From contig NZ_JALJWP010000001.1 of assembly GCF_024169245.1 (NCBI RefSeq), positions 4,961,501 to 5,025,500 of the forward strand: a DNA stretch of 64,000 bases, given 5' to 3'. Below, in pieces: positions 1 through 64,000 of this stretch. Both the position numbers and the translations under genes were made by a program. Origin of the DNA: Pseudomonas koreensis. GTDB lineage: Bacteria > Pseudomonadota > Gammaproteobacteria > Pseudomonadales > Pseudomonadaceae. Within the stretch, counting starts at the first letter, position 1; every line of letters begins with the position of its first letter. A model generated the notes under the pieces. That model was not told where the DNA came from and made no database searches. It saw only the letters and a list, made by a program, of their open reading frames with translations.

Positions 1-529
1 GCAGCAAACGGTAGCCGTAGATGTCGGTATTGATGAAGCCAAGGCACGCCAGCAAAAAAATCCCGACCGAGACAGCAAAGGCGACACCCTGCGCCTTGAA
101 AATCAACAGAAAGGGGATCAGCAGATAAAAACTCATTTCCAGCCCGAGCGACCAGCCGGGTGGCAGGATCTCGGTTCCGCCAACGCCGAACATGTAATAG
201 CCGAGCGGCAGCATGAGTACGCTGGACGACAGGGTTTGCCATGTCAGCTCCGCCGCTTGGGGTGTGCCGGGCAACAGAAAATGGATCACCAGACAGGAAG
301 CAACGAAGTACACCAGAAATTGCGGATACAGCCTCAGCGCCCTGTCGACATAGAACAGACCGATCTTCTTTGGCTCACTGTAGTTTCGCTCGATGAGCGA
401 GGCCATCACGAATCCACTGATGATCAGGAAGGAAATAACGGCGATCACGCCAGGATTAAGTCCTGCGAACGTTTTGCCCATGTGAGATACAGCGACCAGC
501 ACGGCCAACAGCAGTCGAAAAGCTCCCAC
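1..529 (-). CDS. Acyltransferase family 3 membrane protein (partial at the left edge)
   Basis: Only the N-terminal 176 residues are inside the window; the gene runs off the left edge. The reading frame begins at a GTG directly after an in-frame TAA, with a GAGGG ribosome binding site about 7 bases upstream. The first helix carries an Arg...His arrangement (FRLLLAVLVAVSH) typical of acyltransferase-3 proteins, followed by several hydrophobic segments and the loop GTEILPPGWSLGLEMSFYLL, also typical of this family (WSLxxEMxFYL). Such inner-membrane enzymes O-acetylate or otherwise acylate exopolysaccharide, LPS O-antigen or glucans. The substrate cannot be told from this fragment, and the gene upstream is outside the window. 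Confidence 0.8.
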   Translation of the reverse strand, partial: MGAFRLLLAVLVAVSHMGKTFAGLNPGVIAVISFLIISGFVMASLIERNYSEPKKIGLFYVDRALRLYPQFLVYFVASCLVIHFLLPGTPQAAELTWQTLSSSVLMLPLGYYMFGVGGTEILPPGWSLGLEMSFYLLIPFLLIFKAQGVAFAVSVGIFLLACLGFINTDIYGYRLL

Positions 530-623
530 TTACACCCTCGTAATGTCCTTATAGTTGTGGGCGCATACGCTACGACGCTTTTGTGCGGGAGAACAGAAAA
601 ATGTTCACCCGCAATAGCTGCGC

Positions 624-1982
624 CTAAAGCAATCGCTCGATCTTCTGATTCTTCCAGACGAGTTTGTAATACAGCGTCTGCAAAACCAGCATCCCCAGAT
701 AGGCAACCGGAAACGCCATCCATACGCCCTGCAGGCCAAACTGCCCGTCCAGCCAATACGCTGCCGGCAATTGCACGCCGACCACGCAAATAATTGAAAT
801 GATCACCGGCACCAGCACCGTGCCGCTGGCGCGCATGATCCCACCGATGATGGCCTGGAAGCCGAAGACCAACAGGCTCCAGAGCATGATGTGCAGCAGA
901 TGCTCGGCCATCGCGCGAGTCGGGTCTTCGGTCAGGAACAGGCCCAGCAACCAGTGCGAGAGCAGATAACCCAGCACAATCAGGCCACCGGTCAGGCACA
1001 CATTGATCAACAGCCCGGTGCGCAGGATCGGCCCCATGCGTTGCAGATGTCCGGCGCCGATCGCCTGGGCACCGAGGATCGATGCCGTGATCGCAATCGA
1101 CAATGCAGGAAACTGCACATAGTTGACGATCTGGGTGACTGCGCCATACGCCGCTGTCGCTTGCGAGCCGTGCTGGTTGACCAGTGCCAGAATCACCAGC
1201 TCCGATAACGACAGCACGATCATCTGCACCCCGGTTGGCAGGCCGATGCGCAGAACCTTGCCGAGGATGACCCGGTCCAGCCGAAGCGCGGCGAAGAATT
1301 CTCGATCCGGTGCCAGCGGGTGGCCCTTGCGGATCAGCCGCCATGCCAGCCATGCCATCGCGGCCAGATTACCGGCGAGTCCGGCATATGCCGCGCTCTG
1401 AATGCCCAATGGCGGCAAGCCCAGCCAGCCGCGAATCAATGCCGGCGTCAGCGCCAGCCCCACGGCGGTGGATACGATCAGCGCCAGCAACGGCGACAGC
1501 GTATCGCTGACGCCGCGCAGCAACTGGGTGAACAGTACGAACACCAGCAGGGACGGCAGAATCCACAACATCACGTGGGCATAGGCCACCGCATCGTCGA
1601 GTACATCTGCCGGGGTGCCCAGGCCTGTGAGTGCCTGCCGCGCGAACACAGTGCCCAGCACCGCTGCGACCAGACCGATCAATACACCCAACAGCAACGT
1701 TGCCCCGGCGATCGCTTTGACCATGTGCGTTTCGCGTGCGCCCCACGCCTGACCGATCAACACACCCGCTCCAGCCCCGAGCCCGATGACCAGTGCAATG
1801 AAAAAGAACACGACGGGAAACATGCCGGACACTGCCGCCAACGCCTGGGTGCCGAGCATCTGGCCGATGTAAATACTGTTGACCGTGCCGGACATCGATT
1901 GCAGGAAATTGGACAACACCATCGGCGCAAGAAACAGCAGATAGGTTTGCCAAAGGGGTTTGGCGAAGGTGGTGCTTTGCAT
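624..1982 (-). CDS. MATE family multidrug efflux transporter
   Basis: A protein of about 450 residues with roughly twelve hydrophobic segments and the two-fold MatE repeat: the first half starts at PLWQTYLLFLAPMVLSN, the second around residue 235. It is an inner-membrane cation-coupled exporter of drugs or metabolites. The frame stays open further upstream to a TTG at 2054; I chose the ATG at 1982 because family members begin close to FAKPLWQTYLL, but the ATG at 1997 is equally possible. It is transcribed away from the chorismate mutase gene at 2180, so the roughly 200 bases between them carry divergent promoters. Substrate unknown. Confidence 0.85.
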   Translation of the reverse strand: MQSTTFAKPLWQTYLLFLAPMVLSNFLQSMSGTVNSIYIGQMLGTQALAAVSGMFPVVFFFIALVIGLGAGAGVLIGQAWGARETHMVKAIAGATLLLGVLIGLVAAVLGTVFARQALTGLGTPADVLDDAVAYAHVMLWILPSLLVFVLFTQLLRGVSDTLSPLLALIVSTAVGLALTPALIRGWLGLPPLGIQSAAYAGLAGNLAAMAWLAWRLIRKGHPLAPDREFFAALRLDRVILGKVLRIGLPTGVQMIVLSLSELVILALVNQHGSQATAAYGAVTQIVNYVQFPALSIAITASILGAQAIGAGHLQRMGPILRTGLLINVCLTGGLIVLGYLLSHWLLGLFLTEDPTRAMAEHLLHIMLWSLLVFGFQAIIGGIMRASGTVLVPVIISIICVVGVQLPAAYWLDGQFGLQGVWMAFPVAYLGMLVLQTLYYKLVWKNQKIERLL

Positions 1983-2179
1983 TGAATGGAGGTCCATCTC
2001 GACGGCGGCAGGCCTGATTGACGATAGCTTCGGTGAGTTGGGTGCAGCGTGCAATCAACATTTCCAATCGGCGTTGATTGCCTGTTTTGGATTTGTGTAA
2101 ATGCCAGAGATCGCTTTGTGTCAGTGTGCGGCTGTGGTAAATCACAGCTCTTCCGACAGATACCATTGAGGCTCGGCTC

Positions 2180-2749
2180 ATGCGTAAGGTTGCAAATATT
2201 CTGGTCAGTACCCTCCTCGCTCCGTTCGCCGCCTGTACTCAGGCCGCCGCACCGGCAGCAGCACCTGATTCATTGAAATCCTTACTCGCCACCCTGAACG
2301 AACGCCTGAACATCGGTGATCTGGTTGCGCTGACCAAGTGGGACAGCGGCAAGCCGGTCCAGGACAGCCCACGTGAGGCGCAGGTCATTGCCGATGCCCG
2401 AACGCTGGCCATCGAACACGAACTGAACCCGGACGATGTCGCGCAGCTGATCGCCGCACAGATGGAGGCGAACAAACTGGTGCAGTACGGTCTGCTCGCG
2501 CAATGGCAAGCGGCAGGTACGGCACCGGACACGCCGCGCCCGGATCTGGGCAAACAGATTCGCCCCCATCTGGATGCGCTGCAAAAACGCCTGTTACAGC
2601 AATACGCCGAGTTCGCGCCCCATCGACAGGACCCGAATTGCCCGTCCTGGCTGGCCAATGCACGCAGCGGTCTGGCCGCCGATGCGCTGCATGAGCTGGC
2701 ACTGATTCGTGCCGGCGGCGAGTTGTGTGTACGGGCCAAAGCGCTCTGA
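2180..2749 (+). CDS. Exported chorismate mutase, AroQ gamma type
   Basis: 189 residues: an N-terminal hydrophobic export signal (about residues 1-24, cut near TQAAA) followed by an all-helical AroQ domain. The helix with ERLNIGDLVALTKWDSGKPV and the later DSPREAQVIADART match the Arg/Lys/Glu pattern of secreted chorismate mutases. These convert chorismate to prephenate in the periplasm; with periplasmic dehydratase and aminotransferase they can form a hidden route to phenylalanine or tyrosine. Four cysteines near the ends (C19, C154, C183 and one in the signal region) would suit a periplasmic disulfide. It stands alone, divergent from the MATE gene. No partner enzyme is in the window, so the physiological role is inference. 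Confidence 0.8.
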   Translation: MRKVANILVSTLLAPFAACTQAAAPAAAPDSLKSLLATLNERLNIGDLVALTKWDSGKPVQDSPREAQVIADARTLAIEHELNPDDVAQLIAAQMEANKLVQYGLLAQWQAAGTAPDTPRPDLGKQIRPHLDALQKRLLQQYAEFAPHRQDPNCPSWLANARSGLAADALHELALIRAGGELCVRAKAL

Positions 2750-2873
2750 ACCGGAGGTCTTGGCAACCATCATCAGCGTCGATGTTCACCATCACGTCAA
2801 TGAAGTTTTCATAAAAACTGCGCGGCGTAACATCGGCTCCAGACAAACAAACAACTTTCTGGAGCACACGATC

Positions 2874-3314
2874 ATGAAACGCCAAACCCTTCTCGGCATT
2901 GCATTCTCGGTTTTCGCAGTCAACGTTTTTGCAGCAACCCCTGTTCAGACCCTGGTCGCTGAAGGCGGCTCGGACAAGCTGATCGAAAGCCGCTTGGCTG
3001 AGGGTGGTTCTGATCGCCTGATCGAACGCCGTGTTGCCGAGGGTGGCTCTGATCGCCTGATCGAACGCCGTGTTGCCGAGGGTGGCTCTGATCGCCTGAT
3101 CGAACGCCGCGTTGCCGAAGGTGGCTCTGATCGCCTGATCGAACGCCGTGTAGCCGAAGGTGGTTCCGATCGTCTGATCGAACGCCGCGTTGCCGAGGGT
3201 GGCTCTGATCGACTGATCGAACGCCGTGTTGCCGAAGGTGGCTCTGATCGTCTGATCGAACGCCGTGTTGCCGAAGGTGGTTCCGATCGTCTGATGGAAC
3301 GCCGCGTCGCATGA
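2874..3314 (+). CDS. Exported protein of nine tandem 13-residue repeats
   Basis: 146 residues. The first 20 or so are a Sec signal peptide ending VFAATP; the rest, from residue 29, is nine head-to-tail copies of a 13-residue unit, consensus AEGGSDRLIERRV. The first copy (AEGGSDKLIESRL) and the last (RLMERRV) differ slightly. The start is the ATG after a GGAG site at 2861; a longer open frame upstream is not supported. The unit alternates a glycine/aspartate turn with a charged amphipathic strand or helix, as expected of a solenoid or fibre-like secreted protein. Similar Pseudomonas proteins carry the automatic name phage infection protein; I recall this only from annotation and do not rely on it. 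A terminator follows at 3341. Function unknown. Confidence 0.75.
   Translation: MKRQTLLGIAFSVFAVNVFAATPVQTLVAEGGSDKLIESRLAEGGSDRLIERRVAEGGSDRLIERRVAEGGSDRLIERRVAEGGSDRLIERRVAEGGSDRLIERRVAEGGSDRLIERRVAEGGSDRLIERRVAEGGSDRLMERRVA
2958..3308 (+). repeat. Nine tandem 39-bp coding repeats
   Basis: Nine copies of a 39-bp unit encode the 13-residue repeats of the preceding gene. The copies differ mostly at third codon positions (GAG/GAA, GGC/GGT, CGT/CGC) while the protein stays constant. This points to selection on the protein as well as unequal crossing-over between copies. The array is a likely site of copy-number change between strains. Confidence 0.95.
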
Positions 3315-3340
3315 TTCAATCGCTGTACCGCCACACCATG

Positions 3341-3371
3341 AAAAAGCCCGGCCTGATCAGCCGGGCTTTTT
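3341..3371 (+). terminator. Rho-independent terminator after the repeat protein
   Basis: Inverted repeat AAAAAGCCCGGC / GCCGGGCTTTTT with a 7-base loop, ending in a T run, 27 bases past the stop codon. The A run on the left arm would let it act from the other strand as well. Confidence 0.9.
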
Positions 3372-3648
3372 ACATTCAGTCGTCGCTTGGTGCGCGGTTT
3401 TCAGCTTGGCCACGTCGACGGAAACCGCGTGAACCAAACCGACAGCGCGGCGGCTACTTTGCTGAGGTATTTCACAGTAAACCGCATGGGAAAACGTCCG
3501 CAATCCATCTCTCGGACGGTGCGTACTCCAACGAAAATAATCCCCATCGGCAGCACCATCTTGGATTTCTTTGAACCCGTTCGCTGGCCGGCCGTCAGCG
3601 ATGTCGCTTAACATGGCGCCACTTTGATAAAGACAGACACCGCCCTCC

Positions 3649-5304
3649 ATGTTCAAAGCCAGTCTGCGTAGCCATCTCACACTGTGGTTCGGCGGTTTGT
3701 CACTGCTGACATTATTGAGCGTGGGCTTCTACGTCGGTCACATTGCCACCGAACAGATGAAACAGGCCAGCGGCAGCGCCTTGCTGAATACGGCGCGGGC
3801 GACGGCGACGTTGTTGGGCGAGCAACTGCGCGAACGGCAATTGGAGGTTTATCTGTTGAGTCGCGCGCCGCATCTAGAGCGTGGTGATCTGGATAACCCG
3901 AACATTCTCAAATCGATGCAGCTGCGCACCCAAGCGCGCGCCGAATATGCGTGGATGGGCGTCACCGACGCCGAGGGCAACGTCCGCCAGGCCGTCAATG
4001 ATTTGCTGGTCGGACAATCAGTGCAAAAACGCCCGTGGTTTCAGGTTGGCTTGCGTCGGCAATACACCGGCGATCCTCACGAAGCAGTGTTGCTGGCCAA
4101 ATTATTGCCAGGCCTGCCCAATGGCGAGCCGCTGCGCTTCATCGATTTCGCTGCCCCTATTCATAACGCCGAAGGTCAAGTGATTGGCGTGCTGGGCGCA
4201 CATGCGCACTGGAGCTGGGTGACCCGCATCGTCGAGTCGGCCGCGTTTTCACACAAGAACTCGGCGCCGGATGTCCAGGCGCTGATCGTCGACCACGATG
4301 GCAAGGTGCTCTATCCCGAAGCACTCATGGGGCAGCAACTGGCAGTCAACCATTCGGCTACGCAGGGCTGGACCACCGGTAGCGGTTACCTGACCAGTAT
4401 GGTCACCGTGCCAACGCCATCGGGCACGGCGCTTTCGTGGTCGATCGCCATTCGTCAGCCACTGGAGACCGCGCTGCTACCGGCGCGAACGCTGCAATAC
4501 GAATTGTTGATACTCGGCGTATTCGCCGCCATCGTTTTCGGTCTGGTGGCTTATTACCTGGCGCTGTACCTGAGCCGCCCGATCGAACAACTCGCACGCT
4601 CCGCGAAAGAGGTCCAAAACAACCAGGCCGGCGCGCAATTCCAGCTCCAGCATCCGGTGCTGGAAATCGCCCAGCTCGGCCAGTCCATCGATGCAATGAC
4701 GCAATCGCTGCTCGGCAAGGAGCGCGAACTGCAGGAGGCCAACGCGACCCTGGAAGCCACCGTGGCGCAACGCACCGCCGCACTCACCGAGGCCAACGCC
4801 GAGCTGCTGAGTCTGGCGACGCACGATGGCCTGACCGGCGTTTACAACCGTCGGCGGTTCGACGAAAAAATCACCGAATACTCACTGCTGTCCCGACGCA
4901 CCGGACGGCCTTTCGCCCTGTTGTTGATCGACGCCGACCACTTCAAACGCATCAATGACAGCCATGGTCATGCAGTGGGCGATGAAGTCCTGCAGCAATT
5001 GGCGGAGCTGATCCAGCACAGTGTGCGCAGCACCGATTTCGTCGCGCGTTACGGTGGCGAAGAGTTCGCCGTGCTGCTGCCGGAAGTGGCGCAACCCGAC
5101 ACCCCGCAAGTCGTCGCCGAGAAGATTCGCGCCGCGGTGGCCGAAGCGGACTTTCCCGGCGCAGGAAACGTCACGGTCAGTGTTGGCCTGGCCCTGGCGG
5201 ATCCGGCAGACAACAATCACATGGCGCTGATCAAACGTGCCGATCAGCAGCTGTATCAGGCGAAGGCTGCGGGGCGCAATCAGGTCGCGGTCCATGCTCA
5301 CTGA
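3649..5304 (+). CDS. Membrane diguanylate cyclase with periplasmic sensor and HAMP
   Basis: 551 residues. A membrane helix (about 10-30) is followed by a large periplasmic sensor of dCache/PDC type (about 35-275), a second helix (about 281-303), a HAMP linker starting LSRPIEQLA, a short coiled coil, and a C-terminal GGDEF domain (about 385-550). The active-site loop reads RYGGEEF with G469-F473, so it should be catalytically competent, making c-di-GMP from two GTP. The inhibitory I-site RxxD is present as R460-S-T-D463, five residues before the active motif, so product inhibition is expected. Metal-binding DADHFKRINDSHGH is intact. No EAL domain. The periplasmic ligand is unknown. It stands alone, with a 277-base leader containing nothing else I can identify. 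Confidence 0.92.
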   Translation: MFKASLRSHLTLWFGGLSLLTLLSVGFYVGHIATEQMKQASGSALLNTARATATLLGEQLRERQLEVYLLSRAPHLERGDLDNPNILKSMQLRTQARAEYAWMGVTDAEGNVRQAVNDLLVGQSVQKRPWFQVGLRRQYTGDPHEAVLLAKLLPGLPNGEPLRFIDFAAPIHNAEGQVIGVLGAHAHWSWVTRIVESAAFSHKNSAPDVQALIVDHDGKVLYPEALMGQQLAVNHSATQGWTTGSGYLTSMVTVPTPSGTALSWSIAIRQPLETALLPARTLQYELLILGVFAAIVFGLVAYYLALYLSRPIEQLARSAKEVQNNQAGAQFQLQHPVLEIAQLGQSIDAMTQSLLGKERELQEANATLEATVAQRTAALTEANAELLSLATHDGLTGVYNRRRFDEKITEYSLLSRRTGRPFALLLIDADHFKRINDSHGHAVGDEVLQQLAELIQHSVRSTDFVARYGGEEFAVLLPEVAQPDTPQVVAEKIRAAVAEADFPGAGNVTVSVGLALADPADNNHMALIKRADQQLYQAKAAGRNQVAVHAH

Positions 5305-5416
5305 CACCGGCGTATGTCAACCAGAGACAGGTCTGCCCGCCGGCCACCATCGCTGGCAAGCCAGCTCGCATAGGGATGGGGTAAAACCGGAAATATGAGT
5401 CGTTTGGAGAACCGCT

Positions 5417-5440
5417 TTCGCGAGCAGGCTCGCTCCCACA
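5417..5440. repeat. Single REP half-site (GTGGGAGCGAGC family)
   Basis: TTCGCGAGCAGGCTCGCTCC plus CACA, the same palindrome that forms the paired REPINs elsewhere in the window. Its partner arm is missing. Instead the next element downstream is a half-site of the other REP family at 5509, with a hexamer array between them. A further degenerate copy (CGCTGGCAAGCCAGCTC) lies at about 5350. Confidence 0.8.
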
Positions 5441-5454
5441 GAAAGCAAGATCAA

Positions 5455-5508
5455 GAGCAAGAGCAAGAGCAAGAGCAAGAGCAAGAGCAAGAGCAAGAGC
5501 AAGAGCAA
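5455..5508. repeat. Nine tandem GAGCAA hexamers
   Basis: Nine perfect copies of GAGCAA, bordered on both sides by the related GATCAA. The array fills the interval between a REP half-site of one family (5417-5440) and one of another (5509-5541), the place taken by the short spacer in normal REPINs. Hexamer multiples keep any overlapping frame open, which explains a Glu-Gln-rich spurious frame here. Confidence 0.9.
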
Positions 5509-5541
5509 GATCAAAAGATCGCAGCCTTCGGCAGCTCCTAC
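5509..5541. repeat. Single REP half-site (GCTGCCGAAGGC family)
   Basis: GATCAAAAGATCGCAGCC followed by TTCGGCAGCTCCTAC, one arm of the second REP family in this window, whose complete pairs are at 21030-21112, 24671-24753 and 51473-51555. Confidence 0.85.
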
Positions 5542-5591
5542 AGTCTCCGCGTTCACCTCTGGGTCGAGTGTCAGCTCGCCTGCTCTTGATC

Positions 5592-5826
5592 TTGATCCAC
5601 GGGCGACGTCGGAAGGCTGAGCGGAGGGATTGATCCGGGCGTGGGAGCGCAGCGACCGTCTGGCGCAGCCAGACACAGCGGAAGGAGGTGCAGCGAAGCA
5701 AACCGGAGCCGCTGCGCCCGGATCGATCCCGCAGCGAAGGAACCCGAGCCTGCGAGGGCCGAACGCAGGAGCAAGCGTTTTTTTGCTTACTTTTTTTAGG
5801 CGTTTGTAAAAAAAGTGAGTCGCCGT
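5592..5826 (+). repeat. 235-bp structured dispersed repeat, copy A
   Basis: This differs from copy B (35349-35583) at only three positions that I can find. It contains a closing stem GGGATTGATCCGGGCG (5626-5641) with CGCCCGGATCGATCCC (5715-5730), one T-G wobble; a hairpin GTCTGGC-GCA-GCCAGAC (5658-5674); an inner pair GCAGCG / CGCTGC; and a distal hairpin ACTTTTTTTA-GGCGTTTG-TAAAAAAAGT (5789-5816). It lies between the converging ends of the diguanylate cyclase and cytochrome genes. Frames open on either strand here look spurious. I do not recognise a named family. Confidence 0.85.
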
Positions 5827-5899
5827 AAGGGCGAAACCCTAAGCAGCCGTTACCGCAGCAATGGATATGCACTCAATCAGACGAGAAAGCATCGCCCGA

Positions 5900-6277
5900 C
5901 TAGGGCTCAGCACTGAACCTCTGCAAATACGCCAGCAAATTATTCAACTTCTCCTCATCACTCAGCCCCCAGAAAATCATCCGCGTACCCGGCACCACCC
6001 CTTTCGGATCCTCCAGATAATCCCTCAACGTCGCCCGATCCCAGGTAATCCCCGAATTCTTCATCGCATCGGAATAGACATAATTGGCCGAAGTCCCCGC
6101 AGCTCGGCCAATGATGCCGTTGAGCTGCGGACCAAACCCCGGTCGGGCCGACTCGCCAACCTGATGGCAACCGCCGCACAGGCGCGGAAAGATTTTCGCC
6201 CCCGCTTCAGCATCGCCCTCAGCCTGTGCGCTGGCGCTGAAGATCAAGGTGAGCAGCAGTGTCGTGATGAATTTCAT
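5900..6277 (-). CDS. Small soluble class I cytochrome c
   Basis: 125 residues: Sec signal peptide (about 1-20, ending SASAQA), then one haem-binding motif LCGGCHQVG (CxxCH) and a C-terminal methionine ligand region GTRMIFWGL, the Met sixth ligand. This size and layout match a mitochondrial-type/cytochrome c2-like periplasmic electron carrier (FGPQLNGIIGR motif). The frame is open 44 codons further upstream, but the ATG at 6277 begins the signal peptide. No oxidase or dehydrogenase gene is adjacent, so its electron partners are unknown. Confidence 0.88.
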   Translation of the reverse strand: MKFITTLLLTLIFSASAQAEGDAEAGAKIFPRLCGGCHQVGESARPGFGPQLNGIIGRAAGTSANYVYSDAMKNSGITWDRATLRDYLEDPKGVVPGTRMIFWGLSDEEKLNNLLAYLQRFSAEP

Positions 6278-6317
6278 TGAACAGTCCAAACCTGGCTTTT
6301 CATGGCGTGAGCGCAGT

Positions 6318-7664
6318 TTACAGATAAGCGCCGACAATCGTTCTGACGGCGAGCAACGCCTGATGCAAGACGTCCATGTCCACTGAGCCCAGCGCCAGAC
6401 GAAGCGCATGGGGCGTGTTGGATGACACCGAAAACGGCTCGGCGCTGGTGACCGAAATCTGCTGCTGCATCAACTCGACAACCATCTGATCAGCGCGTAC
6501 ATCTTCGGGCAATGGCAGCCACAGAAAATACGAAGCCGGATGAGCAATGTAGCGCAGCCCTTTCAGTACCTCAGCCGCCAAGGCCTGCCGGGCCATGGCA
6601 TCGCTGCGCTTCTGTTCCTCAAGCACGGTGACGGTACCGTCATCGAGCCAGCCGCAGGCAATGGCGGTCATCACGCCGGGCGTGTTCCAGGTCATGGCGC
6701 GAATAATCCGCTCCAGTGCAGGCACCTGAGCAAGTGGCGCCGCAATGAAGCCGACGCGCAATCCGGTGGCGATGTTTTTCGACAGGCCTGAAACATAGAA
6801 CGTCCGTTCCGGCGCCAGATCGATCAACGTTCGCGGCGGGCTGTCGACCAGAAACGCGTAGGCCGCGTCTTCGATGATCGTCAGATCATAGCGACGGGCG
6901 ATCGCAACCAACCGCTCACGCTGCTCCACCGGCATGACCCAGCCCAGCGGATTGTGCAACGTCGGCATGCTGTACACGGCGCGCACCGAGCGCTGCCGGC
7001 AAAGTTTCTCCAGCGCCTGCAAATCCGCGCCATGTTCGCTCACCGGAATCGCCAGCACTTCCAGATGCAACGCGTCGGCCAGCACCTTGAACCCGGAATA
7101 GGTCAGCGCATCGGCGGCGATCACATCGCCGGGTTTGAGCAGTGCCATCAGCGTCACGGCCAAACCTTGCTGAGCGCCGTTGACGATCAGCACTTGCCCG
7201 GCCTCGACCGTCACGCCGCGTGCCGACAGATGTCGCGCCACCGAGGCGCGTTCGTGGGCACGCCCGGCGTGGGGTTGATAACGCAACAGGGCGTCCAGAT
7301 CACCGGACAACGCCAGCTGGCGCAATGCCGTGCGTAACAGCTCGGCCTGACCAGGCAACGATGGATAATTGAAATTCAGGTCGATCATGCCCACCGCCAC
7401 ATCCTTCTGATCGATGCCCTGCCCCGGCGCCAGCGACATTTCCCGCACGAACGTACCGCGCCCGGCTTCGCCACTGACCAGTCCCATCGCCTCGAGCTCG
7501 GCGTACACCCGTGAGGCGGTGACAAGCGCCAGTCCTTCCTGCGCAGCCAGCTGCCGATGCGTTGGCAATCGCGCGCCCGGCGTCATTCGTCCGCCACGAA
7601 TGTCCGCCGCGTAACGGTCAACCAGGGTTTTGTAACGAGACTTGGGCATGCCGGCTGTATCCAT
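6318..7664 (-). CDS. MocR-type GntR/aminotransferase transcriptional regulator
   Basis: 448 residues. The N-terminal winged helix-turn-helix of GntR type (about 5-75, with RLPTHRQLAAQEGLALVTASRVY) is joined to a class I aminotransferase-like domain (about 110-440) that should bind pyridoxal phosphate through the lysine in the SGLSKNIATGLRVGF segment. MocR regulators bind PLP or a PLP-amine adduct and control nearby genes. The ATG at 7664 is chosen; the frame runs on upstream into the divergent gene without a plausible start. It faces away from an EamA exporter across 73 bases, the usual MocR target arrangement, so control of that exporter is likely but inferred. Confidence 0.9.
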   Translation of the reverse strand: MDTAGMPKSRYKTLVDRYAADIRGGRMTPGARLPTHRQLAAQEGLALVTASRVYAELEAMGLVSGEAGRGTFVREMSLAPGQGIDQKDVAVGMIDLNFNYPSLPGQAELLRTALRQLALSGDLDALLRYQPHAGRAHERASVARHLSARGVTVEAGQVLIVNGAQQGLAVTLMALLKPGDVIAADALTYSGFKVLADALHLEVLAIPVSEHGADLQALEKLCRQRSVRAVYSMPTLHNPLGWVMPVEQRERLVAIARRYDLTIIEDAAYAFLVDSPPRTLIDLAPERTFYVSGLSKNIATGLRVGFIAAPLAQVPALERIIRAMTWNTPGVMTAIACGWLDDGTVTVLEEQKRSDAMARQALAAEVLKGLRYIAHPASYFLWLPLPEDVRADQMVVELMQQQISVTSAEPFSVSSNTPHALRLALGSVDMDVLHQALLAVRTIVGAYL

Positions 7665-7737
7665 GACAATTTTTTGATTGTGCTGATTCTCAGCTCTAGG
7701 ATCGCGGCAACACAACCCACTTTTGAGTGCGAGCGAT

Positions 7738-8631
7738 ATGGAAACCACCTCGAACCCGATCAAACCGGCGCTGGACAAGACCAGTGGTTGGATCAACGGT
7801 TTTATCGGCGTACTGATTTTCAGCGGTTCGCTACCGGCGACGCGGTTGGCGGTGCTCGAATTCGACCCGGTATTTCTCACCGTAGTGCGGGCAGCGATTG
7901 CCGGGGGGTTGGCGGTGGGCCTTTTGACGTTGTTCAAACAACGGCGACCGGCGCGCCAGCAGTGGCTGTCGTTGTTGATTGTGGCGCTGGGCGTGGTGTT
8001 GGGTTTCCCGCTGTTGACCGCGCTGGCGTTGCAGCACGTAACGTCAGCGCATTCGATCGTCTTTGTAGGATTGCTACCGCTGGCCACCGCGATGTTTGGT
8101 GTGTTGCGCGGCGGCGAGCGGCCACGACCGGTGTTCTGGATCTTCTCGATCCTGGGCAGTGCGCTGGTGGTGGGCTTCGCCCTGTCCCAAGGCTTGAGCG
8201 CGTCGCCAACCGGAGACTTGCTGATGCTTGCGGCGATTCTGGCCTGCGGCCTCGGTTACGCCGAAGGCGCGAAACTCTCACGCAGCCTCGGCGGCTGGCA
8301 GGTGATCTGCTGGGCGCTGGTGGTGTCGTTACCGCCGATGGCGCTGCTGAGTCTGTGGCTGGCGCCCGCCTCTTTCGCCAACATCAGTGTGTCGGCGTGG
8401 ATGTGTCTGGGTTACGTATCGCTGTTCAGCATGCTGATCGGCTTCGTGTTCTGGTATCGCGGTCTGGCCCAGGGTGGGATCGCGGCAGTCGGGCAGTTGC
8501 AATTGCTGCAGCCGTTTTTTGGTCTGGCACTGGCGGCGACGTTGCTGCATGAGCAAGTCAGCGTGGGCATGCTCGGCGTCACGCTTGGGGTGATTGTCTG
8601 TGTGGCCGGGGCAAAGAAATTTGCCAGATAA
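7738..8631 (+). CDS. EamA (DMT) family inner-membrane exporter
   Basis: 297 residues with ten hydrophobic segments in two EamA repeats (about 20-145 and 160-292). These proteins export amino acids or related small metabolites. It is transcribed divergently from the MocR regulator and probably under its control. The ATG at 7738 is used; a TTG at 7723 in frame is less likely. Its stop is only three bases from the stop of the converging AraC gene. Confidence 0.88.
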   Translation: METTSNPIKPALDKTSGWINGFIGVLIFSGSLPATRLAVLEFDPVFLTVVRAAIAGGLAVGLLTLFKQRRPARQQWLSLLIVALGVVLGFPLLTALALQHVTSAHSIVFVGLLPLATAMFGVLRGGERPRPVFWIFSILGSALVVGFALSQGLSASPTGDLLMLAAILACGLGYAEGAKLSRSLGGWQVICWALVVSLPPMALLSLWLAPASFANISVSAWMCLGYVSLFSMLIGFVFWYRGLAQGGIAAVGQLQLLQPFFGLALAATLLHEQVSVGMLGVTLGVIVCVAGAKKFAR

Positions 8632-8634
8632 TGT

Positions 8635-9450
8635 TCAGTGTTCGGCTTTCCATTGCCGAGGACTGAGTCCGGTCTTGCGCCGAAACGCCCGGGCCAGCGC
8701 CGACGGACTTTCATATCCGACCTCCTCGGCTATCAGTGCAATCGGCCGGCCTTCACGCAGGCGTTTTTGCGCAAGACTGACGCGCCAGCTCAGCAGGTAA
8801 TCGGCCGGCGTCTGCCCGACTACCCGGCGGAACTGCTCGGCGAAACCGGCGCGGGACTGGTTCGCGGCCGCGGCCAGATCGGCGACGCTCCACGGCTTGT
8901 GCGGTTGCTCATGGATCAGGTTCAGAGCGCGAGATAAACGCGGGTCAGCCAGCCCGGCCATCATGCCCGGTGGCTGATCACGACTGCCAATGAGATGGCG
9001 CAGCAGCAGGATCACCAGCAATTCAAACAGACGATCCATTACCGCGACGCGCCCGCAATGCCCTTCGAAAGCTTCGTTGAACAGCCAGTCGAGGGTGCTG
9101 CCCAGTTCGGGAATATCGGTGAGCTTCAACACCAGATAGTCGGGTAACGCGGCGGCCAGGGCATTGCCCGAACCGCCATCGAAGGTCAGCGAAGCACAGA
9201 CAATCTGGCTGGCCATGGCCTCGTCGGCAAACATCCGATGGGTGAACGGCCGAGGGAAGAAAATCAGCGACGGTTCGTCCAGACGGATCTCCCGTTCGTT
9301 GCCCGGCTTGAGCAGCAACGCCCCCGCTTGCAGAACATGCACGTGGCCGACCGGTTCGCCCTCATGAACACTGACGCCGCAAAATGCGCCGCTGTGAAAG
9401 GTGCCGGCGTTCACGCCGAAGTGACTGAGTAACGTAGAAAGGCGATCCAC
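8635..9450 (-). CDS. AraC family transcriptional regulator, cupin N-terminal
   Basis: 271 residues if started at the GTG at 9450, which has a GGGAG site six bases upstream; the frame is open to 9525. The N-terminal half is a cupin-like ligand domain (HVLQAGALLLKPGNERE...), and the last about 95 residues hold two helix-turn-helix units (WSVADLAAAANQSRAGFAEQF and IALIAEEVGYESPSALARAF) with the closing GLSPRQW. It is divergent from the AhpD-like gene at 9581, its most likely target. The ligand is unknown. Confidence 0.88.
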   Translation of the reverse strand: MDRLSTLLSHFGVNAGTFHSGAFCGVSVHEGEPVGHVHVLQAGALLLKPGNEREIRLDEPSLIFFPRPFTHRMFADEAMASQIVCASLTFDGGSGNALAAALPDYLVLKLTDIPELGSTLDWLFNEAFEGHCGRVAVMDRLFELLVILLLRHLIGSRDQPPGMMAGLADPRLSRALNLIHEQPHKPWSVADLAAAANQSRAGFAEQFRRVVGQTPADYLLSWRVSLAQKRLREGRPIALIAEEVGYESPSALARAFRRKTGLSPRQWKAEH

Positions 9451-9580
9451 GGCTGACTCCCAAGGGCACATCTGGACGATCTGCCGCATATCCTCGACGA
9501 TTTGCCGCCAAAGCGCTATCGGCAATCCCTAAGATCTCTCCATCGCCGCTGCACTTCGCCGCGCAATCTGGAGAATCACC

Positions 9581-10099
9581 ATGAGCCGCATCCCTGCAAT
9601 CAGCCTCGACACCGCCACAGACGCCGTCCGTCCTGCACTGGAAGGCGTGAAGAAAAAAATCGGTTTCCTCCCCAACGTTTTCACCACCCTCGCCCAGGCA
9701 CCGGTTGCCCTCGACACTTACCTGCAAGCCTCGGCCATCCTCGGCAAGACCTCGTTGAGCGGCAAAGAGAAAGAAGCCGTTTACCTCGCCGCTTCGCAGG
9801 TCAACGGCTGCGACTACTGCCTGTCCGCACACTCCGTGTTTGCCGGCAAGGCCGGGCTCTCGCCACAGGACATCATCGCGGCCCGTCATGGCGAACTGAA
9901 TGCCTACGCTGCCCTCGCCCGCCAACTGACCGAAAGCCGTGGCCACTTGAGCGACGCACAATTGGCCGCTGCCCGCGCCGCCGGTATCGATGACCGCAAG
10001 ATCATCGAAGTGATTGCTCTGGTAGCCGTGCAGACGCTGACCAATTACCTGAACAATATTGCGCTGACCGACATAGACTTCCCGGCCATCGAGGCCTGA
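9581..10099 (+). CDS. Carboxymuconolactone decarboxylase / AhpD-like peroxidase
   Basis: 172 residues, one AhpD-type helical domain. The redox motif NGCDYCLSAHS (C-x-x-C-x3-H) is intact, as in alkylhydroperoxidases of the CMD family rather than true decarboxylases. Such proteins reduce peroxides with the two cysteines and usually answer to oxidative or electrophile stress. A GGAG site lies nine bases before the ATG. Divergent from the AraC gene, which probably regulates it. Confidence 0.88.
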   Translation: MSRIPAISLDTATDAVRPALEGVKKKIGFLPNVFTTLAQAPVALDTYLQASAILGKTSLSGKEKEAVYLAASQVNGCDYCLSAHSVFAGKAGLSPQDIIAARHGELNAYAALARQLTESRGHLSDAQLAAARAAGIDDRKIIEVIALVAVQTLTNYLNNIALTDIDFPAIEA

Positions 10100-10127
10100 G
10101 CAGCCGCTCACGAACCGAAGAAAAATC

Positions 10128-10167
10128 CGCTGGCGAAAAGATGCTCCTTTCGCCAGCGCTGTTTTTT
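10128..10167 (+). terminator. Rho-independent terminator after the AhpD-like gene
   Basis: Stem CGCTGGCGAAA / TTTCGCCAGCG (11 bp), nine-base loop, then a short CTG and six Ts, 29 bases past the stop codon. Confidence 0.88.
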
Positions 10168-10284
10168 GCTGCCATGATGTATGTCAGAAAATTCGCAGCA
10201 CATACAGTGTCTGGTGCGCTGAAACCAAACACCCTGCGAGTAGGTCTTTGTTCTCAGACGAATGCCCGGAAAGACACGAACCCC

Positions 10285-12516
10285 ATGACAGACTGGTTGC
10301 AAGACAACGGCGAAATGGCCGGGCAGATCCGCCGTCACGACTGGGCGAATTCGCCCCTCGGCCCGTTGGAACACTGGCCCGATGTGCTCAAGACCACCGT
10401 CTCGCTCAGCCTCGCCTCGCATTTCCCTCAGGCGATCGTCTGGGGCCCGCAGCTGATCACCCTGTATAACGACGCCTTCGTGCCGATTCTCGGCGACAAG
10501 CCGCACGCGCTGGGACGTCCTTTCAGCGACATCTGGAAAGAAGCCTGGCACGAGATCAGCCCGATCGCCGAGGCGGCGTTTGCCGGCCACGCCACCTATA
10601 TCGAAAACTTTGCCCTGAAGATCGAGCGCGGCAGCGGCCCGGAGCAGGCCTTTTTCACCTTCTGCTACAGCCCGATTCGCGACTCGCTGGGCAATGTGGT
10701 GGGGATGCTCGACACGGTGACCGAAACCACCCAGACCGTGTACCTCAACCAACGCCTGGCGGTACTTGATGCCATCGGCGACGCGGTGACCAACGCTACT
10801 GATGCGCAAGCAATCCTGGCCGCGAGCACGCGGCTGATGGTCGAGCAATTGCAGCTGTCCAACTGCGCCTACGCCGACATGGATGCGGACGAGGATGGCT
10901 TTACCATTCGCGGCGACTATGCGGCGCCGGGCTCGCCAAGCATCGTCGGTCATTACCGCTTGCGCGATTTCGGTGAGAAGGCTGTCCGTCTGCTGCGCGC
11001 CGGAGATCCGCTGGTCATCCATGACAACCGCAGCGAATTGCCGCCCGAAGAGTCGGCGACCTTTCAGGCTATCGGCATCACCGCGACCATTTGTGTGCCA
11101 CTGATCAAGCAGGGCCGCCTGACGGCATTGATGGCTGTGCACGACAAGGTGCCGCGCGTCTGGTCGCGTTTCGAGCAGGCGCTGATGAGCGAAGTCACCG
11201 AGCGTTGCTGGGCGCACATCGAGCGAGTGCGTGCCGATGCCAATGTCCGTGAAGGTCTGCTGGCGCTGGCGGAACTCAATGCCACGCTTGAGCAAAGGGT
11301 CGAAGAACGCAGCCTGCGGCTGGCCCAGGCCGAATCGGCGCTACGTCAGTCGCAAAAGCTCGAAGCCATCGGCCAATTGACCGGCGGGGTGGCCCATGAC
11401 TTCAACAACCTGCTGACGATCATTCGCTCGTCAGTGGATTTTCTGCGTCAGCCCGACCTGCCGGAGGAACGCCGCCAACGTTATATGCGTGCGGTTTCCG
11501 ACACGGTCGAGCGTGCCTCCAAACTGACCAGCCAGTTGCTCGCCTTCGCCCGTCGCCAACCGCTCAATCCGCAAGTGGTGGATGCCGGCGAACGGTTGGC
11601 CAATATTGGCGAAATGCTTGAATCGGTCACCGGCGCGCAGATTCATGTCTGTGTCGAACGGCCGGATCATCCCTGCTACATCCGCGTCGATCTCAGTCAG
11701 TTTGAAACCGCGTTGATCAACATTGCGCTGAACGCCCGCGATGCCATGAATGGCCAGGGTGAGTTAAAACTGCGCCTGGAGTGCCACAAAGCGCTGCCGG
11801 CGATTCGCGGCCATGGCGGTTCCAGCAGCCACTTCGTGTCGATTGCCTTGGCCGATACCGGGGCCGGCATTGATGCACACACCCTGGAACACATCTTCGA
11901 ACCGTTCTTTACCACCAAGGCGGTCGGCAAAGGCACGGGGTTGGGGCTGTCGCAGGTATTCGGCTTCGCCAAGCAATCGGGCGGCAACGTCGATGTTTCC
12001 AGCGTGCTTGGCCAAGGCACCGAGTTCACCTTGTATCTGCCGCAAGTGCCAGCGGACGAGGCTGAAGTGGACGCCGCCGAGGACGATGGCGAGGTACATC
12101 CGGCGTGTGAAAAGCGCCGGGTGCTGGTGGTCGAGGACAATCTCGACGTCGGCCGTTTCGCCAATCAGATCCTGCAGGATCTGGGTTATGAAACCGCGTG
12201 GGCGACCAACGCCGAAGAAGCCCTGCAATTGGCGGGCAGCGATGCCATGGCGTTCGATGCGGTGTTTTCCGACGTGGTCATGCCGGGCGTTACCGGCGTT
12301 GCCTTGGCCAGAGAGCTGCGCCAGCGCCGCCCCGATCTGCCGGTGATTCTGACGTCCGGCTACAGCGAAGAGCTGGCACGCAGCGGCTACGAAGGTTTCG
12401 AATTTCTCGCCAAGCCCTACTCCGCCGAACAGGTCTCGCGGATTCTCGGCAAGACCTGGCTCAAGGACGCGACGCCGGCCGGTTCAGTCGTGAGCGACGC
12501 CGGCACGCTTGAGTAA
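10285..12516 (+). CDS. Soluble hybrid sensor histidine kinase (PAS-GAF-HK-REC)
   Basis: 743 residues, no membrane helix. In order: a PAS-like domain (about 30-155), a GAF domain (about 165-310), a short coiled coil, HisKA with phospho-acceptor H371 in GGVAHDFNNLL, an ATPase domain with N-box NIALNARDAMN and G-boxes DTGAGID and GKGTGLGLS, and a C-terminal receiver with phospho-Asp D663 in FSDVVMPG and Lys in LAKPYS. Autophosphorylation at H371 and transfer to the attached receiver is expected. No response regulator or output gene is adjacent, so it is an orphan. A longer frame begins at 10141, but it overlaps the terminator and the ATG at 10285 starts the typical MTDWL. Its 3' end overlaps the convergent SulP gene by 33 bases. 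Confidence 0.92.
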   Translation: MTDWLQDNGEMAGQIRRHDWANSPLGPLEHWPDVLKTTVSLSLASHFPQAIVWGPQLITLYNDAFVPILGDKPHALGRPFSDIWKEAWHEISPIAEAAFAGHATYIENFALKIERGSGPEQAFFTFCYSPIRDSLGNVVGMLDTVTETTQTVYLNQRLAVLDAIGDAVTNATDAQAILAASTRLMVEQLQLSNCAYADMDADEDGFTIRGDYAAPGSPSIVGHYRLRDFGEKAVRLLRAGDPLVIHDNRSELPPEESATFQAIGITATICVPLIKQGRLTALMAVHDKVPRVWSRFEQALMSEVTERCWAHIERVRADANVREGLLALAELNATLEQRVEERSLRLAQAESALRQSQKLEAIGQLTGGVAHDFNNLLTIIRSSVDFLRQPDLPEERRQRYMRAVSDTVERASKLTSQLLAFARRQPLNPQVVDAGERLANIGEMLESVTGAQIHVCVERPDHPCYIRVDLSQFETALINIALNARDAMNGQGELKLRLECHKALPAIRGHGGSSSHFVSIALADTGAGIDAHTLEHIFEPFFTTKAVGKGTGLGLSQVFGFAKQSGGNVDVSSVLGQGTEFTLYLPQVPADEAEVDAAEDDGEVHPACEKRRVLVVEDNLDVGRFANQILQDLGYETAWATNAEEALQLAGSDAMAFDAVFSDVVMPGVTGVALARELRQRRPDLPVILTSGYSEELARSGYEGFEFLAKPYSAEQVSRILGKTWLKDATPAGSVVSDAGTLE

Positions 12517-13929
12517 TTTCTTGCAGCGTTCCGACAGGTGAAACACCTGTAAATGCTTGCCGGCCTTGGCGTAGCGTTCACGCAGGGTTTTCAACGCGGC
12601 AATCGCCGAGTAATCGACAAAGCTCAGGTGCCGGCAGTCGAGAGTGACTTTGGCCGGATCGTTGGCCGGATCGAACTGATTGAGAAACGGCGTGGTCGAG
12701 GCGAAGAACAGCGTGCCGTGCAGTCGATAGAGTTTGCTGCCATCGGCCTGCAGATGTTCATCGGCGTACAGTTCACGCGCCTGCTGCCAGGCGAAGTTGA
12801 GCGCGGCGATGATGATCCCGCAGAGCACCGCCGTGGCCAGGTCGGTGAATACGGTGATGGTGGTCACGGCGATGATCACCAGCACATCGTGCAGCGGCAC
12901 CTTGGTGATCACCCGCAACGATGCCCAGGCGAAGGTCTGCTGCGACACCACGAACATCACCCCGACCAGCGCGGCCAGCGGAATACGCTCGATCAGCGGT
13001 GACAGAAACAGAATGAACAACAGAATCAGCACACCGGCCACCACGCCGGACAAGCGCCCGCGCCCGCCCGAACTGAGGTTGATCACGGTCTGACCGATCA
13101 TCGCGCAACCGCCCATGCCGCCGAACGCGCCGGACACCATGTTCGCCGCGCCCAGTGCCACGCACTCGCGATCCGGGTAGCCACGAGTCTCGGTGATTTC
13201 GTCGGTCAGGTTCAGCGTCAGCAGGGTTTCCAGCAGGCCGACCATCGCCATCAGGATCGCGTACGGGGCGATGATGCGCAGGGTTTCGAAATCCCATGTG
13301 ATGTCCGGCAAAGCGAATGTCGGCAGACCGCCGGCGATGTGCGCCATGTCGCCGAGGGTGCGGGTCGGCAGGCCGAACAGGTAGACCAGCAGACCAACGC
13401 CAAGAATCGCCACCAGTGCCGGCGGCACCGCTTTGGTCAGGCGCGGCAGGATGTACACGATGGCCATGGTCAGCAGCACCAGCCCGGTCATCAGGTACAA
13501 CGGCGTACCGCTGAGCCAGTGCTCGCCGCTTTTGAAATGCTCCAGTTGCGCCAAGGCAATGATGATCGCCAGGCCATTGACGAAACCGAGCATCACCGGA
13601 TGCGGCACCATGCGCACCAGTTTGCCCAAGCGCAACAGCCCGAACGCCATCATGATCAGACCGCCGAGCAGCACCGTCGCCAGCAAATACTGCACGCCGT
13701 GTTGCACCACCAGCGCGACGATTACCACCGCCATCGAACCCGCCGCGCCGGAAACCATGCCCGGTCGGCCGCCAAACAATGCCGTCAGCGTACAAATGAT
13801 GAAAGCGCCGTACAGGCCCATCAGTGGATTGAGATGCGCCACCAGCGCGAACGCAATGCATTCGGGCAACAGAGCAAACGAGGTGGTGAGTCCGGCCAGG
13901 ACATCGGCGCGCAGACGAATCGGTTTCAT
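12484..13929 (-). CDS. SulP family anion transporter with STAS domain
   Basis: 481 residues: a multi-helix membrane core (about 1-370) with the SulP signature region around AFALVAHLNPLMGLYGAF and the AANMVSGAFGGMGGCAMIGQ motif, then a cytoplasmic STAS domain (about 385-480). The family moves sulfate, bicarbonate or dicarboxylates. The short length suits the bacterial bicarbonate/sulfate group. Which anion is carried cannot be read from the sequence. The last 33 bases overlap the end of the hybrid kinase on the other strand. Confidence 0.9.
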   Translation of the reverse strand: MKPIRLRADVLAGLTTSFALLPECIAFALVAHLNPLMGLYGAFIICTLTALFGGRPGMVSGAAGSMAVVIVALVVQHGVQYLLATVLLGGLIMMAFGLLRLGKLVRMVPHPVMLGFVNGLAIIIALAQLEHFKSGEHWLSGTPLYLMTGLVLLTMAIVYILPRLTKAVPPALVAILGVGLLVYLFGLPTRTLGDMAHIAGGLPTFALPDITWDFETLRIIAPYAILMAMVGLLETLLTLNLTDEITETRGYPDRECVALGAANMVSGAFGGMGGCAMIGQTVINLSSGGRGRLSGVVAGVLILLFILFLSPLIERIPLAALVGVMFVVSQQTFAWASLRVITKVPLHDVLVIIAVTTITVFTDLATAVLCGIIIAALNFAWQQARELYADEHLQADGSKLYRLHGTLFFASTTPFLNQFDPANDPAKVTLDCRHLSFVDYSAIAALKTLRERYAKAGKHLQVFHLSERCKKLLKRAGVAHD

Positions 13930-14089
13930 GGCTTACCTGAGTGAGCGGCCGTCGGGCACGACCGCAGTTTTCGCGAAAAAAGAGGGAGGCGAATGTTACG
14001 GAATTGTTCGGCCTCGGGCCAGTGAAACGCTGACATGGGTTGGCTCGGGCCTTATCCTTGCCGACTTGTCCTTTGAATCGAGTTGCAGC

Positions 14090-14404
14090 ATGTCAGCGTT
14101 TTTGTCTGCCCGTGACGTGTGTCAGCGGCTGCGCGATGCTGCGCTGGGTGTGTTTGCGTTCGAAATCTGCGAGGTGATTTCCGAATCCGGGCTGATTGCC
14201 GTGGATATCGAGGGCTGGCGTTTGCTGCTGGATTTCACCGACGGACACTTGCATCACTGTGAATCCGCTCGCAACTGCGCCGGGGACGAAGCGACGCTGA
14301 ACACATGGCAGCGTTATGGCACTGACCCGGTGAGTCTGCTCAGCACGTGGGAACTGGCGCAAATCGAGCGTTTGCTGCGTGAGGCGAATCGCGACCGGGC
14401 CTAG
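14090..14404 (+). CDS. Small uncharacterised protein (DUF7693-like)
   Basis: 104 residues, no signal peptide or membrane segment, moderately acidic. The start MSAFLSARDVCQRLRDAALG and a short beta-rich middle (LIAVDIEGWRLLLDFTDG) resemble small Pseudomonas-only proteins that I recall under DUF7693; that match is from memory. A longer frame extends upstream to 13433 but runs through the SulP promoter region and is not credible. No operon partner. Confidence 0.55.
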   Translation: MSAFLSARDVCQRLRDAALGVFAFEICEVISESGLIAVDIEGWRLLLDFTDGHLHHCESARNCAGDEATLNTWQRYGTDPVSLLSTWELAQIERLLREANRDRA

Positions 14405-14452
14405 TGCATCATCTCCAACTGTGGTGTTGTCTGATTTTGAGACCGGCAAATC

Positions 14453-14546
14453 CCTGTAGGAGTGAGCCCGCTCGCGATAGCGTTAGTCCAGACGATAAAA
14501 TTCTGACTGACAAACCGCTATCGCGAGCAGGCTCACTCCTACAGGG
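14453..14546. repeat. REPIN (paired inverted REP, TAGGAGTGAGC variant)
   Basis: Perfect 30-bp arms CCTGTAGGAGTGAGCCCGCT plus CGCGATAGCG and its complement, with a 34-base spacer, between the converging DUF and isochorismatase-like genes. It is a variant of the GTGGGAGCGAGC family (TAGGAGTGAGC in place of GGGAGCGAGC). Confidence 0.9.
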
Positions 14547-14560
14547 GGGGTGCGTATGTT

Positions 14561-15094
14561 TCAGAAGGTGATGTCGGCTGCGGGCTTGACGTCGATTCGC
14601 GCTACGGAACTGGTGAGCGCGGCGAAGTCCTTGTTGTGTTGGGCAATGATGTCGTCGGCGCTCATGGTGCCGTTGTCGACTGTCGAATGTGCATCTCTCG
14701 CAACAACGATATCGTAGCCCCGCTCATGCGCGCTGCGCACCGTGGCATTGACGCAGTAGTCGGTTTGCAGGCCGCAGATGATCAGCCGCTCGAAATCTTC
14801 GCCGGGTAGCAGTTTGCCGAGATCGGTCTGGTAGAAAGAATCCCCGGTGGTTTTGTCTACGCGCAGATCTTTCGTCGAAGTCAGCAGATCTTTGGCCAGT
14901 TGCCAGCCGTCAGCACCGCGCACGAATGGACCGTCCTTTTCTTCGTGTTGAATCAGCACTACCGGAACGCCGGCGTCGCGGGCGCGCTGGCTCAGATCAT
15001 TGATCGTGGCGATCACGCGGTCGATTTCAAAACACTGATATTCACCAGCACACAGCGCCTGCTGGACATCGATGATCAGTAATGCGGTCGTCAT
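14561..15094 (-). CDS. Isochorismatase-like cysteine hydrolase
   Basis: 177 residues, single cysteine-hydrolase domain. The triad is visible: Asp in LLIIDVQQAL near residue 9, a Lys in the DLRVDKTTGDSF segment, and the nucleophile in CGLQTDYCVNATV. Members split amide or ester bonds in nicotinamide, N-carbamoylsarcosine, isochorismate and others. This one lacks the partner domain of EntB-type isochorismatases, so an amidase-like role is as likely. GGAAGG lies before the ATG. Located 65 bases from the end of ggt but separated from it by a terminator. Confidence 0.85.
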   Translation of the reverse strand: MTTALLIIDVQQALCAGEYQCFEIDRVIATINDLSQRARDAGVPVVLIQHEEKDGPFVRGADGWQLAKDLLTSTKDLRVDKTTGDSFYQTDLGKLLPGEDFERLIICGLQTDYCVNATVRSAHERGYDIVVARDAHSTVDNGTMSADDIIAQHNKDFAALTSSVARIDVKPAADITF

Positions 15095-15125
15095 GTCGAG
15101 CCTTCCTTGATCAGTCCTTGAAAAT

Positions 15126-15152
15126 GGGGCGGACTTGAGCCCGCCCCTTTTT
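15126..15152 (-). terminator. Terminator downstream of ggt
   Basis: GGGGCGG (15126-15132) pairs with CCGCCCC (15141-15147). On the minus strand the stem is followed by ATTTT, and on the plus strand by five Ts, so it may work in both directions. It separates ggt from the downstream hydrolase. Confidence 0.75.
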
Positions 15153-15159
15153 ACTCCGC

Positions 15160-16887
15160 TCAGTAACCCAATGACAAGCCGGTATTGCGCCGTGGGTCGT
15201 TGGCGCCATAGAAGCGGTTCTTGCCAACCGGCTTGCCATCCAGAGACGGCGCGCCGACCAGAATCGCGGCGATGTGGTTGGGATCCTGCGGGCCGGCAAA
15301 CTTGTGGCCCCAGCTTTCAAGGATCTTTCTCGTATCCGGGCTGGCGGCGAAGTCTTCGAGGTTGGTTTCTTCAGGCATCCACTGCTGATGGAAGCGCGGC
15401 GCGTCGACCGCTTCCTGCAGGCCCATGCCGTAGTCGATGACGTTGAGCATGGTCAGCAAGGTCGCGGTGATGATCCGGCTGCCGCCAGGTGTACCGACCA
15501 CCATGACCACTTTGCCGTCCTTGGTGACGATCGTCGGACTCATCGACGACAGCGGCGCCTTGCCCGGCGCGATGGCATTGGCCTCGCCCTGCACCAGGCC
15601 GTACATGTTGGGCACGCCGACCTTGGAGGTGAAGTCGTCCATTTCGTCGTTGAGGATCACCCCGGTCTTGCTCGCCATCACGCCCGCGCCGAACCAGTCG
15701 TTGAGGGTGTAGGTGACCGAGACGGCGTTGCCCCACTTGTCGACGATCGAATAGTGCGTGGTGTTGCTGCCTTCATGGGGCGCTACACCGGGCTTGAGCT
15801 CAGCTGACACGCCGGCCTTTTGCGGCTGGATGGCGTTGCGCAGGTTGGTCGCATAGTTCTTGTCCAGCAGGTGCTCGATCGGATTTTTCACGAAATCCGG
15901 ATCGCCGAGATAGCTGTTGCGATCGACGTACGCGTGGCGCATCGCTTCAATTTGATAGTGCATGCCCTGGGCCGAATGGAAGCCCAGGTCCTTCATCGGA
16001 TAGCCTTCAAGGATGTTCATGATCTGGCAGATCACCACCCCGCCAGAGCTTGGCGGTGGCGCCGAGACGACGTGGTAACCGCGATAATCACACTCCACCG
16101 GGGCCAGTTCGCGAGTCTTGTACTTGTCCAGATCAGCCTGGGTGATGATGCCCGTGTTGGCCTGGCTGGATGTGACGATGGCATCGGCGACCCAGCCTTT
16201 GTAGAAGCCGTCGGCGCCCTTATCGGAAATCGTCCGCAGGGTTTTCGCCAGATCCTTTTGCACCAGTTTCTGCCCGACCTGCATCGGCTCGCCGTTGCTG
16301 AGGAAAATCGAGCCGGAATCGCGCATGTCCTTCTTGAACACATCCGTCGCGTATTCGAGCAGTTCGACATCGCCCTGCTGCAACTCGAAACCGTCTTCGG
16401 CCAGTTTGATCGCCGGGGCAATCATGTCCTTGCGCTGTTTGGTGCCATATTTGCTCAGAGCCAGCTCCATGCCGGACACCGTACCCGGCACTCCGACCGC
16501 CAGGTGGCCGCGCGTGCTCAGTTCCGGAATGACATTACCGTCCTTGTCCAGATACATGTTCGCTGTCGCTGCCAGCGGAGCTTTCTCACGGAAATCGAGA
16601 AAGGTCTTGCGCCCGTCCGCCAGTTGAATGGTCATGAACCCGCCGCCGCCAAGGTTGCCCGCAGCCGGGTAGACCACCGCCAGCGCATAGCCCACGGCCA
16701 CGGCCGCATCTACGGCGTTGCCGCCGTTTTTCAACACATCGACGCCAACGTGGGTCGCCAGATGCTGCGCGGTGACGACCATGCCGTTTTCCGCCGCAAC
16801 CGGGGCCACCGATGCCGCGTGAGCCATGAGACAGCTGAGCGCCAGGGAAGTCGCGATGAGCGATCTGGCCAAAGGTTCGTACTTCAT
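15160..16887 (-). CDS. ggt: Gamma-glutamyltransferase, periplasmic
   Basis: 575 residues with a Sec signal peptide (about 1-24, ending MAHAA). The proenzyme is cut before the catalytic threonine of SNTTHYSIVD (T376 by my count), giving large and small subunits; GNAVSVTYTLN and PLSSMSPTIV, conserved around the small-subunit active site, are intact, as is the GTPGGSRI oxyanion segment. It releases glutamate from glutathione and gamma-glutamyl compounds in the periplasm. The frame is open up to 17040, but the ATG at 16887 begins the signal peptide. Monocistronic, with a promoter in the 151 bases before the ogt start on the other strand. Confidence 0.95.
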   Translation of the reverse strand: MKYEPLARSLIATSLALSCLMAHAASVAPVAAENGMVVTAQHLATHVGVDVLKNGGNAVDAAVAVGYALAVVYPAAGNLGGGGFMTIQLADGRKTFLDFREKAPLAATANMYLDKDGNVIPELSTRGHLAVGVPGTVSGMELALSKYGTKQRKDMIAPAIKLAEDGFELQQGDVELLEYATDVFKKDMRDSGSIFLSNGEPMQVGQKLVQKDLAKTLRTISDKGADGFYKGWVADAIVTSSQANTGIITQADLDKYKTRELAPVECDYRGYHVVSAPPPSSGGVVICQIMNILEGYPMKDLGFHSAQGMHYQIEAMRHAYVDRNSYLGDPDFVKNPIEHLLDKNYATNLRNAIQPQKAGVSAELKPGVAPHEGSNTTHYSIVDKWGNAVSVTYTLNDWFGAGVMASKTGVILNDEMDDFTSKVGVPNMYGLVQGEANAIAPGKAPLSSMSPTIVTKDGKVVMVVGTPGGSRIITATLLTMLNVIDYGMGLQEAVDAPRFHQQWMPEETNLEDFAASPDTRKILESWGHKFAGPQDPNHIAAILVGAPSLDGKPVGKNRFYGANDPRRNTGLSLGY

Positions 16888-17038
16888 GAGTCGATCTCTT
16901 TTTTGTTTTTGAGGTCTGCGCGAAACGCAGGGCAACGCTTCAGGAGCAACAAGCAGTATGGTCGGCTTTGCGTATTGCGCCTCCCCGTTCAGCCAGTATG
17001 CTGATCTGCGTAATCGCCCCGGATCTGGAGACGCCGTC

Positions 17039-17554
17039 ATGTCTTACACCTTCATCCCCCTGCCCTCGCCAGTCGGCGAGTTGAAGCTGGTCGCGAACGG
17101 CGGTCGACTCGCAGCCATCCTCTGGGAAAACGACAAACCGAACCGGGTGCGGCTCGGGCCGATGAGCAAAGCACCGGACAATCCGATCCTCATGCAGACC
17201 GCGCGGCAACTCGATGAGTATTTCGCCGGCACACGGAATCGCTTCGATCTCGAGCTGGAATTTGTCGGCAGCGAATTCCAGAAAAAAGTCTGGGCCGCCC
17301 TCCTTACCATTCCTTTCGGCGAGACGCGCACCTACAGCCAGATCGCCGCGCAGATTGGCCATCCGGCAGCGGTCCGAGCAGTCGGCGCCGCCAACGGGCG
17401 CAACCCGATTTCCATTGTTGCGCCGTGTCATCGGGTAATCGGTGCTTCGGGAAAACTCACCGGGTTTGCCGGCGGGCTTGACGCTAAAGAGCGGTTGCTG
17501 ACGCTTGAGGGCGGCCAGTGGTCAACATTTGGCAAAACAGGCGAACTGTTTTGA
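17039..17554 (+). CDS. ogt: Methylated-DNA-[protein]-cysteine S-methyltransferase
   Basis: 171 residues, Ogt/MGMT type. The acceptor cysteine is in IVAPCHRVIG, preceded by the helix-turn-helix with RAVGAANGRNP, and followed by LTGFAGGLDAKERLL. The protein removes alkyl groups from O6-guanine in a suicide reaction. There is no Ada N-terminal zinc domain, so it is a stand-alone repair enzyme and not the regulator. It converges on the NudK-like gene with stops one base apart. Confidence 0.92.
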   Translation: MSYTFIPLPSPVGELKLVANGGRLAAILWENDKPNRVRLGPMSKAPDNPILMQTARQLDEYFAGTRNRFDLELEFVGSEFQKKVWAALLTIPFGETRTYSQIAAQIGHPAAVRAVGAANGRNPISIVAPCHRVIGASGKLTGFAGGLDAKERLLTLEGGQWSTFGKTGELF

Positions 17555-17555
17555 C

Positions 17556-18146
17556 TCAGGCACCGAAGAGGTTATTCATCGCTGCGTACTGCAACAGCAT
17601 GATGGTCTTGGCATCGCAGATCTCGCCGCGCTGAAACGCTGCCAGGGCATCCTCAAATCCCCACTCGAGCACTTCCAGTTCTTCGGTTTCCTCTTCCAGG
17701 CCACCACCGTCGCTGACCTTGGAGGCGGCATCGTATTCGGCGATAAAGAAGTGCAGCTTCTCGGTCACCGAGCCGGGGCTCATATAGGCCTCGAAGACCT
17801 TCTTCACATCATGCACGCGGTAACCGGTTTCCTCCTCGGCTTCGTCACGGATGCGTTGCTCAGGGGCGGCACCTTCGAGCAACCCCGCCGCCACCTCGAT
17901 CAACAATCCATCGTGGCCATTGACGAACACCGGCAAGCGAAACTGGCGGGTCAGCACCACCGTACGCTTTTCGCGGTTGAACAGCAGAATCGCCGCGCCG
18001 TTGCCGCGGTCGTATACCTCGCGGGTCTGGCGCTGCCATTCACCGTTGTTGCGGTGGTAGTCGAAAGTGATTTTCTTCAGCAGATACCAGTCGTGGGACA
18101 ACACCTGAGTGTCGATGATATTGACCCGTTCGCCTGTGTTGGACAT
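17556..18146 (-). CDS. NUDIX hydrolase, NudK/ADP-sugar pyrophosphatase-like
   Basis: 196 residues. The Nudix box appears as GLLEGAAPEQRIRDEAEEET with GY; spacing and the RDEAEEETGY ending match GDP-mannose pyrophosphatase NudK more than ADP-ribose NudF. The start MSNTGERVNIIDTQVLSHDWYLLK also fits NudK. Expected reaction: GDP-mannose (or another NDP-sugar) to GMP and sugar phosphate. ATG at 18146 chosen; one seven codons upstream is possible. Confidence 0.82.
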   Translation of the reverse strand: MSNTGERVNIIDTQVLSHDWYLLKKITFDYHRNNGEWQRQTREVYDRGNGAAILLFNREKRTVVLTRQFRLPVFVNGHDGLLIEVAAGLLEGAAPEQRIRDEAEEETGYRVHDVKKVFEAYMSPGSVTEKLHFFIAEYDAASKVSDGGGLEEETEELEVLEWGFEDALAAFQRGEICDAKTIMLLQYAAMNNLFGA

Positions 18147-18200
18147 CGCGTCTGATCCTGTCTTCATGGGGGACTGCCATGGTCGGACAATTGCGCCGAC

Positions 18201-18228
18201 AAAAAAAGCCCGGCAGCGCTACCGGGCT
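18201..18228 (-). terminator. Terminator downstream of the LPMO-like gene
   Basis: AGCCCGG / CCGGGCT stem with an eight-base loop. On the minus strand it is followed by seven Ts, 17 bases past the stop of the LPMO-like gene. Confidence 0.88.
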
Positions 18229-18244
18229 CGTTCAGCCTGGGTTG

Positions 18245-18880
18245 TTACTGGAAGTCGACGTCGAAGGCCTGATAGAAGGCGTTGCCGGTGTTGGCAACGA
18301 TCCACATCAGCACGATGACGTGATGTCCCTTTTTGTTGGCCGGCAGCCTCACTTCGTGATCGACCTTGGCCTTCAATTCGCCGGCATGGCTGTAATAGGG
18401 CACTTGCGGGTAAAAGTCTTCGAAGAACGGCTGGGTTTCGAGCTGCACACGGCTGATGCGTTGCTGTGGATCCCAGCCGTCTTTGGTGATCAACCAGCGA
18501 TAACCACGGGTGGTGTGCGGCGCGGTGTAGGCCCAACTGACCTTGAGGAGCTGGCCCGGATCGACATTGAGCAGCGGCCAGCTGAAGGAACGACCAAGCT
18601 TCTTGCTCATCTCGTCATCGGTGTAGTTCACGCAATCGCGGGCATCGGTCTTTCCGCCGCTGAGGATGTAGCCATCAGCCGGCGGCGCAACGCTGTCCGA
18701 GTCCGTCTCGAAGGGTGATGGAAACGATCCAGCTCCAAGCGCCGGGAAGTTCTTGCCGCCTTCCATTTCATTGACTTGCCAAGCGCCGAGCAAGCCGAGG
18801 TCGATGGCCACTGCGCCGCGACTTGCTGGCGAGATGACACGACCGTGTTTCAGTTGGGTTTGTGGAATTGCCTGATTCAT
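18245..18880 (-). CDS. AA10 lytic polysaccharide monooxygenase-like protein without signal peptide
   Basis: 211 residues that align through most of their length with the chitin-binding/AA10 fold: the HGRVISPASRG opening, YTAPHTTRGYRWLITKDGWD, and HHVIVLMWIVANTGNAFYQA at the end. By comparison with CBP21 as I recall it, H122 is the second histidine of the copper brace and F202 the axial aromatic. The first brace histidine must be the mature N-terminus, but here it is H11 after MNQAIPQTQLK, and there is no Sec or Tat signal. A GGAG site eight bases before the ATG supports this start, and an in-frame stop about 20 codons upstream excludes a longer export signal. Either processing creates the N-terminal His, or the protein is not a canonical LPMO. 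Confidence 0.85.
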   Translation of the reverse strand: MNQAIPQTQLKHGRVISPASRGAVAIDLGLLGAWQVNEMEGGKNFPALGAGSFPSPFETDSDSVAPPADGYILSGGKTDARDCVNYTDDEMSKKLGRSFSWPLLNVDPGQLLKVSWAYTAPHTTRGYRWLITKDGWDPQQRISRVQLETQPFFEDFYPQVPYYSHAGELKAKVDHEVRLPANKKGHHVIVLMWIVANTGNAFYQAFDVDFQ

Positions 18881-19087
18881 GATGTTCACTCCGTTGATTT
18901 GAGAACTCTCCTTCCCGAGGAGAGGCCTTCAAGCTAACGGAGGTGGTTTTTTTGTCCATCGGCGCTTTTGTCGCGGTGCGATTGTGCAGGACGTAGAAAA
19001 CCCGGAAAGACTGGATGGATAACCAGTACCAGTCGACACGTCGCACTCAACGTGTAGCTGAACACCTACACGCCGAGTCGCCTTTGG

Positions 19088-19528
19088 TCATTCAGACAGT
19101 TGCGCCTGATACTCCTTTTCGTACTGCCCGGCGAGTTGGGTTTTCTGAGTATCGTCGAGCAGCTTGCCGGCCATCTGGAAGAACTTGTGCTCTTCTTCCT
19201 CGAGGTGGTGATGCACCTTGTCGGAGAGCTTTTTGGCGGTGGCCAGCCACGCCGGACTGGACATCTCGGTCTCGTCGAGTTCTTCCATCATCTCGTCCAT
19301 TTCGTGGTGCTCGGAGATGGCGTGGCGGCTCAGGTCCACGCCTTCGTCGATTGCCATCAACGGGATGTAGAAGTGCCGCTCTTCGGCGGTTTCATGCGCT
19401 TGCAGCTCTGCTTTGAGCTGCTTGTATGCCTCGACCCGCTCAGGGCTGTCGCCGCTGGTCGCGACCAGAGCTTTGGCATAAGTGCGCTGGCGCTCGTGGC
19501 TTTCGCGCAAGGCTTCAAAAATATTCAA
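19088..19528 (-). CDS. Hemerythrin HHE-domain protein
   Basis: 146 residues, a four-helix hemerythrin fold. Iron-ligand histidines and glutamates fall in ESHERQR, HETAEERHFYIP, SEHHEMDEMM and HHHLEEEEHKFF. Stand-alone proteins of this type bind a di-iron centre and act as oxygen, NO or iron sensors or stores in the cytoplasm. Monocistronic; no partner suggests which role applies. Confidence 0.85.
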   Translation of the reverse strand: MNIFEALRESHERQRTYAKALVATSGDSPERVEAYKQLKAELQAHETAEERHFYIPLMAIDEGVDLSRHAISEHHEMDEMMEELDETEMSSPAWLATAKKLSDKVHHHLEEEEHKFFQMAGKLLDDTQKTQLAGQYEKEYQAQLSE

Positions 19529-19681
19529 GGGGCTTTCCTCATCAACCGCGCTCAGGGAAAGACGCGATAAAAGCCTAGACCGCAGCGCTTGTTTGGCGGT
19601 TCCGCTCGTTTGATCGAAGGGCTTGGAGGCGCTTGCCCGGACGCGTTAGGCTGGGCATTCAATTACACAAGGAAGTCATGC

Positions 19682-20107
19682 ATGAATTTGCGTATCGAGT
19701 TGACAGAAAATCCTACCGAGGAACAGCGCCAGGCCATTCTCCAACCGTTGATTGAATACAACGATGCGAAGACCGGCATATCGAAAACCGAGCCGTTCGC
19801 CTTGATGGTAAAAGATGAGTATGGCGCGATACTGGGCGGGTTGTACGGGCGAGTGACTTTGCGCTGGATGTTCATCGATTTGCTGTCAGTACCGGAACAA
19901 GGTCGCGGACAGGGGATTGGTTCCCGGTTAATGGCACAGGCAGAAGCATTGGCCGAAGACAGGAACTGCTACGGAATCTGGCTCGACACCTTCGATTTTC
20001 AGGCGCCGGAATTTTACAAGAAGCTGGGCTTCAGCCAGTTCGGTGAGATCGTTGACTACCCACCGGGGCACAAGCGGCATTTCTTTCAGAAGCGCCTGAT
20101 TGACTGA
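19682..20107 (+). CDS. GNAT family N-acetyltransferase
   Basis: 141 residues, single GNAT domain. The acetyl-CoA pyrophosphate loop is GRGQGIGSRLM, and the closing motif APEFYKKLGFSQFGE is typical. The acceptor is unknown. The start is the second of two overlapping ATGs (19682), eight bases after AAGGAAG; the first is out of frame. Confidence 0.82.
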   Translation: MNLRIELTENPTEEQRQAILQPLIEYNDAKTGISKTEPFALMVKDEYGAILGGLYGRVTLRWMFIDLLSVPEQGRGQGIGSRLMAQAEALAEDRNCYGIWLDTFDFQAPEFYKKLGFSQFGEIVDYPPGHKRHFFQKRLID

Positions 20108-20120
20108 TTGCGCCGTCGTC

Positions 20121-20186
20121 TTCGCGAGCACGCTCGCTCCCACATTGGAATGCATTTCAACTTGTGGGAGCGAGCCTGCTCGCGAA
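20121..20186. repeat. REPIN (GTGGGAGCGAGC family)
   Basis: Arms TTCGCGAGCACGCTCGCTCC+CACA (20121-20144) and TGTGGGAGCGAGCCTGCTCG+CGAA (20163-20186), with one mismatch, an 18-base spacer and outward orientation, between the converging GNAT and lipoprotein genes. Confidence 0.9.
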
Positions 20187-20210
20187 AGCGCCAGCCGCCT
20201 CGACACACAA

Positions 20211-20561
20211 TCAGAGACAGGTCGCCATCGCCGCCATGCGCCGCATCGCGACAAAATCATCCTGCTGCGCGTAGTAGTTCAGGGTCGTACCCGACGCTTC
20301 GGTGATCACATCGACGAACGACTCCGCCGAACGGGTGTAAACCGTCGTGCCGCCCGACTTGCGCGGCTCCAGATAGGCCGCCGCGTCGACGCCGAACACC
20401 GCTTCGTCCTGCCAAGCGAATTGCACGCACCGGGCAACGTCTTTCTCGGGCTTGTCCGAGGTCAGGACCTTGTCCGGGCTCTGGGTACGAGCATCGTTCA
20501 TCACCGAACCGGCGCACCCGGCCAACAGGGCCGCCGCCAGCGCTACCATCAGCATTCGCAT
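20211..20561 (-). CDS. Small putative lipoprotein, unknown function
   Basis: 116 residues. The N-terminus MRMLMVALAAALLAGCAGSV is a lipoprotein signal with lipobox LAGC; the mature protein would start at C16. The rest is a small globular domain with two further cysteines and no motif I recognise. An Asp at position +5 gives no clear sorting information. It lies 133 bases from the divergent DUF6388 gene. Confidence 0.7.
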   Translation of the reverse strand: MRMLMVALAAALLAGCAGSVMNDARTQSPDKVLTSDKPEKDVARCVQFAWQDEAVFGVDAAAYLEPRKSGGTTVYTRSAESFVDVITEASGTTLNYYAQQDDFVAMRRMAAMATCL

Positions 20562-20694
20562 TGCATTCGCTCATTGAGAAAAAAGCGGACTGTAGCACCG
20601 CAACGCGGCAAATCGTTCTGCTTAACTGTTTTTATGCGCGACATGCGCGAACAGGTGCGGCACCCTACGGTCATCAGCCACACAAGGAAATTAC

Positions 20695-21024
20695 ATGGCG
20701 CCTAGCGACCAGCGACATGAACAGGCTCTGAAACTGTTTCTCGATGCGCGACCCGAACTGCGTGAAACACTCGACCATCTCAACCCGCTGCTGGCTCAGG
20801 CCAAGGGCGAAACCCAGGCGCAATATCGCGAAGAACGCTTGCATGAGGCGTTTGAAGAAGAGGCGGAAAGACAGGGGTTGTTCGCCTGGGAGCTGACGTT
20901 GCAGTTGACCGCTGATTCGCCCGAGGACTATCAGGCGCAACGGCTTGAGGTGCATCGGGAAGTCGCGGAAATGGCAGGGATGGAGTGGATTGAGTATTGC
21001 GATCTTTACGGCATCACACCGTAA
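20695..21024 (+). CDS. DUF6388 family protein
   Basis: 109 residues, predicted mostly helical and acidic, with no signal or membrane segment. The size and sequence style (EALKLFLDARPELR-like opening, HREVAEMAGMEWIEYCDLYG ending) match small Pseudomonas proteins that I recall as DUF6388. Function unknown. GGAAA precedes the ATG. Confidence 0.65.
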   Translation: MAPSDQRHEQALKLFLDARPELRETLDHLNPLLAQAKGETQAQYREERLHEAFEEEAERQGLFAWELTLQLTADSPEDYQAQRLEVHREVAEMAGMEWIEYCDLYGITP

Positions 21025-21029
21025 AACGT

Positions 21030-21112
21030 GTAGGAGCTGCCGAAGGCTGCGATCTTTTGATCTTGATCTTGAAGAGCAAAATCAAAAGATCGCAGCCTTC
21101 GGCAGCTCCTAC
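21030..21112. repeat. REPIN (GCTGCCGAAGGC family)
   Basis: Perfect 32-bp arms, GTAGGAGCTGCCGAAGGCTG+CGATCTTTTGAT and its complement, with a 19-base spacer made of CTTGATCTT / AAGAGCAAA pieces. The spacer words resemble the expanded arrays at 5455 and 35059. Confidence 0.92.
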
Positions 21113-21195
21113 CAAGGAATCTGCATGAAACCGGGGTTTCGCGGCTGCCGCAATAAAGCTTTATCATGGGCGCAGTTTCGCTGATCGAGTCCATC

Positions 21196-21588
21196 ATGAA
21201 GTTCGCCATTGCGCTGTTTTCCGCCGCCCATGCGCCCTCCTCGCGCCGTGCCCTGCTGTTTGCCCAGGCCGCGCTGGCCGGCGACCATGAGATTGTCCGG
21301 CTGTTCTTCTATCAGGACGGCGTTTTCAATGCCTGCGATGCAGTGGTGACGCCACAGGATGAACTGGACCTGCCCAAGCAATGGCGCGCCTTCATCAACG
21401 AACAGCAACTGGATGGCGTGGTCTGCATCGCCGCCGCCCTGCGCCGTGGTGTATTGAATGAAGAAGAAGCCAGGCGTTACCAGCGTGAAGCGATTTCGCT
21501 GAGCGCGCCGTGGGAATTGTCCGGTCTTGGTCAGTTGCACGACGCCGTGCAGGACGCTGACCGTCTCATCTGTTTCGGAGGCGCATGA
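21196..21588 (+). CDS. tusD: Sulfurtransferase complex subunit TusD
   Basis: 130 residues, DsrE/F fold. The active cysteine is in DGVVCIAAALRRGV, as in E. coli TusD. TusBCD takes persulfide sulfur from TusA and passes it to TusE for 2-thiouridine formation by MnmA on wobble U34; mnmA is also in this window at 43629. First gene of the tusDCBE-trpD2 operon, overlapping tusC by four bases. The ATG at 21196 is used, not an in-frame start ten codons upstream. Confidence 0.93.
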   Translation: MKFAIALFSAAHAPSSRRALLFAQAALAGDHEIVRLFFYQDGVFNACDAVVTPQDELDLPKQWRAFINEQQLDGVVCIAAALRRGVLNEEEARRYQREAISLSAPWELSGLGQLHDAVQDADRLICFGGA

Positions 21589-21947
21589 ACATGGCCAAAT
21601 CGCTGTTGATCATCAGCCGCCAGTCGCCCTGGTCCGGCCCCGGCGCGCGGGAAGCGCTGGACATCGTGCTGGCCGGTGGCGCCTTCGATCTGCCGATCGG
21701 CTTGCTGTTTCTCGATGACGGCGTACTGCAACTGGCCGCCGGGCAAAACGCCAAGGCCTTGCAGCAGAAAGACCTCAGCGCCAATCTGCAGGCGCTGCCG
21801 ATGTTTGGTGTCGAGGAATTGTTCTATTGCGCCGAAAGCGCCCACGCCCGCGGTCTTGGCAAACTGTCGCTGGACGAAGCGCAGCCGCTCGCCGCTGAAC
21901 ACATCACCGCCCTTATTGACCGCTACGACCAGGTGATCACCCTCTGA
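21585..21947 (+). CDS. tusC: Sulfurtransferase complex subunit TusC
   Basis: 120 residues, DsrE/F fold without the catalytic cysteine of TusD; structural partner in the TusBCD heterohexamer. It overlaps tusD by ATGA and shares one base with the tusB start. Homology is judged from size, order in the operon and the DIVLAGGAFDLPIGLLFLDD segment. Confidence 0.9.
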   Translation: MNMAKSLLIISRQSPWSGPGAREALDIVLAGGAFDLPIGLLFLDDGVLQLAAGQNAKALQQKDLSANLQALPMFGVEELFYCAESAHARGLGKLSLDEAQPLAAEHITALIDRYDQVITL

Positions 21948-22240
21948 TGTCGACTTTGCATGTGTTGTCTCATTCCCCGTTCGGCGACGATCGCCTGACT
22001 AGCTGCTTGCGCCTGCTGGGCAGCGCCGATGCGGTGTTGTTGTCCGGCGATGCGGTGTATGCGCTGCAACCGGACACTGTGCCGTTTTCTGCCCTGCAAG
22101 AGCGAAAAATCGACCTGTTCGTATTGGTTGAAGACGCACAAGCCCGTGCGATCGCGATTCCGGACTGGGCCAAGGCCATCGATTACCCGGCCTTCGTCGA
22201 ACTGTCGATCCATCACGCCAAGGTCAACAGTTGGTTATGA
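21947..22240 (+). CDS. tusB: Sulfurtransferase complex subunit TusB
   Basis: 97 residues, DsrH type, with the LHVLSHSPFGDDRL opening and VYALQPDT loop. Third subunit of the sulfur-relay complex. Overlaps tusE by ATGA. Confidence 0.9.
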   Translation: MSTLHVLSHSPFGDDRLTSCLRLLGSADAVLLSGDAVYALQPDTVPFSALQERKIDLFVLVEDAQARAIAIPDWAKAIDYPAFVELSIHHAKVNSWL

Positions 22241-22572
22241 ATTCGATGACCGTCGGCGCCCGCGCCATCGAACTGGACAAGGACGGTTTTCTCGTCGACC
22301 TCAGTGACTGGTCGGCGGAAGTTGCCAGTGCCCTTGCCGCTGCCGAAGACATCGAGTTGACCCCCGAACACTGGGAAGTCCTCGAACTGCTGCGCAGCTT
22401 CTACGCCGAATTTCAACTGTCCCCGGCCACGCGGCCGCTGATCAAGTACACCGCGTTGAAACTCGGCGCGGACAAAGGCAACAGCCTGCACCTGAACCGA
22501 CTGTTCAAAGGCACCCCTGCCAAACTCGCCGCGAAACTGGCGGGCCTGCCCAAACCGACGAATTGCCTATGA
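22237..22572 (+). CDS. tusE: Sulfur relay protein TusE
   Basis: 111 residues, DsrC/TusE type. The invariant penultimate cysteine is present (PTNCL), the residue that accepts sulfur from TusD and hands it to MnmA. The middle (HWEVLELLRSFYAEFQLSP) is the family hallmark. Its stop overlaps the start of trpD2. Confidence 0.93.
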   Translation: MNSMTVGARAIELDKDGFLVDLSDWSAEVASALAAAEDIELTPEHWEVLELLRSFYAEFQLSPATRPLIKYTALKLGADKGNSLHLNRLFKGTPAKLAAKLAGLPKPTNCL

Positions 22573-23570
22573 CCGACTTTCCAGCATTGACCCTCGAAAC
22601 GCCCGCCGAACACCCGTTCGCGCAATTCGTACGGATTCTCGGCAAAGGCAAACGCGGCGCCCGCGACCTGACGCGTGAGGAAGCCCGCCAGGCGATGGGC
22701 ATGGTGCTTGACGATCAGGTGGAAGACACCCAACTCGGCGCCTTCCTGATGTTGCTGCGGCACAAGGAAGAAAGCGCGGAGGAAATGGCCGGTTTCACCG
22801 AGGCGCTGCGCGAACGCTTGCAGGCGCCGGCAATGAATGTCGATCTGGACTGGCCGACCTACGCCGGCAAAAAACGCCATCTGCCGTGGTACCTGCTGGC
22901 AGCCAAATGTCTCGCACAGAATGGCGTACGCATCTTCATGCACGGCGGCGGCGCGCACACCGCCGGGCGCTTGTACAGCGAACAACTGCTGGGCGAACTG
23001 AACATTCCTCTGTGCCGCAACTGGCAGCAGGTCGGCACGGCACTGGACAACGGCGGCCTGGCCTTTATGCCGCTGGTGGACTGGGCGCCGCAGTTGCAAA
23101 AGATGATCGATCTGCGCAACACCCTCGGCCTGCGTTCACCGATCCACTCGCTGGCGCGGATTCTCAATCCGCTCGGTGCGCGCTGCGGCCTGCAAAGCAT
23201 TTTTCACCCGGGCTACCAGGCGGTGCATCGCGATGCCAGCGGCTTGCTTGGCGACACGGCAATCGTGGTCAAGGGCGATGGCGGTGAAATCGAGATCAAC
23301 CCCGACGCAACCAGCCATCTTTACGGCACCAGCGGCGGTCAGAGCTGGGATGAGGAATGGCCACAGTTGTCAGCGCAACGCCACGTCAAACCCGCCTCGC
23401 TGGACATCGGACACTTGAAAGCCGTGTGGCGTGGCGATGTGGTCGACAGTTACCCGCAAATGGCCCTGATTGCGACCATGGCTCTCGCCCTGCGCGGCCT
23501 TGGTCAAAATCGTGAACAGGCGTTCATCACCGCCGAGCAATATTGGGCAACACGCAACACATCGATCTAA
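22569..23570 (+). CDS. Glycosyltransferase family 3-like protein (YbiB/TrpD2)
   Basis: 333 residues, related to anthranilate phosphoribosyltransferase. It has a helical N-domain (LTREEARQAMGMVLDDQVED) and a nucleotide-like alpha/beta domain with FMHGGGAHTAGR and SPIHSLARILNPLG. The glycine-rich phosphate loop of true TrpD is changed, as in E. coli YbiB, which binds nucleic acid instead of making tryptophan precursors. Being translationally coupled to tusE suggests a link with RNA thiolation; this is inference. Confidence 0.85.
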   Translation: MTDFPALTLETPAEHPFAQFVRILGKGKRGARDLTREEARQAMGMVLDDQVEDTQLGAFLMLLRHKEESAEEMAGFTEALRERLQAPAMNVDLDWPTYAGKKRHLPWYLLAAKCLAQNGVRIFMHGGGAHTAGRLYSEQLLGELNIPLCRNWQQVGTALDNGGLAFMPLVDWAPQLQKMIDLRNTLGLRSPIHSLARILNPLGARCGLQSIFHPGYQAVHRDASGLLGDTAIVVKGDGGEIEINPDATSHLYGTSGGQSWDEEWPQLSAQRHVKPASLDIGHLKAVWRGDVVDSYPQMALIATMALALRGLGQNREQAFITAEQYWATRNTSI

Positions 23571-23661
23571 CCGATCATTAGCGCCCGATCTTTGCGCTTT
23601 TTGTTCGAACTCATCGGAATAGACTCGACTCCAACGCATATTGGTTTTGGGAGTCTCGATC

Positions 23662-24663
23662 ATGGGTTTACTCGTCGACGGCCACTGGCAGGACAAGTGG
23701 TACGAAAGCAGCAAGGACGGCGCGTTCCAGCGCGAACAAGCGCAACGGCGCAACTGGGTGACCGCCGACGGCCAGCCCGGCCCCAGCGGTGAGGGCGGTT
23801 TCGCTGCCGAAGCCGGGCGCTATCACCTCTACGTTTCCCTCGCCTGCCCTTGGGCGCATCGCACGCTGATTCTGCGCAAACTCAAAGGGCTGGAAAGTCT
23901 GATCGACGTTTCGGTCGTCAGTTGGTTGATGCTGGAGAATGGCTGGACTTTCGACACAGCGCTCGGCTCGACCGGCGATAAACTCGATGGCTTCGATTTC
24001 ATGCATCAACGCTACACCGCTGACACGCCTGACTACACCGGGCGGGTGACGGTGCCAGTGCTGTGGGACAAGAAACTCAAGCGCATCGTCAGCAACGAAT
24101 CGGCGGAAATCATCCGCATGTTCAACAGTGCATTCGACGACCTCACCGGAAACGACCTGGACTTCTATCCGGCGCCGCTACGCAATGAAATCGATGCGCT
24201 GAACGAGCGGATCTATCCGGCGGTGAACAACGGTGTCTACCGCGCCGGTTTTGCCACGTCGCAGCAGGCTTACGAACAGGCGTTCGATGAAGTATTTGCT
24301 GAACTGGACCATCTGGAACAATTGCTCGGTGCCAATCGCTACCTGAGCGGGGAATACCTGACCGAAGCCGATGTGCGCCTGTTTACTACGATGATTCGCT
24401 TCGACGCGGTGTATCACGGACACTTCAAGTGCAACCTGCGTCGAATTGCCGATTATCCGAACCTTTCGAACTGGTTGCGTGAGATGTATCAGTGGCCGGG
24501 GATTGCCGAAACGGTGGATTTTCAGCACATCAAGCATCATTACTACGGCAGCCACAAAACGATTAACCCGACAGGGGTTGTGCCGAAGGGGCCGGAGCAG
24601 GATTTCACTGTGGCCCATGACCGCGCGCGGCTGAGCGGGAAAGGGGTTTGGCGCAGGGGCTAA
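23662..24663 (+). CDS. Glutathionyl-hydroquinone reductase (YqjG/PcpF type GST)
   Basis: 333 residues, Xi-class glutathione transferase. The catalytic cysteine is in SLACPWAHRTLILRKLKGL, the thioredoxin-like half ends with SNESAEIIRM, and the C-terminal helical half contains YLTEADVRLFTTMIRFD. The enzyme removes glutathione from glutathionylated hydroquinones. GGGAG lies eight bases before the ATG at 23662. The REPIN that follows separates it from cysG. Confidence 0.92.
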   Translation: MGLLVDGHWQDKWYESSKDGAFQREQAQRRNWVTADGQPGPSGEGGFAAEAGRYHLYVSLACPWAHRTLILRKLKGLESLIDVSVVSWLMLENGWTFDTALGSTGDKLDGFDFMHQRYTADTPDYTGRVTVPVLWDKKLKRIVSNESAEIIRMFNSAFDDLTGNDLDFYPAPLRNEIDALNERIYPAVNNGVYRAGFATSQQAYEQAFDEVFAELDHLEQLLGANRYLSGEYLTEADVRLFTTMIRFDAVYHGHFKCNLRRIADYPNLSNWLREMYQWPGIAETVDFQHIKHHYYGSHKTINPTGVVPKGPEQDFTVAHDRARLSGKGVWRRG

Positions 24664-24670
24664 CCACAAA

Positions 24671-24753
24671 AGCAAAAGATCGCAGCCTTCGGCAGCTCCT
24701 AAATGAGAATGCGTTCCCTGTAGGAGCTGCCGAAGGCTGCGATCTTTTTGCTT
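24671..24753. repeat. REPIN (GCTGCCGAAGGC family), outward arms
   Basis: AGCAAAAGATCGCAGCCTTC+GGCAGCTCCTA (24671-24701) and its near-complement (24721-24753), with a 19-base spacer, between the converging ends of the reductase gene and cysG. It may end transcription from either side. Confidence 0.9.
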
Positions 24754-24757
24754 TGAC

Positions 24758-26152
24758 TCAGATTTGCGCCTGCGCCCCTTCAAACCACGCCAGTTTCTCG
24801 CGCAGTTGCACCACTTCGCCAACGATCACCAGGGTCGGCGCATGCACTTCATGCTCCGCCACCAGCCGCGGCAAATCGGCCAGCGTGCCGGTAAATACCC
24901 GCTGATTGACCGTGGTGCCCTGCTGAATCAACGCCGCCGGGGTATCCGCCGCGCGACCGTGCCTGATCAACTGCTCGCAAATGATCGGCAAACCCACCAG
25001 GCCCATGTAGAACACCAGCGTCTGCGCCGGAGCGACAAGGTCAGCCCATGGCAGATCGGTGGAACCATCCTTCAAGTGGCCAGTGACAAACCGCACGGAC
25101 TGCGCATGATCGCGATGGGTCAACGGAATACCAGCATAGGCTGCACACCCGCTGGCCGCCGTGATCCCCGGCACCACCTGGAAGGGGATGCCGTGAGCTG
25201 CCAGCTCTTCGATCTCTTCGCCACCGCGGCCGAAGATAAAAGGATCGCCGCCCTTCAACCGCACCACGCGCTTGCCGGCCTTGGCCAGATCGACCAGTTG
25301 CTGATTGATCTGATCCTGCGGCACGGCGTGTTCGGAACGACGCTTGCCGACATACACCCGCTCGGCATCGCGACGGCACAGCTCTAGAATCGCCGGCGCC
25401 ACCAAGCGGTCATAGAGCACCACATCGGCTTGCTGCATCAGACGCAGCGCGCGGAAGGTCAACAGATCCGGATCGCCCGGGCCGGCGCCGACCAGATAAA
25501 CCTCGCCAGTGGTGACCATTGGCTCGCCATCCACTTTTGCCTGCAACAGGCGCTCGGCCTCAGCGCCCTGCCCGGCCAGTTGACGATCGGCGATCGGGCC
25601 CTGGAAAACGTCTTCCCAAAAGCCGCGACGCTGCTGCACATCCGGAAACAGGTTTTTCACCTGATGGCGAAAACGCGCAGCCAGCCCGGCCAACTGACCG
25701 TAAGTCGAGGGAATCCAGGTTTCGATTTTTGCCCGGATCAGACGCGCCAGCACTGGCGCATCGCCGCCGCTGGACACGGCAATGATCAGAGGCGAACGGT
25801 CGACGATCGCCGGGAAGATCACGCTGCACAAGGCCGGCGCATCGACCACGTTGACCGGCACGCAACGCCGATGGGCATCGGTGGAGACTTGCGCATTCAG
25901 CGTTTCGTCGTCGGTGGCGGCTATGATCAGCCCGCAACCGTCCAGATCCGTTTCGACGTAACCGCGCAGCAGGCATTCACCGCCGCTGGCAGCGACCAGT
26001 TCAGCCAGTTGCGGTTCGATTTCAGGTGCGACCACCCGCAGCAGCGCACCGGCATCGGCCAGCAGGCGGGATTTGCGCAAGGCAATTTCCCCCCCACCGA
26101 CAACCAACACACGACTGCCGCGCAGGTTGTGAAACAGCGGCAGATATTTCAT
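24758..26152 (-). CDS. cysG: Siroheme synthase (trifunctional)
   Basis: 464 residues. The N-terminal NAD-binding dehydrogenase/ferrochelatase part (about 1-150) starts with [14 protein letters not shown]. The C-terminal uroporphyrinogen-III methyltransferase (about 215-455) has [15 protein letters not shown] and [18 protein letters not shown]. It makes siroheme, the cofactor of sulfite and nitrite reductases, from uroporphyrinogen III. It is directly behind serS (no gap between serS stop and cysG start), the last gene of the rarA-crcB-serS-cysG run. Confidence 0.96.
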
Positions 26153-27445
<1,293 letters not shown>

Positions 27446-27448
27446 TTA

Positions 27449-27823
27449 TCAAAGTTTGGTCAGGGACAGGCCGGCCCACGTGGCGAGCAGCCCGCCGAAT
27501 ACGCTGAGTGCCGCGTAGCCCAGGGCCAGCAACACTTGCCCGCTTTCCAGCAGGCGCACCGTATCCAGTGAAAAGGATGAAAAAGTCGTCAGCCCCCCGA
27601 GGAAGCCGACCATCAACCCGGCGCGCACCTCGATCGGCACTTCCGGGCGTATCAAAAACAGGCCGTACAACACGCCAATCAGCAGGCAGCCCACGATATT
27701 AACGGCCAGCGTCGCGGTATAGAAGTGCCGCGGCCAATTGGCGCTGACCCAATTGCCGGTGGCGAAGCGCAACAATGTGCCAGCGACGCCGCCGACCGAC
27801 ACTGCGATGATCAATGGGACCAC
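27449..27823 (-). CDS. crcB: Fluoride efflux channel CrcB/Fluc
   Basis: 124 residues, four membrane helices. The [13 protein letters not shown] motif with its phenylalanine-box residues and Na-site threonines is intact, as is the first-helix [11 protein letters not shown] dual-topology dimer exports fluoride. Its start overlaps the rarA stop. I looked for a fluoride riboswitch upstream and do not see one, which fits transcription from the rarA promoter. Confidence 0.93.
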
Positions 27824-29145
27824 TACTTTCTCCGCTGCCGAGGGCTCAGACGATCGAGTTGAGCGAGGTGATTGAGCTTCTCGCCGATCTTCAACTCCAG
27901 GCCACGGGGCACTGGCTGATAGAACGGAATCGGCTCGAGTTCTTCCGGGAAATAGTCTTCGCCGGCGGCATAAGCGTCCGGCTCGTCGTGGGCGTAGCGG
28001 TACTCGTCGCCGTAACCCAATTGCTTCATCAGCTTGGTCGGAGCATTGCGCAGGTGCAGCGGCACTTCCAGCGAGCCGTTTTCGGCAGCCGCGCGCAGGG
28101 CGGTCTTGAAGCCCATGTACACCGCATTACTTTTCGGTGCGCAGGCCAGATACGTGATGGCCTGGGCCACTGCCAACTCGCCCTCGGGACTGCCGAGACG
28201 CTCCTGCACCTCCCACGCCGCCAGGCACAGGCTCAGCGCACGCGGGTCGGCATTGCCAATGTCTTCGCTGGCCATGCGCACCACGCGCCGCGCCAGATAC
28301 AGCGGATCGCAGCCGCCGTCGATCATCCGCGCGAACCAGTACAGCGCGCCGTCAGGATTGGAGCCGCGCACTGATTTGTGCAGGGCCGAGATCTGGTCAT
28401 AAAACGCTTCGCCACCCTTGTCGAAACGTCGACGGGTGTCGCCGAGCAGGCTTTGCAGCAGCTCGGTGCCGATTTCGCTATTGTCTTCAGCCAGGTCGGA
28501 GGCGTTCTCCAGCAGATTGAGCAGACGCCGGCCATCGCCATCAGCGGCGGACAGCAGCATCTGAAAACCCTCATCGCTCAGTGTCAGATTGCGCTTGCCC
28601 AGCCCGCGCTCTTCGGTCAAGGCCCGATGCACCAGTTTGCGCAGCGCCGCTTCGTCGAGGCTTTTCAGCACATAGACACGGGCACGCGACAACAAGGCGT
28701 TGTTCAGTTCGAACGAAGGGTTTTCGGTGGTGGCGCCGATGAAGATCAGCGTGCCGTCTTCAACGTATGGCAGAAACGCGTCCTGCTGCGACTTGTTGAA
28801 GCGGTGCACCTCGTCGACAAACAGGATCGTGCGTTTGCCGTACTGGCCGGCCTGCTGCTTGGCAATTTCAACGGCCTGACGGATTTCCTTGACCCCGGCG
28901 AGCACCGCCGAGACCGTTTCGAAGTGCGCATCGGAGACTTCAGCGAGCAACCGCGCCAGGGTAGTCTTGCCCACACCCGGCGGCCCCCAGAAGATCATCG
29001 AATGCAGCGCGCCCTGCTCCAGCGCCTCGCGCAGAGGCTTGCCGCGAGCGAGCAGGTGTTCCTGACCGACGTACTCATCCAGATTGGCCGCACGCAGACG
29101 CGCGGCCAGGGGTTGGGCTATCGGTGCACTGCGAAACAGATCCAT
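27823..29145 (-). CDS. rarA: Replication-associated recombination protein A
   Basis: 440 residues, AAA+ clamp-loader-like ATPase. Walker [15 protein letters not shown], Walker [12 protein letters not shown], sensor [15 protein letters not shown], arginine region [10 protein letters not shown]; the C-terminal tetramerisation domain is present. It acts at stalled replication forks. ATG at 29145 gives the family start [18 protein letters not shown]; an upstream in-frame start at 29181 overlaps a REPIN and is unlikely. Confidence 0.95.
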
Positions 29146-29181
29146 CACTACGTTCGAAACCTCATTGGGCACAACAACCAT

Positions 29182-29271
29182 TGTGGGAGCGAGCTTGCTC
29201 GCGAAGGCGGTGTATCAGGCGCCAGACAGATTGCCTGTCCGATCGCATTCGCGAGCAAGCTCGCTCCCACA
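29182..29271. repeat. REPIN (GTGGGAGCGAGC family)
   Basis: Perfect 24-bp arms TGTGGGAGCGAGCTTGCTCG+CGAA (29182-29205) and complement (29248-29271), with a 42-base spacer, immediately after the lolA stop and before the rarA start. The rarA promoter must lie inside or upstream of this element or upstream of lolA. Confidence 0.92.
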
Positions 29272-29281
29272 GGGTTTGAAA

Positions 29282-29902
29282 TTATTCCTGGATGACGTCG
29301 GCACCCTTGGGGATGTCGAATTTGAACTTCGACGCCGGTACCGCTTCGTTGGCCTTGACCCCGGTAAACAGGATATTGGTGCGCTGGCCGACACTGTCAA
29401 TCAGTTGCATGTCATTGAGCAGCCCGTTGCGGAACGACAGGCGCAGATTGTCGAACAGGGTGTCCTTGGTTTTCGGCTTGAGGGTAAAGTCGATCACACC
29501 GCCCGCCTCTTTCGCGCTGATATCGAAGCTCTGGCTGATCTTCGAGACATCGCCGGACAACAGCAGCGCCGGGGTCTGGGTCAGACGCTCATCGAGCTTC
29601 TTGATGGTTGCCTGTTCCAGGTCCGGGTCCCACAGGGTGACTTTCTTGCCATCGGAGACCATGGTCTGCTCGGCCGGCGCGTTGGTGTGCCAGTAAAACA
29701 GGCCCGGACGCTGCAGGGTCATATTGCCGGTGGTCTCCTGCAATTGAGTGCCGCCGCCGTCGAGGGTCAACTGCGAAAAATTCGCCGACAGGGTTTTCGA
29801 TGTTTCCAGCAATTGGGTCAGACGCGCCACGTCCTTTTCGTCGGCGTGGGCCGTGAGCGTGGTCAGCGCCAGTACTGGCAACAGCATGCGGATAAGGCGC
29901 AT
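29282..29902 (-). CDS. lolA: Outer-membrane lipoprotein carrier LolA
   Basis: 206 residues with a Sec signal (about 1-20, ending LTAHA). The LolA fold is indicated by the [20 protein letters not shown] and [21 protein letters not shown] segments; W in LFYWHTNAP is typical. It ferries lipoproteins from LolCDE to LolB across the periplasm. Lies 68 bases after ftsK, an arrangement conserved in pseudomonads. Confidence 0.93.
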
Positions 29903-29970
29903 GAGAGTCCTCTTGAATACTCGTGGGAAAGCGAATGGCGCATCATTGCGCCACTCGAATCGTTGCGTTA

Positions 29971-32379
<2,409 letters not shown>

Positions 32380-32898
32380 AACGCTTCTTTTCCTGCGCCC
32401 GAGGCGCGTCCATCTATTGAATGACGATAAAAAACTGCCAGTCCAGGCAGGTAACAAAGGTGAAAAGCCCAATTGAGACTACTTTTAACACTGTGCCACT
32501 GGTTTTATAAACACGGCCATAAACACTGTGCACAGCGCAAAGCCGTCACAACCCGGCATTGTACGGGTTTGCGCGCCCGACGCCATGCTTGAGACCCTTG
32601 CCTTGAGCATAGCCAAACGTACACGCGCTGCGTTGCAATTGGAGCACGCATTGTCTTTTGTGACAAAGGCTTATGAGCTGTATTTGATGAACGTAGCGAA
32701 GCCAGCGATTTCTATTGAGTCAAAACGATTTGCGAGCATCGCCATGGTGACGCTTACGACCACGGCCGACACATCAAGTTGCAGCCCGATGGTTACCGCA
32801 CCGGACATCTGTGCAGGACATTGGCGCCGTTTCGCGGCAAACTCTTTCGCGGGGCTGCGCGCCCCTGACCGCCCTCCCCTTCTGCAAGCCTGGATGCC
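32380..32898. other. Gene-free interval between ftsK and aat
   Basis: 519 bases with no gene I can support. It must hold the divergent promoters of ftsK and aat. One plus-strand frame (32528-32905, 125 codons) is open across most of it but has no recognisable motif and overlaps the aat start. In P. aeruginosa PAO1 thioredoxin reductase trxB1 occupies this place, by my recollection; I find no CAVC active site or FAD-binding motif here. Confidence 0.6.
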
Positions 32899-33579
32899 AT
32901 GCTGACTTGGTTACAACGTAACTCCCTGACCTTCCCTTCACTGGACAAGGCCACGCGTGAACCGAACGGGTTGCTCGCCGCCGGTGGCGACCTGTCTGCC
33001 GATCGATTGATCCAGGCCTATCGCCATGGCTGCTTCCCATGGTTTTCCGAGGGTCAGCCAATTCTCTGGTGGTCGCCCGATCCCCGCACCGTGCTTTTTC
33101 CCGATGAACTGCATGTCTCGCGCAGTCTCGCCAAACTGCTGCGCAAGGAACGCTATCAAGTAACCTTCGACGAGGATTTCGACGCCGTCATCCGCGCCTG
33201 CGCCGCGCCCCGGGATTACGCTGACGGCACCTGGATCACGGAGGCCATGCAGAATGCTTACATGGAGCTGCATCGTCGCGGTTTCGCTCATTCGGTTGAG
33301 GTCTGGGGCGATGGACAACTGGTCGGCGGCCTGTATGGCCTGGCGATGGGCCAACTGTTTTTTGGCGAGTCGATGTTCAGCCGCGCCGACAACGCTTCGA
33401 AGTACGGCTTCGCGACCTTGGTGCAGCATTTGAAAGCCGCCGGCTTTGTCCTGATCGACTGCCAGATGCCGACCGATCATCTTCAGAGCCTCGGTGCACG
33501 ATCGATCGCGCGTAGCGAATTCGCCGATTATCTGGCTCGGCATCTCGACCAACCGAACACAGCGACCTGGGTTTGCTGA
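32899..33579 (+). CDS. aat: Leucyl/phenylalanyl-tRNA-protein transferase
   Basis: 226 residues. The family core [46 protein letters not shown] and [20 protein letters not shown] is complete. It adds Leu or Phe to proteins with N-terminal Lys or Arg, marking them for ClpAP through ClpS; both clpA and clpS are about 3 kb away. Upstream of bpt with a 58-base gap. Confidence 0.96.
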
Positions 33580-33637
33580 GCGACTTTTGCGCAGGTGGCT
33601 TACACTTAATCCACCAGCTTATCCCGAGGGTTGATTC

Positions 33638-34345
33638 ATGACCGAGTTGGCGCGATTGAAGTTCTATGCCACTCAGCCCCACTCTTGCAGTTATCTGCCC
33701 GAGGAGCAGGCCACGACGCTGTTTCTCGACCCGAGTCAGCCCATGGATGTGCACGTCTACGCAGATCTGTCGGAAATGGGCTTTCGTCGCAGCGGCGATC
33801 ACCTGTACCGGCCGCATTGCCAGAATTGCAATGCGTGCGTGCCTGCGCGTATTCCTTCCGCCCAGTTCATTGCCAATCGCCAGCAGAAGCGTATCTACAA
33901 ACGCAACGCCGATTTGCAAGTGCAGCCAGTCAAACCGCAGTTCAGTGAAGAATACTTCGATCTGTACCAGCGCTACATCGAACAGCGCCATGCCGACGGC
34001 GACATGTACCCGCCGAGCCGTGATCAGTTCTCGACGTTCCTGGTGCGTGACTTGCCCTTCTCGCGCTTTTATGAGTTTCGACTCGACGGACGGTTGCTCG
34101 CGGTGGCGGTGACCGATCTTCTGCCTAACGGTTTGTCGGCGGTGTACACCTTCTACGAACCGAACGAAGAACGCCGCAGCCTGGGGCGTTACGCGATCCT
34201 CTGGCAAATCGCCGAGAGCCAGCGCTTGGGCCTTGAGGCGGTGTACCTGGGTTACTGGATCAAGAACTGCAAAAAGATGAACTACAAGACGCAATATCGG
34301 CCCATCGAATTGCTGATCAACCAGCGCTGGGTCGTCCTGAACTAA
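33638..34345 (+). CDS. bpt: Aspartate/glutamate leucyltransferase
   Basis: 235 residues, ATE family. The N-terminal cysteine cluster is recognisable ([19 protein letters not shown] with [10 protein letters not shown]), and the C-terminal GNAT-like half contains [13 protein letters not shown]. In gamma-proteobacteria this enzyme attaches Leu to N-terminal Asp/Glu, a second entry into the ClpS-ClpAP N-degron path. Probably co-transcribed with aat. Confidence 0.93.
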
Positions 34346-34457
34346 ACCCGCGGCCTAAACCCCTTGGCGTAAACCCCATTTTTCGGGCACAATGCACGCC
34401 GCTTTTGCCTGGCGCAGTTGCACCGGGCCATTCATTGGATACCGAGGGCTTTACTGC

Positions 34458-34676
34458 ATGTCGAAAGAAGACAGCTTCGAAATGGAAGGCACTGTCGTCG
34501 ACACCCTGCCCAACACCATGTTTCGTGTGGAGTTGGAAAATGGGCACGTCGTAACCGCGCATATTTCCGGCAAGATGCGCAAGAACTACATTCGTATTCT
34601 TACCGGTGACAAAGTGCGCGTCGAGCTGACGCCCTATGATTTGAGCAAAGGGCGGATCACTTACCGCGCTCGTTAA
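34458..34676 (+). CDS. infA: Translation initiation factor IF-1
   Basis: 72 residues, the exact usual size, a single OB/S1 fold: [38 protein letters not shown], ending KGRITYRAR. Binds the A site of the 30S subunit during initiation. A strong terminator follows 15 bases after the stop, isolating it from the repeat-rich interval. Confidence 0.97.
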
Positions 34677-34690
34677 TCAAGTCAATACAG

Positions 34691-34719
34691 AACGCCCGGG
34701 TTATGCCGGGCGTTTTTGT
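34691..34719 (+). terminator. Terminator of infA
   Basis: AACGCCCGG / CCGGGCGTT with a six-base loop and five further Ts. Confidence 0.93.
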
Positions 34720-34725
34720 TTGTCT

Positions 34726-34763
34726 GGGGTTTGGGGTTTTGTGGGTTTTGTGGGTTTTGGGGG
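34726..34763 (+). other. G-quadruplex-type motif
   Basis: Five runs of three or more Gs separated by short T-rich loops (GGGG TTT GGGG TTTTGT GGG TTTTGT GGG TTTT GGGGG). Four runs suffice for an intramolecular quadruplex on the plus strand. It starts seven bases beyond the infA terminator. Confidence 0.75.
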
Positions 34764-34804
34764 CATATCCGTTGCTGCGGGTGCTGCCGCTGGCGGTTTC
34801 GCTT

Positions 34805-35020
34805 TTACAGCGAGTCACCTTTTCCAAACGCCGAAAAGGTAACCCAAAAGGCTTTGCCCCGGCGTTCGGCCCGCTCGCTAGGGCTCGGGGTACCTTCGTT
34901 ACGGGATCGATCCGGGCGCAGCGCCTCCGGTTTGCTTCGCTGCACCTCCTCTCGCTGTGTACGACTGCGTCGTACGGTCGCTGCGCTCCCACGCCCGGAT
35001 CGATCCCGTAACGAAGCCTG
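34805..35020 (-). repeat. Structured dispersed repeat, diverged inverted copy C
   Basis: This is a relative of copies A and B in the opposite orientation. It keeps the loop CAAACGCC inside a changed stem ACCTTTTC / GAAAAGGT (34817-34840), the hairpin GTACGAC-TGC-GTCGTAC (34959-34975) in place of GTCTGGC-TGC-GCCAGAC, and a perfect 25-bp closing stem starting CTTCGTTACGGGATCGATCC (34894-34918) paired with 34992-35016. Intervening single-stranded words (CTCCGGTTTGCT, GCTGCACCTCCT, GGTCGCTGCGCTCCCA) are conserved with A and B. Confidence 0.85.
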
Positions 35021-35058
35021 CCGAAGGGGCAAAAGGTCAAAAGCCGAAGCAAAGCAAA

Positions 35059-35106
35059 AGCCAGATCAAGAGCCAGATCAAGAGCCAGATCAAGAGCCAG
35101 ATCAAA
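35059..35106. repeat. Four tandem 12-bp units AGCCAGATCAAG
   Basis: Four copies, the last ending AAA, leading directly into a REP half-site (35101-35132). It is the same position and similar word content as the hexamer array at 5455, but with an independent repeat unit. Confidence 0.9.
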
Positions 35107-35132
35107 AGATCGCAGCCTTCGGCAGCTCCTAC
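35101..35132. repeat. Single REP half-site (GCTGCCGAAGGC family)
   Basis: ATCAAAAGATCGCAGCCTTC+GGCAGCTCCTAC, without its mirror partner; preceded by the 12-bp array. Confidence 0.85.
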
Positions 35133-35180
35133 AGTTGGATCGTGGGTCTCTGATGGAAACTGGTTGACCAGCAGGGCGCC

Positions 35181-35275
35181 ATCGCGAGCAGGCTCACTCC
35201 TGCAATTGGATCGAGTACAACCTCAAGAAACACGTCGGCTGTCAGGCCGCCTTCGCGAGCAGGCTCGCTCCCACA
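35181..35275. repeat. Two REP half-sites in the same orientation
   Basis: ATCGCGAGCAGGCTCACTCC+TGCA (35181-35204) and TTCGCGAGCAGGCTCGCTCC+CACA (35252-35275). Unlike the other pairs in the window they are direct, not inverted, so they do not form a REPIN hairpin with each other. Confidence 0.85.
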
Positions 35276-35348
35276 AAAGCAAAAAAAGCAGCGCAGCTGC
35301 CCGCGGCGAAGCCGCCCCACTCAACAATGAGCGTTAGCTCGAGTGCTT

Positions 35349-35583
35349 TTGATCCATGGGCGACGTCGGAAGGCTGAGTGGAGGGATTGATCCGGGCGTG
35401 GGAGCGCAGCGACCGTCTGGCGCAGCCAGACACAGCGGAAGGAGGTGCAGCGGAGCAAACCGGAGCCGCTGCGCCCGGATCGATCCCGCAGCGAAGGAAC
35501 CCGAGCCTGCGAGGGCCGAACGCAGGAGCAAGCGTTTTTTTGCTTACTTTTTTTAGGCGTTTGTAAAAAAAGTGAGTCGCCGT
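35349..35583 (+). repeat. 235-bp structured dispersed repeat, copy B
   Basis: This matches copy A at 5592-5826 except for three single-base differences I can find (positions 9, 31 and 105 of the element). It has the same closing stem (35383-35398 with 35472-35487), hairpin (35415-35431) and distal A/T-stem hairpin near 35546-35573. It has the same plus-strand orientation as A and the opposite orientation to its neighbour C, and lies in the converging space between infA and clpA. Confidence 0.88.
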
Positions 35584-35652
35584 CAGGCGAAACCGCCAGC
35601 CGGAGCACGGCAAAAACGGATATTCACCCAAACCCCCCAAACGACAAACAGC

Positions 35653-35676
35653 AAAAAGGCGCCCGAAGGCGCCTTT
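35653..35676 (-). terminator. Terminator of clpA
   Basis: AAAGGCGCC / GGCGCCTTT with a four-base loop. On the minus strand the stem is followed by additional Ts, 25 bases past the clpA stop. Confidence 0.88.
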
Positions 35677-35700
35677 AGCGTTACCAACAGACAACAGCCG

Positions 35701-37971
35701 TCAGGCCATTTCCGCCGTAGTTTCGAAGTCGAACGTCAACTCCCCGTCCTTGATGTCGATGTGCACCACACCGCCATGCTCGGCCAGTTCGCCAAACAGA
35801 ATCTCCTCCGCCAACGGACGCTTGATCTTGTCCTGGATCAGACGCGCCATTGGACGTGCGCCCATCGCCGAATCGTAACCACCGGCCGCCAGCCAGCTGC
35901 GCGCCGCGTCGGTAACCTCCAGCAACACACGCTTGTCTTCCAACTGCGCTTGCAGCTCGGTAAGGAACTTGTCCACCACGCTTTTGATGACCTCATGACT
36001 GAGGCGACCAAACTGGATAATGGTATCCAGCCGGTTACGGAATTCCGGCGTAAAGCTCTTCTTGATCACTTCCATCGCATCAGACGAGTGATCCTGATGG
36101 GTGAAACCGATCGAAGCCCGCGCGGCCGTTTCGGCACCGGCGTTGGTGGTCATAATCACGATCACGTTGCGGAAGTCCGCCTTGCGCCCGTTGTTATCGG
36201 TCAGCGTGCCATGGTCCATAACCTGCAACAGCAGATTGAAGACTTCCGGATGCGCCTTCTCGATTTCGTCGAGCAACAATACGCAATGTGGCTGCTTGGT
36301 GATCGCTTCGGTCAAAAGACCGCCCTGATCGAAACCGACATAGCCTGGAGGCGCACCGATCAGACGTGAAACGGTGTGACGCTCCATGTACTCGGACATG
36401 TCGAAGCGGACCAGCTCGATCCCCAGCGCTTTGGCCAGCTGTCGCGCGGCCTCGGTTTTACCGACACCGGTAGGCCCGGCGAAGAGAAACGAACCGACCG
36501 GCTTGTCAGGCGATTTGAGCCCCGCACGAGACAGTTTGATTGCAGTCGACAGCGAATCGATCGCAGCATCCTGACCGAACACCGTCAGTTTCAGGTCACG
36601 CTCAAGATTACGCAGCAGTTCCTTGTCGGAACTGGTGACGTGCTTTGGCGGAATCCGCGCGATTTTCGCGACAATGTCCTCGACCTGTGGCACTTCGATT
36701 CGCTTGACGCGCATCTCCACCGGTTGCAGACGCTGATAGGCGCCCGCCTCGTCGATCACGTCGATGGCCTTGTCCGGCATGTGCCGGTCATTGATGTAGC
36801 GCGACGCCAATTCCGCAGCGGCACGCAACGACTCATCGCTGTACTCGATGTTGTGATGCTGCTCGAAACGTCCTTTCAGACCGCGCAGGATACCGATGGT
36901 GTCTTCCACTGACGGCTCGACGACATCGACCTTCTGGAAGCGGCGCGCCAGGGCGCGATCCTTCTCGAAGATGCCACGGAATTCCTGGAACGTGGTCGAA
37001 CCGATGCAGCGAATGTCGCCAGACGACAGCAACGGCTTGAGCAGGTTGGACGCATCCATCACGCCACCGGACGCAGCACCCGCACCGATGATGGTGTGGA
37101 TCTCGTCGATGAACAGGATCGCCTGCGGACGTTTTTTCAGTTCATTGAGCAACGCCTTGAAGCGCTTCTCGAAATCACCACGATACTTGGTGCCCGCGAG
37201 CAAAGCGCCAAGATCGAGCGAATAAACAACCGCATTGGCCAGCAGATCCGGCACCTGATTATCGACGATGCGCTTGGCCAGGCCTTCGGCAATCGCGGTT
37301 TTACCCACGCCTGCTTCGCCGACCAGCAGCGGATTGTTCTTGCGCCGGCGCGCGAGAATCTGCGCGACACGCTCGACTTCCGATTCGCGGCCGACCAACG
37401 GATCGATGCGACCCTGGCGCGCGAGTTCGTTGAGGTTGCTGGCATAAGCATCCAGAGGATTGCCTGAAGAAGAAGACTCACCGCCCTCGTCGTCCTGCAT
37501 ATCTTGTTCACCTTCAGAGTGATCGCCGTGCCCCGGTACTTTGGAGATGCCGTGGGCGATGTAGTTGACGACATCGATGCGCGCAACGCTCTGCTGTTTC
37601 AGCAGGAACACTGCCTGACTCTCTTGCTCACTGAAGATGGCGACCAGCACATTGGCGCCGGTCACTTCGCGTTTGCCCGAGCTCTGTACGTGAAAAACAG
37701 CACGCTGCAGGACCCGCTGGAAACCCAGGGTTGGCTGGGTTTCGCGATCCTCGTCATGCACGGGGATCAATGGCGTGGTGGAGTCGATGAACTCCTGCAG
37801 ATCATGCTTGAGTTTGTCGAGGTTTGCGCCGCAGGCACGCAAAACGGTGGCGGCAGCCTCATTATCCAATAGGGCCAGCAGGAGATGTTCGACGGTCATG
37901 AACTCATGACGCTTCGAACGAGCCTCCTTGAAGGCTAGATTGAGGGTGACTTCGAGCTCGCGGTTTAACAT
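35701..37971 (-). CDS. clpA: ATP-dependent Clp protease ATP-binding subunit ClpA
   Basis: 756 residues: ClpS-binding N-domain (about 1-145), an acidic linker, AAA+ 1 with Walker [19 protein letters not shown]+ 2 with Walker [16 protein letters not shown], and the ClpP-docking loop region in the second module. The chaperone unfolds N-degron and SsrA-tagged proteins into ClpP. It is transcribed after clpS with a 30-base gap, as in most gamma-proteobacteria. Confidence 0.97.
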
Positions 37972-38001
37972 AGCTTCACCTCATACCCAAGTGGTCGGCG
38001 A

Positions 38002-38385
38002 TTAACCGTCCTTCTCGATTTCACAGAGTAGCGGATGCTGGCTTTCCCTGGCGTACTGGTTGACCTGCATGGCCTTTGTCTCGGCGATGTCGCGGGTAAA
38101 CACTCCACATACTGCCCGGCCTTCTGTATGGACGGCCAGCATGACCTTGGTCGCCAGCTCGCGATTCAGGTTAAAAAACACCTCGAGCACTTCGACGACG
38201 AAATCCATCGGTGTGTAGTCATCGTTGAACAAAACCACCTTGTACATCGGCGGCGCCTGTAACGCGGGCTTTGCTTCCTGAACAGCAACGCCTGCCGAAT
38301 CGTCGTCGTGCTCCTGTGGAAGATCCTTTTGGAGAAGCGGGCGATCCTGATTGAATGTTAGTCGAATCTGGCTGATTGCATGCAT
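38002..38385 (-). CDS. clpS: ClpS adaptor for N-degron substrates
   Basis: 127 residues. A flexible acidic N-terminal tail is followed by the ClpS fold: [20 protein letters not shown] holds the Asn-Asp-Asp of the N-end pocket, and [20 protein letters not shown] the remaining pocket and ClpA contact. It hands proteins with N-terminal Leu, Phe, Tyr or Trp to ClpA. Divergent from cspD. Confidence 0.95.
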
Positions 38386-38609
38386 GGAAAAAAAGGTTCG
38401 TCAGTTGTGCGAATACAGTGGTGGGGGCGGTTGCACACGTTTTCAACTACGACTGCCCGGTCACCTTGACTATCGGGAAAACGGTGTTACAACCAATAGA
38501 GCCCACAGTGGGTAAAAAAGATCCGCGGAGTCAATTCTTTTATCGAATTCGATTGCGGATGTCGTGGATGATACTCCAGCGATGGAGTCTGTTGCAGAGG
38601 GATTTGAGC

Positions 38610-38891
38610 ATGGCTGTCGGCAAGGTGAAATGGTTCAACAACGCCAAGGGGTTCGGCTTTATCAATACCGACGCCCGGGAAGGTCGCGATGAGGACGGCA
38701 AGGACATTGACTTCTTTGCCCACTACTCGGCCATTGAAATGGACGGGTACAAGACCCTGAAAGCGGGTCAGGCAGTCACATTCGACATCGTTCAAGGCCC
38801 CAAAGGCTTGCATGCCGTGAAGATAACTTCGGTCGAAGTCGCTTCGGCGCCAAGCTTTGTCGCCACTGAAAAACAAACGGTGACCCACTGA
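38610..38891 (+). CDS. cspD: Cold-shock-domain protein CspD
   Basis: 93 residues. An N-terminal cold shock domain with both RNP motifs (KGFGFI and DFFAHYSAI), plus the long loop and C-terminal tail that mark CspD apart from CspA. In E. coli it is a stationary-phase single-stranded DNA binder that blocks replication. GAGGG lies eight bases before the ATG. Confidence 0.92.
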   Translation: MAVGKVKWFNNAKGFGFINTDAREGRDEDGKDIDFFAHYSAIEMDGYKTLKAGQAVTFDIVQGPKGLHAVKITSVEVASAPSFVATEKQTVTH

Positions 38892-38912
38892 CACCTGAAT
38901 ACATTCAGTCAT

Positions 38913-38947
38913 AAAAACCGCCTGTCCCATTGAGTCAGGCGGTTTTT
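38913..38947. terminator. Bidirectional terminator between cspD and icd
   Basis: AAAAACCGCCTG / CAGGCGGTTTTT with an 11-base loop. A and T runs flank both arms, and it sits between converging genes. Confidence 0.93.
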
Positions 38948-38962
38948 GTGTGCCTGCGATTT

Positions 38963-40219
38963 TTACATATGCGAAATCAACGCATCCCCAAACCCCGAAG
39001 ACGAAACCAGCTTGGCCCCATCCATCAAACGCTCGAAATCATAAGTAACAGTCTTCGCGCCGATCGCACCGTTGGTGCCCTTGATGATCAGGTCCGCCGC
39101 TTCAGTCCAGCCCATGTGACGCAACATCATCTCGGCCGAGAGGATCAGCGAGCCCGGGTTGACCTGATCCTTGCCGGCGTACTTCGGCGCGGTACCGTGG
39201 GTCGCTTCGAACATCGCCACGGTGTCCGACAGGTTGGCGCCCGGCGCAATGCCGATACCGCCCACTTCCGCGGCCAGGGCGTCAGACAGATAGTCGCCGT
39301 TGAGGTTAAGCGTAGCGATCACATCGTACTCGGCCGGGCGCAGCAGGATCTGCTGGAGCATGGCGTCGGCGATGGCGTCCTTGACCACAACGTTCTTGCC
39401 GGTTTTCGGGTTCTTGAACTGCATCCACGGGCCGCCATCGAGCAGGGTCGCGCCGAACTCTTCCGCCGCTACCTCGTAGGCCCATTCCTTGAAGGCACCT
39501 TCGGTGAACTTCATGATGTTGCCTTTGTGCACGATGGTCAGCGAGTCGCGGTCATTGTCGACCACGTATTGCAGAGCCTTGCGCGCCAGGCGCTTGGTGC
39601 CTTCGCGGGATACAGGCTTGACGCCAATGCCGCAGTTTTCGTCGAAACGGATCTTGGTGACGCCCATTTCTTCTTTAAGGAATTTGATGACCTTGGTGGC
39701 TTCCGGCGAACCGGCCTTCCATTCGATACCGGCGTAAATGTCTTCGGAGTTTTCGCGGAAGATGGTCATGTCGACATCGCCAGGCTTTTTCACCGGGCTT
39801 GGCACGCCTTCGAACCAGCGCACCGGGCGCAGGCAGACGTACAGGTCGAGCTGCTGACGCAGGGCCACGTTCAGCGAGCGGATACCGCCACCGACCGGAG
39901 TGGTCAGCGGGCCTTTGATGGAGACCACGTAATCCTTGACCGCGTCGAGGGTTTCCTGCGGCAGCCAGGTGTCCTGGTCATAAACCTGAGTGGCCTTTTC
40001 GCCGGCGTAGACTTCCATCCAGGAAATCTTGCGCTTGCCGCCGTAGGCCTTTTCAACAGCAGCATCGACAACCTTGATCATCACCGGACTGATGTCGACA
40101 CCAATACCGTCGCCTTCGATGAAGGGGATGATCGGGTTATCAGGAACATTGAGAGAATGGTCTGCATTGACAGTGATTTTGTCACCGACGGCTGGAACCT
40201 GAATCTTCTTGTAACCCAT
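38963..40219 (-). CDS. icd: NADP-dependent isocitrate dehydrogenase, dimeric type
   Basis: 418 residues, E. coli Icd type. The substrate loop contains [21 protein letters not shown] with the phosphorylatable serine region, the metal Asp residues are in [17 protein letters not shown], and the NADP site follows in [17 protein letters not shown]. Converts isocitrate to 2-oxoglutarate. AceK normally controls this form by phosphorylation; aceK is not in the window. Divergent from idh. Confidence 0.95.
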
Positions 40220-42926
<2,707 letters not shown>

Positions 42927-42944
42927 GGTTGTAATGCGTTAAAC

Positions 42945-42976
42945 AAACCCCGGCCTTGTGCCGGGGTTTGTGTTTT
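42945..42976 (+). terminator. Terminator of idh
   Basis: AAACCCCGGC / GCCGGGGTTT with a five-base loop, followed by GTGTTTT, 19 bases after the stop. Confidence 0.88.
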
Positions 42977-42996
42977 CAGAATGCACGCAATTCCCT

Positions 42997-43086
42997 TGTG
43001 GGAGCGAGCTTGCTCGCGAATGCGGTTTATCATTCAAGGTCTTCATTGACTGACCCACCGCTTTCGCGAGCAAGCTCGCTCCCACA
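42997..43086. repeat. REPIN (GTGGGAGCGAGC family)
   Basis: Perfect 24-bp inward arms at 42997-43020 and 43063-43086, same sequence as the pair at 29182, with a 42-base spacer. Confidence 0.92.
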
Positions 43087-43122
43087 GTGTTCTCATTACA
43101 TTCTCAGAATTGAGGAAAATTT

Positions 43123-43569
43123 ATGGAATGGCTCCCCCACATCACCGTCGCTACCGTCGTCGAGGACAACGGTCGCTTCCTGATGGTCGAAGAACACAAA
43201 GGCGGCCGTAACGTGCTCAACCAGCCCGCCGGCCATCTCGACCCGGATGAAACCCTGATCGACGCGGCCATTCGCGAAACCCTCGAAGAAACCGGTTGGG
43301 ACGTCGAACCCACCGGGGTGATCGGCATTTATCTGTACACCGCACCGAGCAACGGCGTGACTTACCAGCGCGTGTGCTTCAGCGCCAAAGCCGTCCAGCA
43401 CCATCCGGATTACCAGCTCGACGACGGCATCCTCGGCGCCAAGTGGCTGACCCGTGACGAATTAATTGCCCAGCGCGACCACTGGCGCAGCGAGCTGATC
43501 ATCCGTTGCATCGACGATTATCTGGCGGGCAATCACTTCGGCCTCGAACTGATCCGCCCTTCTCTTTAG
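43123..43569 (+). CDS. NUDIX hydrolase, NudJ-like phosphatase
   Basis: 148 residues. Complete Nudix box GHLDPDETLIDAAIRETLEE+TGW (GX5EX7REUXEEXGU). Position just before mnmA and the overall sequence (PHITVATVVEDNGRFLMVEE opening) match NudJ/YmfB, which hydrolyses hydroxymethyl-pyrimidine pyrophosphate, thiamine pyrophosphate and nucleoside triphosphates. The physiological substrate here is inferred only from position. Confidence 0.88.
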   Translation: MEWLPHITVATVVEDNGRFLMVEEHKGGRNVLNQPAGHLDPDETLIDAAIRETLEETGWDVEPTGVIGIYLYTAPSNGVTYQRVCFSAKAVQHHPDYQLDDGILGAKWLTRDELIAQRDHWRSELIIRCIDDYLAGNHFGLELIRPSL

Positions 43570-43628
43570 CCTTGCGGCCGCGAGCCTGATAGAATCGCGC
43601 CCTTTTCCAAGACACTCATTGAATTCCT

Positions 43629-44753
43629 ATGCGTGATCCAGCCCCTTCTGACACATCCAAGAAGCGCGTCATTGTCGGCATGTCCGGCGGCGTGGACTCT
43701 TCCGTTTCCGCCCTTCTGCTGATCGAGCAAGGTTACGAAGTGGAAGGCCTGTTCATGAAGAACTGGGAAGAAGACGACGGAACGGAATACTGCACCGCCA
43801 TGGATGACCTGGCGGATGCGCAGGCTGTCTGCGACAAGATCGGCATCAAGTTGCACACCGCCAACTTCGCTGCCGAGTACTGGGACAACGTGTTCGAGCA
43901 CTTCCTCGCCGAATACAAGGCCGGGCGCACGCCGAACCCGGACATCCTGTGTAACCGCGAGATCAAGTTCAAAGCGTTCCTCGACTACGCAATGATGCTC
44001 GGCGCCGACCTGATCGCCACCGGCCACTACGTGCGCCGCCGCGATATCGATGGCCGCACCGAGCTGCTCAAGGGCCTCGATCCGAACAAGGATCAGAGCT
44101 ACTTCCTGCACGCCGTCGGCGGCGAGCAGATTGCCAAGACCCTGTTCCCGGTCGGCGAACTGGAAAAGCCTGAAGTCCGCGCGATTGCCGAGAAATATGA
44201 GCTGGCCACCGCCAAGAAGAAGGATTCCACCGGGATCTGCTTCATCGGCGAGCGCCGTTTCAGCGATTTCCTCAAGCAATACCTGCCGGCACAACCGGGC
44301 GAGATCAAGACCACCGAAGGCGAAGTCATCGGCCGTCATCACGGCTTGATGTACCACACCATCGGCCAGCGTCAGGGCCTCGGCATCGGCGGTTTGAAGG
44401 ACGCCGGTGACGAGCCCTGGTACGTGCTGCGCAAGGACCTGGAGAGCAACGAGCTGATCGTCGGCCAGGGCAACAACCATCCGTGGCTGTTCTCCAGCGC
44501 CCTGCTCGCTTCGGAAATCTACTGGGTCAACCCGATCGACCTGAGCCAGCCGCTGCGCCTGACGGCGAAAGTGCGCTACCGCCAGAGCGATCAGGCCTGC
44601 ACCCTGGAAAAAACCGCGGACGGCTATCGCGCCGTGTTCGACGAGCCGCAACGCGCGGTGACGCCGGGCCAGTCGGTGGTGTTCTATGACGGCGAAATTT
44701 GCCTCGGCGGCGGCGTGATCGAAGTGGCCGAGCCGTGGAGCGGCCAGGCATGA
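43629..44753 (+). CDS. mnmA: tRNA-uridine 2-sulfurtransferase
   Basis: 374 residues. P-loop GMSGGVDSS, catalytic cysteine in [12 protein letters not shown], second cysteine in [12 protein letters not shown], and the C-terminal beta-barrel. Thiolates wobble U34 of Lys, Glu and Gln tRNAs with sulfur brought by TusE. Overlaps hflD by ATGA, an order common in gamma-proteobacteria. Confidence 0.97.
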
Positions 44754-45373
44754 GCCCGACTCAGGAGCAACTGACGGCGCTGGGCGGCGTGTTTCTCGCC
44801 GCCGTGCTGGTGGATCGCATCGCCAAGACCGGCCAGACCAACGAGGCCGGCCTGAGCTGCATGCTCGGCAGCCTGTTGGTGCGGGATCCGAAAGATACGC
44901 TGGACGTGTACGGTGGCGATGACATCAATCTGCGCGAGGGTTATCGCGCGCTGATTGGCGCCCTGGAGCGCGATCCGAGCACCTTGCAGCGCGAGCCGCT
45001 GCGCTATGCCCTGTCGATGCTCGGTCTTGAGCGGCAACTGGCCAAGCGTGACGACATGCTCGAGACGATTGCCAAACGCCTGCCGCAGATTCAGTCGCAG
45101 GTCGAGCATTTTGGCCCGGCCCACGAAAACGTCGTGGCCGCTTGCGGTGCGTTGTACCAGGACACGTTGAGCACCCTGCGCCAGCGCATTCAGGTGCACG
45201 GCGACATGCGCAACCTGCAGCAGCCGAGCAACGCCTCGAAGATCCGCGCCCTGCTCCTTGCCGGTATCCGCTCGGCGCGCCTGTGGCGACAGCTCGGCGG
45301 TCATCGCTGGCAGTTGGTGATCAGCCGCCGCAAGTTGCTCAAAGAGCTTTATCCGTTGATGCGCAGCGAATAA
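44750..45373 (+). CDS. hflD: High frequency lysogenisation protein HflD homolog
   Basis: 207 residues, all-helical. The core [15 protein letters not shown] and [21 protein letters not shown] are typical, as is a peripheral membrane association with no helix spanning. In E. coli it binds phage lambda CII and promotes its degradation. Translationally coupled to mnmA. Confidence 0.92.
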
Positions 45374-45412
45374 ACGCCGCGTCATGAAGGCTTTGTAGTC
45401 TGTAACGCGTAA

Positions 45413-46870
<1,458 letters not shown>

Positions 46871-46892
46871 TCGACCGTTTGCTCCGTTTGAG

Positions 46893-46917
46893 ACGCCCGG
46901 CCGCGCCGGGCGTTTTT
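46893..46917 (+). terminator. Terminator of purB
   Basis: ACGCCCGGC / GCCGGGCGT with a three-base loop and Ts. Confidence 0.93.
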
Positions 46918-46956
46918 ATTCCCGTCTGAAAAGTGCTTTTTTTCAATAGGTTACAT

Positions 46957-48126
46957 ATGAATTCCGATATTCCTCTTCAACTTCTGGGCGGCCTCACAGC
47001 ACGCGAATTCCTGCGCGATTACTGGCAGAAAAAACCGCTGCTGATCCGTCAGGCGATTCCTGACTTCGAAAGCCCGATCGACGCCGACGAACTGGCCGGC
47101 CTGGCCCTGGAAGAAGAAGTCGAATCGCGCCTGGTCATCGAGCACGGCGAGCGTCCGTGGGAACTGCGTCGCGGCCCGTTCGCCGAAGACGAGTTCAGCA
47201 AACTGCCGGAAAAAGAGTGGACCCTGCTGGTGCAGGCGGTCGACCAGTTCGTGCCGGAAGTCAGCGAGCTGCTGGAAAACTTCCGCTTCCTGCCGAGCTG
47301 GCGCGTCGACGACGTGATGATCAGCTTCGCCGCACCGGGTGGCAGCGTCGGCCCGCACTTCGACAACTACGATGTGTTCCTGCTGCAGGGCCACGGCAAG
47401 CGCAACTGGAAAATCGGCCAGATGTGCGACTCCGAGAGTCCGCTGCTGCAGCACGCCGACCTGCGCATCCTCGCCGAATTCCACGAGACCGAAGAGTGGG
47501 TGCTGGAGCCGGGTGACATGCTCTACCTGCCACCACGTCTGGCCCATTGCGGTGTCGCAGTCGACAACTGCATGACCTACTCGGTCGGCTTCCGCGCCCC
47601 AAGCGCCGCTGAAGTGCTGACCCACTTCACCGACTTCCTCAGCCAGTTCCTGACCGACGAAGAGCGCTACACCGATGCCGACGCCAAGCCGGCGGTCGAT
47701 CCGCACCAGATTCAACACGATGCGCTGGATCGCCTGAAAAGCCTGCTCGCCGAACACATGAGCGACGAGCGCCTGCTGCTGACCTGGTTCGGCCAGTACA
47801 TGACCGAGCCGCGTTATCCGGAGCTGGTGGTCGGCCCGGAAGACGTCGAAGAAGAAGACTTCCTCGCCGCCCTGCAGGACGGCGCTGTGCTGATCCGCAA
47901 CCCGAGCGCGCGCCTGGCCTGGTCGGAAGTCGATGACGATCTGCTGCTGTTCGCCAGCGGCCAGAGCCGTTACCTGCCGGGCAAGCTGCGCGAACTGCTG
48001 AAGCTGATCTGCGCCGCTGACGCCCTGCACGCCGATAACCTCGGCGAATGGCTGAGCGACGAAGACGGTCGCAGCCTGCTCTGCGAACTGGTCAAGCAAG
48101 GGAGCCTGGGGTTCGCCGATGAATAA
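46957..48126 (+). CDS. roxA: Ribosomal protein uL16 3-hydroxylase (JmjC)
   Basis: 389 residues. The JmjC core has the iron ligands H-x-D in GPHFDNYDVFLL and the distal His in LAHCGVAV; a substrate/dimer domain and a winged helix follow. A 2-oxoglutarate oxygenase that hydroxylates an arginine of ribosomal protein L16. It overlaps the following GNAT gene by eight bases, so the two are co-translated; whether the acetyltransferase also acts on the ribosome is unknown. Confidence 0.93.
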   Translation: MNSDIPLQLLGGLTAREFLRDYWQKKPLLIRQAIPDFESPIDADELAGLALEEEVESRLVIEHGERPWELRRGPFAEDEFSKLPEKEWTLLVQAVDQFVPEVSELLENFRFLPSWRVDDVMISFAAPGGSVGPHFDNYDVFLLQGHGKRNWKIGQMCDSESPLLQHADLRILAEFHETEEWVLEPGDMLYLPPRLAHCGVAVDNCMTYSVGFRAPSAAEVLTHFTDFLSQFLTDEERYTDADAKPAVDPHQIQHDALDRLKSLLAEHMSDERLLLTWFGQYMTEPRYPELVVGPEDVEEEDFLAALQDGAVLIRNPSARLAWSEVDDDLLLFASGQSRYLPGKLRELLKLICAADALHADNLGEWLSDEDGRSLLCELVKQGSLGFADE

Positions 48127-48544
48127 AATTCGCGTTCGTGTCGCAGACTGGCAGAAGGATATCGCCGAGATCCGGCGCATTCGTGAAACGGTGTTCATCG
48201 GCGAACAATCGGTGCCACCCGAGCTTGAGTGGGACGCGGATGACGCGACCGCCGTGCATTTTCTGGCGTTCGAAGGCGACTTCCCGATCGGCACGGCGCG
48301 ACTGTTGCCCGATGGGCATATCGGCCGGGTGTCGGTGCTGAAAGACTGGCGCGGGATGAGGGTCGGTGACGCGCTGATGCAAGCAGTCATCGCCGAAGCC
48401 GAAGCACGCGGTTTGAAGCAACAGAAGCTCAGCGCTCAGGTGCAGGCCACGGCGTTCTATGAACGCCTGGGCTTCAGCCTGGTCAGTGAGGAATTCCTGG
48501 AAGCCGGGATTCCGCATGTCGACATGGTTCGGCATTCGGCCTGA
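48119..48544 (+). CDS. GNAT family N-acetyltransferase (ElaA-like)
   Basis: 141 residues. Acetyl-CoA loop region DWRGMRVGDALMQAV and the ATAFYERLGFSLVSEEFLEAG end. The IRRIRETVFIGEQSVPPELE front with a following DATAVHFLAF is the ElaA/YjcF layout. Acceptor unknown. Eight-base overlap with roxA. Confidence 0.85.
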   Translation: MNKIRVRVADWQKDIAEIRRIRETVFIGEQSVPPELEWDADDATAVHFLAFEGDFPIGTARLLPDGHIGRVSVLKDWRGMRVGDALMQAVIAEAEARGLKQQKLSAQVQATAFYERLGFSLVSEEFLEAGIPHVDMVRHSA

Positions 48545-48559
48545 TACCGAGGCGCGGCC

Positions 48560-48652
48560 TTCGCGAGCAGGCTCGCTCCCACAGTAGATCTGCGGTGGAC
48601 ACATATTTTGTGTCAGAAAGAGATCCAGTGTGGGAGCGAGCCTGCTCGCGAA
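48560..48652. repeat. REPIN (GTGGGAGCGAGC family), outward arms
   Basis: TTCGCGAGCAGGCTCGCTCC+CACA (48560-48583) and TGTGGGAGCGAGCCTGCTCG+CGAA (48629-48652), perfect complements with a 45-base spacer. Confidence 0.92.
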
Positions 48653-48787
48653 AAGGCCCTTGAGAACACCACTAACCGCCCCGGCATTCAACGATGTCGG
48701 GGCGTTTTGCTGTCTACGATTCAACTTGCCCCACCGCGGGCCGACAAACTGGCAATATCAAGCCTTTCGAACGCGGAGATAACGGAC

Positions 48788-49549
48788 ATGTCCCTACGCA
48801 CCCTGCTCACCACCCTGCTGCTCGGTTGCAGTTTTTCGGTGCTGGCAGCCACAGAAATCGTCCCTCTCAAATACCACACCAGCGCCGACATGCTGCCAGT
48901 GGCGCAGGACTTCATCGGTCACGACGGCCAGGTCAGCGCTTACGGCAACCAACTGATCGTCAAGGCCGAGCCGGGCAAGATTCAGGAGTTGAAGGATTTG
49001 CTGGCGCAACTCGACACCGCGCCCAAGCGCTTGCTGATCACCGTCGACACCAACGAAAACAATGGCCGTGGCGACGAAGGCTACTCGGTCAATGGTGCCC
49101 AGCCGAACCAGACCCGGATCATCAGTCGCAGCACCACCAGCCGCAACGGCGGCGTCCAGCAAGTGCAGACCAGTGAAGGTACTCCGGCGCTGATCCAGGT
49201 CGGCCAGAGTGTGCCGATCACCAACACCCAGAGCGATTCCTACGGTGGTTACAGCAGCGAGACCCAATACCGCAACGTCACCCAGGGTTTCTACGTCACC
49301 GCCAGCGTCACCGGCGAGACCGTTCATCTGGCAATCAGTACCAACCGTGACCGCATGAGCCAGGAACGTCCCGATGTAGTGAACGTTCAGAGTACCGACA
49401 CAACCGTCACCGGACGCCTCGGTGAGTGGATCACCCTCGCCGGCGTCAACAGCCAGACTCAGGCCGATAAACAGGGCCTGACCCGCAGCTACTCGACTCA
49501 AGGCCGGGATGACATGACCTTGCGGGTCAAAGTCGACACGCTGGACTAA
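48788..49549 (+). CDS. Exported orphan secretin-domain protein
   Basis: 253 residues with a Sec signal (about 1-20). Residues about 22-80 form an N1/N-type secretin subdomain (EIVPLKYHTSADMLPVAQDF ... GKIQELKDLLAQLDTAPKRLLITVDT); the later part (about 110-253) resembles the start of the secretin barrel (GTPALIQVGQSVPITNTQSD; QGFYVTASVTGETVHLAIST). The full outer-membrane barrel is absent. No secretion, pilus or phage genes lie nearby, so it is not part of a local secretion system. Family name uncertain. Confidence 0.78.
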   Translation: MSLRTLLTTLLLGCSFSVLAATEIVPLKYHTSADMLPVAQDFIGHDGQVSAYGNQLIVKAEPGKIQELKDLLAQLDTAPKRLLITVDTNENNGRGDEGYSVNGAQPNQTRIISRSTTSRNGGVQQVQTSEGTPALIQVGQSVPITNTQSDSYGGYSSETQYRNVTQGFYVTASVTGETVHLAISTNRDRMSQERPDVVNVQSTDTTVTGRLGEWITLAGVNSQTQADKQGLTRSYSTQGRDDMTLRVKVDTLD

Positions 49550-50024
49550 AGCACCGAAAACTGACTGATTAGTCGTATCAGACTAAAGATGTAGTGCTTG
49601 AAAAAAAGCACTACAAAACGTTTGACGGGGTAAAAAAGCGAAGGCATGATGGCCTCGCTCCCGCTAATCAGAGGCCCTGGCAAGGGCCTTCGAAGCGCCG
49701 TTCGCACCTACCCTGCGAGCCGTTTCGTGTCTGTACCGCCCACAAGGTGTGTTTGACGAGGTTGCCGACTGGAACGAAGTTGTCCCGAGGGACGGAAGCG
49801 TATTTAGGTAACCCGGCTTCACGCTGTTGTCCGTATAAAGGCCCACGACGCCCGCATGCGCCCCGCAGTCCGCCACTACCTGCTCACTTCCCCTCGAGCC
49901 CATCGTTCATCCCGTCGCCTACCCCGCCGAATCCGACTTGACCACCTAAGCTTCTGGTCAGCGAGCGCAGGAATTTTCCACCGCAGAACAACTTTTCATA
50001 AAAGACGCGACGAGGTTTATCTCC
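49550..50024. promoter_or_regulatory. Leader region before aceA with two strong hairpins
   Basis: 475 bases without a gene. It contains TGTAGTGCTT-GAAAAA-AAGCACTACA (49590-49615) and AGGCCCT-GGCA-AGGGCCT (49672-49689). The first may end the secretin-domain transcript, though it lacks a T tract on that strand. The aceA promoter must be here; glyoxylate-shunt genes are normally induced on C2 carbon sources. I see no convincing operator. Confidence 0.5.
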
Positions 50025-51350
50025 ATGGCACTGACACGCGAACAGCAAATTGCAGCCCTCGAAAAAGACTGGGCCGAGAACCCGCGCTGGAAAGGCGTGA
50101 CTCGCACTTACTCCGCTGCTGACGTGGTCCGTCTGCGTGGCTCGGTTCAGCCTGAGCACACCTTCGCGAAGATGGGCGCCGAGAAGCTGTGGAACCTGGT
50201 CACCCAGGGTGCCAAGCCGTCCTTCCGTCCAGAGAAAGATTTCGTCAACTGCATGGGCGCCCTGACCGGCGGCCAGGCTGTTCAGCAGGTTAAAGCCGGT
50301 ATCCAGGCGATCTACCTGTCCGGCTGGCAGGTGGCTGCGGACAACAACTCCGCAGAATCGATGTACCCGGATCAGTCGCTGTACCCGGTGGACTCGGTGC
50401 CAACCGTGGTCAAGCGCATCAACAACTCGTTCCGTCGTGCCGACCAGATCCAGTGGAAAGCTGGCAAGAACCCGGGCGATGTAGGCTACATCGACTACTT
50501 CGCGCCAATCGTTGCAGACGCTGAGGCCGGTTTCGGCGGCGTACTCAACGCTTACGAACTGATGAAGAGCATGATCGAAGCAGGCGCCGCCGGCGTTCAC
50601 TTCGAAGACCAACTGGCTTCGGTGAAGAAATGCGGCCACATGGGCGGCAAGGTTCTGGTGCCAACCCAGGAAGCCGTACAGAAGCTGACCGCTGCCCGTC
50701 TGGCCGCTGACGTTGCCGGTACGCCGACCATCATTCTGGCCCGCACCGACGCCAACGCGGCAGACCTGCTGACTTCCGACTGCGACCCGTACGATCAGCC
50801 ATTCGTAACTGGCGAGCGCACCCAGGAAGGTTTCTACAAGGTACGTGCCGGCCTGGACCAAGCGATCGCCCGTGGCCTGGCTTACGCGCCGTACGCCGAC
50901 CTGATCTGGTGCGAAACTGCCAAGCCGGATCTGGACGAAGCCCGTCGCTTCGCTGAAGCGATCAAGAAGGAATACCCGGACCAGCTGCTGTCGTACAACT
51001 GCTCGCCTTCTTTCAACTGGAAGAAGAACCTGGACGACGCGACCATCGCCAAGTTCCAGCGCGAACTGTCCGCCATGGGCTACAAGCACCAGTTCATCAC
51101 CCTGGCCGGCATTCACAACATGTGGCACAGCATGTTCAACCTGGCGCACGACTACGCCCGCAACGACATGACGGCCTACGTGAAGCTGCAAGAGCAGGAA
51201 TTCGCTGACGCCGCCAAAGGCTACACCTTTGTGGCGCACCAGCAGGAAGTGGGCACCGGCTACTTCGACGACATGACCACCGTGATCCAGGGCGGCTCGT
51301 CCTCGGTGACCGCGCTGACCGGTTCGACCGAAGAAGAACAGTTCCACTGA
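50025..51350 (+). CDS. aceA: Isocitrate lyase
   Basis: 441 residues. Catalytic [14 protein letters not shown] loop, metal and substrate sites in [15 protein letters not shown] and the [14 protein letters not shown] segment. It splits isocitrate into succinate and glyoxylate, competing with Icd and Idh encoded about 10 kb away. The length corresponds to the shorter isoform found in E. coli-type lyases. No aceB or aceK adjacent. Confidence 0.96.
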
Positions 51351-51416
51351 TAGCGCTTCGCTGAGCAAACGGCCTTTGCGGATCGAATAAAAGCTAACCG
51401 CAGAGCCGCAAAACTG

Positions 51417-51448
51417 ACGCCCCGACTGGATCGGGGCGTTTTTTTTTG
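51417..51448 (+). terminator. Terminator of aceA
   Basis: ACGCCCCGA / TCGGGGCGT with a five-base loop followed by nine Ts. Confidence 0.95.
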
Positions 51449-51472
51449 CCTGGGGAAATCGATTCGCGCAGT

Positions 51473-51555
51473 GTAGGAGCTGCCGAAGGCTGCGATCTTT
51501 TGATCTTGCCCCTCAAAAGCAAAATCAAAAGATCGCAGCCTTCGGCAGCTCCTAC
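51473..51555. repeat. REPIN (GCTGCCGAAGGC family)
   Basis: Perfect 32-bp arms at 51473-51504 and 51524-51555, same arm sequence as at 21030, with a 19-base spacer. Confidence 0.92.
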
Positions 51556-51980
51556 AGGGGATCTGCGGCGTCAGCGCGAAACATTGATCTGAAGCGGTAC
51601 AAGCGTCAGAAATTTCCGCTAAAACCGTAGGCCTCGCTACTTGCAGTAACGCGCAAGTAAGACAACTTCCCAACCACTCACTCGTTAAACAGTTACAAAA
51701 CCACCGCAAACGATATCAATTATCATTCAGCGGCAACTATGTTCGTTACAAACCCTACAAAACATAATTGATGGAAACCCGGCTAATGCCCGCAACGCAT
51801 GGGCCGCAGGGCTGTGAGCAAGCGCTATGTCCTTAATCCGGTAAATAATTTCGCCTTTGGAATTTTACTTGCCGGGTGTTTAGCCATAAAATCAGCCAGA
51901 TTGATTGCTGCGACATATCGTCACTGCCTTATTTCTTTATCAAGCTCAGAGACCTTTGCTCTCTGTTAAGGATTACCAGC
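51556..51980 (+). promoter_or_regulatory. Upstream region of the nuo operon
   Basis: 425 bases without a gene, AT-richer than the surroundings, and the only place for the main nuo promoter. GATATCAATTATCATT (51712-51727) has partial likeness to a Fur box (about 12 of 19 positions by my alignment). No clear minus-35/minus-10 pair stands out. Confidence 0.45.
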
Positions 51981-52394
51981 ATGCCCGAAGCGACAGGACT
52001 CATGGCCCACAACTGGGGCTTTGCCATTTTCCTTCTGGGTGTCGTCGGCCTGTGTGCCTTCATGCTTGGCGTCTCCAGCCTCCTCGGGTCAAAAGCCTGG
52101 GGTCGCAGCAAAAATGAACCGTTCGAGTCGGGCATGCTACCTACCGGTGGCGCCCGCTTGCGGCTCTCAGCCAAATTCTATCTGGTCGCGATGCTCTTCG
52201 TGATCTTCGATATCGAAGCCCTCTTTCTCTTTGCATGGTCTGTGTCCGTCCGCGAAAGCGGCTGGACCGGATTCGTCGAAGCTCTCGTTTTCATAGCAAT
52301 TCTGTTGGCAGGTCTTGTCTACCTGTTCCGAGTGGGCGCCCTTGACTGGGCTCCGGAAGCTCGTCGCAAGCGGCAGGCGAAGCTGAAACAATGA
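51981..52394 (+). CDS. nuoA: NADH-quinone oxidoreductase subunit A
   Basis: 137 residues, three membrane helices with the conserved loop [20 protein letters not shown] and [21 protein letters not shown]. Membrane-arm subunit at the quinone site. First gene of the operon. Confidence 0.96.
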
Positions 52395-52404
52395 GGCTTT
52401 GGCA

Positions 52405-53079
52405 ATGCAATACAATCTCACCAGGATCGACCCCGATGCTCCTAACGAGCAGTATCCGATTGGCCAGCGGGAAACCGTTGCCGATCCGTTAGAAGATCAA
52501 GTCCACAAGAACATTTTCATGGGCAAGCTGGAAGACGTGCTGAGTGGCGCGGTCAACTGGGGACGTAAAAACTCCCTGTGGCCGTACAACTTCGGCCTGT
52601 CGTGCTGCTACGTGGAAATGACCACCGCCTTCACGGCGCCCCACGACATCGCGCGCTTTGGCGCCGAAGTGATCCGGGCCTCGCCGCGTCAGGCCGACTT
52701 CATGGTTATCGCCGGTACCTGCTTCATCAAGATGGCGCCGATCATTCAGCGTCTCTACGAGCAAATGCTCGAACCGAAATGGGTCATCTCCATGGGTTCG
52801 TGCGCCAACTCCGGCGGCATGTACGACATCTACTCCGTGGTTCAAGGCGTAGACAAGTTCCTGCCCGTGGACGTCTACGTACCTGGCTGCCCGCCCCGTC
52901 CGGAAGCATTTCTGCAAGGCTTGATGCTGCTGCAGGAATCGATTGGACAGGAGCGTCGTCCGCTTTCCTGGGTCGTTGGTGATCAAGGCGTCTATCGCGC
53001 CGACATGCCTTCGCAGAAGGAACAGCGCCGCGAACAGCGAATCGCAGTCACCAACCTGCGCAGCCCTGACGAAGTCTGA
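52405..53079 (+). CDS. nuoB: NADH-quinone oxidoreductase subunit B
   Basis: 224 residues. All ligands of cluster N2 are visible: the tandem cysteines in GLSCCYVEM, then GTCFIKM-type [10 protein letters not shown] and [12 protein letters not shown]. Passes electrons to quinone. The C-terminal extension after residue 185 is as in other pseudomonads. Confidence 0.97.
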
Positions 53080-54933
<1,854 letters not shown>

Positions 54934-54935
54934 GC

Positions 54936-55433
54936 ATGAACAGCACGCTTATCCAGACAGACCGTTTCACCTTGAGTGAAACCGAGCGCTCGGCCATCGA
55001 GCACGAGCTGCATCACTACGAAGACCCGCGCGCGGCGTCGATCGAAGCCCTGAAGATCGTTCAGAAGGAACGCGGCTGGGTGCCGGACGGCGCCCTGTAC
55101 GCGATCGGTGAGATCCTCGGCATTCCCGCCAGCGACGTTGAAGGCGTGGCGACGTTCTACAGCCAGATCTTCCGTCAGCCGGTCGGCCGCCACATCATTC
55201 GCGTCTGCGACAGCATGGTCTGCTACATCGGCGGCCACGAGTCGGTGGTCAGCGAAATCCAGAACAATCTGGGCATCGGCCTGGGTCAGACCACCGCCGA
55301 CGGTCGTTTCACCCTGCTGCCTGTCTGCTGCCTCGGCAACTGCGACAAGGCACCGGCGCTGATGATCGACGACGACACCTTTGGCGACGTGCAGCCTGCC
55401 GGCGTGGCCAAACTGCTCGAGGGCTACGTATGA
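54936..55433 (+). CDS. nuoE: NADH-quinone oxidoreductase subunit E
   Basis: 165 residues. The 2Fe-2S N1a ligands are in [12 protein letters not shown] (C-x4-C) and [13 protein letters not shown]. Peripheral-arm subunit. Two bases after nuoCD; overlaps nuoF by ATGA. Confidence 0.96.
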
Positions 55434-56785
55434 CCCTGACATCTTTTGGTCCAGCCAACCGCATCCAGCGCTCGGCCGAGACTCACCCGCTGACCTGGCG
55501 TCTGCGCGATGACGGCGAAGCCGTGTGGCTCGACGAGTACCAGGCCAAGAACGGTTACGCCGCCGCGCGCAAAGCCTTCGCCGACATGGATCAGGACGCC
55601 ATCGTCCAGACCGTGAAAGACGCTGGCCTGAAGGGTCGCGGCGGTGCCGGCTTCCCCACTGGCGTGAAGTGGGGCCTGATGCCGAAGGACGAATCCATCA
55701 ACATCCGCTACCTGCTGTGCAACGCGGATGAAATGGAGCCGAATACCTGGAAAGACCGCATGCTGATGGAGCAACTGCCCCATCTGCTGATCGAAGGCAT
55801 GCTGATCAGTGCCCGTGCGCTGAAAACCTACCGTGGCTACATCTTCCTGCGCGGCGAATACACCACCGCCGCCAAGCACCTCAACCGTGCTGTGGAAGAA
55901 GCCAAGGCGGCCGGCCTGCTGGGCAAGAACATTCTGGGCAGCGGTTTCGATTTCGAACTGTTCGTCCACACTGGCGCCGGGCGTTACATCTGCGGTGAAG
56001 AAACCGCACTGATCAACTCCCTCGAAGGCCGCCGCGCCAACCCGCGCTCCAAGCCGCCCTTCCCTGCCGCCGTTGGCGTATGGGGCAAGCCTACCTGTGT
56101 GAACAACGTCGAAACCCTGTGCAACGTGCCGGCGATCATTGCCGACGGCGTTGACTGGTACAAATCGTTGGCCCGCGAAGGCTCCGAAGACATGGGCACC
56201 AAGCTCATGGGCTTCTCCGGCAAGGTCAAGAATCCGGGCCTGTGGGAACTGCCATTCGGCGTCACCGGTCGCGAGCTGTTCGAAGACTACGCCGGCGGCA
56301 TGCGCGACGGCTTCAAGCTCAAGGCCTGGCAGCCAGGGGGCGCCGGTACCGGTTTCCTCCTGCCGGAGCACCTCGACGCACAAATGTATGCCGGCGGCAT
56401 CGCGAAAGTGGGCACCCGGATGGGTACCGGCCTGGCGATGGCGGTGGACGACAGCGTCAACATGGTCTCGCTGCTGCGCAACATGGAGCAGTTCTTCGCC
56501 CGCGAATCCTGCGGTTTCTGCACCCCGTGCCGCGATGGCCTGCCATGGAGCGTCAAGCTCTTGATGGCCATCGAACAGGGCAAGGGCCAGCCAGGCGACA
56601 TCGAGACCCTGCTGGGTCTGGTCGGTTTCCTCGGCCCGGGCAAGACCTTCTGTGCTCACGCACCGGGTGCCGTGGAGCCGCTGGGCAGCGCCATCAAATA
56701 CTTCCGTCCAGAGTTCGAAGCCGGTATCGCGCCTGTCAGCGCCGCCGTCCCGCCTCTGGCAAGGCCGATCGTAGTCGGCGCGTAA
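55430..56785 (+). CDS. nuoF: NADH-quinone oxidoreductase subunit F
   Basis: 451 residues. FMN/NADH site [17 protein letters not shown] and the N3 4Fe-4S ligands [12 protein letters not shown] with the later cysteine in FCAHA. Site of NADH oxidation. Confidence 0.97.
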
Positions 56786-56792
56786 ACGCTTA

Positions 56793-56820
56793 GGCGAAGG
56801 GTCCGTGCCCTTCGCCTTTC
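56793..56820 (+). other. Hairpin in the nuoF-nuoG gap
   Basis: GGCGAAGGG / CCCTTCGCC (9 bp, six-base loop), followed by TTTC only. It lies in the sole gap over 30 bases in the operon (132 bases). It may tune or protect the mRNA, or be a weak terminator. Confidence 0.6.
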
Positions 56821-56917
56821 GTCCGATGACGCCCTTCGGGGCTGTTTGGATTCGGACGCATAACAAGATTCCATTAGCCACGCCCGCTGACACCGGGCCA
56901 ACGAAGACCTTTGAACC

Positions 56918-59632
56918 ATGGCCACTATCCACGTAGACGGCAAAGCGCTCGAAGTCGACGGGGCAGACAACCTGTTACAGGCATGTCTGTCGCTGGGCCT
57001 CGACATTCCATATTTCTGCTGGCACCCCGCGCTTGGTAGCGTCGGGGCCTGCCGCCAGTGCGCAGTCAAGCAGTACACCGACGAGAACGACACCCGTGGT
57101 CGCATCGTCATGTCCTGCATGACCCCCGCCACCGACAACACCTGGATCTCCATCGACGATGAAGAATCCAAGGCGTTTCGCGCCAGCGTTGTCGAATGGC
57201 TGATGACCAACCACCCGCACGACTGCCCGGTGTGCGAGGAAGGCGGTCACTGCCACCTGCAAGACATGACAGTGATGACCGGCCACAACGAGCGCCGCTA
57301 TCGCTTCAGCAAACGCACCCACCAGAACCAGCAACTGGGCCCGTTCATTTCCCACGAAATGAACCGCTGCATCGCTTGCTACCGCTGCGTGCGTTTCTAC
57401 AAGGACTACGCCGGCGGCACCGACCTCGGTGTATTCGGCGCCCACGACAACGTGTACTTCGGTCGCGTGGAAGACGGCACCCTCGAAAGCGAGTTCTCCG
57501 GCAACCTCACCGAGGTCTGCCCGACCGGCGTGTTCACCGACAAGACTCACTCCGAGCGCTATAACCGCAAGTGGGACATGCAGTTCGCCCCGAGCATCTG
57601 CCATGGCTGCTCGAGCGGTTGCAACATCTCCCCGGGCGAGCGTTACGGTGAACTGCGTCGCATCGAAAACCGTTTCAACGGTTCGGTGAACCAGTACTTC
57701 CTCTGCGACCGTGGCCGTTTCGGTTATGGCTACGTCAACCGCACCGACCGTCCACGTCAGCCGCTGCTGGCCGACGGCACCAAGCTTGGCCTGGATGCGG
57801 CACTGGATAAAGCTGCCGATCTGCTGCGCGGTCGCAACATCGTCGGTATCGGTTCGCCGCGTGCCAGCCTCGAAAGCAACTACGCGTTGCGCGAACTGGT
57901 CGGTGCCGAGCACTTCTACTCCGGCATCGAAGCCTCCGAACTGGAGCGCATTCGTCTGGTCCTGCAGGTGCTGAACGACAGCCCGCTGCCAGTGCCGAAC
58001 ATGCGCGACATCGAAGACCACGACGCGATTTTCGTCCTCGGTGAAGACCTGACCCAGACCGCTGCACGTATGGCGCTGGCTCTGCGTCAGTCGGTCAAGG
58101 GCAAGGCTGAAGACATGGCCGAAGCCATGCGCGTCCAGCCTTGGCTCGACGCGGCGGTGAAGAACATCGGCCAGCACGCGCTGAACCCGCTGTTTATCGC
58201 CAGCCTGGCGGAAACCAAGCTGGACGACATCGCTGAAGAATGCGTACACGCCGCGCCTGACGACCTGGCACGCATCGGTTTCGCCGTTGCTCACGCTCTG
58301 GACGCCAGCGCCCCGGTCGTTGAAGGTCTGGACGCCGAAGCACTGGAACTGGCCAAGCGCATCGCCGATGCCCTGCTCGCAGCCAAACGTCCGCTGATCA
58401 TCGCCGGTACTTCGCTGGGCTCCAAAGCCCTGATCGAAGCGGCGGCTAACATCGCCAAAGCCCTGAAGCTGCGTGAGAAGAACGGCTCGATCAGCCTGAT
58501 CGTGCCGGAAGCCAACAGCCTCGGCCTGGCCATGCTCGGTGGCGAATCGGTCGACGCCGCGCTGCAAGCGGTCATCGATGGCAAGGCCGACGCGATCGTC
58601 GTGCTCGAAAACGATCTGTACACCCGTACTGCCAAAGCCAAGGTCGATGCTGCGCTGAACGCTGCGAAGGTGGTGATTGTCGCCGACCATCAGAAAACCG
58701 CCACCACCGATCGCGCGCACCTGGTGCTGCCAGCGGCGAGCTTCGCCGAAGGCGACGGTACGCTGGTCAGCCAGGAAGGTCGCGCCCAGCGCTTCTTCCA
58801 GGTTTTCGATCCGCAATACCTCGACGCGAGCATTCTGGTGCACGAAGGCTGGCGCTGGCTGCATGCCCTGCGCGCGACCCTGCTGAACCAGCCGATCGAC
58901 TGGACGCAACTCGACCACGTCACCGCTGCGGTGGCTTCGAGCACCGCGCAACTGGCGCGTATCGTTGATGCTGCACCTTCCGCTGCGTTCCGCATCAAGG
59001 GTCTGAAACTGGCCCGTGAGCCGCTGCGTTACTCCGGTCGCACCGCGATGCGCGCCGACATCAGCGTTCACGAACCGCGCACCCCGCAAGACCAGGACAC
59101 CGCGTTCGCCTTCTCCATGGAAGGTTACTCGGGCTCCGCCGAACCGCGTCAGCAGGTGCCATTCGCATGGTCGCCGGGCTGGAACTCGCCACAAGCGTGG
59201 AACAAGTTCCAGGACGAAGTCGGTGGTCACCTGCGCGCTGGCGACCCGGGCACACGCCTGATCGAAAGCACTGGCGACTCGCTGAATTGGTTCGCCGCTG
59301 CGCCGCGTGCCTTCAACCCGGCGCCGGGTACCTGGCAAGCCGTGCCGTTCTTCCACCTGTTCGGCAGCGAAGAGAACTCGTCGAAAGCCGCCCCGGTGCA
59401 AGAACGCATTCCGGCGCCATATGTGGCTCTGGCGAAATCCGAAGCCGACCGCCTCGGCGTCAACGACGGCGCCCTGCTGAGCCTGAACGTTGCCGGCCAG
59501 ACCCTGCGTCTGCCGCTGCGCATCAATGAAGAACTGGGCGCCGGTCTGGTGGCATTGCCTGCGGGCATCGCTGGCATTCCACCGGCATTCGCCGGCGTGT
59601 CCGTCGACGGTCTGCAGGAGGCAGCGCAATGA
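56918..59632 (+). CDS. nuoG: NADH-quinone oxidoreductase subunit G
   Basis: 904 residues. N-terminal 2Fe-2S domain ([20 protein letters not shown]), N5 and N4 4Fe-4S motifs ([23 protein letters not shown]), an N7-type ligand set [13 protein letters not shown], then a molybdopterin-oxidoreductase-like body without cofactor role. Preceded by the 132-base gap. Confidence 0.97.
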
Positions 59633-60636
59633 CCTGGTTCACCCCTGAAGTGATCGATGTGATCCTGACGGTCATCAAAGCCATCGTGATCCTGCTGGCC
59701 GTGGTGGTCGCAGGCGCCTTGCTCAGCTTTGTCGAACGTCGCCTGCTGGGCTGGTGGCAGGACCGTTACGGTCCGAACCGCGTTGGCCCGTTCGGCATGT
59801 TCCAGATCGCCGCCGACATGCTGAAGATGTTCTTCAAGGAAGACTGGACCCCGCCGTTTGCCGACAAGGTGATTTTCACCCTCGCGCCGGTGGTGGCCAT
59901 GTCCGCCCTGCTGATCGCCTTCGCGATCATCCCGATCACCCCGACCTGGGGCGTGGCGGATCTGAACATCGGCCTGCTGTTCTTCTTCGCCATGGCCGGT
60001 CTGTCGGTCTACGCGGTGCTGTTCGCCGGCTGGTCGAGCAACAACAAGTTCGCCCTGCTCGGTAGCCTGCGTGCCTCGGCGCAGACCGTGTCCTACGAAG
60101 TGTTCATGGGCCTGGCGCTGATGGGCATCGTGGTCCAGGTCGGCTCGTTCAACATGCGCGACATCGTCGAGTACCAGGCGCAGAACCTGTGGTTCATCAT
60201 TCCGCAGTTCTTCGGCTTCTGTACCTTCTTCATCGCTGGCGTCGCCGTGACTCACCGTCACCCGTTCGACCAGCCGGAAGCGGAACAGGAACTGGCCGAC
60301 GGTTACCACATTGAATACGCCGGTATGAAATGGGGCATGTTCTTCGTCGGTGAATACATCGGCATCATCCTGATCTCGGCGCTGCTGGTCACCCTGTTCT
60401 TCGGTGGCTGGCACGGTCCGTTCGGCATCCTGCCGCAACTGTCCTTCGTCTGGTTCGCACTGAAGACCGCGTTCTTCATCATGCTGTTCATCCTGCTGCG
60501 CGCTTCCATCCCGCGTCCGCGTTATGACCAGGTGATGGATTTCAGCTGGAAATTCTGCCTGCCACTGACCCTGATCAATTTGCTGGTGACCGCTGCGGTT
60601 GTGTTGTTGAACACGCCTGCGGTTGCGGTTCAGTGA
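59629..60636 (+). CDS. nuoH: NADH-quinone oxidoreductase subunit H
   Basis: 335 residues, about eight membrane helices. Conserved [19 protein letters not shown] and [20 protein letters not shown] loops that face the quinone tunnel. Overlaps nuoG by four bases. Confidence 0.97.
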
Positions 60637-60647
60637 GGATTTGACCC

Positions 60648-61196
60648 ATGTTCAAATATATTGGCGACATCGTTAAGGGTACCGGTACCCAGTTGCGCAG
60701 CCTGGTCATGATCTTCGGCCATGGCTTTCGCAAGCGCGACACCCTGCAATACCCCGAGGAGCAGGTCTACCTGCCGCCGCGCTACCGTGGCCGCATCGTC
60801 CTGACCCGCGACCCCGATGGCGAAGAACGCTGCGTGGCCTGCAACCTGTGCGCCGTGGCTTGCCCGGTGGGTTGCATCTCGCTGCAGAAAGCTGAGACCG
60901 AAGACGGTCGCTGGTACCCCGACTTCTTCCGGATCAACTTCTCGCGCTGCATTTTCTGCGGTCTCTGCGAGGAAGCCTGCCCGACCACCGCAATCCAGTT
61001 GACTCCGGATTTCGAGATGGCCGAGTTCAAACGTCAGGACCTGGTGTACGAGAAAGAAGATCTGCTGATCTCCGGCCCCGGCAAAAACCCTGATTACAAC
61101 TTCTATCGTGTTGCAGGTATGGCAATCGCTGGCAAGCCGAAAGGCGCTGCGCAGAACGAAGCCGAACCGATCAACGTGAAGAGCTTGCTGCCTTAA
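60648..61196 (+). CDS. nuoI: NADH-quinone oxidoreductase subunit I
   Basis: 182 residues. Two 4Fe-4S sets: [15 protein letters not shown] and [15 protein letters not shown] (N6a, N6b). Electron wire between NuoG and NuoB. Confidence 0.97.
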
Positions 61197-61205
61197 GGAA
61201 GAACG

Positions 61206-61706
61206 ATGGAATTCGCTTTCTATTTCGCATCGGGTATTGCTGTGGTGTCCACGCTGCGTGTGGTCACCAACACCAATCCTGTGCACGCCCTGCTCTACCT
61301 GATCATCTCGTTGATCGCCGTGGCCATGACCTTCTTCGCCCTCGGCGCGCCGTTCGCCGGTGTGCTGGAAGTGATCGCCTACGCCGGCGCCATCATGGTG
61401 CTGTTCGTGTTCGTGGTGATGATGCTCAACCTCGGCCCGGCCTCGGTGCAGCAGGAACGCACCTGGCTCAAGCCCGGCATCTGGGCAGGACCGGTGATTC
61501 TCGCCGCGCTGCTGCTGGCCGAACTGCTGTATGTGCTGTTCGCTCACCAGAGCGGCCAGGCCATCGGCCACACCACCGTAGACGCGAAAGCCGTGGGCAT
61601 CAGCCTGTTCGGCCCGTACCTGCTGGTGGTCGAACTCGCCTCGATGCTGCTGCTTGCCGCAGCCGTCACGGCGTTCCATTTGGGCCGTAACGAGGCGAAG
61701 GAGTAA
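61206..61706 (+). CDS. nuoJ: NADH-quinone oxidoreductase subunit J
   Basis: 166 residues, five membrane helices; [20 protein letters not shown] is the conserved third helix. Four bases separate it from nuoK. Confidence 0.96.
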
Positions 61707-61709
61707 GAC

Positions 61710-62018
61710 ATGCCTGCTATCCCTCTCGAGCATGGACTGGCGGTTGCCGGCATCCTGTTCTGCCTTGGTCTGGTCGGCCTGATGGTCCGCCGCAACATTT
61801 TGTTCGTGTTGATGAGTCTGGAAGTGATGATGAACGCCTCTGCCCTGGCCTTCATCGTTGCAGGCGCCCGCTGGGCGCAACCGGATGGACAGATCATGTT
61901 CATCCTGGTGATCAGCCTTGCCGCAGCCGAGGCCAGTATTGGCCTGGCGATCCTGCTGCAACTGTATCGCCGCTTCCACACGCTCGATATCGACGCTGCC
62001 AGTGAGATGCGCGGATGA
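61710..62018 (+). CDS. nuoK: NADH-quinone oxidoreductase subunit K
   Basis: 102 residues, three helices with the key glutamates in [12 protein letters not shown] and [12 protein letters not shown]. MrpC-like proton-path subunit. Overlaps nuoL by four bases. Confidence 0.96.
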
Positions 62019-63868
62019 ACCTGATCTTTCTGACTTTCGTATTCCCTCTGATCGGTTTCCTGCTCCTGTCGTTCTCCCGTGGACGCTGGTCGGAAAACCT
62101 CTCGGCGCTGATCGGCGTGGGCTCCATTGGCTTGTCGGCGATTGTCGCCGCCTACGTCATCTGGCAATTCAACGTCGCACCTCCCGAAGGCGGTCACTAC
62201 ACCCTGGTGCTGTGGCAGTGGATGGCGGTCGAAGGCTTCAAGCCTGACTTCGCCCTCTACGTCGACGGCCTGTCGATCACCATGCTCGGCGTGGTGGTGG
62301 GCGTCGGTTTCCTGATCCATCTGTTCGCGTCCTGGTACATGCGCGGTGAAGCGGGCTACTCGCGCTTCTTCTCGTACACCAACCTGTTTATCGCCAGCAT
62401 GCTGTTCCTGGTGCTCGGCGATAACCTGTTGTTCCTGTACTTCGGCTGGGAAGGCGTGGGCCTGTGCTCGTACCTGTTGATCGGTTTCTACTACAGCAAT
62501 CGCAACAACGGTAACGCCGCACTCAAGGCCTTCATCGTCACCCGCGTCGGCGACGTGTTCATGGCCATCGGCCTGTTCATCCTGTTCCAGCAAGTGGGCA
62601 CGCTGAACATCCAGGAACTGCTGGTGCTGGCACCGCAGAAATTCCAGGTCGGCGACTTCTGGATCACCCTGGCAACGCTGATGCTGCTGGGTGGTGCGGT
62701 CGGTAAATCGGCGCAACTGCCGCTGCAAACCTGGCTGGCGGACGCGATGGCCGGCCCGACCCCGGTGTCGGCACTGATCCACGCCGCAACCATGGTGACC
62801 GCCGGTGTTTACCTGATCGCCCGTACTCACGGCCTGTTCACCCTGGCGCCGGAAATCCTGCACCTGGTGGGCATCGTCGGTGGCGTGACACTGGTTCTCG
62901 CAGGCTTCGCCGCGCTGGTGCAAACCGACATCAAACGTATCCTCGCCTACTCGACCATGAGCCAGATCGGCTACATGTTCCTGGCGCTGGGCGTGGGTGC
63001 ATGGGATGGCGCGATCTTCCACCTGATGACCCATGCCTTCTTCAAGGCCCTGCTGTTCCTTGCTTCCGGTGCAGTGATCGTTGCCTGTCACCACGAGCAG
63101 AACATCTTCAAGATGGGCGGTCTGTGGAAGAAACTGCCACTGGCCTACGCCAGCTTCATCGTCGGTGGTGCTGCGCTGGCCGCTCTGCCTCTGGTCACTG
63201 CGGGCTTCTACTCCAAGGACGAAATCCTCTGGGAAGCGTTTGCCAGCGGTAACCACGGTCTGCTCTACGCAGGTCTGGTCGGTGCGTTCATGACCTCGCT
63301 GTACACCTTCCGCCTGATCTTCATCACGTTCCACGGTGAAGCCAAGACCGAAGCCCACGCCGGTCACGGCATCGCTCACTGGCTGCCGCTGTCGGTGCTG
63401 ATCGTGTTGTCGACTTTCGTCGGCGCCATGATCGTTCCGCCGCTGCACGGCGTTCTGCCAGAAAGCGTTGGCCATGCCGGCGGCGAAGCCAAGCACAGTC
63501 TGGAAATCGCCTCAGGCGCCATCGCCCTGGCCGGTATCCTGCTGGCCGCGCTGCTGTTCCTCGGCAAGCGTCGCTTCGTCACGGCGATCGCCAACAGCGG
63601 TATCGGCCGTTTCCTTTCGGCCTGGTGGTTCGCTGCCTGGGGCTTCGACTGGATCTACGACAAACTGTTCGTCAAGCCGTACCTTGCGATCAGCCATGTA
63701 CTGCGCAAAGACCCGCTCGACCAGACCATCGGTCTGATCCCGCGTATGGCCAAGGGTGGTCACACTGCCCTGAGCCGCACCGAGACCGGTCAACTGCGTT
63801 GGTACGCCGCCTCGATGGCTGCTGGTGCCGTGCTGGTGATCGGCGCCATCGTGCTGGTAGCGGTCTGA
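62015..63868 (+). CDS. nuoL: NADH-quinone oxidoreductase subunit L
   Basis: 617 residues, antiporter-like. Conserved [22 protein letters not shown] helix ([20 protein letters not shown]), [20 protein letters not shown] and a long lateral C-terminal helix. Proton-pumping subunit at the tip of the membrane arm. Confidence 0.97.
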
Positions 63869-63907
63869 TATGAACCTTGCGAATTTGCGAAAGGAAACGA
63901 GCCCGTC

Positions 63908-64000
63908 ATGATTCTGCCTTGGCTAATCCTGATCCCCTTCATCGGCGGCCTGCTGTGCTGGATGGGTGAGCGCTTCGGCGCTACCCTCCCGCGCTGGATT
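63908..64000 (+). CDS. nuoM: NADH-quinone oxidoreductase subunit M (first 31 codons)
   Basis: Starts MILPWLILIPFIGGLLCWMG after a 39-base gap from nuoL; GGAAACGA is the likely ribosome site. The first helix and operon order identify it; the rest is outside the window. Confidence 0.9.
   Translation, partial: MILPWLILIPFIGGLLCWMGERFGATLPRWI

Follow-up and report, generated by a model that had tools for sequence, protein, structure and literature searches.

A dispersed repeat element of Pseudomonas with compensated hairpins and an orientation that mostly follows the replication fork

Introduction

What keeps a fold of several hairpins in place while its letters change, and is that fold carried by RNA or by DNA? 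The question is raised by an intergenic region of Pseudomonas koreensis, in which a preliminary description, made from three copies of a dispersed element, had noted two hairpins that differ in a compensatory way and had proposed that selection maintains a structured RNA or a folding, possibly mobile, DNA unit. High-copy non-coding repeats of this kind are usually dismissed as clutter; the element described here retains its plan of several helices outside its own genus as well, and obeys the replication fork in most of the genomes examined.

Results

Three copies of one element in the window

The window, the whole 64-kb stretch of DNA that we analysed, contains three copies of one element of about 300 bp, with copy C on the plus strand and copies A and B on the minus strand (Table 1). 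The convergent genes infA and clpA, named by NCBIfam models TIGR00008 and TIGR02639, flank C and A, which make up an inverted pair. Copies A and B are 98% identical over 244 nt, and the arms of A and C are 85% complementary over 137 nt. Read inward from the outer end ATATCCGTT, the element consists of hairpin P1 (TTCGCC / GGCGAG type), hairpin H1, whose loop is CAAACGCC or close to it and whose stem varies in letters and length, a direct repeat of the 3′ arm of H1, the outer stem P0 (TTTGCCCC / GGGGCAAA, confined to one subtype and spanning about 165 nt), and a closing stem P4a that encloses P4b and P4c. The length of the A-run in the direct repeat mostly tracks the H1 stem, as judged by eye.

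The compensated differences first seen between the copies are confirmed. Hairpin P4c is GTACGAC-TGC-GTCGTAC in C and GTCTGGC-TGC-GCCAGAC in A, B (5608-5868) is the same as A, and all three differing pairs are compensated. The second hairpin of the preliminary description is H1, with the same loop in C and A, and the long closing stem is present as described. The GCAGCG/CGCTGC pair proposed inside that stem is one local option, but covariation is seen in the arm formed by CAGCG and CGCTG, which is CATCG/CGATG in other copies.

Table 1. Positions of the element copies and their parts in the window
Feature	Position	Strand	Remarks
Intergenic host region of the C/A pair	34677..35700	.	infA ends at 34676, clpA ends at 35701; in relatives holds the pair, a single copy, other repeats or little
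Copy C	34765..35058	+	'type II' subtype, opposes the fork; left pair member; outer limits approximate
Outer G/T-rich tract, may be part of copy C	about 34730-34764	+	limits approximate
Hairpin P1 of copy C	34799..34813	+	TCGCT / AGCGA
Hairpin H1 of copy C	34817..34840	+	loop CAAACGCC at 34825-34832
Direct repeat of the H1 3′ arm, copy C	34844..34851	+	CCAAAAGG
P0 outer stem, 5′ strand, copy C	34853..34860	+	TTTGCCCC; partner is 35026-35033
P0 outer stem, 3′ strand, copy C	35026..35033	+	GGGGCAAA
3′ domain of copy C	34894..35016	+	three-way junction of P4a, P4b and P4c
Closing stem P4a, copy C	34894-34918 / 34992-35016	+	25/25 complementary
Arm P4b, copy C	34919-34923 / 34953-34957	+	CAGCG with CGCTG
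Apical hairpin P4c, copy C	34959-34975	+	GTACGAC-TGC-GTCGTAC
Copy A	35316..35623	-	'type I' subtype, runs with the fork; right pair member; limits approximate
Possible end hairpin of copy A	35329-35340	-	GAGCGTTAGCTC
3′ domain of copy A	35383..35487	-	P4a, P4b, and P4c at 35415-35431
Closing stem P4a, copy A	35383-35398 / 35472-35487	-	16 bp, 94% complementary
Hairpin H1 of copy A	35546..35573	-	loop CAAACGCC at 35556-35563
Copy B	5592..5876	-	type I, unpaired; on the left arm, where the minus strand is the fork-running one

The 137-nt domain of C folds 7.9 sd below dinucleotide shuffles (0/200 as good), and the domains of A and B fold 2.6 and 2.9 sd below theirs (3/200 and 0/200 as good). The 5′ stretch is of ordinary stability against dinucleotide shuffles (34775-34870, z -0.67; 34844-34993, z -0.31), and the support for its hairpins is therefore comparative. 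A candidate pseudoknot between the loop CAAACGCC and a downstream GGCGTT was rejected, as distant members do not have it (by eye).

Rfam yields a single gathering-level match in the window, the sRNA SrbA at 49667-49885 (+; 87.4 bits, gathering 69), and three weak matches on 34680-35700, none of them within the copies. The earlier view of a conserved fold in a dispersed element is supported, with no Rfam match in the window copies. Elsewhere the window holds an array of 39-nt direct repeats (2916-3349, 8 overlapping register copies). Chance open reading frames of 95-150 aa run across the window copies, and from these we expect that some annotated Pseudomonas 'hypothetical proteins' may fall inside the element. 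The P4b loop of most copies contains CACCTCCT (e.g. 34943-34950, +; complement AGGAGGTG), which matches the anti-Shine-Dalgarno core of 16S rRNA.

Copy number and distribution

A DNA search of the source genome (G000; 5,974,792 bp, one contig) identified at least 42 copies, of which 40 are nearly complete and two form a pair truncated within the 3′ domain, a count that rests on the best 40 of 68 and the best 40 of 64 first-look candidates. Fragments near 2.44 Mb (2441459-2441575) are excluded both from this count and from the alignments of the genome's own copies; the incomplete pair 2994372/2994839 is excluded from those alignments, and alignment A1 omits two of the 40 near-full-length copies because of an insert in H1. 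Small GC-rich hairpin-like inserts lie within the H1 loop of the G000 copies 3183896, 5060130, 2994372 and 2994839 and of the infA-clpA copy of G111 (L256), as if the loops tolerate inserts.

The 5′ domain, with its two hairpins, was matched in 134 of 149 Pseudomonas genomes (at most the best 32 candidates scored per genome) and the 3′ domain in 41 of the 149, with 1 to at least 147 copies per genome. Among 194 genomes sampled from the order, 28 matched the 5′ domain, including 24 from other genera; the weakest of these matches lie near E 1e-3 per genome and are possibly due to chance. Loop letters and plan are still present in other families of the order. In other genera the plan of the 3′ domain (long closing stem, inner hairpins, terminal GGGGC) is seemingly kept with largely different letters, by eye at a few loci. 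Copy C has no match among 72,556 plasmid or 50,697 phage records (E 1e-5).

At the infA-clpA site we surveyed 30 loci from the closest of 148 matching genomes. The 28 complete stretches contained both outer ends of the pair (n = 11), one end (n = 3) or neither (n = 14), often with REP-type repeats instead, and the pair is present in P. anatoliensis, one of 10 named relatives. The family has thus been gained or lost there between species. The orthologous site may hold a pair, a single copy, a collapsed pair (the palindrome of G060) or none, and hairpin types differ between relatives; even genomes with 99-100% identical infA segments have different H1 types. Exchange and deletion among copies therefore also shape the family, and the earlier verdict that the sequence is not decayed is too simple. 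Loss and exchange were seen at infA-clpA, the only site compared, and recent insertion was not.

Several relatives have other sequences in this slot. Telomere-like GGGTTT repeats lie directly outside the element in G011 (L268), where other copies have G/T-rich tracts of variable length; more than 1 kb of other DNA interrupts the left copy in G049 (L257); and BoxC-like CCCTC...GGGAGAGGG repeats occupy the same intergenic slot or lie between the pair members in G129 (L266) and L068.

Covariation and mode of change

Covariation was tested on a tree built with FastTree, against a null derived by parsimony, in a home-made substitute for R-scape. It exceeded the tree-based expectation at 7 of 23 testable structure pairs and at none of the 3653 other column pairs, all separated by more than 3 columns, which is the outcome that the preliminary description had required of its proposal. 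Divided between the two domain sets, 4/9 and 3/14 of the pairs variable on both sides reached E < 0.05, as did 0/1815 and 0/1838 of the non-structure pairs. The domain alignments were built by the model and hence lean towards its structure; identical rows were collapsed (A7, 85 of 103; A8, 58 of 62), and A5 and A6 stood outside the tree test.

The 85 distinct 5′ domains have standard pairs in 99.6% of cells and 175 two-sided changes at 9 of 13 pairs, and the 58 distinct 3′ domains have 93.7% and 183 at 13 of 28 pairs. No shuffle matched the covariation score of either set (0/500 each), and when the structure is slid along the alignment, 31 to 55% of cells can pair. Counts of further pair types are weakly above shuffles in the 5′ set (38/500 reach the count) and not above them in the 3′ set (488/500).

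Wobble pairs are rare in the 5′ domain, with G.T in 2/1061 (A7), 4/673 (A5) and 2/409 (A2) cells, and two-sided changes outnumber one-sided changes by 175:2, 112:4 and 47:2 in the same alignments. RNase P RNA of the same genus (29 distinct sequences from the best 30 of 59 loci; structure from RNAalifold) has G.U in 279/3037 cells, including pairs that are always G.U, and a two-sided to one-sided ratio of 96:94. The 3′ domain has G.T in 2/1589 cells and A.C in 81, with A.C in 13 columns and G.T in 1; A3 has 37 A.C and 1 G.T, and A6, which includes antisense matches of the near-palindromic 3′ domain, has 42 and 9. As the A.C cells lie on the given strand, which is the fork-running one, the wobbles sit on the complementary strand. 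The three 5′ alignments lean slightly the opposite way (8 G.T, 2 A.C). Judged from these pair counts, an RNA fold on the given strand is unlikely.

Mismatch rates are 8.8% in the closing stem, 0.5% in P1 and 0.3% in H1; within the 3′ domain they are 4.7% in P4c, with its 3-nt loop, and 0.7% in P4b, with its loop of about 30 nt and 22 two-sided cells.

Orientation relative to replication

With the origin set by dnaA at 1,297,480 and the terminus taken as the midpoint, every copy outside inverted pairs in the source genome (30/30) runs with the fork, on the plus strand of the right arm and the minus strand of the left. The GC skew of the element flanks is +0.040 on the right arm (19/21 stretches positive) and -0.041 on the left (1/10), and the KOPS-like word GGGNAGGG is split between strands 11:1 and 0:11 on the two arms; the arms are thus correctly assigned.

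Across 15 single-contig genomes, again with the terminus set at the midpoint, 203 of 224 copies among the matches listed run with the fork. Outside inverted pairs the listed matches are fully polarised in G111 (22/22), G049 (19/19) and G047 (16/16), as in G000, and polarity is absent among those listed for G017 (7 with, 4 against), G042 (2 with, 3 against) and G113 (0 with, 2 against). At least 9 of the 21 copies counted as against belong to inverted pairs with a partner outside the list (two each in G124, G113, G059 and G126, one in G110), and those counted as with may hide pairs too; for other genomes the pair and polarity counts cover the best-scoring matches (in G126, the best 22 of at least 147). 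The quarter of either arm nearest the origin contains 0 of the 42 copies in the source genome, and about 5 of 294 among the matches listed lie within 12% of the origin, in a by-eye count of rounded values.

Two rules based on neighbouring genes were rejected. The 5′ gene points towards the element in 29 of 40 called cases and away in 11, with 2 without a call (crude ORF caller, some low scores), which is not strict enough for gene orientation to explain the polarity. Terminator-like sites in the 150-nt 5′ flank are enriched but not general, with 14/42 in the sense direction, 2/42 on the other strand and 12/400 in random stretches (tandem copies share flanks).

The REP word GATCGCAGCCTTCGGCAGCTCC, counted in flanks of up to 1.5 kb around the copies of the source genome, likewise favours one strand on each arm (right, 2 plus/15 minus; left, 13/4); the sample was taken mainly beside the element and is hence not independent of it.

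Inverted pairs and subtypes

Copies of the element are found alone, in tandem and in inverted pairs. Among the matches listed, 44 of 52 neighbours within 1 kb are inverted with their outer ends out (+,-), 8 are on the same strand and 0 have the arrangement (-,+). This pair rule and the replication polarity go beyond the preliminary description. In the source genome the fork-opposing member has P0 in 5 of 6 pairs, the sixth pair being incomplete. We compared 86 copies, all from complete genomes, for a helix of 7 bp or more at the place of P0: 16 of the 23 opposing copies have one, as do 3 of the 63 that run with the fork, where two are unrelated helices and one is from G113. As a rule beyond the clade of the source genome the subtype assignment fails: both members have P0 in G017 and G113, G005 and G042 deviate, and one opposing copy of G110 has only 5 bp. 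As both members carry a GCCCC/GGGGC stem in G017 and G113, the subtype split looks like a derived feature of this clade.

Candidate enzymes

The suggested kinship with REPs and their RAYT transposases was not borne out: presence of Y1_Tnp does not track the 5′ domain, with no match in 13 of 134 carriers (e.g. G015, G060, G074) and in 2 of 15 non-carriers. RVT_1 has no match in the source genome, and a retroelement using a resident enzyme is therefore without support here. No transposase gene was seen in the element copies read, and comparison of filled and unfilled infA-clpA sites defined no target-site duplication, monomer terminal repeats or parent transposon.

Discussion

A replication-coupled, non-autonomous DNA element is favoured by the fork-set orientation together with the nearly wobble-free hairpins, and a fold kept while its letters change, in a polar arrangement, suggests that the element acts or multiplies at the level of DNA, where the replication machinery is at work. 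The earlier choice between structured RNA and folding DNA thus leans to DNA, given 5′ wobbles so much rarer than in RNase P RNA. Our preferred reading, which we hold tentatively and at slightly less than even weight, is a MITE-like element tied to replication and folded in its single-stranded DNA form; both its mobility and its enzyme are things we infer. The hairpins would be single-stranded DNA folded while exposed during replication, where an enzyme, host-encoded or now lost, would recognise them and copy or move the element, and copying or moving at the fork would fix its orientation. A pair would be a composite of a fork-running copy and an opposing copy specialised in this clade, and gene conversion between copies would then swap whole hairpin types. 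Against the DNA reading counts the strand of the 3′-domain wobbles, which is opposite to that predicted for an IS608-like folded lagging-strand template. Also against it are the failure to find a transposase that tracks the element, a target-site duplication or a recent insertion, and the three genomes whose listed matches show no polarity. A broader proposal, possible but held with less confidence, is an order-wide class of replication-polarised folding DNA, comprising a fork-running single form and a composite with a specialised opposing partner, that would be either mobile through single-stranded DNA, by an enzyme unrelated to known Y1, or a polar chromosomal mark.

Chief among the alternatives is a polar chromosomal function, in which selection would let only fork-facing sites survive, for fork pausing, relief between convergent genes, or gyrase or condensin binding, with the opposing copy tuned to the other direction; we consider it rather unlikely, and the present data do not separate insertion bias from selection. 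The complete polarity outside inverted pairs among the matches listed in G000, G111, G049 and G047 is in keeping with such a site, and so are the distinct subtype in the opposing position and the presence of both pair ends in 11 of 28 complete infA-clpA stretches. The scarcity of copies near the origin (0/42 in the origin-nearest arm quarters of G000; about 5/294 within 12% among the matches listed) also fits, but would follow as well from the purging of insertions close to conserved core genes; the available text of PMC2718517 puts repeat deserts at about 40% of SBW25. No single copy can be needed, since 15 of 149 genomes have no 5′-domain match and 14 of 28 relatives have neither end at infA-clpA, and a copy number spanning 1 to at least 147 likewise argues against a required site.

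Neutral repeat turnover, in which template switching would keep palindromes perfect and gene conversion would spread hairpin types, producing two-sided changes without selection, seems to us improbable. It would sit well with the few intermediates, with the different hairpin types in orthologous copies of close relatives, with the collapsed palindrome of G060 and with the higher mismatch rate of the wide closing stem than of P1 and H1. Mismatch does not simply follow loop size, however, as P4c and P4b show; P0 spans about 165 nt, the loop letters and plan are still found in other families of the order, and both the polarity and the 44:0 pair rule would be left unexplained. A structured RNA with a selected fold, either an sRNA or an RNA mobile unit, we judge decidedly improbable, even with significant covariation and 3′-domain wobbles on the complementary strand in its favour. 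The two-sided to one-sided ratios of the 5′ hairpins are far from that of RNase P RNA, the window copies have no Rfam match, the source genome has no RVT_1 match, and an RNA made from the wobble strand would be transcribed against the fork at every one of the 30 unpaired copies in that genome. Covariation, a trait of structured RNA, is thus present here with wobbles that are rare in the 5′ domain and one-stranded in the 3′ domain. Compensatory changes in bacterial repeats can mark DNA rather than RNA, and the wobble count offers a simple discriminator. The element is a tractable case for asking whether replication-coupled processing of single strands shapes bacterial non-coding DNA, and by which enzyme.

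Comparison with known systems

Topical and sequence-word searches of the literature returned no account of such a fold, polarity or pair rule for such an element; the papers compared below are cited from excerpts. REPs are about 20-60 bp and RAYT-linked (GI-GIII of P. fluorescens SBW25; PMC3116915), and one end of their short palindrome has a GTAG or CGTC tag (PMC3733652). Like REPINs, for which compensatory changes have been reported, the element is dispersed and forms inverted doublets with hairpins (PMC3116915), yet 30 of the 42 copies in the source genome are not in inverted pairs. Unlike REPs, it is about 300 bp long, has several different hairpins, pairs two subtypes in its own clade and does not track Y1, and its conserved outer end, ATATCCGTT..., is without a GTAG or CGTC tag (by eye). 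The nearest hint of polarity comes from the tandem REP arrays of SBW25, whose placement switches from forward to reverse between the two sides of the chromosome (PMC3116915). BRE, a chromosomal repeat of about 90 bp, usually intergenic and found in several beta-proteobacterial genera, is likewise dispersed, but its orientations do not follow the fork (PMC3110155).

The BoxC / PIT intrastrand-triplex motif (PMC4666352) shows the same succession as H1 with its direct repeat, in which a pyrimidine tract is followed by its complement and then by a third tract, of purines; the third tract of the element, unlike that of BoxC / PIT, is a direct and not a mirror repeat outside the A-run, and the G/C-rich TM core, as given in the excerpt, has 0 exact matches in the window. 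We do not favour a triplex, given the same absence and because, although the third-tract length mostly tracks the stem, an alternative pairing fits equally.

Orientation is set by the fork in IS200/IS605 and Tn7, which insert via single-stranded DNA or a clamp at forks (PMC5371812), and IS608 and ISDra2 of the IS200/IS605 family have DNA hairpins near their ends and an orientation that follows replication (PMC5371812, PMC6006769). The element is like IS200/IS605 in its hairpins and fork-following orientation (30/30 in G000; 203/224 among the matches listed), and unlike them in its inverted pairs, in a 3′ wobble strand opposite to expectation, and in having neither a visible transposase gene nor Y1_Tnp tracking.

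The intergenic repeats R0-R200 of P. fluorescens (Silby et al. 2009; PMC2718517) have a tail-to-tail bias and similar hosts. The excerpted text mentions predicted hairpins for these families, and neither compensatory changes nor replication polarity. R200 (320 bp), R26 (352 bp) and R178 (101 bp, with an internal 11-bp inverted repeat) fit by size, and the element may be one of these three (PMC2718517).
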